From: Desulfobacteraceae bacterium
GTDB taxonomy: Bacteria; Desulfobacterota; Desulfobacteria; Desulfobacterales; Desulfosalsimonadaceae
Reading direction: 5' to 3'
Length of the DNA: 42,696 bases
Assembly: GCA_014237465.1 (NCBI GenBank)
Contig: JABZFM010000036.1
Coordinates: forward strand, 1-42,696
The notes beneath the pieces were generated by a model, which saw only the letters and a list, made by a program, of their open reading frames with translations, was not told where the DNA came from and ran no database searches. The position numbers and the translations under genes were made by a program. Shown one piece after another: positions 1 to 42,696 of this stretch. Within the stretch, counting starts at the first letter, position 1, and each line of letters opens with the position of its first letter.

Positions 1-137
1 GTATCGAGAAAATGCGTAATAAAGTGTCAGCGTGGAATATAGATCGAAATAACCGACAAGCTAAAGTTGATTGGCAATTTACCGCGAAAAATGCTCGTAT
101 TAAACTTAAACGACTTTATCCGAAGTTTTAGCTTGTA
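1..137 (+). mobile_element. Right end of an IS630-like element
   Basis: Reading inward from position 135 on the complementary strand gives CAAGCTAAAACTT. This matches the left end of the element at 42558 (CAATGTAAAATTT) at 10 of 13 positions. Both ends are bordered by TA (136-137 here, 42556-42557 there), as expected for IS630/Tc1 elements, which insert at and duplicate TA. The boundary is inferred from these two ends only. Confidence 0.65.
3..131 (+). CDS. IS630-family transposase, C-terminal fragment (5' end outside window)
   Basis: An open frame runs from the window edge to a TAG at 129-131. It encodes the last 42 residues, including NRQAKVDWQFT and ending in KLKRLYPKF. This tail (Trp-rich, then ARIKLKRLYP) is typical of IS630/Tc1-type DDE transposases. 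The rest of the gene lies off the left edge, so the catalytic triad cannot be checked. The stop codon overlaps the inferred right terminal inverted repeat. The N-terminus of a similar element, in the same orientation, is at the other end of the window (42628-42696). Whether these are two copies of one IS cannot be decided, because the visible parts do not overlap. Confidence 0.8.
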   Translation: MEKMRNKVSAWNIDRNNRQAKVDWQFTAKNARIKLKRLYPKF

Positions 138-232
138 CAATGCAGTAGAGTAGAGGGCAGGGTAAAACCTATGGAGTAAAACAGGCCTTCAAAAAGACCG
201 TTCGATTAGCCCTGTCCCGCTCCACTGATTTG

Positions 233-571
233 TTAACCCCCAATTATTTCATTAATTCCTTCTACTACCAGATTCAACTCCTCAGTTCGTACCGTTCCAA
301 GTTTTTTCCTAAGGCGTTTAACAGATAAAGTACGAATTTGGCTTATTTTCACCCATGATTTTTTAGGGAGTTTTGTTTCTTCAAGCTCAAGAGTCAAAGG
401 AAAACCTGCTTTTTGAGGTTGGCTTGTGATGGCGACGGCAATAACGGTACCTGAGTTCTTATTAAATACTTCATGGCTTAAAACAAGTATCGGTCTCATG
501 CCGGATTGTTCGTGCCCAATGGAAGGGTTAAGATCTGCCCAAATGATGTCTCCCCTTAGTATTCTGACCAT
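233..571 (-). CDS. mazF: MazF/PemK-type endoribonuclease toxin
   Basis: The 112-residue protein starts MVRILRGDIIWADLNPSIG and contains GMRPILVLSHEVFN, the conserved core of the CcdB/PemK fold of MazF toxins. Known members cleave mRNA at short specific sequences and are neutralised by a cognate antitoxin. The length is normal (about 110-118 aa). The start codon overlaps the 3' end of the upstream antitoxin gene by 16 bp, the usual coupled arrangement. Only about 100 bp separate the toxin stop from the IS630 end, so the pair sits at an insertion-prone spot. Cleavage specificity cannot be predicted from sequence. Confidence 0.88.
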   Translation of the reverse strand: MVRILRGDIIWADLNPSIGHEQSGMRPILVLSHEVFNKNSGTVIAVAITSQPQKAGFPLTLELEETKLPKKSWVKISQIRTLSVKRLRKKLGTVRTEELNLVVEGINEIIGG

Positions 572-798
572 TCATCGATCTCCATTTCGAATCCTTCCTC
601 AGACAAATTTTGTTCAAATGTGGGGTTCAGTTTAGCGCACTCCCGAGCCAGCCTGCTTTTTTCAATTCGTTCGATTTTTTCCGTTACAGCTTCCTGGATG
701 GCCCGACTGCGGTTTGGGAACAAATGTGACTTGACCAACAAATCTAATCGATGCAATGTGTTTTGGTCTATGGTTATTGCAATTTTTGATGTAGCCAT
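556..798 (-). CDS. Ribbon-helix-helix antitoxin paired with the MazF-like toxin
   Basis: The 80-residue protein begins MATSKIAITIDQNTLHRLD, a short beta strand followed by helices typical of CopG/RHH DNA-binding antitoxins (Bacillus EndoAI type rather than AbrB-type MazE). The acidic C-terminus, ending EMEIDEWSEY, is the likely toxin-wrapping segment. The frame is open 24 codons further upstream, but the ATG at 798 is preceded by a strong GGAGGTGG ribosome site and starts exactly at the RHH strand, so it is preferred. It overlaps mazF by 16 bp. RHH antitoxins usually repress their own promoter. Confidence 0.85.
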   Translation of the reverse strand: MATSKIAITIDQNTLHRLDLLVKSHLFPNRSRAIQEAVTEKIERIEKSRLARECAKLNPTFEQNLSEEGFEMEIDEWSEY

Positions 799-1462
799 AA
801 TTCCACCTCCGGTATTACAATATGTCATACCCAATCGGTTTTCAAGTTGTTTTTTGAAATCGGGGGACAAAATCGGGGGACAGCATACCTATTTTCCAAG
901 AATTACCCATGATATTTATTTGTAAATGTCATAATGCCGCCAGGTTCTTTCAGGCAATCACGGCACCTGACCGAAAAAAGCACGGCGATTTTTGAAATGC
1001 GTGCTCCGCATTAAGCAGATGATTTTTCAAGGTTCAGTGCCTCGCAGCAGTGTCGGCGGGTGATCTTTCGTTGGCCTTTAGAAACAAACTCAAGGTGCGG
1101 AATACCAATGGTGCCGGACTTCCGTGAGGATTGGCAAGTTAGTGCTCGGATGAGGAAGTGAACCTGGAATCGTTCAGGAATTCAAGATGTATGTCTGTTA
1201 GCCAGATCGTTTTCATTCTGATGCGAACGTATAGGTTTTATCTATCGTCCCGCCCGTTGATATCTGAGGATTGTCAGATTATTGACCAAAATATAAAATG
1301 TGCTGCAATATTGTCGAAGTTGGCAAGCTATTCCATGCAATTCAAATAATATATCATGGCTATTGTTTTTTATCATTCATGGTGTCACTATTAAAAGACA
1401 GGATCAGTATAGTATTTTTATTCCAAACTCTCAATAACCAATACAATAAAGGAGTTGGAGCT
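799..1462. other. Intergenic region with a perfect 13-bp tandem duplication; no gene recognised
   Basis: No convincing gene is seen. AAATCGGGGGACA occurs twice back to back at 857-869 and 870-882, followed by GCATACCTATTTTCC. This wording resembles sequence often found next to transposase remnants, but no transposase frame survives. The rest (900-1440) contains only short, non-conserved open frames. The promoter of khpA should lie in its right part. Confidence 0.4.
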
Positions 1463-1693
1463 ATGAAAGAGCTGATTAAGTACATTGTCCAGTCACTGGT
1501 TGATGATCCAGAACAAGTAACGGTTGAAGAGATAGAGGGAAACCACTCCTCTGTTTTAGAATTAAAGGTTGCCAAAGAAGATATGGGAAAAGTTATCGGA
1601 AAGAAGGGCAAAACAGCTCAAGCGATGCGATTGATCTTAAGCGCTGCGTCAGCCAAGATAAAGAAAAGAACGGTTTTGGAAATTATAGAATAA
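1463..1693 (+). CDS. khpA: KH-domain RNA-binding protein KhpA
   Basis: The 76-residue single-KH protein starts MKELIKYIVQSLVDDPEQV and carries the KH signature VIGKKGKTAQAMR (about residues 45-57), in which GKKG is the RNA-contacting GxxG loop. Length and layout match KhpA (formerly YlqC), an RNA chaperone that in other bacteria works with KhpB and influences cell division and sRNA activity. The open frame extends far upstream, but the ATG at 1463 follows GGAGTTGGAG and begins the conserved protein. KhpA commonly sits between rpsP and rimM; here it stands alone. Confidence 0.9.
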   Translation: MKELIKYIVQSLVDDPEQVTVEEIEGNHSSVLELKVAKEDMGKVIGKKGKTAQAMRLILSAASAKIKKRTVLEIIE

Positions 1694-1833
1694 TCTCGTG
1701 GAGAAAAAGAGGGTTGGTTGCGCAGAGATTTGGATGGTTTCATTTTCGATAATTCGAAGTACGCCTGTTGCTAAAAAGAATCGAGATAATAACTAATGTT
1801 ATATGAATTTTATTTGAGCCAGGAGGGACTAAG

Positions 1834-1935
1834 ATGGGCGATAAGGGAAAAAGAGATAAAGGCAAACGCGAAGACCAGAAAAAAGGCCAGCAAACACTAA
1901 AGGAGAAGCGGAAGAAGAAAAAAGAAAAAAAATGA
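1834..1935 (+). CDS. Tiny Lys/Arg-rich protein (33 aa)
   Basis: An ATG preceded by AGGAGGGACTAAG opens a 33-codon frame beginning MGDKGKRDKGKREDQKKG and ending in KRKKKKEKK. About half the residues are Lys or Arg and no hydrophobic core is possible, so the product should be disordered and may bind nucleic acid. The strong ribosome site and its place 140 bp after khpA argue that it is translated. I know similar short basic proteins from anaerobic Desulfobacterota but no assigned function. Confidence 0.6.
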   Translation: MGDKGKRDKGKREDQKKGQQTLKEKRKKKKEKK

Positions 1936-2231
1936 AGTAAATACGCTGTTTATAGAAAGTCGAAAAAATAAAAAAGCATAAATAGTCAATGGTCTGGCAA
2001 TAGTTCGAAAGGATCTGAGGGTTCTGTAAATTAATCTGTGTAAACGGCCTTACCTATAGAATGTGGCAATTAGCACAAGATGATTTTTCAATTACATTCT
2101 ACATTTTTCAATTTGCGGGTGATGTCGTTTTTTTCAAACTTAAAATAAACAGTTTCTCTCAGCTCCCTCTGTGGTAAGAAAGTGCTTTTTTTAACCCAAC
2201 ACAGAAATCGGAATAATTGGCGTTATTTTGT
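1936..2231. other. AT-rich intergenic region, nothing recognised
   Basis: This stretch lies between the small basic protein gene and the 3' end of AOR 1, which is convergent. I see no gene, RNA or clear terminator hairpin with a U-tract. Confidence 0.3.
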
Positions 2232-4070
2232 TCATGTATATAAATCATTCGCCACGCTCTCAAGCCCCAACTCCACCAGCTTTTCTTTTTTGGGTATTCC
2301 TGTTTCCCAGTCCCACTGACTGACAGCATAGAATTCCTTGAGCATCCTATCCATGTCCGGTTCAATACCGGCGGTGCCGCCTTCGGGAAGTGCCTTGCGG
2401 GCAATGTCCGGAATATGGTCATCTTCGCGGGTGATTCCCAGTAAGTTGTTAATCGCGCGTTTTAAGTTTAAAGACCGTTCGCCGAATGTCAGCAGGTCCA
2501 TGGTTTTGAAATCAGCTCCCGTGATATCCGCAAGTATTGTGGCAATCATAGAGGCCGGGATCGGTGAGAACTGGCATAATGTAAAGCTATTGTATAGTTC
2601 ACAAAAGCTTAAAATTTTAGCGGTCAACGCCCCTTTTTGTGCGGGATCATTTTTATCGGTAAATGTTATCCCCAAATCGAGTCCCACTTCATTACCCGGC
2701 GCATCCAGGCTGTAAAAAGCCCCCTTTAAATGGCAGGCGCCTCGCGGTCCCACTGCATAAGCAAGGGCCGCTCCCTGATAGGCTCGCGGGTCGTGCATGG
2801 GAAACTCCAGTCCTTTGACATGGGCGGCTTCTTCAGGATCAACCCCGAGTTCAGCCGCCATTTGTTTAACGCCTTTGGACAGTAGTTTGCCGATACCTTC
2901 CTGGTTGATAATCATATTAACGAGTTTTAATATTGTTTCACTGTCACCCCAGGGAATTTCCATGCCTGCTTTTTCTTTTGTGAGGATTTCTTTTTCATAC
3001 AAATACATGGAAAAGGCGATGGATACGCCGGCGGAAATGGTATCAATGCCATGGGCATTGCACAGGTGGTTGGCCATGACCACGGAGTCAATATCAAAAT
3101 TCATGCAAAGCGGCCCGAACGCGCCCACGGTTTCATACTCCGGCCCATCCACCTGTTTGATATCATCCGTAAAATCCTTGATAATGCGTCCGCATCCGAT
3201 GGGACAGCCGGCGCATGCGTAATTAGACATGTGATAGCGATTCCGAAATGCCGGGCCGTGTACTTTTGCGGCCGGGAACACACTTTTGGTAAAGTACTTG
3301 GCAGGCGCATCGCCCAGTCGCATGGCAAGGTCCATATAGAAATTCGTGCCGTACAGTTTGTATGCCTGAGTGTAGGCGTTGCTTTTAATGGTGTCCCGCG
3401 CGTCGCTGATCATCCCTTTGAGTCTTTCCGGGTTGGCAATTTTTGTTTTTTGATTGCCTGACACAACCAGTGCTTTCAGGTTTTTAGACCCCATCAGCGC
3501 GCCCATGCCGCATCTGCCGGCCGCCCGTCCTTCATCATTCATAATATTCGAATAATGGATCAGCTTTTCGCCACCTGTTCCGATGCAGGCGACGGACGCC
3601 TTTTTGTCAACCTCAGCCTTGATTTTTTCCTGTGTTCCGTAAATGTCATCTCTGCCCCACAGGTGTGACGCATCATAAATTTCAGCAACGCCTTCTTTTA
3701 CATATACATAAACCGGTTTTTCGGCCTTGCCGGTAATCAGGATGCCGTCATAACCGGTGCCTTTAAGGCGTATGGGAAATTTTCCGCCGGTTGTGGCCTC
3801 TCCCCACAAGCCGGTTCCCGGAGAGATGCCGCATATGGCAGCCCGGCTGACCATGGGTACGTTTGATCCGGTAAACGGACCGGTGGCAAAGACAATAGGG
3901 TTTTCCGGCGCAAGCGGGTCCATGCCGGCTTTTACATAGTCATATATGATTTTAGCGGCCAGGGTTGATCCGCCGACGAATTTTTTCTGGTCCGCATCGC
4001 TGATGGGAATTTCTTCCGTCCGGCTGTTGCTAAGATCGATTTTCAGGAATTTTCCAAAATATCCTTTCAT
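2232..4070 (-). CDS. Aldehyde:ferredoxin oxidoreductase family tungstoenzyme (AOR 1)
   Basis: The 612-residue protein has the AOR N-terminal domain (KGYFGKFLKIDLS, GPFTGSNVPMVSRAAICGIS, GTGYDGILITGKAEKPVYV). The 4Fe-4S ligand motif CAGCPIGC lies near residues 284-291, with the distal Cys (FTLCQFS) near 499. Family members oxidise aldehydes to carboxylates, or run in reverse, with a bis-pterin W cofactor and ferredoxin as partner. Length is typical (about 600-620). GGAGGTAGCCCC precedes the ATG. It lies 24 bp downstream of the alcohol dehydrogenase gene, suggesting sequential alcohol-aldehyde-acid conversion. It is convergent with the upstream region and last in the TetR-linked minus-strand operon. 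The substrate is not predictable. Confidence 0.93.
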   Translation of the reverse strand: MKGYFGKFLKIDLSNSRTEEIPISDADQKKFVGGSTLAAKIIYDYVKAGMDPLAPENPIVFATGPFTGSNVPMVSRAAICGISPGTGLWGEATTGGKFPIRLKGTGYDGILITGKAEKPVYVYVKEGVAEIYDASHLWGRDDIYGTQEKIKAEVDKKASVACIGTGGEKLIHYSNIMNDEGRAAGRCGMGALMGSKNLKALVVSGNQKTKIANPERLKGMISDARDTIKSNAYTQAYKLYGTNFYMDLAMRLGDAPAKYFTKSVFPAAKVHGPAFRNRYHMSNYACAGCPIGCGRIIKDFTDDIKQVDGPEYETVGAFGPLCMNFDIDSVVMANHLCNAHGIDTISAGVSIAFSMYLYEKEILTKEKAGMEIPWGDSETILKLVNMIINQEGIGKLLSKGVKQMAAELGVDPEEAAHVKGLEFPMHDPRAYQGAALAYAVGPRGACHLKGAFYSLDAPGNEVGLDLGITFTDKNDPAQKGALTAKILSFCELYNSFTLCQFSPIPASMIATILADITGADFKTMDLLTFGERSLNLKRAINNLLGITREDDHIPDIARKALPEGGTAGIEPDMDRMLKEFYAVSQWDWETGIPKKEKLVELGLESVANDLYT

Positions 4071-4094
4071 GGGGCTACCTCCGTCATGATCAAT

Positions 4095-5390
4095 TTATGA
4101 CCAGGTTTCTGATTGCATATCCAGCAGTTTACCTTCATAGGCACTAAAAAATATATCCTTGAGCTGTTCTTTGTTTAAGTCATACCATCCAAAGTAGAAT
4201 CCCGGATCCGTGGGGGTTTGTTCTAAAATCATATCCATATTTTTTTCAAGGTCATCCATTGTCACACCGGTATCCTTGAGGCTGATGGGGAGATTTAATG
4301 ATTTCATGAAATTTCGGATTTTTTCGATCAGATTGGACAGACTTTTTTCATCTGAATCCTTATCCCGGACACCCAGCAGGTCGCAGAGTTCCAGGTAGCG
4401 GTCGGTGACTTTTGAGTAAACCTGGAGTTCATACGAGATAAACAGCAGGACCATCACGCCGTGGTGGATATGAAACAGTCCGCCGATGGTGTGGCCCAGG
4501 GCATGGGAAATACCGGAACCGGCATTTGCCAGGGGGATTCCCGCCATCATGGCCGCCTGCTGCATCTTCATCCGTGGCATGATGTCGTGGCCGTCTTCGT
4601 ATGCGCGTGGCAGCCATTTAAAAATCATCTCAATGGTTTTTTGTGCGATGGCCTGGTTGATTTCATCGGATTTCGGGGCCATAAAGCCGTCAATGGCATG
4701 GGCCAGGGCGTCGGCGCCGGTGCCGGCCGTCAGTTCCGGCGGCATTCCAACGGTCAGCGTCGGATCCAGCAGGGCAAAATCAGGCACAAATTCCGGCAAT
4801 GCACCGGCAACCGGGAGCTTCACGCCGTCAGGGAATGAGATAACTGCCACACCGGAGACCTCGGAACCGGTCCCGCTGGTGGTCGGGATGGCCGCCAGTT
4901 TGGCCTTATTTCTTAGATTTAAAGGGACAATCGGACTTAAAATTTCAAGTTTAACATCCGGATGTTCATACAAAAGCCAGGCCGCCTTTGCGGTGTCCAT
5001 GGCCGATCCCCCGCCCAACGCAAAAATAAGGTCTGGTTTGAATCTTTTGATCTGTTCCGCGCAGTCTTTTACCGTATCAATCGGCGCATCCGGCTGGGCT
5101 TTGGCCCACGTTTCAAAGGAAATGCCATGCCGTTTTTTATAAGGGCTCATCACTTTGGCTGCGAACCGGACTGCATACTCGTCGGTGACAATAAACGCCC
5201 GCTTGCTTTTGCATTCCCTGGCAATCAGATCCACTGCATCCGGCAGGAGCTGGGGCTCATCTAAAAAAAGGTTAAAGCCGGAAAATACCCGCGGCACAAA
5301 AAACGGCTTCATTACATCTCTTAAAAATTCCGCCTGTACCATGGGGCCGCCCCATGTTTTCAGTAAATATTCATGTGTCCAATAGGTCAT
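4095..5390 (-). CDS. Iron-containing (group III) alcohol dehydrogenase
   Basis: The 431-residue protein shows the NAD(P)-binding GGGSAMDTAKA (about residue 128), the PTTSGTGSEVS loop and the metal site GISHALGHTIGGLFHIHHG (about 290), all standard for Fe-ADHs. These enzymes interconvert alcohols and aldehydes with NAD(P)H. AGGAGGCGAT precedes the ATG. It is followed 24 bp later by AOR 1, so the aldehyde formed could be the AOR substrate. The N-terminus (residues 1-45) is somewhat longer than in minimal 380-aa members. Substrate range is unknown. Confidence 0.93.
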   Translation of the reverse strand: MTYWTHEYLLKTWGGPMVQAEFLRDVMKPFFVPRVFSGFNLFLDEPQLLPDAVDLIARECKSKRAFIVTDEYAVRFAAKVMSPYKKRHGISFETWAKAQPDAPIDTVKDCAEQIKRFKPDLIFALGGGSAMDTAKAAWLLYEHPDVKLEILSPIVPLNLRNKAKLAAIPTTSGTGSEVSGVAVISFPDGVKLPVAGALPEFVPDFALLDPTLTVGMPPELTAGTGADALAHAIDGFMAPKSDEINQAIAQKTIEMIFKWLPRAYEDGHDIMPRMKMQQAAMMAGIPLANAGSGISHALGHTIGGLFHIHHGVMVLLFISYELQVYSKVTDRYLELCDLLGVRDKDSDEKSLSNLIEKIRNFMKSLNLPISLKDTGVTMDDLEKNMDMILEQTPTDPGFYFGWYDLNKEQLKDIFFSAYEGKLLDMQSETWS

Positions 5391-5411
5391 ATCGCCTCCT
5401 AATTATAGGCT

Positions 5412-5516
5412 GTTTAGGTTGAAGGGGTTTAGACTGAAGGGCGGTTTGAATGGATCATTTTTTAAAAAGCCCATTCCGCCTGCCCTAAAAGCCTTCAGCC
5501 TTCAACCTACAACCTA
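5412..5516. repeat. Long imperfect inverted repeat between the SCP2-like gene and the alcohol dehydrogenase gene
   Basis: The left arm (5412-5453: TTTAGGTTGAAGG..., ending TTGAATGG) pairs imperfectly with the right arm (5471-5516: CCATTCCGCC..., ending CAACCTAA). The right arm includes three 7-bp CTTCARC/CTACAAC units at 5493-5513, related to arrays at 26494 and 33038. It could act as an mRNA hairpin in the minus-strand operon; no U-tract follows. Confidence 0.55.
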
Positions 5517-5519
5517 ATG

Positions 5520-5876
5520 CTATTGCATGACAAAGTTGATGGCTGCGCCGAACCATGTGAATGAGTGGATCTGGCCTTCAATACCGACCACATGGTTTTG
5601 AAGGGCATCCATGATCCCTTCTTCGCCTTTTTTCATGGCATTGAACCCGATTTTCGCATCCGCCCAAACCATGGCCGCATCATATTCATCCAGTATCGCG
5701 TCAGATGAAAATTTTCCGTCTTTAAAGATGAAGCGTTTGCCTTTTTTGTTGTCTTTTGTTTTGACCACAATCCGGCACTCATGGCCCATGAGGAATTTTT
5801 TAAAGTTTGCATCTGTTTGCGCTGATTTTTTGAATTTAGATGCAAGGATGGTGAGAAGTAATAATAATCTCATCAT
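5520..5876 (-). CDS. Small SCP2-like (sterol carrier) domain protein
   Basis: The 118-residue protein has ECRIVVKTKDNKKGKRFIFKDG, then AAMVWADAKIGFNAMKKGEE and a closing IEGQIHSFTWFGAAINF. This strand order and the terminal IEG-helix resemble SCP2 domains, which bind hydrophobic acyl ligands, though similarity is judged by eye. The start MMRLLLLLTILASKF follows AAGGAG; the hydrophobic stretch is short and may be part of the first helix rather than a signal peptide. It is the first gene after tetR on this strand and precedes the alcohol dehydrogenase, so a lipid- or acyl-related substrate is possible. Function unproven. Confidence 0.7.
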   Translation of the reverse strand: MMRLLLLLTILASKFKKSAQTDANFKKFLMGHECRIVVKTKDNKKGKRFIFKDGKFSSDAILDEYDAAMVWADAKIGFNAMKKGEEGIMDALQNHVVGIEGQIHSFTWFGAAINFVMQ

Positions 5877-6018
5877 GTTCTCCTTAATAAGGTTAAAAAA
5901 TATTAAATAGTTATGAAATAAATTAACATAACCCGGGCTTCTCTCGCATTGGAGCCGTTCAGGAACAAGGCATTTCAGCCTGAAGGCGTAGTCTTCTACT
6001 TCAATGGCTGAATCGCAG

Positions 6019-6705
6019 TTACTGATCGGCTCCGCCCAGAAGCTGCTTTAATCTCGGCAGGATCATATATATCAGTGATTCTTTCACCCACTCCATATAT
6101 TGACGGCTTTTGGGATCCATTCCCAGAATGCTTGCATAATATGTTCTTGCGCCAAGGTAGTTAATGGCCAGTGTGTTAAAACTCGTGGTTAACATTTCAA
6201 TATCATGCTTTGAGCCTTTTAAAGGGACGGCTTGCGTAAATGTACGCGTCATCTTTTCGAAGAAATTTTGTATCAGCTGATAACCGGGAATGACTTCAGA
6301 TTTTTCGGCCGGGACCAGATTAAGTGTAATGATACGCTGGGTTTTGGGGTGTTTTAAGGCAAAATCCAGAAACCGGTCGATATACAGCGCAAGGCCTTTT
6401 GTCGGACCTAATTCTGTGAGACCTTCGAACCATGAAATATTGGCTATATAGTATTTTTCGGTTGAAATTTTTAAGACTTTTTCAAAAAGAGCCGCCTTGG
6501 TTGGGAAATAGTAATTTACAAGCGGATGATCAATCTCTGCAGCTTTTCCGATCATCCGGATGCTGGCTGCATGGTACGGATATTCAGCAAACACCTGTGT
6601 TGCCGCCTCAAGGATTTTTTCCCGGGTCGGTTTTTTATGCTGCTTCTTTTTCTTAGGGGTTGATGCCCTTTTTTGAGGGGGTTTTGTTTTTAAAGGAGTT
6701 GTCAT
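6019..6705 (-). CDS. TetR-family transcriptional regulator of the divergent redox island
   Basis: The 228-residue protein has a Lys/Pro-rich tail (residues 1-28), then the TetR HTH domain (TREKILEAATQVFAEYPYHA, ending VNYYFPTKAALFEKVL, about 28-77) and a helical ligand-binding C-terminal domain that resembles fatty-acid/acyl-CoA-type TetR proteins only in general layout. The gene lacks a good Shine-Dalgarno. A promoter-like TTGACA (6737-6742) and CATAGT (6714-6719), 17 bp apart, end only 8 nt before the ATG, so the mRNA may be leaderless. Palindromes at 6748-6765 and 6799-6818 are likely operators. It probably controls both divergent transcripts and itself. Confidence 0.92.
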   Translation of the reverse strand: MTTPLKTKPPQKRASTPKKKKQHKKPTREKILEAATQVFAEYPYHAASIRMIGKAAEIDHPLVNYYFPTKAALFEKVLKISTEKYYIANISWFEGLTELGPTKGLALYIDRFLDFALKHPKTQRIITLNLVPAEKSEVIPGYQLIQNFFEKMTRTFTQAVPLKGSKHDIEMLTTSFNTLAINYLGARTYYASILGMDPKSRQYMEWVKESLIYMILPRLKQLLGGADQ

Positions 6706-6713
6706 AATAAGTT

Positions 6714-6742
6714 ACTATGCCTGTCCCGGATTAATCTGTCAA
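6714..6742 (-). promoter_or_regulatory. Predicted tetR promoter with near-leaderless start
   Basis: On the minus strand TTGACA and CATAGT are separated by 17 bp. The expected transcription start falls at or within 1-2 nt of the tetR ATG at 6705. No ribosome site is present. The candidate operator at 6748-6765 lies just upstream of the -35 box. Confidence 0.55.
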
Positions 6743-6747
6743 GTCGG

Positions 6748-6765
6748 TTTTAACGATCGTTAAAA
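6748..6765. promoter_or_regulatory. Candidate TetR operator 1 (perfect 18-bp palindrome)
   Basis: TTTTAACGATCGTTAAAA is a perfect palindrome lying between two divergent promoter-like sequences. It is repeated with one change at 6799-6818. Centre-to-centre distance is 52 bp, about five helical turns. Confidence 0.8.
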
Positions 6766-6770
6766 TTTTC

Positions 6771-6799
6771 TTGACAATTGATTTTTGATTGATTATCGT
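6771..6799 (+). promoter_or_regulatory. Predicted promoter of the rightward redox operon
   Basis: TTGACA at 6771-6776 is followed after 17 bp by TATCGT (6794-6799, weak -10). The start point would fall inside operator 2, giving a leader of about 180 nt before the DUF169 gene. Confidence 0.45.
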
Positions 6800-6818
6800 T
6801 TTTAACGACCGTTAAAAA
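6799..6818. promoter_or_regulatory. Candidate TetR operator 2
   Basis: TTTTTAACGACCGTTAAAAA has the same half-sites as operator 1 (TTAACG and CGTTAA), with only the central A/C pair unmatched. It overlaps the predicted start point of the rightward operon, a repressor position. Confidence 0.78.
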
Positions 6819-6872
6819 ATTATAGGTTTTATCAAAGCAAATAAGGTAAGTGCTATCTCCAAAAAAAGGGCC

Positions 6873-6904
6873 TGCCCTGCGCCAGCGTATGCGAAGTCAG
6901 GGCA
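6873..6904. repeat. Inverted repeat in the leader of the rightward operon
   Basis: TGCCCTG and CAGGGCA (7 bp, perfect) enclose an 18-nt loop that itself contains short CGC/GCG pairing. It may be a dispersed intergenic repeat or an mRNA structure; it is not followed by a U-tract. Confidence 0.5.
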
Positions 6905-6984
6905 AAACATTTCATATTCGATAGTTTTAAAGTTCCAAAGTATATAATATTTTGGTTTTATGAATAATTTTTAAGGAGGCCATT

Positions 6985-7815
6985 ATGAACATAGAAAAAA
7001 TCAAAAAAGCCGGCGAAGAACTGTATCATAAACTCCACCTGCCCACATATCCGGTGGGGATCACATATATCAAAAAAGAAGATGACATACCAAAACAGGC
7101 AATTCGGCCATCTTCCAAGGAGCAGAAATGGAGTTTGTGCCAGGCGGTCACCTATGCGCGGCGTCATGGCTGGCATGTGGCCATGACAGCAGATGACAAT
7201 TTCTGCGTGCCTGCTTCGGCCTTTCATAAATGGGTGGATGTGTCTGACGAAGACCTTATTGAAAGCCAGGTGCAGCAGGGATGGCATAAGGATCGGAATG
7301 CCGAGCAGAACCGGATAAACTATTTTAAAGGATTGTTTGCCGGATCCGAAGGCGAAAAGACGTTGCAGAAAATGAAGGAATATATGGGGTTTGTCTGCTC
7401 TCCGCTTCATCAGGCCATTATGGCGCCGGATTCGATACTGGTATATGGAGACGGCACCCACATCAATCATATGATTCAGACACTGTGTTTTGATTACACC
7501 ATGCCGGTGATATCCCTATTTGACGGATTCGCGGAAACCTGTTTTAAAGGCGGTCTGGTGCCATTTATAACCGGACGGCCACAGGTGGTCATCCCCGGTA
7601 TGGGCGACCGGGCCTTTGCCGGTATTACTCCGGAGGAGATCGCCGTCGGGTTCCCGGTATCCCAATTGCCCGTGGTTGTGGAAAATCTTTTCAAATGCGG
7701 CGGTTATTTAAATATCGGACAACCGGTGAAAACTTTGCTGGCCATGGGGCTGGACGAATCCCTTACACCCGGGTTTACGTTTTTGAAAAATAAAATCAAA
7801 GAAAAGAGTTCCTGA
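6985..7815 (+). CDS. DUF169-family protein
   Basis: The 276-residue protein has the DUF169 layout: an N-terminal LPTYPVGITYIKKEDDIP, a central SLCQAVTYARRHGWHVAMTADD with VCSPLHQAIMAPDSILVYGD, and a C-terminal CGGYLNIGQPVKTLLAMG followed by TPGFTFLKNKI. Conserved Cys residues (SLCQ, FCVP, VCSP, KCGG) suggest a metal or redox role, but no biochemical function is established for the family. AAGGAGG precedes the ATG. It is first in the plus-strand operon. Two degraded relatives lie downstream in the same cluster (9061 and 12744), so the family is tied to this locus. Confidence 0.88.
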   Translation: MNIEKIKKAGEELYHKLHLPTYPVGITYIKKEDDIPKQAIRPSSKEQKWSLCQAVTYARRHGWHVAMTADDNFCVPASAFHKWVDVSDEDLIESQVQQGWHKDRNAEQNRINYFKGLFAGSEGEKTLQKMKEYMGFVCSPLHQAIMAPDSILVYGDGTHINHMIQTLCFDYTMPVISLFDGFAETCFKGGLVPFITGRPQVVIPGMGDRAFAGITPEEIAVGFPVSQLPVVVENLFKCGGYLNIGQPVKTLLAMGLDESLTPGFTFLKNKIKEKSS

Positions 7816-7864
7816 TAAATAGTACAGGGGCTTTTGGATAAAATAAATTATAAGGAGAAAGAAA

Positions 7865-8935
7865 ATGGCAGATATTTACGAAACATTACGGGCCCGTCTT
7901 GACAGCATGTCCACCGGGTTTCCCAAGACAAAAAACAAATCTGAAATAAAGGTTTTAAAACGTCTGTTTACCGAAGAACACGCAGAATTGTTTCTGGCGC
8001 TCACCGTGATGCCGGAAACACCGGAGCAGGCAGCGGAACGCCTGGGCAGAGACAGTTCGGAACTGGCTGACATGATGGAAGAGATGGCCCAAAAGGGCCT
8101 GTTGTTCAGAATACGGGAAAACGGCGTTGCAAGTTATTCATGTGTGCCTTATATCGTCGGGCTCGCGGAGTTTCAGATTAACGCCCTTAAAACAGACAAG
8201 GAACTTGCCACAGATATGGCCATGCATTTCATGGATGGATTTGTTGAAACGCTTCAGAGTCTGGAAACCCATCACCAGAGAACGATTCCCGTCAACACCG
8301 GTCTTGTTTCCCAATGGCCGATTGCCCCCTATGAAGATGCCATTGCCATGTTAAAAAAGCAGAAACGAATTGCTGTTGCCAATTGCGCCTGCCGGTCTAT
8401 TACACATCAGGTCGTGCCGGATCCATGCGGTAAACCCCTTGAAACCTGCATGATGTTCGGAAGCGGGGCGGACTATTACATTGAAAACGGTTGGGGACGT
8501 GAAATCGATGTTGAAGAAGCGGTTTCTATTTTAAAGTTATGCGATGAGCATGCACTAGTTGTTCAGCCGGTGAATTCAAAAAAAGCCGGGGCGATCTGCG
8601 CCTGCTGCGGTGACTGCTGCTGGATGCTGAATTCTCTGAAAATGCAGGCCAAGCCCGCTGAGTCTGTTAAGAGCAATTATTTTGCCCAAATTGATGGAGA
8701 GGAATGCACGGGCTGCGAAATATGCCTTGATAGATGCCAGATGAAAGCCATCACCATTGAAGATGAAATCGCCGTACTGGATCGCGATCGCTGCATTGGC
8801 TGCGGCCTCTGTGTGACCACCTGTCCTTCGGAAGCTGCCAGTCTGGTGAAAAAATCGGAAGACCAGCTTTACGAACCTCCTGAGAATCATGTGGATATGT
8901 ATATAAAGATGGGTATGGAGCGAGGAGTGATTTAG
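7865..8935 (+). CDS. Winged-helix-like plus Cys-rich dicluster 4Fe-4S ferredoxin protein (paralogue A)
   Basis: The 356-residue protein has three parts. Residues about 20-110 resemble a winged-helix fold (ALTVMPETPEQAAERLGRDS...MAQKGLLFRI). The middle has CACR (about 173) and the dense motif CACCGDCCW (about 244-252). The C-terminus has two ferredoxin motifs, CTGCEICLDRC and CIGCGLCVTTCP. The last two should bind two 4Fe-4S clusters; the middle Cys may bind another. It has no NAD or flavin motif, so an electron carrier or redox partner for AOR 2 is likely. AGGAGAAAGAAA precedes the ATG. A paralogue with the same order of parts is at 14049. Confidence 0.88.
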   Translation: MADIYETLRARLDSMSTGFPKTKNKSEIKVLKRLFTEEHAELFLALTVMPETPEQAAERLGRDSSELADMMEEMAQKGLLFRIRENGVASYSCVPYIVGLAEFQINALKTDKELATDMAMHFMDGFVETLQSLETHHQRTIPVNTGLVSQWPIAPYEDAIAMLKKQKRIAVANCACRSITHQVVPDPCGKPLETCMMFGSGADYYIENGWGREIDVEEAVSILKLCDEHALVVQPVNSKKAGAICACCGDCCWMLNSLKMQAKPAESVKSNYFAQIDGEECTGCEICLDRCQMKAITIEDEIAVLDRDRCIGCGLCVTTCPSEAASLVKKSEDQLYEPPENHVDMYIKMGMERGVI

Positions 8936-9060
8936 CGAAAATAACTATTGGCTGAATGAAAACCGGGAAGGGCTGTACCCTAAAGAGTGAAATGCGTTCC
9001 CATATGTTTCTGTGGAAGATGTTCCATGGTAAAATATAAAATAACCAAGGAGTTATACCT

Positions 9061-9300
9061 GTGGAGTCAGTAGAAAAATATCAGCAGACCGGCAAGGAAA
9101 TCTGGAATGATTTAAGATTGTCCACTCACCCCGTGGCCGTCAAATACATTAAAGACGAATCTGAAATTCCGTACACCACCGGAAACGACGATGGAACAAA
9201 TGATGCTGATGGCCCAAAAAAGGGGTGTGCTGTAATGCGAGGCAATTTGAGAGTTACAGATGAATTTTTAAATTATTTAGGGCAGGATAAAACGGCTTAA
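9061..9300 (+). pseudogene. Truncated DUF169 gene (N-terminal remnant)
   Basis: From a GTG after AAGGAGTTATACCT, 79 codons encode MESVEKYQQTGKEIWNDLRL and HPVAVKYIKDESEIP. This matches the N-terminus of the intact DUF169 protein at 6985 (EELYHKLHLPTYPVGITYIKKEDDIP). The similarity then stops and the remaining 40 residues are unrelated; full-length proteins have about 270 residues. The first codons and ribosome site are nearly identical to those of the stub at 12744. An expressed small protein cannot be excluded. Confidence 0.7.
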
Positions 9301-9376
9301 GTGTCATGTCATTTATAAAACGCATTTATTCGTAAGGGATGTGAAGCAGCAACCTTTATAAAATAGGAGGGACAAG

Positions 9377-9598
9377 ATGGATCTAAACAATGCCTGGGTC
9401 GTCATTACAGGTGCGAGCAGGGGCATCGGTGTAACCATTGCCGAAGAATTTGCAAAAAAAAAGGCAAATCTTATTCTAATCGCGCGATCAATGGACGGGC
9501 TTAAAAAAACATGCGATCAGGTTGAAAGTTTGGGCGGCAAGGCGCATGCCATTCCATTTGACCTTGAAAAAATTTCACAAATAGAAAGTAAGAAATAA
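9377..9598 (+). pseudogene. Truncated short-chain dehydrogenase (N-terminal Rossmann remnant)
   Basis: A 73-codon frame starting after GGAGGGACAAG encodes AWVVITGASRGIGVTIAEEF, the SDR cofactor motif, and a second strand ANLILIARS. It ends at residue 73 without the catalytic Ser and YxxxK. SDRs have about 250 residues, so this is a relic. It ends 16 bp before AOR 2, so translation of the stub could feed the AOR 2 ribosome site. Confidence 0.75.
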
Positions 9599-9614
9599 AA
9601 GAAAGGAATTAATT

Positions 9615-11570
9615 ATGTCGAATGTTTATATGGGCAAAATTTTAATGGTCAATTTGTCAGACGGTACTTTTGAAGAACAGAAGATTCCGGATGCCGTGTA
9701 TGAAAAATTCCTGTCCGGATCAGGCCTTGGTGGTTTTGTCCTGTATAACAATATCCCGGCAGGTGCAGATCCACTGGGCCCGGATAATATTATCGGGTTT
9801 GTATCCGGCCTTTTAACCGGCTCCGGCAGCATGTTTACCGGCCGCTGGATGGTGGTGGGCAAATCGCCCCTTACCGGCGGCTATGGTGAGGCCAACTGTG
9901 GCGGCAACTTTTCCCCGGCCATCAAGCGTTGCGGATATGATGGGATTTTTTTTAAAGGCATCAGCGAAAAACCAGTCTATTTACACATTGAAAACGGCAA
10001 GGCGGAATTAAAAGATGCCGGGCATTTGTGGGGAAAAGATGCCATTGAAACAGAAGAAACGTTGATTTCCGATCTGACAAAAACCCGAAAACCGAAAGTG
10101 GCCTGCATCGGGCCGGCAGGTGAAAAACTTTCCTGCATATCCGGTGTCAGCAATGATTTAGGACGTATGGCTGCTCGGTCAGGACTCGGGGCCGTCATGG
10201 GGTCAAAAAATTTAAAAGCCCTTGTTTTAGACGGCAAAAATAAAATTGAACCGCAAAACCGGAATGAAATTAAAATCCTGTCCCAAAAATGTATCAAGTG
10301 GGTCAACTTTCAGCCCTGGTTTCTTTCCGGAAACGGGTTGCGGATACTGGCGGCAATTCTGCGTTTTATGCCCACCCAGACCGCCATGGACGGCATGCTC
10401 TGGAAAATTATGCTTCGCAAATGGGGAACCATTGCCTTAAACCAGTATTCTTCCGAACTTGGCGATGCACCGATAAAAAACTGGGCCGGCTCCAACCTGG
10501 ATTTTTCAAAAGACAAATCCAATTCCATTAACCCGGATACGATTCTTGAAACAGAGATAAAAAAATATTACTGTTATTCATGCCCCCTTGGGTGCGGCGG
10601 GATCTGCAAAGGTAATTTTTCTAAAGGAGAATCCCATAAACCTGAATATGAATCCGTACTTGCCTTAAGCGGGCTGTGCCTTAATGATAATTTGGAAAGC
10701 GTTTTTCAAATGAATGACCGGTTAAACCGGGCCGGAATGGATACCATCTCAGCCGGCAGCACCATTGCCTTTGCCATTGAGTGTTATGAGCGGGGGATTT
10801 TAACAAAAAAAGATACGGACGGCCTGGAACTGACCTGGGGAAATTCCGACGCCATGATGGCTTTGCTCGGAAAAATGATTGCCCGGGATGGCATCGGCGA
10901 TATTCTGGCAGACGGGGTAAAAATCGCATCAGAAAAAATCGGTAAAAGTTCCGACCAATATGCCATGCATGCGGGCGGCCAGGAATTGCCCATGCACGAC
11001 AGCCGTTTTGATCCGGGATTTGCCGTTCACTATGCAGTGGAAGCAACGCCCGGAAGACATACCATCGGATCACAATTGTATTATGAAATGTACCGGCTCT
11101 GGAAAAAAGACAAGGCCCTGCCGGGCATATGGCTCTTGTATCGTAAAAAGAGCAAATATAAAGTCACTGAAAAAAAAGCCATTCAAGCGGCTGCCTCCAG
11201 TAAATTTGTCAATGTGTTAAACGGGGCAGGCGGTTGTATGTTTGGCGCGCAAATCGGGGTGGACCGGGTGCCGTTTTTTGAGTGGCTCAACGCAGCCACC
11301 GGGTGGGATAAAACACCAGCCGAATATTTAGAAATTGGCAAACGTCTGCAGACCATGAAACAGGCCTTTAATATTAAGCATGGTGTTGATCCAAAATCAA
11401 CCAAGCCCAATTCCCGGGCACTCGGGCAACCCCCCCAGGCAAAAGGGGCGAATAAAAAACGAACCGTCTATGTTGATAAAATGATCGAAAACTACTGGCG
11501 CCAGTTTGGATGGAACACCCGGACAGGCAGGCCCTCAGAAGAAGATATTTCTTCGGTGAACCATACATAA
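9615..11570 (+). CDS. Aldehyde:ferredoxin oxidoreductase family tungstoenzyme (AOR 2)
   Basis: The 651-residue protein shows MGKILMVNLSDGTFEEQKIP, GSMFTGRWMVVGKSPLTGGY, cluster ligands CYSCPLGC (about residues 320-327) and a distal Cys in GGCMFG (about 541). It is longer than AOR 1. Its extra C-terminal stretch (KMIENYWRQFGWNTRTGRPS) resembles the larger AOR subgroup that includes BamB-type catalytic subunits, but no other bam genes are present. It should carry a W-bis-pterin site and one 4Fe-4S cluster. AAAGGAATTAATT precedes the ATG. Neighbouring ferredoxin-like proteins are the likely electron partners. The substrate is unknown. Confidence 0.92.
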   Translation: MSNVYMGKILMVNLSDGTFEEQKIPDAVYEKFLSGSGLGGFVLYNNIPAGADPLGPDNIIGFVSGLLTGSGSMFTGRWMVVGKSPLTGGYGEANCGGNFSPAIKRCGYDGIFFKGISEKPVYLHIENGKAELKDAGHLWGKDAIETEETLISDLTKTRKPKVACIGPAGEKLSCISGVSNDLGRMAARSGLGAVMGSKNLKALVLDGKNKIEPQNRNEIKILSQKCIKWVNFQPWFLSGNGLRILAAILRFMPTQTAMDGMLWKIMLRKWGTIALNQYSSELGDAPIKNWAGSNLDFSKDKSNSINPDTILETEIKKYYCYSCPLGCGGICKGNFSKGESHKPEYESVLALSGLCLNDNLESVFQMNDRLNRAGMDTISAGSTIAFAIECYERGILTKKDTDGLELTWGNSDAMMALLGKMIARDGIGDILADGVKIASEKIGKSSDQYAMHAGGQELPMHDSRFDPGFAVHYAVEATPGRHTIGSQLYYEMYRLWKKDKALPGIWLLYRKKSKYKVTEKKAIQAAASSKFVNVLNGAGGCMFGAQIGVDRVPFFEWLNAATGWDKTPAEYLEIGKRLQTMKQAFNIKHGVDPKSTKPNSRALGQPPQAKGANKKRTVYVDKMIENYWRQFGWNTRTGRPSEEDISSVNHT

Positions 11571-11582
11571 GAGGATGTTATT

Positions 11583-11735
11583 ATGAATATCTTTGAAGAT
11601 AAGGTTTCAATCGTCACCGGGGCGGCATCCGGCATTGGAAAGGCATTGACCCAAGAACTGGCGAAAAGAGGAGCAAACGTAATTGCCACGGATATTAACA
11701 TTAGGGAATTACCATGCATGAACTGTCGGTTATAA
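11583..11735 (+). pseudogene. Second truncated short-chain dehydrogenase remnant
   Basis: A 50-codon frame starts 12 bp after AOR 2 and encodes NIFEDKVSIVTGAASGIGKA, a clear SDR cofactor motif, then ANVIATDI. It runs out of homology and stops at 11733, overlapping hypA by 22 bp in another frame. The catalytic part is missing. It differs from the stub at 9377, so two separate SDR genes have been lost at this locus. Confidence 0.72.
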
Positions 11736-12064
11736 ACAATATCCTGAAGGTGGTTTTAAAACATGCCGAGGATCACAAGGTAAAAAAAGTGGTTGCCGTC
11801 CATCTCCAGGTCGGTGAATTGAGCGACCTGGAAGATCAATGGATGCAGCAGTATTTCGATTACCTGGCCAAAGACGGCATTGCCGAAGCCGCGTGCCTGG
11901 TGATTGAACGGGTCCCGGTGGTGATGAAATGCTCGGATTGCGGCATGTCGCATGCCATAAACATAAAAGAAGATAAATCTTCGATGTGCCCGGAATGCGG
12001 AAGTACTAATAATACCATAGTATCCGGACGGGAATATTTCATCAAAAACCTGGAGGCGATATGA
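11714..12064 (+). CDS. hypA: HypA nickel metallochaperone
   Basis: The 116-residue protein starts MHELSVINNIL, with the Ni-binding MHE, and has the zinc site CSDC...CPEC (about 76-97). Length and layout are standard for HypA, which delivers Ni with HypB to [NiFe]-hydrogenase precursors. Its 3' end overlaps hypB by 4 bp (ATGA), so the two are co-translated. No hydrogenase or other hyp gene is in the window. Its place between AOR 2 and the QueG-like genes suggests either a hydrogenase elsewhere or nickel delivery to another target. Confidence 0.95.
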   Translation: MHELSVINNILKVVLKHAEDHKVKKVVAVHLQVGELSDLEDQWMQQYFDYLAKDGIAEAACLVIERVPVVMKCSDCGMSHAINIKEDKSSMCPECGSTNNTIVSGREYFIKNLEAI

Positions 12065-12726
12065 GTGACGAAATAAAGCTGATTGAAGTAAAAGAAGATA
12101 TTCAGGCAGATAATGCGGCAAAAGCAAAAGAGCTTCAGGACAGCCTGCGAAAAGAAAAAACCTTTCTGTTGAACCTGATGGCATCTCCGGGTGCCGGAAA
12201 AACCAGCCTGGTGATACAGACCATCAGACATCTTAAGGAAAAATTGCATGTTGGTATTATGGAAGCAGACATCGACTCCATGGTGGATGCCGAAAAAGTC
12301 GCCAAAGAAGGTGTTGATGCCATCCAGATACGCACCGGCGGTTTCTGCCATATGGATGCCACTATGGTGAAATCCGGGCTGGATGCTATGAATACAAAGA
12401 ACCTTGATCTCGTGATCCTGGAAAATGTCGGCAACCTGGTATGCCCGGCGGAGTTTGAGACCGGCGCGCACAAAAATGCCATGATTTTAAGCGTCCCCGA
12501 AGGTGATGACAAACCCTTGAAATATCCTTTGATGTTTTCCGTGTGCCATGCGCTGGTGATTAACAAGACAGATTATCTGGAACTGTCCGATTTCAGTGTA
12601 GAAAAATGCCGGGAGCGGGTTTTAAAACTCAATCCCGGGATCCAGATTTTTGAGGTTTCCTGCAAAACCGGTGAGGGGATAGACCGGTGGGTTGAGTGGC
12701 TGCATCAGGAAGTCAATAATATATAA
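12061..12726 (+). CDS. hypB: HypB GTPase for nickel insertion
   Basis: The 221-residue protein has the P-loop ASPGAGKTSL (about 41-50), EADIDSMVDAEK, the metal-site region GGFCHMDATMV, ENVGNLVCPAEF and the guanine-specificity NKTD. These are the hallmarks of HypB (SIMIBI GTPase), which drives Ni transfer. The N-terminal CxxCGC motif and His-rich stretch found in some HypB proteins are absent, so it would depend on HypA for nickel. It overlaps hypA by 4 bp. The truncated DUF169 stub follows after 17 bp. Confidence 0.95.
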   Translation: MSDEIKLIEVKEDIQADNAAKAKELQDSLRKEKTFLLNLMASPGAGKTSLVIQTIRHLKEKLHVGIMEADIDSMVDAEKVAKEGVDAIQIRTGGFCHMDATMVKSGLDAMNTKNLDLVILENVGNLVCPAEFETGAHKNAMILSVPEGDDKPLKYPLMFSVCHALVINKTDYLELSDFSVEKCRERVLKLNPGIQIFEVSCKTGEGIDRWVEWLHQEVNNI

Positions 12727-12743
12727 TAAAGGAATATACACCT

Positions 12744-12872
12744 ATGGAATCTGTAGAAAAATATCAGCAGACCGGCAGTGAATTCAACATGGGGTATCCC
12801 TATAAAAAACAACACAATCAGATTGATCACAAATTCCTGCCCGGATGGGAATATCTTGAGAAGAAAATCTGA
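12744..12872 (+). pseudogene. DUF169 stub with internal deletion (42 aa)
   Basis: The frame starts MESVEKYQQTG; 25 nt of its start are identical to the stub at 9061, and the ribosome-site context is similar. It then jumps to HKFLPGWEYLEKKI, which resembles the C-terminus of the intact DUF169 protein (TPGFTFLKNKI). This looks like an internally deleted copy. It ends 15 bp before the QueG-like gene at 12888. Confidence 0.65.
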
Positions 12873-12887
12873 TAAAAGGAGATAACT

Positions 12888-13934
12888 ATGGATGATCCAG
12901 AAAAATATGCATTAGAGTATTTAACTACATTCGGTGCCACCCATGTGGGGATTGCCACTATAGAGAGCCTTTCCGGCGGCCCCCCGTCAACAGATATCAC
13001 CTATTTGATGCCAGAAGCCAAATCTGCGATCGTTTTTGCATATCCGTTTGATAATAGTCTGATCCCCGGATTTTTAAAAAAAGAAGACCGCTTCGGGTTT
13101 GAACAGGAAAACTTCAAGGCCAATTATCTGGCAACAGGGCTTTCCATGTGGGCCGCACATGAGATTAAACAGCGTGGCCATAACGCAATACCTGTTCTTA
13201 CCAATAATTCCTACCGGGATGACACCCCCATGGGCAAATACGATATGCAACCGGATTTGAACCTTAAGTTTCTGGCGGTTCGTTCAGGCATTGGTCATTT
13301 CGGGCTTTCCGGCAATGTTCTGACTAAGGAATACGGACCCAACGTGGTGCTTGGCGCTATAGTAACCTCAGCTCCGATGGAGCTGACAGATCCACTGCCT
13401 TCAGAGGATAATTATTGTGACAATTGCCGTCTTTGCACGGCGTCATGTGCCGCCCATTTTGTGGACCCCGAAGAAAAGACAACAATCACCATGGGAGGCG
13501 TTTCTTTTGAACATCCCAAGTTGCGATCGTATAACCGCTGTACCTATGTGTGCGGCGGGTTTAGCGGGTTGCATGAATCCGGCAAATGGTCGACCTGGTC
13601 ACCGGGCCGGTTTCCCATCCCAAAAGACGATCAGGGCTTTGCCGATGCGATCGGCAAACATCTTGGCGCCTATGCGAAACGACCTGATATGCAAGGTGGT
13701 TACTACAATTACCTGATGCCTTTTTCAAAAATTTATCAGACCTGTGGAAATTGTCAGTTTGTGTGTGATCCGGATAAAGAAGTTCGCAAAGAACGATACA
13801 AAATGCTAACCCAAAGCGGCGTGGTTGTTCAGCATGCGGACGGCAGATTAGAAGCCATGTCAAAAGAGGATGCCGCCGCTTTTGTTGCCGCACTGCCGCC
13901 GGAGAGAAAAAAGCTGTATGAAGAAATTGAGTGA
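12888..13934 (+). CDS. QueG/reductive-dehalogenase-like 4Fe-4S protein (paralogue 1)
   Basis: The 348-residue protein follows the COG1600 layout. It has an N-terminal THVGIATIESL...MPEAKSAIVFAYPFD, a middle segment RSGIGHFGLSGNVLTKEYG corresponding to the corrinoid-facing GxGxxG region of QueG and RdhA, then ferredoxin ligands CDNCRLCTASC (about 177-187) and CGNCQFVC (about 285). Two 4Fe-4S clusters are likely; cobalamin binding is possible by analogy. It is not standard QueG: length, the CTYVCGGFSG insert and context differ. It has no TAT signal and no RdhB anchor. AAGGAGATAACT precedes the ATG. Confidence 0.85.
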   Translation: MDDPEKYALEYLTTFGATHVGIATIESLSGGPPSTDITYLMPEAKSAIVFAYPFDNSLIPGFLKKEDRFGFEQENFKANYLATGLSMWAAHEIKQRGHNAIPVLTNNSYRDDTPMGKYDMQPDLNLKFLAVRSGIGHFGLSGNVLTKEYGPNVVLGAIVTSAPMELTDPLPSEDNYCDNCRLCTASCAAHFVDPEEKTTITMGGVSFEHPKLRSYNRCTYVCGGFSGLHESGKWSTWSPGRFPIPKDDQGFADAIGKHLGAYAKRPDMQGGYYNYLMPFSKIYQTCGNCQFVCDPDKEVRKERYKMLTQSGVVVQHADGRLEAMSKEDAAAFVAALPPERKKLYEEIE

Positions 13935-14048
13935 TGGCAGAGGGTCTGCTGTTATAACGCCAATGACTAAAAAACCTCAGGCAACAATCAAAAATACCGG
14001 TCATTTTCGAAAGAAATACCGGAAAAGAAACAACATAAGAGAAATATC

Positions 14049-15149
14049 ATGACAGAATCGGTTTACATCAACCTCTGGAAAAAATTGTATGAACAAGCTC
14101 AGACCGCACCAACAGATGCCGAGGGCAATCCACAGCCGTCTTTTGTAAAATATCTTGAACTGACCTATACCCCTGAAGAGGCGGAACTATTACAGCATAT
14201 GGATCGGCCCGGGCGGTTTATTTCCACCCAGGATCTGGCAGGCATCGTTGATAAACCGGTCGAAGATGTGGAAGCCGTATTGGGTCGGGTGCATAAAAGA
14301 AATGGACTGTTGGGCATGCCCGGTTTTTACTCGCTTCCGCCGGTACTGATCCTTTTTAATAAAAATATGTTTTATCCTGAAATAAAAGACGGAGACCTTG
14401 AAGCAGCAGACCTTTATCAGGATTATTTTATAAAAGACAAGTTTTACAAATATTACGAAGGCTCCATGAAGGGGACACCGGCCATGCGGACCATTCCGGT
14501 GGAGATGTCCCTGGAATCACAGCAGAAGGTGTTGCCGGCGGAAGAGGCCCATGATTTCATAATGAATCATGCCCCTGAAGAACTTACGCTGGTTCCCTGT
14601 CCCTGCCGTACCCGCACGGAAAAAATGGGCGTTCGGGAATGCAAAGACAAATTTCCTGTCGGCACCTGTATCATAATGGGCCCGGCAGCCCTTCATTTTG
14701 AAATGCTGGAACTCGGGAAACGGGTGACCCGGCAGGAAGCGGTTGAATACTTTGATAACATGCAGGAAAAGGGCCTGGTGGGATTGTCGGACAACGCTAT
14801 TTCAGAAAATTCCATTATCTGCCTGTGCTGTGGATGCTGTTGCTCCCAGCTGCGCGGCAGAACGCGGTGGGACAATCCGGATGCTGTATTGCCGTCAAAT
14901 TTTATTCCGGTTGCCGGGGATGACTGTATCGGCTGCGGACTCTGTACGGAACGCTGTATGCTAGAGGCGCTGACCTTAGATCCTGAAATAGACCGTCCGG
15001 TGGTGGACACGGATAAATGCATTGGCTGCGGTGTGTGCACATTAACCTGTCCCCAGGAAACACTGGCGTTGCAACGGTATGAGCGTTCCACGCCGTTTAA
15101 CACGGCCAGGGAAATGATTAAAACCATTGCTTTGGAAAACAGGGAATAG
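14049..15149 (+). CDS. Winged-helix-like plus Cys-rich dicluster 4Fe-4S ferredoxin protein (paralogue B)
   Basis: The 366-residue protein is built like the protein at 7865: an N-terminal helical region (YTPEEAELLQHMDRPGRF), a middle CPCRTRTEKMG (about 184) and CLCCGCCCSQL (about 259-267), then CIGCGLCTERC and CIGCGVCTLTCP at the C-terminus. The last two motifs bind 4Fe-4S clusters; the CxCCGxCC motif is shared with paralogue A and may hold a further cluster. It has no cofactor domain of its own, so an electron-transfer subunit is most likely. It sits between QueG-like paralogues 1 and 2, 115 bp after the first. Confidence 0.87.
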   Translation: MTESVYINLWKKLYEQAQTAPTDAEGNPQPSFVKYLELTYTPEEAELLQHMDRPGRFISTQDLAGIVDKPVEDVEAVLGRVHKRNGLLGMPGFYSLPPVLILFNKNMFYPEIKDGDLEAADLYQDYFIKDKFYKYYEGSMKGTPAMRTIPVEMSLESQQKVLPAEEAHDFIMNHAPEELTLVPCPCRTRTEKMGVRECKDKFPVGTCIIMGPAALHFEMLELGKRVTRQEAVEYFDNMQEKGLVGLSDNAISENSIICLCCGCCCSQLRGRTRWDNPDAVLPSNFIPVAGDDCIGCGLCTERCMLEALTLDPEIDRPVVDTDKCIGCGVCTLTCPQETLALQRYERSTPFNTAREMIKTIALENRE

Positions 15150-15170
15150 CTGTTTAAAAAAAGGTAAAAT

Positions 15171-16196
15171 ATGGGCAAACGGAAAAGAATGAAAGACCGG
15201 TATCGCCGGTTTTCGTATCTGTCGGATATCGAGGGAATGAAAAATGCCATCGGTGAGATGAAGGGGAAGTTTTTTCCCAAACAGCCGCTGCTGAATCGGA
15301 ATTTAACCTTTGTCACTCAAGTCCCTCTGCCTGACGAAGAATGGTTTATCAAGACGATCACGGATAAAATTGCCCATCATCCGGAAAACGGCATGGAATA
15401 TCCGTTTTATGACGAACCCATCTTTGACAAACCCCTGGTTGGTTTTGTTCGGGGCGATGATCCGATATTTGATCAATTTAAACAAATTATCGGGCAGCAT
15501 CATTTTACCCCTTTTGAAATCATGAAGTGGCAGGCGGAAAATAATGGGGTATCCCCCCCGGAAGCGTCAGATTTGAGCGTGGTGTCGTTTGTCATGCCGA
15601 TTACCCGGAAAACAAAAAAAGACAATGCCGCAGCTATTGACTGGCCGTCGGAAAGATGGGCCCAAACTCGCCTTGCCGGTGAGATTTTCAGCCAGACAAT
15701 TGTACGTGAAATTGTCACCGATCTGATGGGCCATGGCATATTGGTCATCGCACCTGACGTGACGCCCAAGTTTAATAAACAACGATATCCGAAAGTCGGC
15801 TGGGCCTCCCCGTGGTCCCATCGTCATGTTGCTTATGCCGCCGGGCTGGGTACGTTCGGTATACAGGATTTTCTGATCACGGAAAAAGGCTGCGCGCACC
15901 GGCTCGGCAGCTTTGTGGTTAACTTGAAGCTTTCCCCCAACCGCCAGCGGCCGGAAGATATTCATGCCAATTGCCTTCACTATCAGGGACGAAAATGTTT
16001 AATATGCGTGAAACGGTGCCCCGTGAATGCGATCACTGCAGAAAATGCGCATGACAAGGAAGCCTGTTATCAGAAAGTAGCTAAATCATTAAAGTATTGT
16101 AATAAAAATTATCATCTTTTTATCTATGGATGCGGTCTCTGTGCTACGGGCGTGCCTTGTGAATCCGGAATCCCCAAACCATTACAGACTGATTAA
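15171..16196 (+). CDS. QueG/reductive-dehalogenase-like 4Fe-4S protein (paralogue 2)
   Basis: The 341-residue protein starts with a basic segment (MGKRKRMKDRYRRFSYL). It resembles RdhA more than QueG in wording: WPSERWAQTRLAGEIFSQ, then WSHRHVAYAAGLGTFGIQDF and CAHRLGSFVVN. It ends with a ferredoxin-like region CLICVKRCP plus later Cys (ACYQ, KYCNKN, CGLCATGVPC). The Cys pattern suggests two clusters, with spacing less regular than in its neighbours. It lacks a TAT signal, so it is likely cytoplasmic. It lies 21 bp after paralogue B and 66 bp before paralogue 3. Corrinoid use is inferred only from family. Confidence 0.83.
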   Translation: MGKRKRMKDRYRRFSYLSDIEGMKNAIGEMKGKFFPKQPLLNRNLTFVTQVPLPDEEWFIKTITDKIAHHPENGMEYPFYDEPIFDKPLVGFVRGDDPIFDQFKQIIGQHHFTPFEIMKWQAENNGVSPPEASDLSVVSFVMPITRKTKKDNAAAIDWPSERWAQTRLAGEIFSQTIVREIVTDLMGHGILVIAPDVTPKFNKQRYPKVGWASPWSHRHVAYAAGLGTFGIQDFLITEKGCAHRLGSFVVNLKLSPNRQRPEDIHANCLHYQGRKCLICVKRCPVNAITAENAHDKEACYQKVAKSLKYCNKNYHLFIYGCGLCATGVPCESGIPKPLQTD

Positions 16197-16262
16197 AAAG
16201 CGACCTGTGGCGTTGCTGAAAAATGTTCAATCATTCAACAGATTATTAGGAGGAAAATTAAA

Positions 16263-17156
16263 ATGACGAAAGCTGAATCCGAAATAAGGGGAACGACCAG
16301 TCCTGTTGCAATTGATGCGGCAGCAATCAAAGAATTGATAAAGGCGGAAGGTATTGACCTGGTGGGCATTGCGGATGCTCAAAATTTGATATTGGCTTAT
16401 CCGCCGCGGCCAGCCACTGATTTGATGCCGACGGCCAAAAGTGTGATCGTGATGGCGGTTGCGCATTCTTTGGGATCAGTATACGCACCGGATATCATGC
16501 TCTGGACCCGGAGCAAAATGCAGACGTCCCGGCTGCTGGATGTGACTGCTGAAAAAATCGGCCGTATGCTTGAGCGTGAAGGCTTTTTAACCCTTCCTAT
16601 ATCAGCAGACAAACCGGTGGAGATTTTTAAACATGATCCGGAAACCGGAAAAAAGTTCCGTCAAACCCGCACGGTGGGTTTTCTTTCGTATAAACATGCG
16701 GCTATGAGTTGCGGCATGGGAGAAATCGGAAAAAACAACCTGCTGCTGACACCCGAATTCGGTCCGCATCAGCGGTTGTGTGCTATAGTTACCGAAGCAC
16801 AACTTGAGCCTGATGCAAAACAGGATTTTGATCTTTGTAAAGGGTGTAATAAATGCGTGGAAGCCTGTCCAGTCGGTGCTTTAAAAGAGGATCGATATGA
16901 TGTGGATCCGTGTTTTGTTTATTGGGGAATGAGTTTCAAGCAGCTCCCGCCCGCCCGGTTCTGGGAATGGCCGGGATATATTCGGATGATTCGCCAGCAT
17001 ATGAAAAAAAGAGATTTCCTTGTGGAACTCGGACAAATTTATATTACCGACGTGGACTTCTGCATTGAATGTATGCGCGCCTGCCCGGTGGGAAGTCGTT
17101 GGAAAAATATCCGGCCGAAAACACTCCCCTTCCAGAAATCCGGCGGAACGGAATAA
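16263..17156 (+). CDS. QueG-like 4Fe-4S protein (paralogue 3)
   Basis: The 297-residue protein has KAEGIDLVGIADAQ, LMPTAKSVIVMAVAH, a middle CGMGEIGKNNLLLTPEFGPH (the QueG/RdhA-like corrinoid region) and ferredoxin motifs CKGCNKCVEACP (about 192) and CIECMRACP (about 267). It is the closest of the three to the simple COG1600 core. True QueG makes queuosine from epoxyqueuosine and usually stands alone; three paralogues in one catabolic cluster point to another role. AGGAGGAAAATTAAA precedes the ATG. It is the last gene of the rightward operon. Confidence 0.86.
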   Translation: MTKAESEIRGTTSPVAIDAAAIKELIKAEGIDLVGIADAQNLILAYPPRPATDLMPTAKSVIVMAVAHSLGSVYAPDIMLWTRSKMQTSRLLDVTAEKIGRMLEREGFLTLPISADKPVEIFKHDPETGKKFRQTRTVGFLSYKHAAMSCGMGEIGKNNLLLTPEFGPHQRLCAIVTEAQLEPDAKQDFDLCKGCNKCVEACPVGALKEDRYDVDPCFVYWGMSFKQLPPARFWEWPGYIRMIRQHMKKRDFLVELGQIYITDVDFCIECMRACPVGSRWKNIRPKTLPFQKSGGTE

Positions 17157-17475
17157 GTAAAAAGCGTTTCATGGTGATTTATTACCACTATTTGAAAAAA
17201 ATAATTTACCAATAATTTCAAGCTATTATGAATTAGTTAGTTGAGAGTCAAAAAACAGCGGTTTATTGCCTTTTGCCATTAATAAATTAAAACTGTTAAA
17301 AAATCGGCAGAGTTATTATTGCGATTTTAAAGAAACCCCTATTGTGGTTGGCATGGTGTTATTTGAGAGGAATTGATTGTCGCGTACTTTTCACTTTTAT
17401 CAAAGCGCGACACGTCATGCGTGTCACGCTTTGATGTGTATAAAATGAAAAAAATTCGTTCCGGAATCTATGTCT
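17157..17475. other. Convergent intergenic region
   Basis: This AT-rich region separates the end of the rightward redox operon from the 3' end of gdhA. It holds the strong hairpin at 17399-17435 and no recognisable gene. Confidence 0.5.
17399..17435. repeat. 16-bp inverted repeat hairpin between convergent genes
   Basis: Arms 17399-17414 and 17420-17435 (starting ATCAAAGCG and ending CGCTTTGAT) pair over 16 positions with one mismatch around a 5-nt TCATG loop. It could stop or stabilise both transcripts, but neither side has a run of T, so it is not a classic terminator. Confidence 0.7.
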
Positions 17476-18825
17476 TTATACCAGGCCCTGATCCAGCATG
17501 GCATTAATGACTTTTACAAAACCGGCAATGTTGGCGCCTGCCATGTAATTGCCGGGGACACCGTATTCTGTAGCCGCATCCAGGCAACTCTGGTGAATAC
17601 TTTTCATTATTATTCTGAGACGGCTGTCCACTTCTTCCCTGGGCCAGCTCAGACGCATGCTGTTCTGGGCCATTTCAAGACCTGATACCGCCACACCACC
17701 GGCATTGGCTGCCTTGCCCGGAGCATACAGGAGTTTATTATTCAGAAAGACATCAATGGCATCCGGCGTTGAAGGCATGTTGGCTCCTTCACTAATTACT
17801 CTGACCCCATTTTTGACCAGGTTTTGTGCATCTTTTTTATTGATTTCGTTTTGTGTCGCACTTGGAAAGGCGCAGTCGGCCTTATGATTCCACAAGGGAT
17901 TAAAATCCAGAGTGGTGTCTGCATCTGTATAAACTGCTTCAGAATATTTATCAATGTATTCGCTGATCCTGCCGCGTTTGATATTTTTGAGTCTTTTAAC
18001 AAAGTCCAGTTTACTCCTGTCTATTCCCTCTTCATCATAAATATAGCCGGAGGAATCGGAAAGCGTTACCACTTTGCCGCCCAGTTCAATAATTTTCTCT
18101 ACAGTGAACTGTGCCACATTTCCTGAGCCTGATACCAGGCAGGTTTTGCCTTCAAGGGAATCATTCTGGGTGGCCAGCATTTCCTCAGCAAAATAAACAG
18201 CTCCGTATCCGGTTGCTTCAGGACGGATAAGGCTTCCGCCCCACCCCAGGCTCTTGCCGGTCAATACACCGGTGAATTCGTTGCTTAGTTTTTTGTACAT
18301 GCCAAAGAGATAACCGATTTCTCTGGCTCCCACACCAATATCGCCTGCAGGAATATCCGTATCCGGACCGATATGGCGGAAAAGCTCAGCCATAAAACTC
18401 TGGCAGAACCGCATGACTTCATTATCGGATTTTCCTTTGGGATCAAAATCCGACCCGCCTTTTCCTCCCCCCATGGACAGGGTGGTCAGGGCATTTTTAA
18501 AGACCTGTTCAAATGCCAAAAATTTGAGAATACTGAGGTTTACCGAAGGATGGAAACGCAGCCCACCTTTGTATGGACCGATTGCGCTGTTCATCTCTAT
18601 CCTGAATCCACGGTTTACCTGAACCTGGCCCTGGTCGTCCATCCATGGAACACGAAACATGATTACTCGCTCAGGTTCCGTAATTCTTTCAAGCACAGCA
18701 GCTTGCCGATATTCCGGATTTCGATCCAGAACAGGTTTGATGGTTTCAATTACCTCCTCTACTGCCTGATGAAACTCCTTTTCACCAGGATCCCTATCAA
18801 TTATCGATTTCATAATGTCAGACAT
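17476..18825 (-). CDS. gdhA: Glutamate dehydrogenase, NADP-type
   Basis: The 449-residue protein has PYKGGLRFHPSVN, MGGGKGGSDFDPKGKSDNE with the catalytic Lys, and a Rossmann region CLVSGSGNVAQFT. Length matches hexameric bacterial GdhA, which makes glutamate from 2-oxoglutarate and ammonium. The start is the ATG at 18825, placed after TAGGAGGTTGTTT; a TTG two codons upstream is inside the optimal spacing and not needed. It is the last of the minus-strand nitrogen block, 84 bp after the receiver-PPDK protein gene. Coenzyme type is inferred from family resemblance. Confidence 0.95.
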   Translation of the reverse strand: MSDIMKSIIDRDPGEKEFHQAVEEVIETIKPVLDRNPEYRQAAVLERITEPERVIMFRVPWMDDQGQVQVNRGFRIEMNSAIGPYKGGLRFHPSVNLSILKFLAFEQVFKNALTTLSMGGGKGGSDFDPKGKSDNEVMRFCQSFMAELFRHIGPDTDIPAGDIGVGAREIGYLFGMYKKLSNEFTGVLTGKSLGWGGSLIRPEATGYGAVYFAEEMLATQNDSLEGKTCLVSGSGNVAQFTVEKIIELGGKVVTLSDSSGYIYDEEGIDRSKLDFVKRLKNIKRGRISEYIDKYSEAVYTDADTTLDFNPLWNHKADCAFPSATQNEINKKDAQNLVKNGVRVISEGANMPSTPDAIDVFLNNKLLYAPGKAANAGGVAVSGLEMAQNSMRLSWPREEVDSRLRIIMKSIHQSCLDAATEYGVPGNYMAGANIAGFVKVINAMLDQGLV

Positions 18826-18909
18826 AAACAACCTCCTATTAATTATATTTTTTGATTGGAAATTAACTAGATTATTTATTTTAAATTTTCAAGTATTAAT
18901 TATATAACC

Positions 18910-21876
18910 TTACGGCCCAATGATTACACATTGAGATTTCTTGCCGTCAATCTTAATAATAAAGGGCTTTTCCAGTCTCACATGTCGCAGATAAGTCGTT
19001 TCCTGGATGACAGGCAAAGAACCGACCCATTTCCAGTCGAAAAAATCATCCGAGCCTTCAGTGACAGTAATGTAATGAATGCCCAGGGACGTGATGTTTT
19101 GAAAAAAGTGAGACCCTTGTGAAGGGTCTGCCTTTAGTTTTTCGTTTCTGAGTTCAATCATGGCGCCCACACCCGAAATGTCCTTCCATTGAACCGGTAT
19201 GCCCAGCCATCTGTCAGCAGACCCCCACCTTCCCGGTCCTATCAGGAGATATGGACGATTTCCTTTAAGCAAGCCGGTATTTACTCGGCCAATTTCCTCA
19301 GCGATCTTTACAGTCGCTTTTGCTTCAAAATCATCCGGCTTGACATAGACAATATCCGCAATTTCCTCGGTTTTTCCATTCCCAAGGGCCTGGGAGGAAC
19401 GACAAAACGCATTTTTAAACTCCTGGGGGGTAATCTGAACATCAAAGAGTTCTCTGTCTGCCACCATTGGCCTCATCTGAAGAAAATAGAAGTCGCTTTT
19501 GCGTTGTTTATCGGAACTTAGATTCACTGAAAATTCAATTTCAACGGGGCATCCCATGCCTTTGCGTCCCAGTTCCAGCAAATCAGACAATAATGAAGGC
19601 AGAGGGAATATATTATATTTTAATACCTGCGCAAATGTCATAATCTTGGGTCCGGGAATATAGGCCGAGTCACGTATACGATGCTCTTCAGCCACATAGG
19701 TGCTTGCGAGGGTCTTTACAGGAAATTCGCTTTCAGCATCATCTACTTCCCTTTTTTCCAAATTAGAATATTTCCGGAAGTTAAGATTGTCCGGATAATC
19801 CTTTATTTTTAGGGAATAGAAAAAACGCTGGGCATTTTCCAGGATGTCATCAACAGTTGAAAACTGGGGCGTAAGGTTTGGGTATTTGGGCGAAAAGCGT
19901 AAGGTCTTTTCTCCTTCAACAACGGTTTTGCCTAATCCTAAGGCAATATGGGTAATACCGTCTTCGGCTTTCATGTGCCCAACCGGATAAAAATTATGGG
20001 ATTGAGCCACGCCGGAAATAGCCGGATAAAAATAGTCCCCATATTCCTTTCCGGTAAGTTGCTGGATAATAACGGCCATTAATTCAGCCTGGGGCTGTTT
20101 TGAAGTGCTTCTGGTAAATGCCTTGGGACCTTCATAATAGGTGGAAGCATACACAAGCTTGATGGCTGTAATAAGATGCTTGAGTCGCACCAAAAGATCG
20201 GGATGGTTGTTGGGAATCATATAAGTCTGATAGAGCCCTGCATAGGGTTGGAATTGGGCATCTTCCAGCAGACTGGAAGAACGGACGGACAAGGGGATTT
20301 TGACCTGGGCCACAAGCTTTTCAAGGTCTTTTACCAGCCACTCCGGGATGTCTGCATTCAAAAAGCCCTCTGTTACTTCTTCATCAGTGAAATCGTCGCT
20401 GGCAAAATGTTTTAAATGATTTTGGGTTACAAAAGATTCAAAGCCATCAGTGGTGATAACCAGGGTCTTGGGAATTCTTATGTTGATTTCCGAATATTTA
20501 TCATGAATTGTATCATTTTCTTGAAGCATTGTAGACATAAAGGCAAGACCCCTGGCTTTACCCCCTAATGAACCATCACCGATCCTGAGAAAATCCATAA
20601 TGTACGGATCGTAATGATCGGCTTTAAACTTGAGCACAACACCTTTTTGTCGCCATCTTTGCAGTTCCCGGATGTTGGAAATGATATACTGCCGCATATC
20701 ATCAATATTACTGAAATCACTTGCCCTGACCTCACTGAATTTGGAGGCGAGAGCGATTTCAGAACGGGCCATAATCCAGTTGGAGAAGTGATCACGCTCT
20801 GCATGATAGAGAAGTGATTCATCAGGTATCTGATGAAGCTTTGCTTCAAGTGTTCGAAGGTCGGTAGCTCGCTCTATTTCCGTTCCGTCAGGCAGGCAAA
20901 AAATAAAATCTCCAAAGCCCAGGTGGGTCAGGAAAAAATCGTGCAGTTCTGCTAAGAAATCAGGGGAGTTTTTATCGAGGAATACTGCCGGAATTTGACC
21001 TGCCTTCACCCTGTTTCCAGACTCCGCACTCAATAGAAGGAGGGGAAGAAAGGGGAGTTGTTTTCTGATTTGAGAAAGCAGCCTAAATCCAGCGTCAGCG
21101 ACTATTTTACCGTTTTTCGGAATGCGGGTATCTGATATGACGCCAAGAAGAAAATCGTGGTACTTCTCGGAAAGCTCAAATGCCTCCTCATAGGTTTCAG
21201 CCAACAGTATTTTTGGTCTTGCCCGCATTTTGAGAAGCCGGTGTTCTTCGTTAAGGCCCACTTCCAGCACGGCCTGGGTCTGTCTGACGATCTCTTTGTA
21301 AATAAGGGGCAGGAAATAGGAAGAATAGACAGGGGAATCCTCCACCAGAATCAAAACACGCACCTGGGCCTTTTGTGTATCAAAATCGGCATTAAGGTGA
21401 TCTTCCGCGTTTTTTACAAGTGCCATAAGAAGATCGGAATTGCCTGACCAGACAAAGATTTTGTCGATTCCCTGACAATTCCTGTTTTCCGGAAGCGGAT
21501 AGATTCCCCTGATGCTGTGAGTCAAGAGAATTACAGGCAGGTCAGGCCTTACCTTTTTTATTTCCAGGCCCAGAGAGAAGGCATCCATCCCTTCAAGATG
21601 GGGCATGGTAATAACCATATCGAACTCTTTTTCTTTCAAGAGCGATAGTGCCCCGTGAGCCGAAGAGATGCGGGTCACCCTGGGGGGGAGGCTCAGATTT
21701 AATCCACTGTATTCATTTATAATCCTTGAGACAAGGCTCCCGTCTTCTTCCAGAATGAAAGCATCATAGGGACTGGAAACCATCAAAATCTCTCGCACCC
21801 TGATTTTCAAAAGCTCGTGGAATACTTTATGACGTGAATAGAATTCACTGGGCAGGTTATTGTTCTCTAAATCCAT
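18910..21876 (-). CDS. Hybrid protein: two receiver-like domains plus PEP/pyruvate-binding domain
   Basis: The protein has 988 residues. Residues about 27-150 and 172-315 are receiver-like. In the first the phospho-acceptor Asp is lost (VITMPHLEG); in the second DTRIP keeps Asp249. From about 420 follows a PPDK N-terminal (ATP-grasp) domain with GDGSLGGKARGLAF (434-447), VRSSSLLEDAQFQPYAG (531-547) and the end motif FLQMRPM. The phosphohistidine swivel and PEP-binding TIM barrel of PEP synthase are absent; instead there is a C-terminal segment with LIGPGRWGSADRW. It is therefore unlikely to make PEP by itself and may be a signalling phosphotransferase. It sits between glutamate synthase and gdhA. 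Confidence 0.85.
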   Translation of the reverse strand: MDLENNNLPSEFYSRHKVFHELLKIRVREILMVSSPYDAFILEEDGSLVSRIINEYSGLNLSLPPRVTRISSAHGALSLLKEKEFDMVITMPHLEGMDAFSLGLEIKKVRPDLPVILLTHSIRGIYPLPENRNCQGIDKIFVWSGNSDLLMALVKNAEDHLNADFDTQKAQVRVLILVEDSPVYSSYFLPLIYKEIVRQTQAVLEVGLNEEHRLLKMRARPKILLAETYEEAFELSEKYHDFLLGVISDTRIPKNGKIVADAGFRLLSQIRKQLPFLPLLLLSAESGNRVKAGQIPAVFLDKNSPDFLAELHDFFLTHLGFGDFIFCLPDGTEIERATDLRTLEAKLHQIPDESLLYHAERDHFSNWIMARSEIALASKFSEVRASDFSNIDDMRQYIISNIRELQRWRQKGVVLKFKADHYDPYIMDFLRIGDGSLGGKARGLAFMSTMLQENDTIHDKYSEINIRIPKTLVITTDGFESFVTQNHLKHFASDDFTDEEVTEGFLNADIPEWLVKDLEKLVAQVKIPLSVRSSSLLEDAQFQPYAGLYQTYMIPNNHPDLLVRLKHLITAIKLVYASTYYEGPKAFTRSTSKQPQAELMAVIIQQLTGKEYGDYFYPAISGVAQSHNFYPVGHMKAEDGITHIALGLGKTVVEGEKTLRFSPKYPNLTPQFSTVDDILENAQRFFYSLKIKDYPDNLNFRKYSNLEKREVDDAESEFPVKTLASTYVAEEHRIRDSAYIPGPKIMTFAQVLKYNIFPLPSLLSDLLELGRKGMGCPVEIEFSVNLSSDKQRKSDFYFLQMRPMVADRELFDVQITPQEFKNAFCRSSQALGNGKTEEIADIVYVKPDDFEAKATVKIAEEIGRVNTGLLKGNRPYLLIGPGRWGSADRWLGIPVQWKDISGVGAMIELRNEKLKADPSQGSHFFQNITSLGIHYITVTEGSDDFFDWKWVGSLPVIQETTYLRHVRLEKPFIIKIDGKKSQCVIIGP

Positions 21877-21887
21877 ATCGACCTTAA

Positions 21888-21989
21888 AAATTGACGATTT
21901 AAATAAATTGACGATTTCCGATGTGAAATTAACGACAATAGGAACTTTTAATTATATAGTCGTCAATAGTCAACCGAAAATCGTCAATT
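21888..21989. repeat. Repeated TTGACGATTT motifs, direct and inverted
   Basis: AAATTGACGATTT occurs at 21888-21900 and again at 21905-21917. An inverted copy (AAATCGTCAATT) is at 21978-21989, with a related AGTCGTCAATAGTC between. This lies between the glutamate synthase stop and the start of the receiver-PPDK gene, so it is transcribed if the genes form an operon. It may be a regulatory structure or a dispersed intergenic repeat. Confidence 0.6.
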
Positions 21990-21997
21990 AAAAGTTT

Positions 21998-23581
21998 CTA
22001 AGAATCAATTATCTCTAAGGCTTCTTCTCTGTAAGCATCCATAACATAAGGGGTACCTGTGATTTTCGCACATTCTTCGGTAAGAGAGAATATGTCCTTT
22101 CTGCTGATGTATTGAACTTCCCAGTTCCTGGACCCGGCCATTATTTGCTGGAGCCCCACTTTTATTTTATCCGTTGCACTGAACAGACCAACAGCGCCTA
22201 ATGGCAGCTTGTCCGCTTCAGAGCCGTACTTTTCCTTCAGGACTTCGTAATTCATGAATATCTCTTCTTTTGTGGAACCGAATTTTGAGACCGTTGGCGG
22301 AAGTCCGCCATCTTCACCCCTTAGCCATTTTTCAGCATTTTTGCCCACCATGCCTGGAATCATCAAGGCACGTCCCATGCAAACAGCCTTGCAAAAAGGA
22401 GCTCCTAAGGCCAATGCCTTAAAGACATGGTCTTCAGAGGAAAATCCGCCCGCAAAGGCGATATCCGGAACCGGTTTTCCTGCTTTGGCCAAACGCTCAC
22501 ACAACTCGTACGCCATAGAATGTAAGTAAATAGCGGGAATGCCCCACTCGTTCATCATCCTCCAAGGGCTCATCCCTGTGCCGCCTGGGGCGCCATCTAT
22601 GGTCAAAAGATCGATTTTTGCATCGCTTGACCAGCGTATTGCCATGGCCAGCTCTCTCATTGGGTAAGCACCTGTTTTGAGGGTTACCCGCTTTGCGCCC
22701 AGTTTGCGCAGCCTTTCCACCTCGTTCATAAAGCCTTCCTGGTCAATAAATCCAAGACGCGAATGCCGTTCGAATTGCTTCAAAGGGCCTGCCTTGAAAG
22801 CTGCCTGGAAGGCCGGGTCTTCAGGGTCGGGCGTGACAATGTAGCCGCGTTTTTTCAGTTCAATGGCCCTATCAAGAGAGTTTACCTTGATTTCTCCGCC
22901 AATACACTTGGCACCCTGGCCCCACTTCAGCTCAATGGTTTCCACGCCTAATTTTTCTATGACATACTCTGCCACGCCGTTTCGCGTATCCTCAACGTTC
23001 ATCTGGACAAGGATATCCCCATATCCTTCATGGTAACGACGGTATTCTTTTACACGCCGGTCCATCTCAGGAGAATTTTTGATCTTGCCATCACTATTGA
23101 GTTCCAATTCCGGATCAATGCCGCATACATTTTCACCGCAGACCAGGCTGATGCCGCTAATGGCAGCGCCGATTGCAAAATGTTCCCAGTTTTTACGCGC
23201 AATGTCGGTGCTTCCAAGTGCGCCGGTAAACATGGGAACCTTCATTTTAACCTTATTGGTGACGCCATAGGACGTTTCAGTGTTGACCGACGGAAAGGTA
23301 GCCTTATCCGGATTTGCCTCCACGCCCTTTGCGCCCATGGCATACCCCATAATATTCAGATGGGAATAATCAACAGGGTAATCCTTATCCGCACCGGCAG
23401 TTATACTCCCGAAAGGTTCAGGATAAAGGAGTTCCCTTCCCCGAAAAGTGGCCCTGAACATGTCGCAATTTCCCTTACATCCATCGACACATTTGCTGCA
23501 TATGCCGGACTGGGGAGCAACATTTCTGGAACGATTTTTGGTTTGAAGTGCTTCATTTGCGTTTGGTCTTTGCAGGTTCAT
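21998..23581 (-). CDS. GltB-like FMN-dependent glutamate synthase domain protein
   Basis: The 527-residue protein carries the glutamate synthase FMN/Fe-S core: LTIDGAPGGTGMSPWRMMNE, IAFAGGFSSEDHVFKALALGA and CKAVCMGRALMIPGMVGKN. An N-terminal Cys cluster is CSKCVDGCKGNC (about residues 24-35). It has no glutaminase domain, so ammonia or a separate amidotransferase subunit would be needed, as in archaeal-type GltB systems. The frame is open further upstream, but the ATG at 23581 follows AAGGAGGATGTTGATA and starts the protein; upstream codons lie in the leader hairpins. Expression is very likely governed by the ANTAR leader at 23613-23694. Confidence 0.9.
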   Translation of the reverse strand: MNLQRPNANEALQTKNRSRNVAPQSGICSKCVDGCKGNCDMFRATFRGRELLYPEPFGSITAGADKDYPVDYSHLNIMGYAMGAKGVEANPDKATFPSVNTETSYGVTNKVKMKVPMFTGALGSTDIARKNWEHFAIGAAISGISLVCGENVCGIDPELELNSDGKIKNSPEMDRRVKEYRRYHEGYGDILVQMNVEDTRNGVAEYVIEKLGVETIELKWGQGAKCIGGEIKVNSLDRAIELKKRGYIVTPDPEDPAFQAAFKAGPLKQFERHSRLGFIDQEGFMNEVERLRKLGAKRVTLKTGAYPMRELAMAIRWSSDAKIDLLTIDGAPGGTGMSPWRMMNEWGIPAIYLHSMAYELCERLAKAGKPVPDIAFAGGFSSEDHVFKALALGAPFCKAVCMGRALMIPGMVGKNAEKWLRGEDGGLPPTVSKFGSTKEEIFMNYEVLKEKYGSEADKLPLGAVGLFSATDKIKVGLQQIMAGSRNWEVQYISRKDIFSLTEECAKITGTPYVMDAYREEALEIIDS

Positions 23582-23612
23582 TATCAACATCCTCCTTGTT
23601 GTAAAAATTAAT

Positions 23613-23647
23613 AAAAAAAAAGCGCCTTCCCCAAGTGGGCAAGACGC
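23613..23647 (-). terminator. Intrinsic terminator in the glutamate synthase leader
   Basis: On the minus strand GCGTCTT (23647-23641) pairs with AAGGCGC (23628-23622), and CCC with GGG, around a small loop (one bulged G), followed by nine T (23621-23613). It ends 31 nt before the start codon. Its left arm is shared with hairpin P2, so the two cannot form together. Confidence 0.85.
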
Positions 23648-23694
23648 CTTTGTCTCATGTTTTTCTAAAAATCTTCGCACACCATTGTGCAAGA
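23641..23694 (-). promoter_or_regulatory. ANTAR-type two-hexaloop antiterminator RNA
   Basis: P1 (23692-23674) is TTGCAC-AATGGT-GTGCGAA and P2 (23656-23641) is GAGAC-AAAGGC-GTCTT. Each has a six-nt loop with A at position 1 and G at position 4, which is the conserved signature of ANTAR targets. P2 shares its 3' arm with the terminator that follows. The layout P1, 17-nt linker, P2 overlapping the terminator is that of ANTAR-controlled leaders. The ANTAR gene lies immediately upstream on the same strand. Confidence 0.88.
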
Positions 23695-23701
23695 ATTTAA
23701 T

Positions 23702-23730
23702 TAATTAGCAACATTCATCCTGTTTGTCAA
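23702..23730 (-). promoter_or_regulatory. Predicted sigma-70 promoter of the glutamate synthase gene
   Basis: On the minus strand TTGACA (23730-23725) and TAATTA (23707-23702) are separated by 17 bp. Transcription would start near 23695, at the first base of hairpin P1, so the leader begins directly with the ANTAR motif. Confidence 0.7.
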
Positions 23731-23809
23731 ACAAAAAAAGAACGACTATTAGCTGCCAGGACACTAACCTTATGAAATTATATCTTTTTATCAGGCTCCA
23801 AATTTTAAG

Positions 23810-24553
23810 TTATTTCAGGGCATGCGGTATGCTGGAATAATACCCTAAATCCTCTGAAAGCAGGATCGCCTCGGCCACTTGGCGCTTTGATTTTCGGGAG
23901 TCCATGCTGCGTTTTTGCAGCCATCGAAACGCATCCTCCCCATTCATGTTGCGCTGCCGCATTAGAATCTCTTTTGCACGTTCAATAAGCTTGCGGGTCT
24001 CTAATTCTTCCTGTATCAATTTGGCTTTTACAATTAGCTCCGTGTTGAAAATTGCCACCGCCGCCTGGTTCGCAACCGTTGTCAGGACATGGATTTCTGT
24101 TTTCGAAAAATCATAGGGAACCGAGGTGAAACAATTCAGCACCCCGATAATTTTTTCATCCTGAAGTTTTAACGGCACTCCCACCATAGACACAAGGCTG
24201 AGTTTTTTTGCCATTTCCTTTTCCTTGAAACGCCGGCTGCGCATCACATTTTTAATGACAAGGGGTTTTTTAGTGGTCACCACATGTCCGACAACACCTT
24301 CATTCAGATTTAACGAACGGTCTTTTACATATTCGGGTTCAATGGCCTGGGTGGCCTTGAGCCGGATTTTCGGCGGGTTTTCATTTTCATCGATCAGCCA
24401 TAAGGAACAGATTTCCGCGCCGATCATTTTAGCGGTCAGCAAAACAATCAGTTTGAGCAGATCTTCATGAAACAGGTCGGATGTGATGGCCCGGCTGATA
24501 TCCATCAGGGTTTTAATGTATTTATCGTGCGGTTGCGATTCTGTATTTTTCAT
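23810..24553 (-). CDS. GAF-ANTAR RNA-binding antitermination regulator
   Basis: The 247-residue protein has an N-terminal GAF domain (about 15-172: LVSMVGVPLKLQDEKIIGVL and FSKTEIHVLTTVANQAAVAI). A short coiled linker leads to an ANTAR domain (about 183-236: LIERAKEILMRQRNMNGEDA, WLQKRSM and KRQVAEAILL). ANTAR dimers bind two hexaloop hairpins and prevent terminator formation. The nearest downstream leader has exactly such hairpins. The GAF domain implies a small-molecule or redox signal rather than the usual receiver phosphorylation; its ligand is unknown. No strong ribosome site is seen before the ATG. Confidence 0.93.
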   Translation of the reverse strand: MKNTESQPHDKYIKTLMDISRAITSDLFHEDLLKLIVLLTAKMIGAEICSLWLIDENENPPKIRLKATQAIEPEYVKDRSLNLNEGVVGHVVTTKKPLVIKNVMRSRRFKEKEMAKKLSLVSMVGVPLKLQDEKIIGVLNCFTSVPYDFSKTEIHVLTTVANQAAVAIFNTELIVKAKLIQEELETRKLIERAKEILMRQRNMNGEDAFRWLQKRSMDSRKSKRQVAEAILLSEDLGYYSSIPHALK

Positions 24554-24657
24554 GGTTCTATTTGTGGCAGAAATTTTTCAAAATATCAATAGATCAAATA
24601 TCCTGGACTTTCAATATGTTTTACCCCTTTACACCTTCAATTTTACTTTTCCGGACC

Positions 24658-26397
24658 TTAAATTGCCAGCAAAAATATTGCAACAAACCGGGGATCTAAA
24701 TCTTCTGGACGGATATCTCCATAATCATCTGCGATCTCTTCAAAAAGAAGTTCAAGCGCATGGCCAAGGTTTTGTGATATTTCATTTTTCGCAAGGCCGC
24801 TTTCAGACGACAGCCATTGCAGGAAATCTGTTTTTTTTGAATCTTTGATCGCGGGCGGCGTTTTTTCCGGTTCCCACAGGTCTGTAAAGAACGGTCTGAA
24901 AAGTGTTACCGGTATGGGCGTCAATTTCGGAGACAAACCGATACAATGCCTGGCCCACAGGGTCATCAGGAGGTTTTCGCAGGTAATGAAACGGTCTGTT
25001 GAAAAATCATCCCCATGGATGGCCATTGCCGAAAGCAGGTTGTCATAGGCCATGGCTTCTGCCAGGATGCTTCGGGTCCTTTCAATGTCCGCCATGGTCT
25101 CAAATTCCCGGTAAAGATCGCCGGTTTGATTGTTGTCATAAAATTTGGGCCGGTTGATTAACAGTCCGCCGATCACACCGACAAGTCTTTCTCCCCAGAA
25201 GCTCAGCGAAAGCTTGTTTTCCGAAAACCAGCTGCTTTTCTGCCAGGTTTTTGCCTGTTGCCGGAGATTGACAATCTCACCATACCCGGTACGAAACAGG
25301 TCAATTAGCGGATATGTTTTGATATATTCATCTGTTAAAATATTTGCGTCAATATTATTGTTGAGAAGCAGACTTTCAAGACCGATACTGATAGATCCGC
25401 AGGCTTTTTTAACAATGGTTTTTAATTCATCCCGGCTGTGGACAGGTTTTTGTTCTGCAGCGATCAGCTGGTTACACACCCCGGCAAATTCAGTCTGAAG
25501 CTGTTGAAGTACGTTGAAGTTTGTGATTTTAGAAAGGGCCTGGCTGAAAATACTTTCCTCGCCCATCATAGAGGCATGATTGATCGGCGCCGGAACAAAC
25601 GTATCTGCTTCCGGTTGTTCGGCGATTACTTTCTTTCTTTTTTTCAGATGGTCGATGCTGATCGGCTGAAACACGCCAACCGCTTCATGAAAAGGCACAA
25701 AGCCCTTTTCCTCCAGCCGGAAATTTCTCAGGCGAAAGGCTTCTTCTTCACTCTCAGCCGGGATCACATTCGCCGCCCGGAGCAGAGTCTGCTGAAAAAA
25801 AACATGATCCATATTGGCCATAAGGTCCATCATACGGGTTAATAATGCCTGATGCTGTTCTTTGAAACCGGTTTTTGCATCCGGTGCATATTTTTCTTCC
25901 GGTATCCTGTAGTAGAATACATCGTCATAAGTGATAAAACCATCTCCAAAATCCGATGGATCCTGGTCGTGTTCCCGAACAACCACTTCAATTGAGTGAA
26001 ACAAAAAATATTCGACCAAATCAGGTTTTTCAGTTGCCGCCCAGCGAACAAACCGCTGCGGGTCCGCTTTGAGCATGAGATCCATCCACTGGGTGACGGC
26101 ATTAAGATTGATCCGGTCTTTTTCCCAGCTTTCAATATCAAGAATATATTCCCATTGGCGGTCGGAGGCCATTGAAATCAGATCCAACGCGTCTTCCGGG
26201 CCGATATCATGTATCAGAAAAACCAGATCTTCTTCCGCAAATGAGTGAATCAGGGCATTGGGCTGCGGATGGTCTAAAATGGCATCAAGGGCCTGCCTCC
26301 CTTCAAGCGCAAGGATTTGTCTTCGCTCAGCGGCGAGTTTTTCAAGCCGTTTTACGTGATTATTACGGTGGTCGATGTCATCAAAGTGGTCGTTCAT
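24658..26397 (-). CDS. DUF6178-like protein of unknown function
   Basis: The 579-residue soluble, mostly helical protein begins MNDHFDDIDHRNNHVKRLEK and contains ALIHSFAEEDLVFLIHDIGP and YRIPEEKYAPDAKTGF. I believe it belongs to DUF6178, a family of uncharacterised Desulfobacterota proteins, but this rests on overall resemblance. There is no signal peptide, membrane span or catalytic motif. An acidic, charged surface with many Asp/Glu is apparent. Its 3' end is 104 bp before the ANTAR gene; co-transcription is possible. Confidence 0.75.
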   Translation of the reverse strand: MNDHFDDIDHRNNHVKRLEKLAAERRQILALEGRQALDAILDHPQPNALIHSFAEEDLVFLIHDIGPEDALDLISMASDRQWEYILDIESWEKDRINLNAVTQWMDLMLKADPQRFVRWAATEKPDLVEYFLFHSIEVVVREHDQDPSDFGDGFITYDDVFYYRIPEEKYAPDAKTGFKEQHQALLTRMMDLMANMDHVFFQQTLLRAANVIPAESEEEAFRLRNFRLEEKGFVPFHEAVGVFQPISIDHLKKRKKVIAEQPEADTFVPAPINHASMMGEESIFSQALSKITNFNVLQQLQTEFAGVCNQLIAAEQKPVHSRDELKTIVKKACGSISIGLESLLLNNNIDANILTDEYIKTYPLIDLFRTGYGEIVNLRQQAKTWQKSSWFSENKLSLSFWGERLVGVIGGLLINRPKFYDNNQTGDLYREFETMADIERTRSILAEAMAYDNLLSAMAIHGDDFSTDRFITCENLLMTLWARHCIGLSPKLTPIPVTLFRPFFTDLWEPEKTPPAIKDSKKTDFLQWLSSESGLAKNEISQNLGHALELLFEEIADDYGDIRPEDLDPRFVAIFLLAI

Positions 26398-26493
26398 TAT
26401 CTGTTGCCGTTTGTGTGGATTTATTTTTTTTAAAAATTAATATTATCACGATCCCATGGGTTTTCAATATCAATTATATTATTCAGCCATGTC

Positions 26494-26514
26494 CTTCAGT
26501 CTTCAGCCTTCTAC
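26494..26514. repeat. Three 7-bp repeat units overlapping the end of the permease gene
   Basis: CTTCAGT, CTTCAGC and CTTCTAC follow each other with 7-bp period. The last unit contains, on the minus strand, the TAG stop codon of the permease gene (26511-26513). It belongs to the same family as the arrays at 5493 and 33038. Confidence 0.7.
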
Positions 26515-27761
26515 CTATATCCCTTTCTTGTTGAAATATTAAATGCCGATGATTTCATCAATATCAGCAGGCCCGGAATGGCAATTAAGGCGCAGGCGAT
26601 GAAAAAGCTTTCCCAGCCCATGAGCTTGACCGCATAACCCGTAGGTGCTGATGCGATGACCCGGGGTATTCCCATCAGGCTGCTGAGCAGGGCGTATTGC
26701 GTGGCCGTAAACCGTTTGTCCGTCATCATGGCCATAAACGCCACAAAGGCAGTGGTCCCCATGCCGCTGCTCAGGTTTTCAAAACCGATCACTGCGGCAA
26801 GCGCGGCAATGCTGTGACCGAACTGGGTCAGCAGTGCAAAGCAAGCCGTTGAAACCGCCTGGAGGATTCCGAATACCCAGAGGCTCGCGTACATGCCGAT
26901 TTTAAGCGTCAGAATACCGCCGACAAGCGCACCGGCAATGGTGGCCCAGAAGCCGAACAGCTTGACCACCGTTCCGATTTCCGTATTGGTGTATCCGATA
27001 TCCAGATAAAACGGTGTGGTCATAGTGGTGGCCATTGAATCACCGACTTTGTACAACAGGATAAACGCAAGGACCCATAACGCGCCGGGACGGGTAAAAT
27101 ATTCAATCATGGGGTCGATTACGGCAGCCTGCAGGCTCTGTGGCGGGTTTCCATTGATTTTCGGTTCAGGCGCCAAAAGGGTGGTGACGATTCCTGGTAG
27201 CAGGCAGGCGCCCATGAGCAGATATACCATGGAAAAAGGTATCTGGTCGGCAAGGATTAACCCGCCGCCGCCGGCCAGCAGCATTCCCATGCGGTAGCCG
27301 TTTATATAAAGGGATGAGGCAAAACCGAGTTCAGCGTCGGCAATATCTTCCCGTCGATACGCATCCACCACAATATCCTGAGACGCGCTGAAAAAAGTCA
27401 CCAGAAACGCCGTAAATGCCATCAACCCCGGATGATCTGCCGGGCTTGCGGACCCAAGGCTGATGATGGAGAGCATCAAACCGGATTGTGCGATGATCAG
27501 CCACCCCCGCCGCCGGCCAAAAAGAGGGGGGATATACCGGTCCAGAAACGGTGCCCACAGAAATTTAACCGTGTAGGGAAGTCCCACCAAAGACATCATG
27601 CCGATCACGGAAAGATCAACGCCTTCTGCTTTCATCCATGCCTGCAGCACAGTAATGGTCAGCAGTAGCGGCAACCCGCAGGAAAAACCCATCATCAGGG
27701 CCACCAGCATCCGGGCGCTGAAAATGGTTTTGATGGTTTTTAGTTTGTTGTTGTTCGGCAC
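26511..27761 (-). CDS. ampG: AmpG-like major facilitator permease
   Basis: The 416-residue protein has about 12 hydrophobic segments and the AmpG wording MMGFSCGLPLLLTITVLQAW, YTVKFLWAPFLDRY, GRRRGWLIIAQ and SASQDIVVDAYRRE. AmpG imports anhydro-muropeptides for cell-wall recycling; related members carry other solutes. It lies in the inner membrane. The start is a GTG preceded by AGGAAGCCC; an internal ATG would remove the first segment. The stop codon lies within a 7-bp intergenic repeat unit. No other recycling genes are adjacent. Confidence 0.88.
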   Translation of the reverse strand: MPNNNKLKTIKTIFSARMLVALMMGFSCGLPLLLTITVLQAWMKAEGVDLSVIGMMSLVGLPYTVKFLWAPFLDRYIPPLFGRRRGWLIIAQSGLMLSIISLGSASPADHPGLMAFTAFLVTFFSASQDIVVDAYRREDIADAELGFASSLYINGYRMGMLLAGGGGLILADQIPFSMVYLLMGACLLPGIVTTLLAPEPKINGNPPQSLQAAVIDPMIEYFTRPGALWVLAFILLYKVGDSMATTMTTPFYLDIGYTNTEIGTVVKLFGFWATIAGALVGGILTLKIGMYASLWVFGILQAVSTACFALLTQFGHSIAALAAVIGFENLSSGMGTTAFVAFMAMMTDKRFTATQYALLSSLMGIPRVIASAPTGYAVKLMGWESFFIACALIAIPGLLILMKSSAFNISTRKGYR

Positions 27762-27852
27762 GGGCTTCCTGAATTTTTTCCGGTTTGCTCGGGTAAGGAT
27801 TCAACGGATTACGAAATCGTGGTTTAACATCTCCGTTTTTGCAGCAGAACCA

Positions 27853-28437
27853 TCACCCGGAAAAAATATCTATAATGATTTCATCCAAAGGCCGTTTAGG
27901 CACATGGTGAGTGCCGTTCTCATCCCGCCAGTAACGGATATTGCCGTTGGTGTCGGCGGTTGATTCAATCACAACCTCCTCAGCCGGTTCTCCGAGTGCA
28001 ATTATCAGCATGATTTTTAATTCAGGTGAAAGGTTTAATGTTTCACACAGCTTATCCTTGTTAATGGCGCCGATAAAACAGCCCCCCAGTCCCATTTCAG
28101 TGGCCCCGAGCAGAATGCTCTGCCCGGAGATGCCGTGATCGCACCAGAATTCACTGCTGATGGTGGTATCCCCCAGCATGATAATATAAGCAGCGGGCCG
28201 CTCTCCTTTTTCCGGTCCTTTCCAATCCTTTAAATAGGCTGCCCACCCGATACACGGAAAAATTTTATCATTTGTTGCCGGATCACAGGATAAAATGTAT
28301 TTTAATGGCTGGCGATTGGCTGCTGATGCAGACAGCCGGCCAAGGTCCACCAGTTGTTTTAATGAAGCCATCGTGATTTTGCGGTTTTCGTTAAATCGCC
28401 TGTATGATCTGGTTTTTTTGACAAGGTCGGCTATCAT
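27853..28437 (-). CDS. Nitroreductase-family flavoprotein
   Basis: The 194-residue protein starts MIADLVKKTRSYRRFNENRK, the FMN-binding motif of the nitroreductase fold, and has LGRLSASAANRQPLKYIL and LGATEMGLGGCFIGAINKDK. Members are FMN-dependent NAD(P)H oxidoreductases of varied substrates. The ATG at 28437 follows AAGGAGTTGCCA; a TTG two codons earlier is disfavoured. A (CTT)n microsatellite lies 27 bp upstream of the start codon, suggesting length-dependent expression. The AmpG-like permease gene follows after 91 bp. Confidence 0.9.
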   Translation of the reverse strand: MIADLVKKTRSYRRFNENRKITMASLKQLVDLGRLSASAANRQPLKYILSCDPATNDKIFPCIGWAAYLKDWKGPEKGERPAAYIIMLGDTTISSEFWCDHGISGQSILLGATEMGLGGCFIGAINKDKLCETLNLSPELKIMLIIALGEPAEEVVIESTADTNGNIRYWRDENGTHHVPKRPLDEIIIDIFSG

Positions 28438-28464
28438 TGGCAACTCCTTAATGGTGTATCAATC

Positions 28465-28534
28465 CTTCTTCTTCTTCTTCTTCTTCTTCTTCTTCTTCTT
28501 CTTCTTCTTCTTCTTCTTCTTCTTCTTCTTCTTC
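28465..28534. repeat. (CTT)23 trinucleotide microsatellite
   Basis: A perfect 70-nt run of CTT (GAA on the minus strand) without interruption. On the minus strand it lies between 28 and 97 nt upstream of the nitroreductase start codon, in the promoter/5' leader. Its purine-pyrimidine asymmetry allows triplex formation, and repeat number should change by slippage. The exact count in the genome depends on assembly. Confidence 0.9.
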
Positions 28535-28648
28535 CAAGGGACTTAATTTTATTTGGACATGTAAAAAGGAAAATTTACAAGAACACTGAGACCTCAGAGG
28601 GGAAAAATTAAAAAAAGTCTTTTTCTCTGTGACCTTGGTGAAAAAGGT

Positions 28649-29296
28649 TTATTCTTTGCATGAAAATTTTTCTTCCGCCGGCATCTGCTGGCTGATCCAC
28701 TTGATTACTTTGTCAAATTCATCTCTTAATTCCCGGAGGGCTTTTCCGCGGTGACTGACACGGCTTTTTTCTTTCCGGGTGATTTCAGCAAAGGTTTTGT
28801 CATACTCGGGAAAAAAGAATACCGGGTCGTAACCAAAGCCGTTGTCTCCCCTTGGGTTTTCAAGGATAACGCCGTCACAACTGCCTTCATAGGTCAATGC
28901 CGCCCCCGTGGGAACGGCGATTGAGATAACACATTTAAAAGTCGCGTTGCGATTTTGCTGCCCGGCCAGTTCCTTGAGGACTTTTTCGCAGTTTTCTTCA
29001 TCTGTTGCGTTATCCCCCGCATAGCGTGCTGAATATACACCGGGAGCCCCATCCAGGGCATCCACGCACAGGCCGGAATCATCGGAAAGAGCCGGCAGCC
29101 CTAGGACACGAGCGGTAAAGCTCGATTTTTTATAGGCATTGTCGTCAAATGTGCTGCCGTCTTCCTCGACTTCCGGGATTGGGCCAAAATCGTCCAGGTT
29201 TTTGATTGTAAGGGGAAAGTCTTTTAAAAGATCCCTTATTTCTTTGGTCTTTCCGGGATTACGCGTTGCAATGATCAGAGTTTGTTGATTGTCCAT
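28649..29296 (-). CDS. rdgB: RdgB/HAM1 non-canonical purine NTP pyrophosphatase
   Basis: The 215-residue protein starts TLIIATRNPGKTKEIRDLL and has LPALSDDSGLCVDALDGAPG, GFGYDPVFFFPEYDKTFAE and SHRGKALREL, which are all conserved blocks of the ITPase family. It hydrolyses dITP, ITP and XTP and keeps deaminated purines out of DNA. Length is slightly above the usual 197-200 because of a C-terminal tail. It stands alone on the minus strand. Confidence 0.95.
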   Translation of the reverse strand: MDNQQTLIIATRNPGKTKEIRDLLKDFPLTIKNLDDFGPIPEVEEDGSTFDDNAYKKSSFTARVLGLPALSDDSGLCVDALDGAPGVYSARYAGDNATDEENCEKVLKELAGQQNRNATFKCVISIAVPTGAALTYEGSCDGVILENPRGDNGFGYDPVFFFPEYDKTFAEITRKEKSRVSHRGKALRELRDEFDKVIKWISQQMPAEEKFSCKE

Positions 29297-29581
29297 GTTT
29301 TGCCTTTGTTATTTATGTATTAAATATATCCCGTAATGGCACATGATTTTCATGAATACGCGAACCGATATACTGTTTTAAAGCAATTGGTATCAACGGC
29401 TTAATCTATTTTACAGGTTGTACTCAATACAGGGCTTGTTCGATAAATCCGATTTATAGCGAATGGGAAAGATTTTGTAAAGGTCTTACGGGAAGGAAAG
29501 GCAATGTTTTGATGGCGTATTAAAGGCGCATTAAAATTAATGCGCCATACCCTGGGGTGGAAACAATAAAGATGTGGCGGA
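29297..29581. other. Intergenic region with a terminator-like hairpin
   Basis: No gene is seen in this 285-bp stretch between the small coiled-coil gene and rdgB. It contains the hairpin at 29525-29546. Confidence 0.4.
29525..29546 (-). terminator. Hairpin after the small coiled-coil gene
   Basis: GGCGCATTAA and TTAATGCGCC form a perfect 10-bp inverted repeat with a 2-nt centre, 35 bp downstream of the stop at 29582. On the minus strand it is followed by TTTAAT rather than a full U-tract, so termination is only suggested. Confidence 0.45.
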
Positions 29582-29917
29582 TTAGAAACCGGTGCCTTTT
29601 TTTACTTTTTTCCCGCCGGTCTGACAATAATCATTAATCACCCCGGCAGCCGTGTTAAAGTCTTCAGGATCAACCCTTCCGTATTCTTCATGAAGTTCTT
29701 TGGCCAGCTCTTTTGTTTCAATCTCTCCGGTTAGATAAAGACGGCGGGCAATCAACGCCTTGTAGCCGGGAATGGAATTGTAGGAAAAATTCGGATTATG
29801 GAGGTTGAGCTTCCTTTTTAATTTTGAAACCCGTTTTTCGTATTCAGAAATTTTTTTCTTTAATTTATTTTTTATCGAGCTGTTTTTTGGCAGTATAATT
29901 TTTAATGGCTTAATCAT
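29582..29917 (-). CDS. Small basic coiled-coil protein, unknown function
   Basis: The 111-residue protein is Lys-rich (IKNKLKKKISEYEKRVSKLK) with a predicted coiled coil at about 15-40. A second helical half follows (GYKALIARRLYLTGEIETKE, ELHEEYGRVDPEDFNTAAGV). I do not recognise the family. AAAAGG seven bases before the ATG supports translation. It stands alone, followed by a hairpin, with no functional neighbours; a nucleic-acid-binding role would fit the charge but is not shown. Confidence 0.65.
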   Translation of the reverse strand: MIKPLKIILPKNSSIKNKLKKKISEYEKRVSKLKRKLNLHNPNFSYNSIPGYKALIARRLYLTGEIETKELAKELHEEYGRVDPEDFNTAAGVINDYCQTGGKKVKKGTGF

Positions 29918-30301
29918 TGGAAAACCTTTTGAAATTTTATTTTTGCAAAACCAGAGAGAGAGACCGGGTAGACCGGAATTTTCTTTTTTTGCAGAACAGA
30001 TTTTAAAAACAAGGAGATTTTCTGTTTTTTATAACAATACCCGAAGGTGAAATCAAGCACAAAAATGAACATCGTTCACATTAATTAAAAGTGTTTAATT
30101 TCTTTAAATTTTCTTTTTCCGGAAAAAGGTGTCCGGATGACGCGGAAGCAAAGAAAAAACTTTACACCATTCAAAGGACTGATATATTAACTCTTCAACA
30201 GCTGGATGAATAGTGTCTGGAAATTTGAAAATGTATATAGTTCAGAGAAAAGAGATTTACGCAAATTTTGAAAAGGCAATACACGTTGTAAGGAAAATAT
30301 T
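29918..30301. other. Leader region upstream of iorA
   Basis: The 384-bp region contains TGAAC-ATC-GTTCA (30066-30078), a small inverted repeat that could be an operator, and two TCCGGA sites 14 bp apart (30118, 30132) that can pair. No known riboswitch is recognised and no gene is seen. Confidence 0.35.
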
Positions 30302-32149
30302 ATGCATAAACTTTTAGTTGATCAGCCGGGCGAGAAAAAGTTTCTTTTGGGAAATGAAGCCATTGCCCGTGGTGCAATTGAAGCGGGACTGGCTTTTGCC
30401 TCGACCTATCCGGGAACCCCGTCGTCTGAGATTTCTTTAAATTTCTTTCAGATATCGAGGGAGAGCGATCTGTATTTTGAATACAGCACCAATGAAAAAG
30501 TCGCTCTTGAAGTGGCGGCTGCAGCTGCCAATGCCGGGGTCCGCAGCATGTGCATTATGAAGCATGTGGGGGTTAATGTGGCGGCAGACGTTTTGATGAC
30601 ACTGGCATATGTCGGTGTCCGCGGCGGCCTGGTGATATTGACGGCCGATGACCCGTATATGTTTTCCAGCCAGAATGAACAGGACAACCGGTATTACGGA
30701 AAACTTTCCGGCTTGCCGATCTTAGAACCGTCTTCAGCCGAAGAAGCAAAGGAAATGATGGGTTATGCATTTGATCTTTCCGAGCAGCTGGCCGAGCCGG
30801 TTCTTTTCAGGACCACCACCCGCCTGAATCATTCCACGGCCCCGGTTGTTTTGGGAGAAATGAAAAAACGGGTCACCTTCGGCGATTTTACAAAAGACCC
30901 GTTTAATTACGTGACCGTACCGGCGGTATCCCGCAAACTTCATGTAAAACTTTTAAAAAACCTGGAAAAAGCGGAAGAACTTGCCTGCGAGTCTGCCTAT
31001 AACTTTATCGAAGGCAGCGGCAGCTGGGGTATTATCTGCAACGGGGTCAGTTATAACTATGTGGCGGATGCGGTCCGGGACTTAAATATTGCCGATAAAG
31101 TCAAAATCCTGCGTGTCGGGTTTTCCCATCCCATGCCGAAAAAGCGGATCCAGTCTTTTATTAAAGATTGTGAAAAGGTTCTGGTGGTTGAAGAAGGCGA
31201 ACCCTTTATGGAAGAGACGGTCAAAGCGTTTGCCCAGGAAGCGCAGTATACAAATCCGGTGATGGGAAAAGACCCGGAATTGTTTTCAAGACTTTTTGAG
31301 TTTGATCCCGCTATGGTCCGGGCAAACATCGCAAAATATTTTGGCGCGCCGTATGATGCCAAAGATCTGCCCGATCTTTCAGATATTCCGGAACTGCCTC
31401 AGCGTCCACCGACGCTTTGTGCCGGATGTTCGCACCGCGCGGTGTTTTATGCCGTGAATCAGGCCACTGAGGGAACCGGGTCGATCCGGACCACGGATAT
31501 CGGGTGTTATACTTTAGGGTTTCTCCCGCCATTATCCGCCGGCGATTTTCTGATCTGCATGGGGTCTTCCGTCAGCACCGGCTGCGGGTTCTCGAAAACC
31601 ACAGACAAGAAAGTGATTTCTTTTATCGGTGATTCCACATTTTTCCATTCCGGTATTCCGGGACTGGTGAACGCGGTATTCAACAACCATGATGTCAACC
31701 TGATTATTTTAGATAATCAGATTACGGCCATGACCGGCCATCAGCCCCACCCGGGCGTTGATATGAAAGGGATGAATTATGAAGGATTCAGACAGGTTTC
31801 TATTGAGTCTGTGGTCCGGGGGATCGGGGTGGAACATATCAGCGTGATTAAGCCGTATAATGTTAAAAAAAGCATTGCCGCCATCAAGGAAGCCATTGAC
31901 CACAAAGGCGTTTCTGTCATTATTGCCAAACAGGGCTGCACACTGTTTGAACGCAGTTTGAAAAAACACGTGGGAAAACCCTTTTATGTGAGTGATAAGT
32001 GCAAGAACCACAGAAACTGTCTGAATGATCTCGGATGCCCGGCATTTTATGTGGCGGATGATAAGGTGCGGATCAACCCGGCCCTTTGCTCGGGATGCAG
32101 CGTCTGCGCCCAGATTTGTCCGGAGCACGCGATATTGCCATTAAAATAA
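30302..32149 (+). CDS. iorA: Indolepyruvate:ferredoxin oxidoreductase alpha subunit
   Basis: The 615-residue protein has GNEAIARGAIEAGLAFASTY and YPGTPSSEIS (pyrimidine-binding domain), a thiamine diphosphate region FIGDSTFFHSGIPGL with NQITAMTGHQ, and a C-terminal ferredoxin domain (CKNHRNCLNDLGC, CSGCSVCAQICPEH, about 565-612). With IorB it oxidises aryl pyruvates from aromatic amino acids to aryl-acetyl-CoA, reducing ferredoxin. Length and domain order are standard. GGAAAATATT precedes the ATG weakly. iorB starts 12 bp later. Confidence 0.95.
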   Translation: MHKLLVDQPGEKKFLLGNEAIARGAIEAGLAFASTYPGTPSSEISLNFFQISRESDLYFEYSTNEKVALEVAAAAANAGVRSMCIMKHVGVNVAADVLMTLAYVGVRGGLVILTADDPYMFSSQNEQDNRYYGKLSGLPILEPSSAEEAKEMMGYAFDLSEQLAEPVLFRTTTRLNHSTAPVVLGEMKKRVTFGDFTKDPFNYVTVPAVSRKLHVKLLKNLEKAEELACESAYNFIEGSGSWGIICNGVSYNYVADAVRDLNIADKVKILRVGFSHPMPKKRIQSFIKDCEKVLVVEEGEPFMEETVKAFAQEAQYTNPVMGKDPELFSRLFEFDPAMVRANIAKYFGAPYDAKDLPDLSDIPELPQRPPTLCAGCSHRAVFYAVNQATEGTGSIRTTDIGCYTLGFLPPLSAGDFLICMGSSVSTGCGFSKTTDKKVISFIGDSTFFHSGIPGLVNAVFNNHDVNLIILDNQITAMTGHQPHPGVDMKGMNYEGFRQVSIESVVRGIGVEHISVIKPYNVKKSIAAIKEAIDHKGVSVIIAKQGCTLFERSLKKHVGKPFYVSDKCKNHRNCLNDLGCPAFYVADDKVRINPALCSGCSVCAQICPEHAILPLK

Positions 32150-32161
32150 GATAATTTAAGA

Positions 32162-32770
32162 ATGGAAAATATTATGGATATCACACGGTTGATTATAGTA
32201 GCGGTCGGTGGCCAGGGGAATCTTCTGTCTTCCAAGGTGTTGGGTGAAGCGGCATGCCGGCTTGATGTGCCCGTCCGGATGAGTGAAATCCACGGCATGG
32301 CCCAGCGGGGCGGAGTGGTGGAATCCGCAATGGTTTTTGGCGAGGCTCAAAGCACTATTATATCTGACGGAGAAGCGGATCTTTTTCTGGCGTTTGAACC
32401 CTTAGAAGCGTTGCGGGCATTAAACCGATGCAATTCAAAAACAATTGTCATTACCAATACGTCCTCGCTGCCCCCGTTTACAGCAGCCATCGGCAAAGGC
32501 ACGTATCCGGATATTGAAACCATAAAGGAGCTGATTCAGTCAAAGGTCGGTCAGTTGATTACCTTGGATGCCAATGCATTGGCACGAGAAGCAGGTAATG
32601 AATTGTCGGTGAATATGGTATTGCTGGGGGCGCTGATCGAGACAAACGTTCTGCCGATAACCGCCCAAAGCATTCATGACGCTATCTCCGAAACCACCAA
32701 GAAAGGGTTTGTGGAGACCAATATTCGAGCTGTGGAACTGGGCCGCTCAGCCGTTTCAGGAATCATCTAA
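32162..32770 (+). CDS. iorB: Indolepyruvate:ferredoxin oxidoreductase beta subunit
   Basis: The 202-residue protein belongs to the gamma/beta family of 2-oxoacid:ferredoxin oxidoreductases: LIIVAVGGQGNLLSSKVLGE, then HGMAQRGGVVESAMVFGE and a FLAFEPLEALR segment. It forms the catalytic pair with IorA. Two ATGs (32162 and 32174) are possible; neither has a strong ribosome site. A hairpin with a T-run follows at 32809-32835, ending the iorAB transcript. Confidence 0.94.
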   Translation: MENIMDITRLIIVAVGGQGNLLSSKVLGEAACRLDVPVRMSEIHGMAQRGGVVESAMVFGEAQSTIISDGEADLFLAFEPLEALRALNRCNSKTIVITNTSSLPPFTAAIGKGTYPDIETIKELIQSKVGQLITLDANALAREAGNELSVNMVLLGALIETNVLPITAQSIHDAISETTKKGFVETNIRAVELGRSAVSGII

Positions 32771-32808
32771 CACCAAATAGCTGCGTTAAAATCTTCTTTA
32801 AAATGCCA

Positions 32809-32835
32809 TCACGCCTTGGCGTGACTCCGTTTTTT
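32809..32835 (+). terminator. Terminator of iorAB
   Basis: TCACGCC-TT-GGCGTGA (7-bp arms) is followed after five bases by six T. It lies 39 bp after the iorB stop. Confidence 0.7.
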
Positions 32836-32906
32836 CAAAAGATTTTGCCTTGCCCTTTGGCGTGATCTGATCCCTGAAAGTGTCTTAACCTGAATTTTTA
32901 TTACCT

Positions 32907-33028
32907 GGTTCCCACGGTCCCCTGTGGGAACCCATACCAGGCAGGTTATTCCCCGGGGATCATAAAGTTTTGTAATCAGCATCCTGTTGATTTTAAAGTC
33001 GAATATGCATTCCCACGGACCGTGGGAA
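32907..33028. repeat. Two TTCCCAC...GTGGGAA hairpin repeats
   Basis: GGTTCCCAC (32907-32915) pairs with GTGGGAACC (32924-32932). TTCCCACGG-A-CCGTGGGAA (33010-33028) is a perfect 9-bp inverted repeat. Both are in the intergenic space between iorB and the decarboxylase 3' end and look like copies of a dispersed REP-like repeat. Confidence 0.65.
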
Positions 33029-33037
33029 CGAGCGGGG

Positions 33038-33086
33038 CTTCCACCTTCTACCTTCAACCTTCAACCTTCAACCTTCTACCTTCTTC
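33038..33086. repeat. Seven-unit 7-bp tandem repeat (CTTCNAC)
   Basis: Seven units (CTTCCAC, CTTCTAC, three CTTCAAC, CTTCTAC, CTTCTTC) fill exactly 49 bp and end one base before the stop codon of the decarboxylase gene (33087). The same unit family is found at 5493-5513 and 26494-26514, each at the 3' end of a minus-strand gene. Confidence 0.85.
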
Positions 33087-34733
33087 CTATTCCAACAAAT
33101 CCTTCAACTTCGTGTCAAAAATCTTTTCCTGTTCATCAAGTATTTCATTTAGAATTTCAATTGTTGTCATGGGATTCATGATGACACTTCTTAAAACAAC
33201 AACGGCGTCATCCGGGTTATTATTCTGCAGCAGGGTGGTTCGGGAAACAAAACTGTATCCGGCTTCACGCTGGATGCGCTGCAGTCTCCGGTTGACTTTA
33301 TTCAATTGTTGATTGATTTTCTGCCGCTCCGTATCATTCGCCACGGCCAGTTTTTTCCGAATTTTTGGCGGGCAGACCCGATAGGTCAGTATGTTGAGCA
33401 CAGGCGGTGTGATCAGTTCAAAGAGATCTCGTCTTTTTATTTCTTTGGCAAATGCGGCCGCTGTTTCAATTCCGTGATCAATCAAAAGGGCATAGCCTTT
33501 TCTCCCCATTATCTTTAAAGCACTGTCAAGGATCAGGGAGTTGGCTTCCCGGGAGCCGGAAAGTGTTTTAATCCCCAAATCCACTGATCCCATTCGATTG
33601 ACATAATTGGCATGGTAGGCAATCACATCAAGGGTGTGAGGCTTTTTCAGATAGAGCATGCCGCAGCTCATGGGCATGTAAAACTGTTTGTGGCCGTCCA
33701 TAGTGACGGAATCAGCCAGCTGAATCCCTTTTATCAGGTGTTTATATTTTTTTGAAAACAGGGTGGGACCTCCCCAGGCCGCATCCACATGAAAGTGCGC
33801 GTTATTTTCGGCGCAGATCTTTGCCAGTTTTTCTAAAGGATCCACAGAACCGGTTTCTGTTGCCCCGGCGATCCCGACAATTGCCAGGATGCACGTTTTC
33901 AGGTTTTCCTTTTTCAGCCGGGTAATGGTTCTTTTAAGACAGGAGAGATCGACCCGGTTTTTTTTGTCCGTATCCAGTGCAATGATATTCTGATTCCCAA
34001 TACCCAGAACCCCGCCTGCTTTTCTGAGGGAATAGTGTCCTCTGCGGGAGACAAGAATGACACAGCGGTCCACATCATATGCCCGGTAGGCGGCGGCAAT
34101 CCCTTCGGATTCAATGCCGTTAAAGCCTTTTTTCGGCGGGAATTTCGCGTTTCTGGCAGCCCACATGGCTGTCAGGTTGGCGGTGGTGCCGCCTTCAACA
34201 AAAACTCCGAGAGTGGTGTCGGTATTCTGAACATGCTTCTGATAAAATGATTCTTTTTTATCGTAAATCATTCGGTGGATTTTGGCGACAACCTGCTTTT
34301 CAACAACAGATACGACCTTGGAAGTCTCGAGTTTTACGACATTCTGGTTTAAAGCGGCAACAATCGTTTTTAAATGCACCATGAAAAACGGGATCGCTGA
34401 TGTCATGTGACCCACAAAATAGGGCGATGCCACATTGACCGCATAAGGCGCGATTTCCTTGATCAGACAGGTGATGACATCCGCAAGCTTTTTTTCCGGA
34501 TTGTCACAGATAATGGTGTCAGTGAAATTTTTTGAAAGCTCTTTTAAGCTGACTGCTTCCGTAATCCCCACGTGCGTTTTTAAAAAATCATTAAGGCCGT
34601 AAAGGATGGGATCCATGTATTTAATCAGGGTGGCCCGGGAGGCCTGGCCTTCCGGCCGAATAAAAACCCTGAAAAGGCTTTCCCAGTCAGCGACCAGCTC
34701 GGGCTGGCTTTTTGAATCTTTATCTTTTTTCAT
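33087..34733 (-). CDS. PLP-dependent group II decarboxylase, PanP-like
   Basis: The 548-residue protein has the fold-type I decarboxylase signature: HFHVDAAWGGPTLFSKKY, then the PLP-lysine site ADSVTMDGHKQFYMPMSCG, and FVEGGTTANLTAMWAARN near the phosphate site. The long N-terminal domain and the wording after the lysine resemble the PanP aspartate 1-decarboxylase subgroup, which makes beta-alanine for CoA synthesis; other amino acids are possible. It is monocistronic on the minus strand; its stop codon touches a 7-bp repeat array. Substrate is not certain. Confidence 0.88.
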   Translation of the reverse strand: MKKDKDSKSQPELVADWESLFRVFIRPEGQASRATLIKYMDPILYGLNDFLKTHVGITEAVSLKELSKNFTDTIICDNPEKKLADVITCLIKEIAPYAVNVASPYFVGHMTSAIPFFMVHLKTIVAALNQNVVKLETSKVVSVVEKQVVAKIHRMIYDKKESFYQKHVQNTDTTLGVFVEGGTTANLTAMWAARNAKFPPKKGFNGIESEGIAAAYRAYDVDRCVILVSRRGHYSLRKAGGVLGIGNQNIIALDTDKKNRVDLSCLKRTITRLKKENLKTCILAIVGIAGATETGSVDPLEKLAKICAENNAHFHVDAAWGGPTLFSKKYKHLIKGIQLADSVTMDGHKQFYMPMSCGMLYLKKPHTLDVIAYHANYVNRMGSVDLGIKTLSGSREANSLILDSALKIMGRKGYALLIDHGIETAAAFAKEIKRRDLFELITPPVLNILTYRVCPPKIRKKLAVANDTERQKINQQLNKVNRRLQRIQREAGYSFVSRTTLLQNNNPDDAVVVLRSVIMNPMTTIEILNEILDEQEKIFDTKLKDLLE

Positions 34734-35082
34734 TTTTTTAAGTATACTGGATCACGTTTTTTTTGTCGGCGAGTTGACCCTTTACAAATTCATTCATATT
34801 TTCTACTTTATAACAGGCTGTTTGACCATCATAAAGTAAAAAAGTCAATCAATTCCTGTGCGTTGATCGTAAACGGATTTACGGTGTTGCGTCAATCATA
34901 TTAATTTATTGAGCCGTACAGCATAGATGAGTCATCTCTCCGGGACTCAGTTTTTTATAACATCCCAAATCTGGAGAATAGAAAAAGGCTGGGTTTCTTA
35001 CCCGGCAATCGGCATGTTCCATTTGTCGGGATTGGAATCCCGACCTACTATTAATTTCAGTCCTGACAGGTATTTGTAAGTA
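34734..35082. other. Intergenic region with two hairpins
   Basis: GCTGGGT and ACCCGGC pair at 34988-35006, and GTCGGGATT-GG-AATCCCGAC is a perfect inverted repeat at 35025-35044, just upstream of mutY. The latter resembles a dispersed intergenic repeat. No gene is seen. Confidence 0.5.
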
Positions 35083-36171
35083 TTGAAGAATAAAAAAATA
35101 GAAAACGTCGGACAAATCAGAAGCGCGCTGACGCACTGGTACCAGAAAAACCGCAGAAAACTTCCCTGGCGTGCATCAATAAATCCGTATTATATCTGGG
35201 TATCTGAAATCATGCTTCAGCAGACCCAGGTTAATACGGTGATCCCGTATTTTCAGCGGTTTTGCGGGAAATTTCCGGATATACAGACTTTGGCGGCATC
35301 AGATCTTCAGGATGTGCTCAAGCTGTGGGAGGGCCTGGGGTACTACGCCCGGGCCAGAAATTTTCACAAGGCGGCAAAAGCGGTTGTGGACGAACATAGG
35401 GGCAATGTTCCGGATGACCGGGCGTCTTTTCTGGTGCTTCCCGGTGTGGGGGATTATATTGCGGCCGCGGTTTTAAGCATCGCGTTCAACAAGCCCCTGG
35501 CGGTGGTGGACGGAAACGTGAAACGGGTTTTTGCCAGACTTTTTGAGATGGATGCCCCGGTCAATCAGTCATCATCGTATAAGCTGTTTAAAGCAACAGC
35601 CAGCGATCTGCTCGACGTTGATGATCCGGGCACGTTCAACCAGGCGGTTATGGAACTCGGCGCTTTGATCTGCAAACCGGCAAAACCGGATTGCGGTATC
35701 TGCCCGTTGTCGAAATGGTGCCTGACGCTTAAGAATCAGCGTGTTGACGTATTCCCGAAAAAAAATAAAAAAGCGCCGGTTCCCCATCATCTCATGGCCG
35801 TGGGGGTAATTTTTAAAGGGGATAAGGTTTTAATTGTCCGGCGGCCGGAAGACAAAATGCTCGGCGGGTTGTGGGAATTTCCCGGCGGCCGGGTGCTGGC
35901 AAAAGAAAGTGCCGAATCTGCCTGTACGCGCATTATCGCGGAAAAAGTAAATTTAAAAGTGGCGATTGAATCAAAACTGACACGAATCCGGCACGCCTAT
36001 ACCCATTTTAAAATCACGGCAGACATTTTTATCTGCACCAGTGTATCGGGCCGGGTGAAACGAAACGGGCCTACGGATCATCAATGGGTGTCTTTAAACA
36101 AACTGGAGCAATATCCGTTTCCGAAGTCAAACCATAAATTTATTTCAAAACTGATGAAAGACCGAATGTAA
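35083..36171 (+). CDS. mutY: A/G-specific adenine glycosylase MutY
   Basis: The 362-residue protein has WYQKNRRKLPWRASINPYYI, the catalytic-Glu region VSEIMLQQTQV, HhH-GPD LPGVGDYIAAAVLSIAF, catalytic Asp in VVDGNVKRVFARL, and the 4Fe-4S ligands of CKPAKPDCGICPLSKWC (C-x6-C-x2-C-x5-C). The C-terminal Nudix-like domain (GLWEFPGGRVL) recognises 8-oxoG. It removes A opposite 8-oxoG. The start is a TTG at 35083, since no in-frame ATG precedes the conserved helix. The AddB-like gene follows 4 bp later. Confidence 0.95.
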   Translation: MKNKKIENVGQIRSALTHWYQKNRRKLPWRASINPYYIWVSEIMLQQTQVNTVIPYFQRFCGKFPDIQTLAASDLQDVLKLWEGLGYYARARNFHKAAKAVVDEHRGNVPDDRASFLVLPGVGDYIAAAVLSIAFNKPLAVVDGNVKRVFARLFEMDAPVNQSSSYKLFKATASDLLDVDDPGTFNQAVMELGALICKPAKPDCGICPLSKWCLTLKNQRVDVFPKKNKKAPVPHHLMAVGVIFKGDKVLIVRRPEDKMLGGLWEFPGGRVLAKESAESACTRIIAEKVNLKVAIESKLTRIRHAYTHFKITADIFICTSVSGRVKRNGPTDHQWVSLNKLEQYPFPKSNHKFISKLMKDRM

Positions 36172-36175
36172 AGAC

Positions 36176-38890
36176 ATGGCAGAAATGAATTCGCTATCTG
36201 AAGTAAAAGCCCGGAAACTCTTAGAAGACAAGGCCGTGATGGTCACGGTTAACCGCCGCCTGGCCCGATATCTGACCAACCGTTTTAATCAGCAGCAGGT
36301 TGATGCGGGCCGCGCGGTGTGGGAAACACCGGATATTTTACCTTATACCCCATGGCTTGGGCGCGTCTATGATAACGCGCGTTATTTACCTGACAAAGAA
36401 ATGCCCGGTAACCTGAAAATACTACTGTCCCCGGCACAGGAACGCTTTGTCTGGGAACAGGTGATTAATGCTTCGGAATCAGCAAATGCCTTGCTCCGGA
36501 TTCCGGAAACCGCGAAAGCCGTCGCCCAGGCGTGGGAGATGTGTAAAGAGTGGCATCTGTCCTATCATGAACTGTCCCAGGCGCCGCCGGACGATACCAT
36601 GGCGTTTATAGGATGGGCAGATGGTTTTAAACAGCAGTGCCGCGATAACAACTGGCAGGATAATGCCGGGCTGGCAGATGCCGTCATGCAATTATTGAAG
36701 TCCGGAAGCATACCCATCCCCCGGCAGGTTATCCTGGCCGGTTTTGATGAATTGTCCCCTCAGCAGATTTCTTTAATTAAGGCGCTGGAAGATCGAGGAA
36801 GTCAGGTTTTTCTCTTGGCCGAACCCGAGGCTCCGTCTCTGGTTCAACGATGCGAATTGGCCGACATCCAGGCGGAAATAACAGCTGCCGCTCAATGGGC
36901 AAAGGATCGTCTGGAGGAAAATCCGTTAAGCAGGATCGGCATTATTGTCCAGGACGTGAACGCCCTTCGGCCGTCTTTGGTCCGTATTTTTGATGATGTG
37001 TTTCACCCGTCCATGGTCCTTTCCCCGAAAAGTGGTAAAAGCCGGGCTTATAATATTTCCTTAGGCCGGTCTTTGGCGGATTACCCGGTAATCAGCGCAG
37101 CCCTCATGATATTAGATTTTGCCTGCCGGCCTCTTTTTGTGGATGAATACAGCTTGCTGCTGCGTTCTCCTTTTCTGGGGGGTGCAGACACAGAAACTTC
37201 CAAACGAGCGATCTTAGATGCCCGCATCCGGGAAAACGGGGAAATGGAACTCCCGGTTTCCGCCATGATTTATTTTTCAAAAGCGCATAAAGGAAAGGAC
37301 CGGCATCCGGGGGTTTTCTGTCCGAAATTGAACAAACAGCTGATTAATTTTAAACGCGAAATTGAAAAATTGCCGAAAAAACAGCCGCCATCCGGCTGGG
37401 TTCGGGATTTTTCCAGACTCCTCAAAGTTATGGGATGGCCGGAAGGGAGGTCGTTAACCAGTGAGGAATTCCAGACCGTCAACGCCTGTCATGAGGTTCT
37501 TCAGGAGTTTTCTTCTTTTGATACGATCTGCAGCGATTTAGATTTTCACTCTGCCATCAGTCTATTAAGTCAGAACATCAAGGCAAAAACATTTCAGCCG
37601 GAAACAGACGATGTGCCGGTGCAGATCATGGGAATGCTGGAAGCGGTGGGCGAACGCTTTGATCATCTGTGGGTCATGGGGCTGGATGCGGAAAGTTGGC
37701 CGCCTGCGCCGATGCCAAGTCCGTTTCTGCCAATCGGAATCCAGAAAAAGTACAACGTTTCCCATGCTTCTCCGGAACGGGAACTGGCATACACCCGTCA
37801 GATCACCCGGCGTTTGCTCGCTTCCGCAGACCAGGTAATGGTATCGTCACCGTTAAAAGACGGTGATACGGCCTTGTTTCCCAGCCCGCTCATCTCCCAT
37901 CTTAAAAAGATCGCAATTAATGCCGCCCCTGAAAACTGGTGGGTGCAGATGTTAAACAATGCTGATTTTGAACAAATCACAGACCAGTTTGGTCCGGCAG
38001 CAGATGCCAAATCTCGTATCAGCGGCGGAACCGGGCTGTTAAAAGCCCAGGCTGCGTGTCCGTTCAGCGCGTTTGTTGCTTACCGGCTTCAGGCAAAAAA
38101 CCTTGAAAAGCCGGAATCCGGATTAAATGCCCGTGATCGGGGGAGTCTGGTCCACAATGCGTTGGAACTTTTCTGGGAGGATGTTAAAAATCTGGATGCA
38201 TTGAAAAAGCTGTCGGATGAGCAGCTTGCCAAAGCCGTCGGCAGCGCTGTGGACCGGGCCGTGTCTGCCATGGCAAACAAACATCCCCGTACGTTTACAG
38301 ACCGGTTTGCGGAGCTGGAAAAAGAGCGGTTGATTTCTCTGGTGCTGGAATTTTTATTGATTGATTCACAGCGCACATCGTTTACCGTGGTTGGCCGGGA
38401 GGAAAAACTGGTATGTACCATCGCGGACATTGAACTTAAAACCTATGCCGACCGGATCGACCGCCTGGATGACGGACGGTTGGTGATTGTTGATTATAAA
38501 ACCGGCGAGCCGAAAGTTTCCGACTGGTTTACACAACGCATCGCCGAACCCCAATTGCCGCTTTACAGCTTTGCGGTTGAAAAAGAAGTGGCCGGCGTTG
38601 TGGCCGGTGTGGTTTTTGGGCAAGTCAAAAAAGGAAGCATTAAATATCTCGGGGTGGTTTCAGATGAGCAGATCGTTCCCGGTGCCAAAGGACCGGAAGC
38701 AAAGCGAAGCGTGATGGAAAATTTTTCATCCCTTGGTGAAGTTATTGCTCTCTGGAAAGGCAAAATCGAATTTTTAGCTGATGAAGTCCGGCAGGGACTT
38801 GCGACCGTGGCACCGGTTTCAATTCATAAAAGCTGTCAGTATTGTGATTTTGGGCCCATGTGTCGAATCGGCGAGATTGATTTCCTTTAA
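36176..38890 (+). CDS. AddB-like PD-(D/E)XK nuclease/inactive helicase, probable DNA repair
   Basis: The 904-residue protein starts VMVTVNRRLARYLTNRF, has FDHLWVMGLDAESWPPAPMP in the helicase-like part and ends with a nuclease domain (GSLVHNALELFWEDV, RLVIVDYKTGEPKVSDW) plus Cys residues CQYCDFGPMC that would complete a Fe-S clamp. There is no Walker A. This matches the 'probable DNA repair protein' family always found beside a UvrD-type AddA-like helicase, which is next here. Together they should process double-strand breaks like AddAB. Confidence 0.88.
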   Translation: MAEMNSLSEVKARKLLEDKAVMVTVNRRLARYLTNRFNQQQVDAGRAVWETPDILPYTPWLGRVYDNARYLPDKEMPGNLKILLSPAQERFVWEQVINASESANALLRIPETAKAVAQAWEMCKEWHLSYHELSQAPPDDTMAFIGWADGFKQQCRDNNWQDNAGLADAVMQLLKSGSIPIPRQVILAGFDELSPQQISLIKALEDRGSQVFLLAEPEAPSLVQRCELADIQAEITAAAQWAKDRLEENPLSRIGIIVQDVNALRPSLVRIFDDVFHPSMVLSPKSGKSRAYNISLGRSLADYPVISAALMILDFACRPLFVDEYSLLLRSPFLGGADTETSKRAILDARIRENGEMELPVSAMIYFSKAHKGKDRHPGVFCPKLNKQLINFKREIEKLPKKQPPSGWVRDFSRLLKVMGWPEGRSLTSEEFQTVNACHEVLQEFSSFDTICSDLDFHSAISLLSQNIKAKTFQPETDDVPVQIMGMLEAVGERFDHLWVMGLDAESWPPAPMPSPFLPIGIQKKYNVSHASPERELAYTRQITRRLLASADQVMVSSPLKDGDTALFPSPLISHLKKIAINAAPENWWVQMLNNADFEQITDQFGPAADAKSRISGGTGLLKAQAACPFSAFVAYRLQAKNLEKPESGLNARDRGSLVHNALELFWEDVKNLDALKKLSDEQLAKAVGSAVDRAVSAMANKHPRTFTDRFAELEKERLISLVLEFLLIDSQRTSFTVVGREEKLVCTIADIELKTYADRIDRLDDGRLVIVDYKTGEPKVSDWFTQRIAEPQLPLYSFAVEKEVAGVVAGVVFGQVKKGSIKYLGVVSDEQIVPGAKGPEAKRSVMENFSSLGEVIALWKGKIEFLADEVRQGLATVAPVSIHKSCQYCDFGPMCRIGEIDFL

Positions 38891-39108
38891 AAAATCATAA
38901 CCGATAAGAGATGATGGTCATGTAAAAAAAATATTTTTCACCACAGAGCGCACAGAGAAAAGGCCTTATTTTAAATTGATTATCTCTGTGGTTAACTTTA
39001 TTTTTTATGAAGCCATCAAGAGATATTCGGCTTCGATGTTGAATGTTCAATGTTTCGTTTTTAATCATTTTTTCCGGTTTGTTCGAATTTAACTGTAAAA
39101 TTACAACT
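38891..39108. other. Intergenic region with a CCACAGAG...CTCTGTGG repeat
   Basis: CACCACAGAG (38940 region) and CTCTGTGG (38986 region) form an inverted repeat with about 40 bp between them. A related but degenerate pair (CCTCAGAGG, CTCTGTGACC) is near 28592-28635. Otherwise nothing is recognised; the promoter of the helicase gene could lie here. Confidence 0.45.
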
Positions 39109-42100
39109 ATGGATAATAATAAAAAGCCCATTGCCGACGCAAAAGAACGTCAAGCTGCCCTCGATCCTTCCCGCTCATTCATCGTTCAGGCCCCGGCCGG
39201 ATCAGGCAAGACCGAACTGCTGATCCAGCGGTACTTAAAACTGCTGGGAACCGTTTCCGTACCGGAAGAAATTATCGCCATCACATTCACCCGAAAGGCG
39301 GCCGCGGAAATGCGCAACCGGGTGCTGGAAGCTTTAGAGCGGGGAAAAAACAGTACACCTCCTGCAGAAGCCCACGCCCAAAAAACCTGGGAGCTTTCCC
39401 AAAACGCGCTTTTGCAGGATAACCGTTTCGGCTGGCAGATTGCCCAAAACCCATCGCGTTTAAAAATCCAGACCATTGATTCCCTGTGCGCGGGCCTGAC
39501 CCGGCAGATGCCGTTTTTGTCCAAATTCGGGGCACAGCCGGAAATTACCGACCGCCCGGACGCCCTGTACCGGGAGGCCGCCCGAAATACGGTGGCAGGC
39601 CTTGAGGCTGGCACCCGATGGAGCCCGGCCATTGAAGCTTTGGTCCGGCATCTGGACAATCATTTGGCAAGAATTGAAGCCCTGGTGGCGGGTATGCTTT
39701 CCAAAAGGGACCAGTGGCTGCGGCACATGGTGCAGACGGAAGATGCCGGTCTTCAGCGCAAGGTGCTGGAGCAGGCCCTGATTGATGTGATTGAAGACGC
39801 TTTAAAAGATGCAAAAGACAAATTTCCCGGCCCGGGTCTGGAAATTCTGCTGAGTTCCGCCCGGCTTGCGGCAAAAAACCTGAAAAAAGACGGTGCCGAT
39901 TCTCTAATCTGTGTGTGGGAAGACTTAACCGATCTGCCGGGCACTACTCCCTCAGATGTAGAAAAATGGCTGGGTCTTGCAGAACTGCTGCTCACGGGAA
40001 AAGGCGAATGGCGTAAAACCGTGACCAAAAAAACCGGGTTTCCCGCACCATCGAGTGCAAAAAACAACAGTGCCTTAAAGCAGGAACTGCAGGAGGCCAA
40101 GGACACTTTTTTGGATTACCTGCAGGCACTTGAAGGCGAAGACCGGGCAGCTGACGCATTAAACCGGGTGCGGATGCTGCCGGATCCGGCGTATACGGAT
40201 GACCAGTGGCACATCATGCAGGCTCTGTTCGAAATCCTGAAAGTTGCCGTGGGCCACCTGAAGGTAGTGTTTCAGGCCGCCGGTGCAGTGGATTTTGCGG
40301 AAATTGGGCTTCGGGCGTCAATAGCGCTCGGTGATCCGGAAAATCCCACCGACCTATCATTGGCTTTAGATTACCGGATCAGCCATATATTGATGGATGA
40401 ATTCCAGGACACCAGTTTTACCCAGTATGAACTCATCGAGCGCCTGACCGGGGGCTGGATGCCCGGCGACGGGCGCACGTTTTTTGCTGTGGGTGATCCC
40501 ATGCAGTCCATCTACGCGTTTCGCGAGGCGGAAGTGGGTTTGTTTTTAAATGCCTGGGAAAACGGATTGACCCAGGTGGAACTCACGCCGCTGACGCTGT
40601 CGGTGAATTTTAGGTCCCAGCAGGGGATCATCGACTGGGTCAACGACAGCTTCCCCAAAATTATGCCCGGCACAGTAGATATAACAACCGGCCGGGTTTC
40701 TTACTCGCCGTCTTCGGCATTTCACCCGCTGCTTGACGGCCAGGCCGTGACAGTCCATCCGTTTTTGCCCGCAGACCGGGAGAAAGAGGCGGGTTCGGTG
40801 GTGAAGTGTGTACAAAAGGCAAAAAAAGAAAATCCAAATGGTACCATTGCCATCCTGGTGCGGGGGCGGTCCCATCTGGTAAATATCGTGACTGCCTTGA
40901 AAGCAGAAAATATAAAATTTCAGGCCGTGGAAATTGATTCGTTGCAAAACCGGCCAGTGATAACTGATTTGATATCTCTTTCCCGTGCCCTTTCGCATGT
41001 GGCGGACCGGATTGCCTGGCTCTCTGTTTTGCGGGCCCCGTGGTGCGGCATGACGTTAAATGATCTGTATGCGTTGGTGGACGGCGCACCCCGTCAAACC
41101 GTTATAGAGCTGATGCAATCGCCGGATCGTCTGACTCATTTGACTCCGGACGGTCAGAAACGGCTGCAGCGTATCCGTGAAATTTTAATCCCGGCAGTGG
41201 AACACCGGAATCAAAAACCTTTCAGACGTCTGGTTCAAGGCGTCTGGATCTTATTGGGCGGGCCGGCCTGTGTGTTTGAAGCATCCGAATTTGAAGATGC
41301 GGGGGTATTTTTTGATTTGCTGGAACAGCACGCGGGAAATGATGTATTGAGTGATATCTCCGCATTGGAAGATGCGGCCGCCGTTCTGTTTGCCCGGCCG
41401 GATTTAGAAGCAGATGACACGCTACAGATCATGACTATCCACAAGGCCAAAGGGCTGGAGTTTGACACCGTGATCCTGCCCGGCCTGGAACGCCGGCCCC
41501 CGGCTTCTTCGACCCAGCTTCTGCTATGGCTGGAACGGGCCGCAGACCATAAAAAAGATCTGCTGCTCGCCCCCATCAGTGAAACCGGTTCGGACAAAAA
41601 TAAAATTTATAAGTATATCCAGACGATCCATGATGAAAAGCGCAGCTATGAAGATGCTCGTTTGCTGTACGTGGCCGCCACCCGGGCAAAAAAATACTTA
41701 CACCTGATGGGCGGGGTGAACATTTCGTCTAAGGAAAACGAAGTGAAAAAACCGGCGCCAAAAACCCTGCTCAACTCCTTGTGGCCGGCAGTGGATGAGA
41801 TTTATTACAAGATGAACCAGGTGATTATTAAGGATAAAAACCAGCATGACAAAAACCGGCCTGAACCTGAAATTAAAGATGATGAAGTCCCCGAACCAAT
41901 CGTTGTTCCGTATATTCGGCGCCTGACAGACACATGGCATTTGCCTGACCCACCGGCGGATGTGAAATGGACAGTCGGACCCGATCAACCGGCAGAAGCA
42001 AAAACCGTTGCCGAAGCGCCGGAGTTTGACTGGGCCGGTGAAACCGCCCGGCATGTGGGGATCGTGGCCCATGTCTGGCTGAGAGTTATAGCCGAGCAGG

Positions 42101-42555
42101 TTGCAAGTAAATGGGATGCCGAGCGAGTTCAGTCAATGGCCCCGATGTTTAAAGCAGACTTGGCCCGATCCGGGGTAGGGGCTGACCAAATCGATGCCGC
42201 TGCAAAACAGGTGGCAGATACCTTAATCAACGCAGTCACTGATGATAAGGGGCGCTGGATTTTGTCCGATCACCAGGAGAATACCTGTGAATACGCCCTG
42301 ACCGGGACCGTGGACGGACAAATCGTGAGCGTGAAGATTGACCGCACGTTTGTGGATGAAAACAATATCCGGTGGATCATTGATTACAAGACGGGCACGC
42401 ATACGGGCGGGTCTGTGGAGGCGTTTCTGGATCAAGAGAAATTAAGGTATCAGGATCAGCTGGAGATGTATAAACGGTTGATGGGGGCGAAAGAGGAGAG
42501 AGAGGTCCGTTTGGGGTTGTATTTTCCGAGATTAAAAGGGTGGCGTTCCTGGTAG
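39109..42555 (+). CDS. AddA-like UvrD-family helicase with C-terminal nuclease domain
   Basis: The 1148-residue protein has Walker A APAGSGKTELLIQRYL (about 28-43), the Walker B region ILMDEFQDTSFTQYELIE, motif V-like MTIHKAKGLEFDTVILPGL and motif VI VAATRAKKYLHL. The C-terminus carries the RecB-type nuclease motif RWIIDYKTGTHTGG and ends YFPRLKGWRSW. It is the helicase-nuclease partner of the AddB-like protein. The frame is open 22 codons upstream, but the ATG at 39109 begins the conserved MDNNKKPIADAKERQAAL. An IS630 end starts 2 bp after the stop, so the gene is complete. Confidence 0.92.
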   Translation: MDNNKKPIADAKERQAALDPSRSFIVQAPAGSGKTELLIQRYLKLLGTVSVPEEIIAITFTRKAAAEMRNRVLEALERGKNSTPPAEAHAQKTWELSQNALLQDNRFGWQIAQNPSRLKIQTIDSLCAGLTRQMPFLSKFGAQPEITDRPDALYREAARNTVAGLEAGTRWSPAIEALVRHLDNHLARIEALVAGMLSKRDQWLRHMVQTEDAGLQRKVLEQALIDVIEDALKDAKDKFPGPGLEILLSSARLAAKNLKKDGADSLICVWEDLTDLPGTTPSDVEKWLGLAELLLTGKGEWRKTVTKKTGFPAPSSAKNNSALKQELQEAKDTFLDYLQALEGEDRAADALNRVRMLPDPAYTDDQWHIMQALFEILKVAVGHLKVVFQAAGAVDFAEIGLRASIALGDPENPTDLSLALDYRISHILMDEFQDTSFTQYELIERLTGGWMPGDGRTFFAVGDPMQSIYAFREAEVGLFLNAWENGLTQVELTPLTLSVNFRSQQGIIDWVNDSFPKIMPGTVDITTGRVSYSPSSAFHPLLDGQAVTVHPFLPADREKEAGSVVKCVQKAKKENPNGTIAILVRGRSHLVNIVTALKAENIKFQAVEIDSLQNRPVITDLISLSRALSHVADRIAWLSVLRAPWCGMTLNDLYALVDGAPRQTVIELMQSPDRLTHLTPDGQKRLQRIREILIPAVEHRNQKPFRRLVQGVWILLGGPACVFEASEFEDAGVFFDLLEQHAGNDVLSDISALEDAAAVLFARPDLEADDTLQIMTIHKAKGLEFDTVILPGLERRPPASSTQLLLWLERAADHKKDLLLAPISETGSDKNKIYKYIQTIHDEKRSYEDARLLYVAATRAKKYLHLMGGVNISSKENEVKKPAPKTLLNSLWPAVDEIYYKMNQVIIKDKNQHDKNRPEPEIKDDEVPEPIVVPYIRRLTDTWHLPDPPADVKWTVGPDQPAEAKTVAEAPEFDWAGETARHVGIVAHVWLRVIAEQVASKWDAERVQSMAPMFKADLARSGVGADQIDAAAKQVADTLINAVTDDKGRWILSDHQENTCEYALTGTVDGQIVSVKIDRTFVDENNIRWIIDYKTGTHTGGSVEAFLDQEKLRYQDQLEMYKRLMGAKEEREVRLGLYFPRLKGWRSW

Positions 42556-42696
42556 TACAATGTAAAATTTAAACCTTCGCATTTAATTTGATCTGTGGTA
42601 TAGTCGTTCTCAAAAAAGGAGGACGACATGGTGCCACGATACAGAGTAACATTAACGAAAGAAGAGCGGGACGAATTGAACATTATTTCCACCAAA
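42556..42696 (+). mobile_element. Left end of an IS630-like element
   Basis: After a TA (42556-42557) directly following the helicase stop codon, CAATGTAAAATTT begins the left terminal repeat, partly matching the right end at 123-135. The transposase gene begins at 42628. The element runs past the window end. Confidence 0.7.
42628..42696 (+). CDS. IS630-family transposase, N-terminal fragment (3' end outside window)
   Basis: An ATG after AAAAGGAGGACGAC opens a frame encoding MVPRYRVTLTKEERDELNII and three further residues. RYRVTLTKEERDEL is the usual start of IS630-type transposases. Only 23 residues are visible. The orientation is the same as the fragment at 3-131, so a single repeated element at both contig edges is plausible. 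Confidence 0.78.
   Translation, partial: MVPRYRVTLTKEERDELNIISTK

Follow-up and report, generated by a model that had tools for sequence, protein, structure and literature searches.

A probable ANTAR antitermination circuit with a GAF sensor before a glutamate-synthase-like gene in a Desulfobacteraceae bacterium

The leader RNA of a gltB-like gene and the GAF-ANTAR gene that neighbours it in a Desulfobacteraceae bacterium can be read, with high confidence, as an ANTAR transcription-antitermination circuit, which in this genome very probably comprises one regulator and one target. The locus lies in a window of 42,696 nucleotides (the whole stretch of DNA analysed, to which all positions refer unless a locus is named), and its elements follow one another on the minus strand in the order GAF-ANTAR gene, promoter, hairpin P1, hairpin P2 with the terminator, gltB-like gene, receiver-PPDK_N gene and gdhA. 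The RNA elements, the mutual exclusion of P2 and terminator, the conservation, the covariation and the co-occurrence with ANTAR genes were computed; binding, the direction of control and the signal are what we infer.

The locus and its leader RNA

23810..24553, minus strand: GAF-ANTAR one-component regulator, 247 aa (Pfam PF13185, E 1.2e-19; PF03861, E 1.3e-19)
24050-24466, minus strand: GAF domain, residues 30-168 (Pfam PF13185)
23861-24013, minus strand: ANTAR domain, residues 181-231 (Pfam PF03861)
23725..23730, minus strand: predicted -35 box TTGACA of the gltB-like gene (sequence reading)
23702..23707, minus strand: predicted -10 box TAATTA, 17-nt spacer (sequence reading)
23669..23698, minus strand: P1 hairpin, 6-bp core stem plus lower stem, loop AAUGGU at 23686-23681 (sequence, folding, covariation)
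23692-23675, minus strand: P1 core stem alone (sequence reading)
23641..23656, minus strand: P2 hairpin, loop AAAGGC at 23651-23646 (sequence, growing-chain folding)
23613..23651, minus strand: intrinsic terminator, stem 23651-23622, nine U/T at 23621-23613 (sequence, folding, pairing in 47 leaders)
23591..23597, minus strand: Shine-Dalgarno sequence AAGGAGG (sequence reading)
21998..23581, minus strand: gltB-like gene, glutamate-synthase FMN-domain family, 527 aa (PF01645 partial, E 4.5e-16)
18910..21876, minus strand: gene for a receiver + PPDK_N protein (Pfam domains)
17476..18831, minus strand: gdhA, NADP glutamate dehydrogenase (NF006929, E 1.5e-227)

Translation of the gltB-like gene probably begins with the ATG at 23581, which has GGAGG 9 nt before it; the TTG at 23692, where the program-called open reading frame of this gene begins, falls inside P1. 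The promoter sequence read in the first-pass annotation, TTGACA and TAATTA at a spacing of 17 nt, is indeed present, and 46 of 47 related leaders (the window's included) carry TTGAC no more than 110 nt upstream of their P1 loop, as against 77 of 940 mononucleotide shuffles. The pair is not listed by a consensus promoter scan that demands a T at the last -10 position. An automatic terminator scan lists P1 and not the actual terminator, and a search of the window against Rfam at gathering scores gave no match.

The same annotation had described P1 with the loop AAUGGU, P2 with the loop AAAGGC and a terminator made of GCGTCTT and AAGGCGC followed by nine U, and these details of the sequence are correct. 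The 5' arm of the terminator takes up the whole P2 loop together with the P2 3' arm, its 3' arm is AAGGCGC and the nine U follow; thus, P2 and the terminator cannot coexist. Folding of the full leader gives -31.3 kcal/mol with a z of -4.70, a value equalled by none of 200 shuffles, and in folding of the growing transcript P2 is formed, along with P1, at 60–72 nt and is lost to the terminator by 76–80 nt. That both loops have six nucleotides with A1 and G4, as had also been claimed, is true of P1 by the ANTAR convention only, since A1 and U6 pair in the predicted fold and leave four unpaired bases; the loop AAUGGU is found in just one of the 47 leaders, so this closure is a detail of the window leader. 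With P1 counted by that convention, the leader carries the two hairpins with six-base loops and A1 and G4 by which ANTAR RNAs are recognised, and its P2 overlaps an intrinsic terminator, which is a further mark of such RNAs. The linker between P1 and P2 measures 18 nt when stems of 6 and 5 bp are taken, and 12 nt with the full stems.

In the circuit proposed here, transcription would start a few nucleotides upstream of P1. In the default state, the terminator would take over the P2 sequence and RNA polymerase would stop before the gltB-like gene; with the GAF domain in its active state, dimeric ANTAR domains would bind the loops of P1 and P2, the bound P2 would stay folded, the terminator would fail to form and the gltB-like gene would be transcribed.

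The antitermination mechanism is known from other bacteria, and the GAF-ANTAR type of sensor looks little studied. The dual-hexaloop rule was established by Ramesh et al. 2012 (PMC3369931). A parallel might be drawn with EutV and the eut leaders of Enterococcus faecalis, which likewise have dual hexaloops with A1 and G4, a P2 embedded in a terminator and an ANTAR output (PMC3369931, PMC8934654); the circuit described here differs in that a GAF domain replaces the receiver, the linker is longer when core stems are counted (5–12 nt in the E. faecalis eut leaders, where 14 nt drastically reduced induction; PMC3369931), the P1 stem is longer in many leaders and the position of EutV E160 holds a G or an A in nearly all sequences. 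ANTAR RNAs have also been predicted (PMC3369931) in Desulfotomaculum reducens, where they precede glutamate synthase genes, in D. acetoxidans, where nitrogen genes follow, and in Pelobacter carbinolicus, where nitrogenase genes do. These predictions resemble the present case in the logic of the RNA and the kind of target gene, whereas here the GAF-ANTAR gene adjoins the target, and many Desulfobacterales share this pair. Of the earlier suggestion that a link from a GAF signal to glutamate synthase may be new, the RNA-target part had thus been anticipated in D. reducens; the sensor part fares better, in that the GAF-ANTAR architecture is listed in the 2012 paper and stated there to be uncharacterised (PMC3369931). 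A further parallel is NasR of Klebsiella oxytoca, a NIT-ANTAR protein that is also a one-component regulator with RNA binding controlled by a small molecule (proposed, in the present case) and a nitrogen target; its NIT domain senses nitrate, whereas the GAF domain here has candidate ligands only (PMC7496416).

In a literature search, no title or abstract start among the matches listed reports this circuit, or FlpD-MetV-MetF (see below) as an ANTAR target; most subscription journals lie outside its coverage, and such sites may stand in the supplementary tables of PMC3369931. The locus offers a clean test case, with one regulator and one target that are adjacent and small enough to be rebuilt in an E. 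coli reporter, and the regulon of the relatives, FlpD-MetV-MetF included, could reveal which signal is read by the GAF domain and whether ANTAR control is tied to nitrogen.

Target genes in the window and in relatives

The name glutamate-synthase-like is the most that the evidence allows for the target protein, because its match to PF01645 is partial and searches of the genome gave no amidotransferase partner. The glutamate synthase domain is there, partially covered (profile positions 186–309 of 369, E 4.5e-16), and the 527-aa protein is the single PF01645 match in the genome. The GOGAT amidotransferase domain GATase_2 (PF00310) has no match in this 99.96%-complete genome, and the GATase/GXGXG subunit of relatives finds only a match of E 1.1e-4, to its GXGXG part; the amidotransferase search consisted of these two queries. 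Where the first-pass annotation spoke of an ANTAR circuit controlling a glutamate synthase, the circuit is supported by conservation and co-occurrence, and the name of the enzyme by the partial domain match. The protein may use ammonia, may use another amidotransferase or may do something else. The gltB-like gene was probably exchanged while the circuit stayed, since its product is closer to those of other families (87–90% identity to those of L165, L172 and L182) than to those within its own genus (51–54%), whereas the ANTAR protein follows the genus (78–84% identity).

Beside gdhA and the gltB-like gene, at 18910-21876, a receiver domain is fused to PPDK_N (ATP-grasp) in a protein that has no match above cut-off in NCBIfam. 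Its gene possibly belongs to the same operon as the gltB-like gene. A homologue (76.8% identity over 181 aa) has an ANTAR leader of its own in L077, and a gdhA homologue is preceded by an ANTAR leader in L162.

Relatives were gathered as 80 loci from named genomes, each with a GAF-ANTAR relative, and 21 close-relative loci of the family (L003-L023), the two sets partly overlapping; with the window, 51 loci have a gltB-like gene downstream on the same strand, at a distance of 1.8–3.6 kb in four of them, and correspond to 47 distinct leaders. Alignment A1 comprises 47 of 49 extracted leaders (45 gltB-like leaders, L063 before GltB and L077 before receiver-PPDK); the two dropped were L043, whose terminator carries a long insert, and repeat two of L056, and L104 was left unextracted because its P1 lies far from P2. 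A covariance model was built from these 47 leaders, the window's included. Its search of the genome itself gave one strong site, the window leader (E 1.2e-12), with the next match at E 1.02; the matches at E 1.02 and 4.18 lack a proper P1-P2-terminator and were not counted as targets.

Among relatives, 84 model matches could be classed by the gene downstream as 54 gltB-like, 12 FlpD, 5 GATase/GXGXG, 1 gdhA, 1 GltB, 1 receiver-PPDK and 10 other, a tally in which L167 is classed as other though a gltB-like gene (69%) is present and its flank ends early, L186 counts as gltB-like on a weak match with a broken frame, L168 and L196 represent a single locus, and L142 (G030, E 1.9e-4) is kept as other on account of a poor P1. 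A gltB-like, GATase, GltB or gdhA gene follows in 61 of the 84. From the matches of the phylum scan, the loci of 30 of 60 were examined, 28 of them new. Individual cases include an ANTAR-type leader before a GltB whose domains are GATase_2, central and synthase (L063), one before a P-II gene (L178) and one before a class-IV aminotransferase gene (L215). The training set of the model was without FlpD, GATase, gdhA and P-II leaders, and included L063 and L077. As a side observation, the model also matches a P2 of the GGCAAAGGCGCC type in other families of the phylum (L174, L179, L184, L189); in three of these loci (L174, L179, L189) a predicted exported protein of 252–261 aa follows P2, porin-like by our reading and with no Pfam match.

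The one real surprise is FlpD-MetV-MetF, a methylenetetrahydrofolate reductase module and thus an unexpected target outside nitrogen metabolism. FlpD (PF02662; 134–161 aa) lies downstream of an ANTAR-type leader in 12 genomes, and is followed by MetV in all of 17 loci and by MetF in 14, the other three loci ending first; the 17 loci span the 12 genomes, with some places represented twice. The leaders, all model matches, are L062:6577-7083, L068:1843-2392, L084:6580-7087, L091:5617-6128, L094:5654-6162, L105:7558-8066, L195, L204, L185, L211, L214 and L217. When the 12 are aligned, both hairpins and the terminator are present throughout, and A1 and G4 of P1 in 11 of them; L217 has an A at position 4 and an interrupted U run. 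The sampling bears on this count, as 20 genomes were picked by hand from the 80 loci, six for a known FlpD site and three (L063, L066, L077) for a known site; among the remaining 11, an FlpD site is present in five, and L041 and L102 have no match at all. In the even draw across the phylum, FlpD accounts for 1 of the 28 new loci.

The GAF-ANTAR protein and its possible signal

The ANTAR domain of the 247-aa protein scores 70.2 bits against PF03861 (cut-off 27.3), and a Pfam search gives no receiver domain. The first-pass annotation had made this the only ANTAR gene of the window, directly upstream of the leader and with a GAF domain in place of a receiver, and the observation extends further, the gene at 23810-24553 being the sole PF03861 match in the whole 5.09-Mb genome.

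Compared with the RNA contacts of EutV, the window protein is identical at R142, K143, K149, M172 and R175, and differs elsewhere, with F at Y164, R at K147, D at N173, G at E160, Q at R168 and S at R177; by alignment mapping, EutV E160 corresponds to G205 and EutV R168 to Q213. In the 85 GAF-ANTAR sequences (the window's and 84 others), the five identical residues are invariant, the Y164 position is Y or F in 75 and H in 10, the E160 position is G or A in 81, and the R168 position is Q in 70. In EutV, for which a structure with RNA is available, changing E160 to alanine costs 60-fold in affinity (PMC8934654). The replacement of EutV E160 and R168 is one of the points against the circuit, along with a linker above the eut range by core stems and the presence of the RNA without ANTAR in some genomes. 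More tentatively, the GAF-ANTAR metabolite sensor might be seen as a widespread RNA switch of the phylum that mostly governs ammonia assimilation (gltB-like gene, GATase subunit, gdhA), has in several lineages come to govern the FlpD-MetV-MetF one-carbon module as well, and recognises hexaloops without the G4-reading glutamate of EutV; we consider this broader reading possible rather than likely. In some relatives, the ANTAR gene has an in-frame TGA.

The GAF part finds as its best PDB match the PEP-protein phosphotransferase 3ci6 (E 1.1e-12), which we take to be PtsP, then GAF domains of cyclic-nucleotide phosphodiesterases and others. In NCBIfam, it is led by NifA (TIGR01817, E 2.3e-16) and PEP-phosphotransferase (NF008283, E 3.7e-12), both far below the full-length cut-offs. 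Our best guess for the signal would be nitrogen status, as glutamine or 2-oxoglutarate, because the GAF domain of EI-Ntr is reported to bind glutamine (PMC4848567) and that of NifA 2-oxoglutarate (PMC8219145). The guess is a weak one because cyclic-nucleotide phosphodiesterase GAF domains are also among the PDB matches, and resemblance between GAF domains says little about what they bind. The odds are about even that the circuit is real and the GAF domain senses some other signal, be it redox, one-carbon or energy, a reading that concerns the signal only and is compatible with the circuit as proposed. It draws on the cysteines C49 and C141, kept in 85 and 84 of the 85 sequences, on the target outside nitrogen metabolism in the 12 FlpD-MetV-MetF genomes, and on Q69, Y75, R79, K110 and K112, which are invariant in all 85 and have no identical counterparts in the PEP-phosphotransferase GAF alignment; it has to contend with the prevalence of glutamate-synthase-type genes and gdhA among the classed targets (61 of 84) and with the nitrogen-sensing proteins among the best GAF matches.

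Co-occurrence and conservation of the leader

The distribution of the RNA follows that of the ANTAR domain. Among 36 genomes of the family, the RNA is found in 24 and ANTAR in 21, with both in 20, the RNA only in four, ANTAR only in one (G019) and neither in 11; ANTAR is thus present in 20 of 24 RNA-positive and 1 of 12 RNA-negative genomes. Across 297 genomes of the phylum, taken by an even draw and scored for the RNA with stricter filters than in the family scan, the RNA is found in 53, an ANTAR domain in 125 and both in 50. ANTAR-bearing genomes, where an ANTAR RNA is to be expected, hence make up 50 of the 53 RNA-positive as against 75 of the 244 RNA-negative genomes (Fisher p 1.1e-18, kinship ignored), the latter 75 having ANTAR without a match to this RNA model.

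No ANTAR domain was detected in four RNA-positive genomes of the family (G017, G027, G031, G033) and three of the 297 of the phylum (G329, G038, G149). G031 has a truncated ANTAR gene at a contig end; in G027, which is 98% complete, two good RNA sites are present and no ANTAR domain was found. As an observation apart, G027 (L152) and G033 (L153), neither with a detected ANTAR domain, each have two ANTAR RNAs, ahead of both glutamate-synthase subunits. These RNA-positive genomes, 4 of 36 and 3 of 297, would suit an account in which the hairpins are real and something else reads the leader (another RNA-binding protein, or the RNA alone), the ANTAR gene being adjacent by chance, as would the G or A at the E160 position in 81 of 85 sequences. 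This account is nonetheless very improbable in view of the strong co-occurrence of RNA and ANTAR, the dual hexaloops with A1 and G4, which are a known ANTAR signature (PMC3369931), and the placement of the RNA, which in many genomes directly follows the ANTAR gene and in G020 and G026 is present along with it although the two lie on different contigs.

The ANTAR circuit is also favoured by conservation of its RNA. The P2 pattern is present in 51 of 51 loci with GAF-ANTAR and gltB-like genes, and a P1 candidate 20–75 nt before P2 in 50 of 51; absence of such conservation in homologous leaders had been named beforehand as the finding that would speak against the circuit. The exception is L104 (L104:1831-2043), where an insertion puts P1 far beyond its usual distance from P2 and so offers a natural test of the rule on linker length. 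A strict dual-hexaloop scan allowing no mismatches is positive for 31 of 104 leader entries, the window among them (the 31 include three copies of the window, and the scan misses many related leaders), and for none of 520 mononucleotide shuffles.

In alignment A1, the invariance of GAC..GTC and G4 in P2 and of A1 and G4 in P1 is no evidence, since the extraction pattern required them. What can be read from the 47 leaders is the pairing: in the P1 core, 4 of 6 pairs change on both sides, rising to 9 of 11 once the lower stem is counted, and P1 and P2 together have 56 cells with both-side changes as against 24.2 in shuffles; three of the five P2 pairs never vary, and little covariation signal comes from P2. 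In the terminator helix, 98.1% of the cells over 10 pairs are paired. That the leader is no more than a common terminator or attenuator in which hexaloops seem to appear by chance, without regulation by a hairpin-binding protein, is the least probable reading of all, for although the terminator by itself constrains the P2 loop and 3' arm, so that P2 conservation is partly a by-product, P1 covaries outside the terminator, the P2 5' arm GAC, also outside it, is present in all 51 gltB-like loci, and the strict scan separates leaders from shuffles.

Across A1, the commonest loops are AAUGGC for P1 (23 of 47) and AAAGGC for P2 (29 of 47), and the P2 loop starts with G in three of the 47; the linker spans 10–29 nt, with a median of 18. 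Variations on the arrangement are seen in L056 (L056:3674-3822), where one P1 is followed by two P2/terminator units in tandem, and in L003, L005, L007 and L009, of the same genus, where by eye a further small hairpin with a six-base A1/G4 loop seems to follow the terminator.
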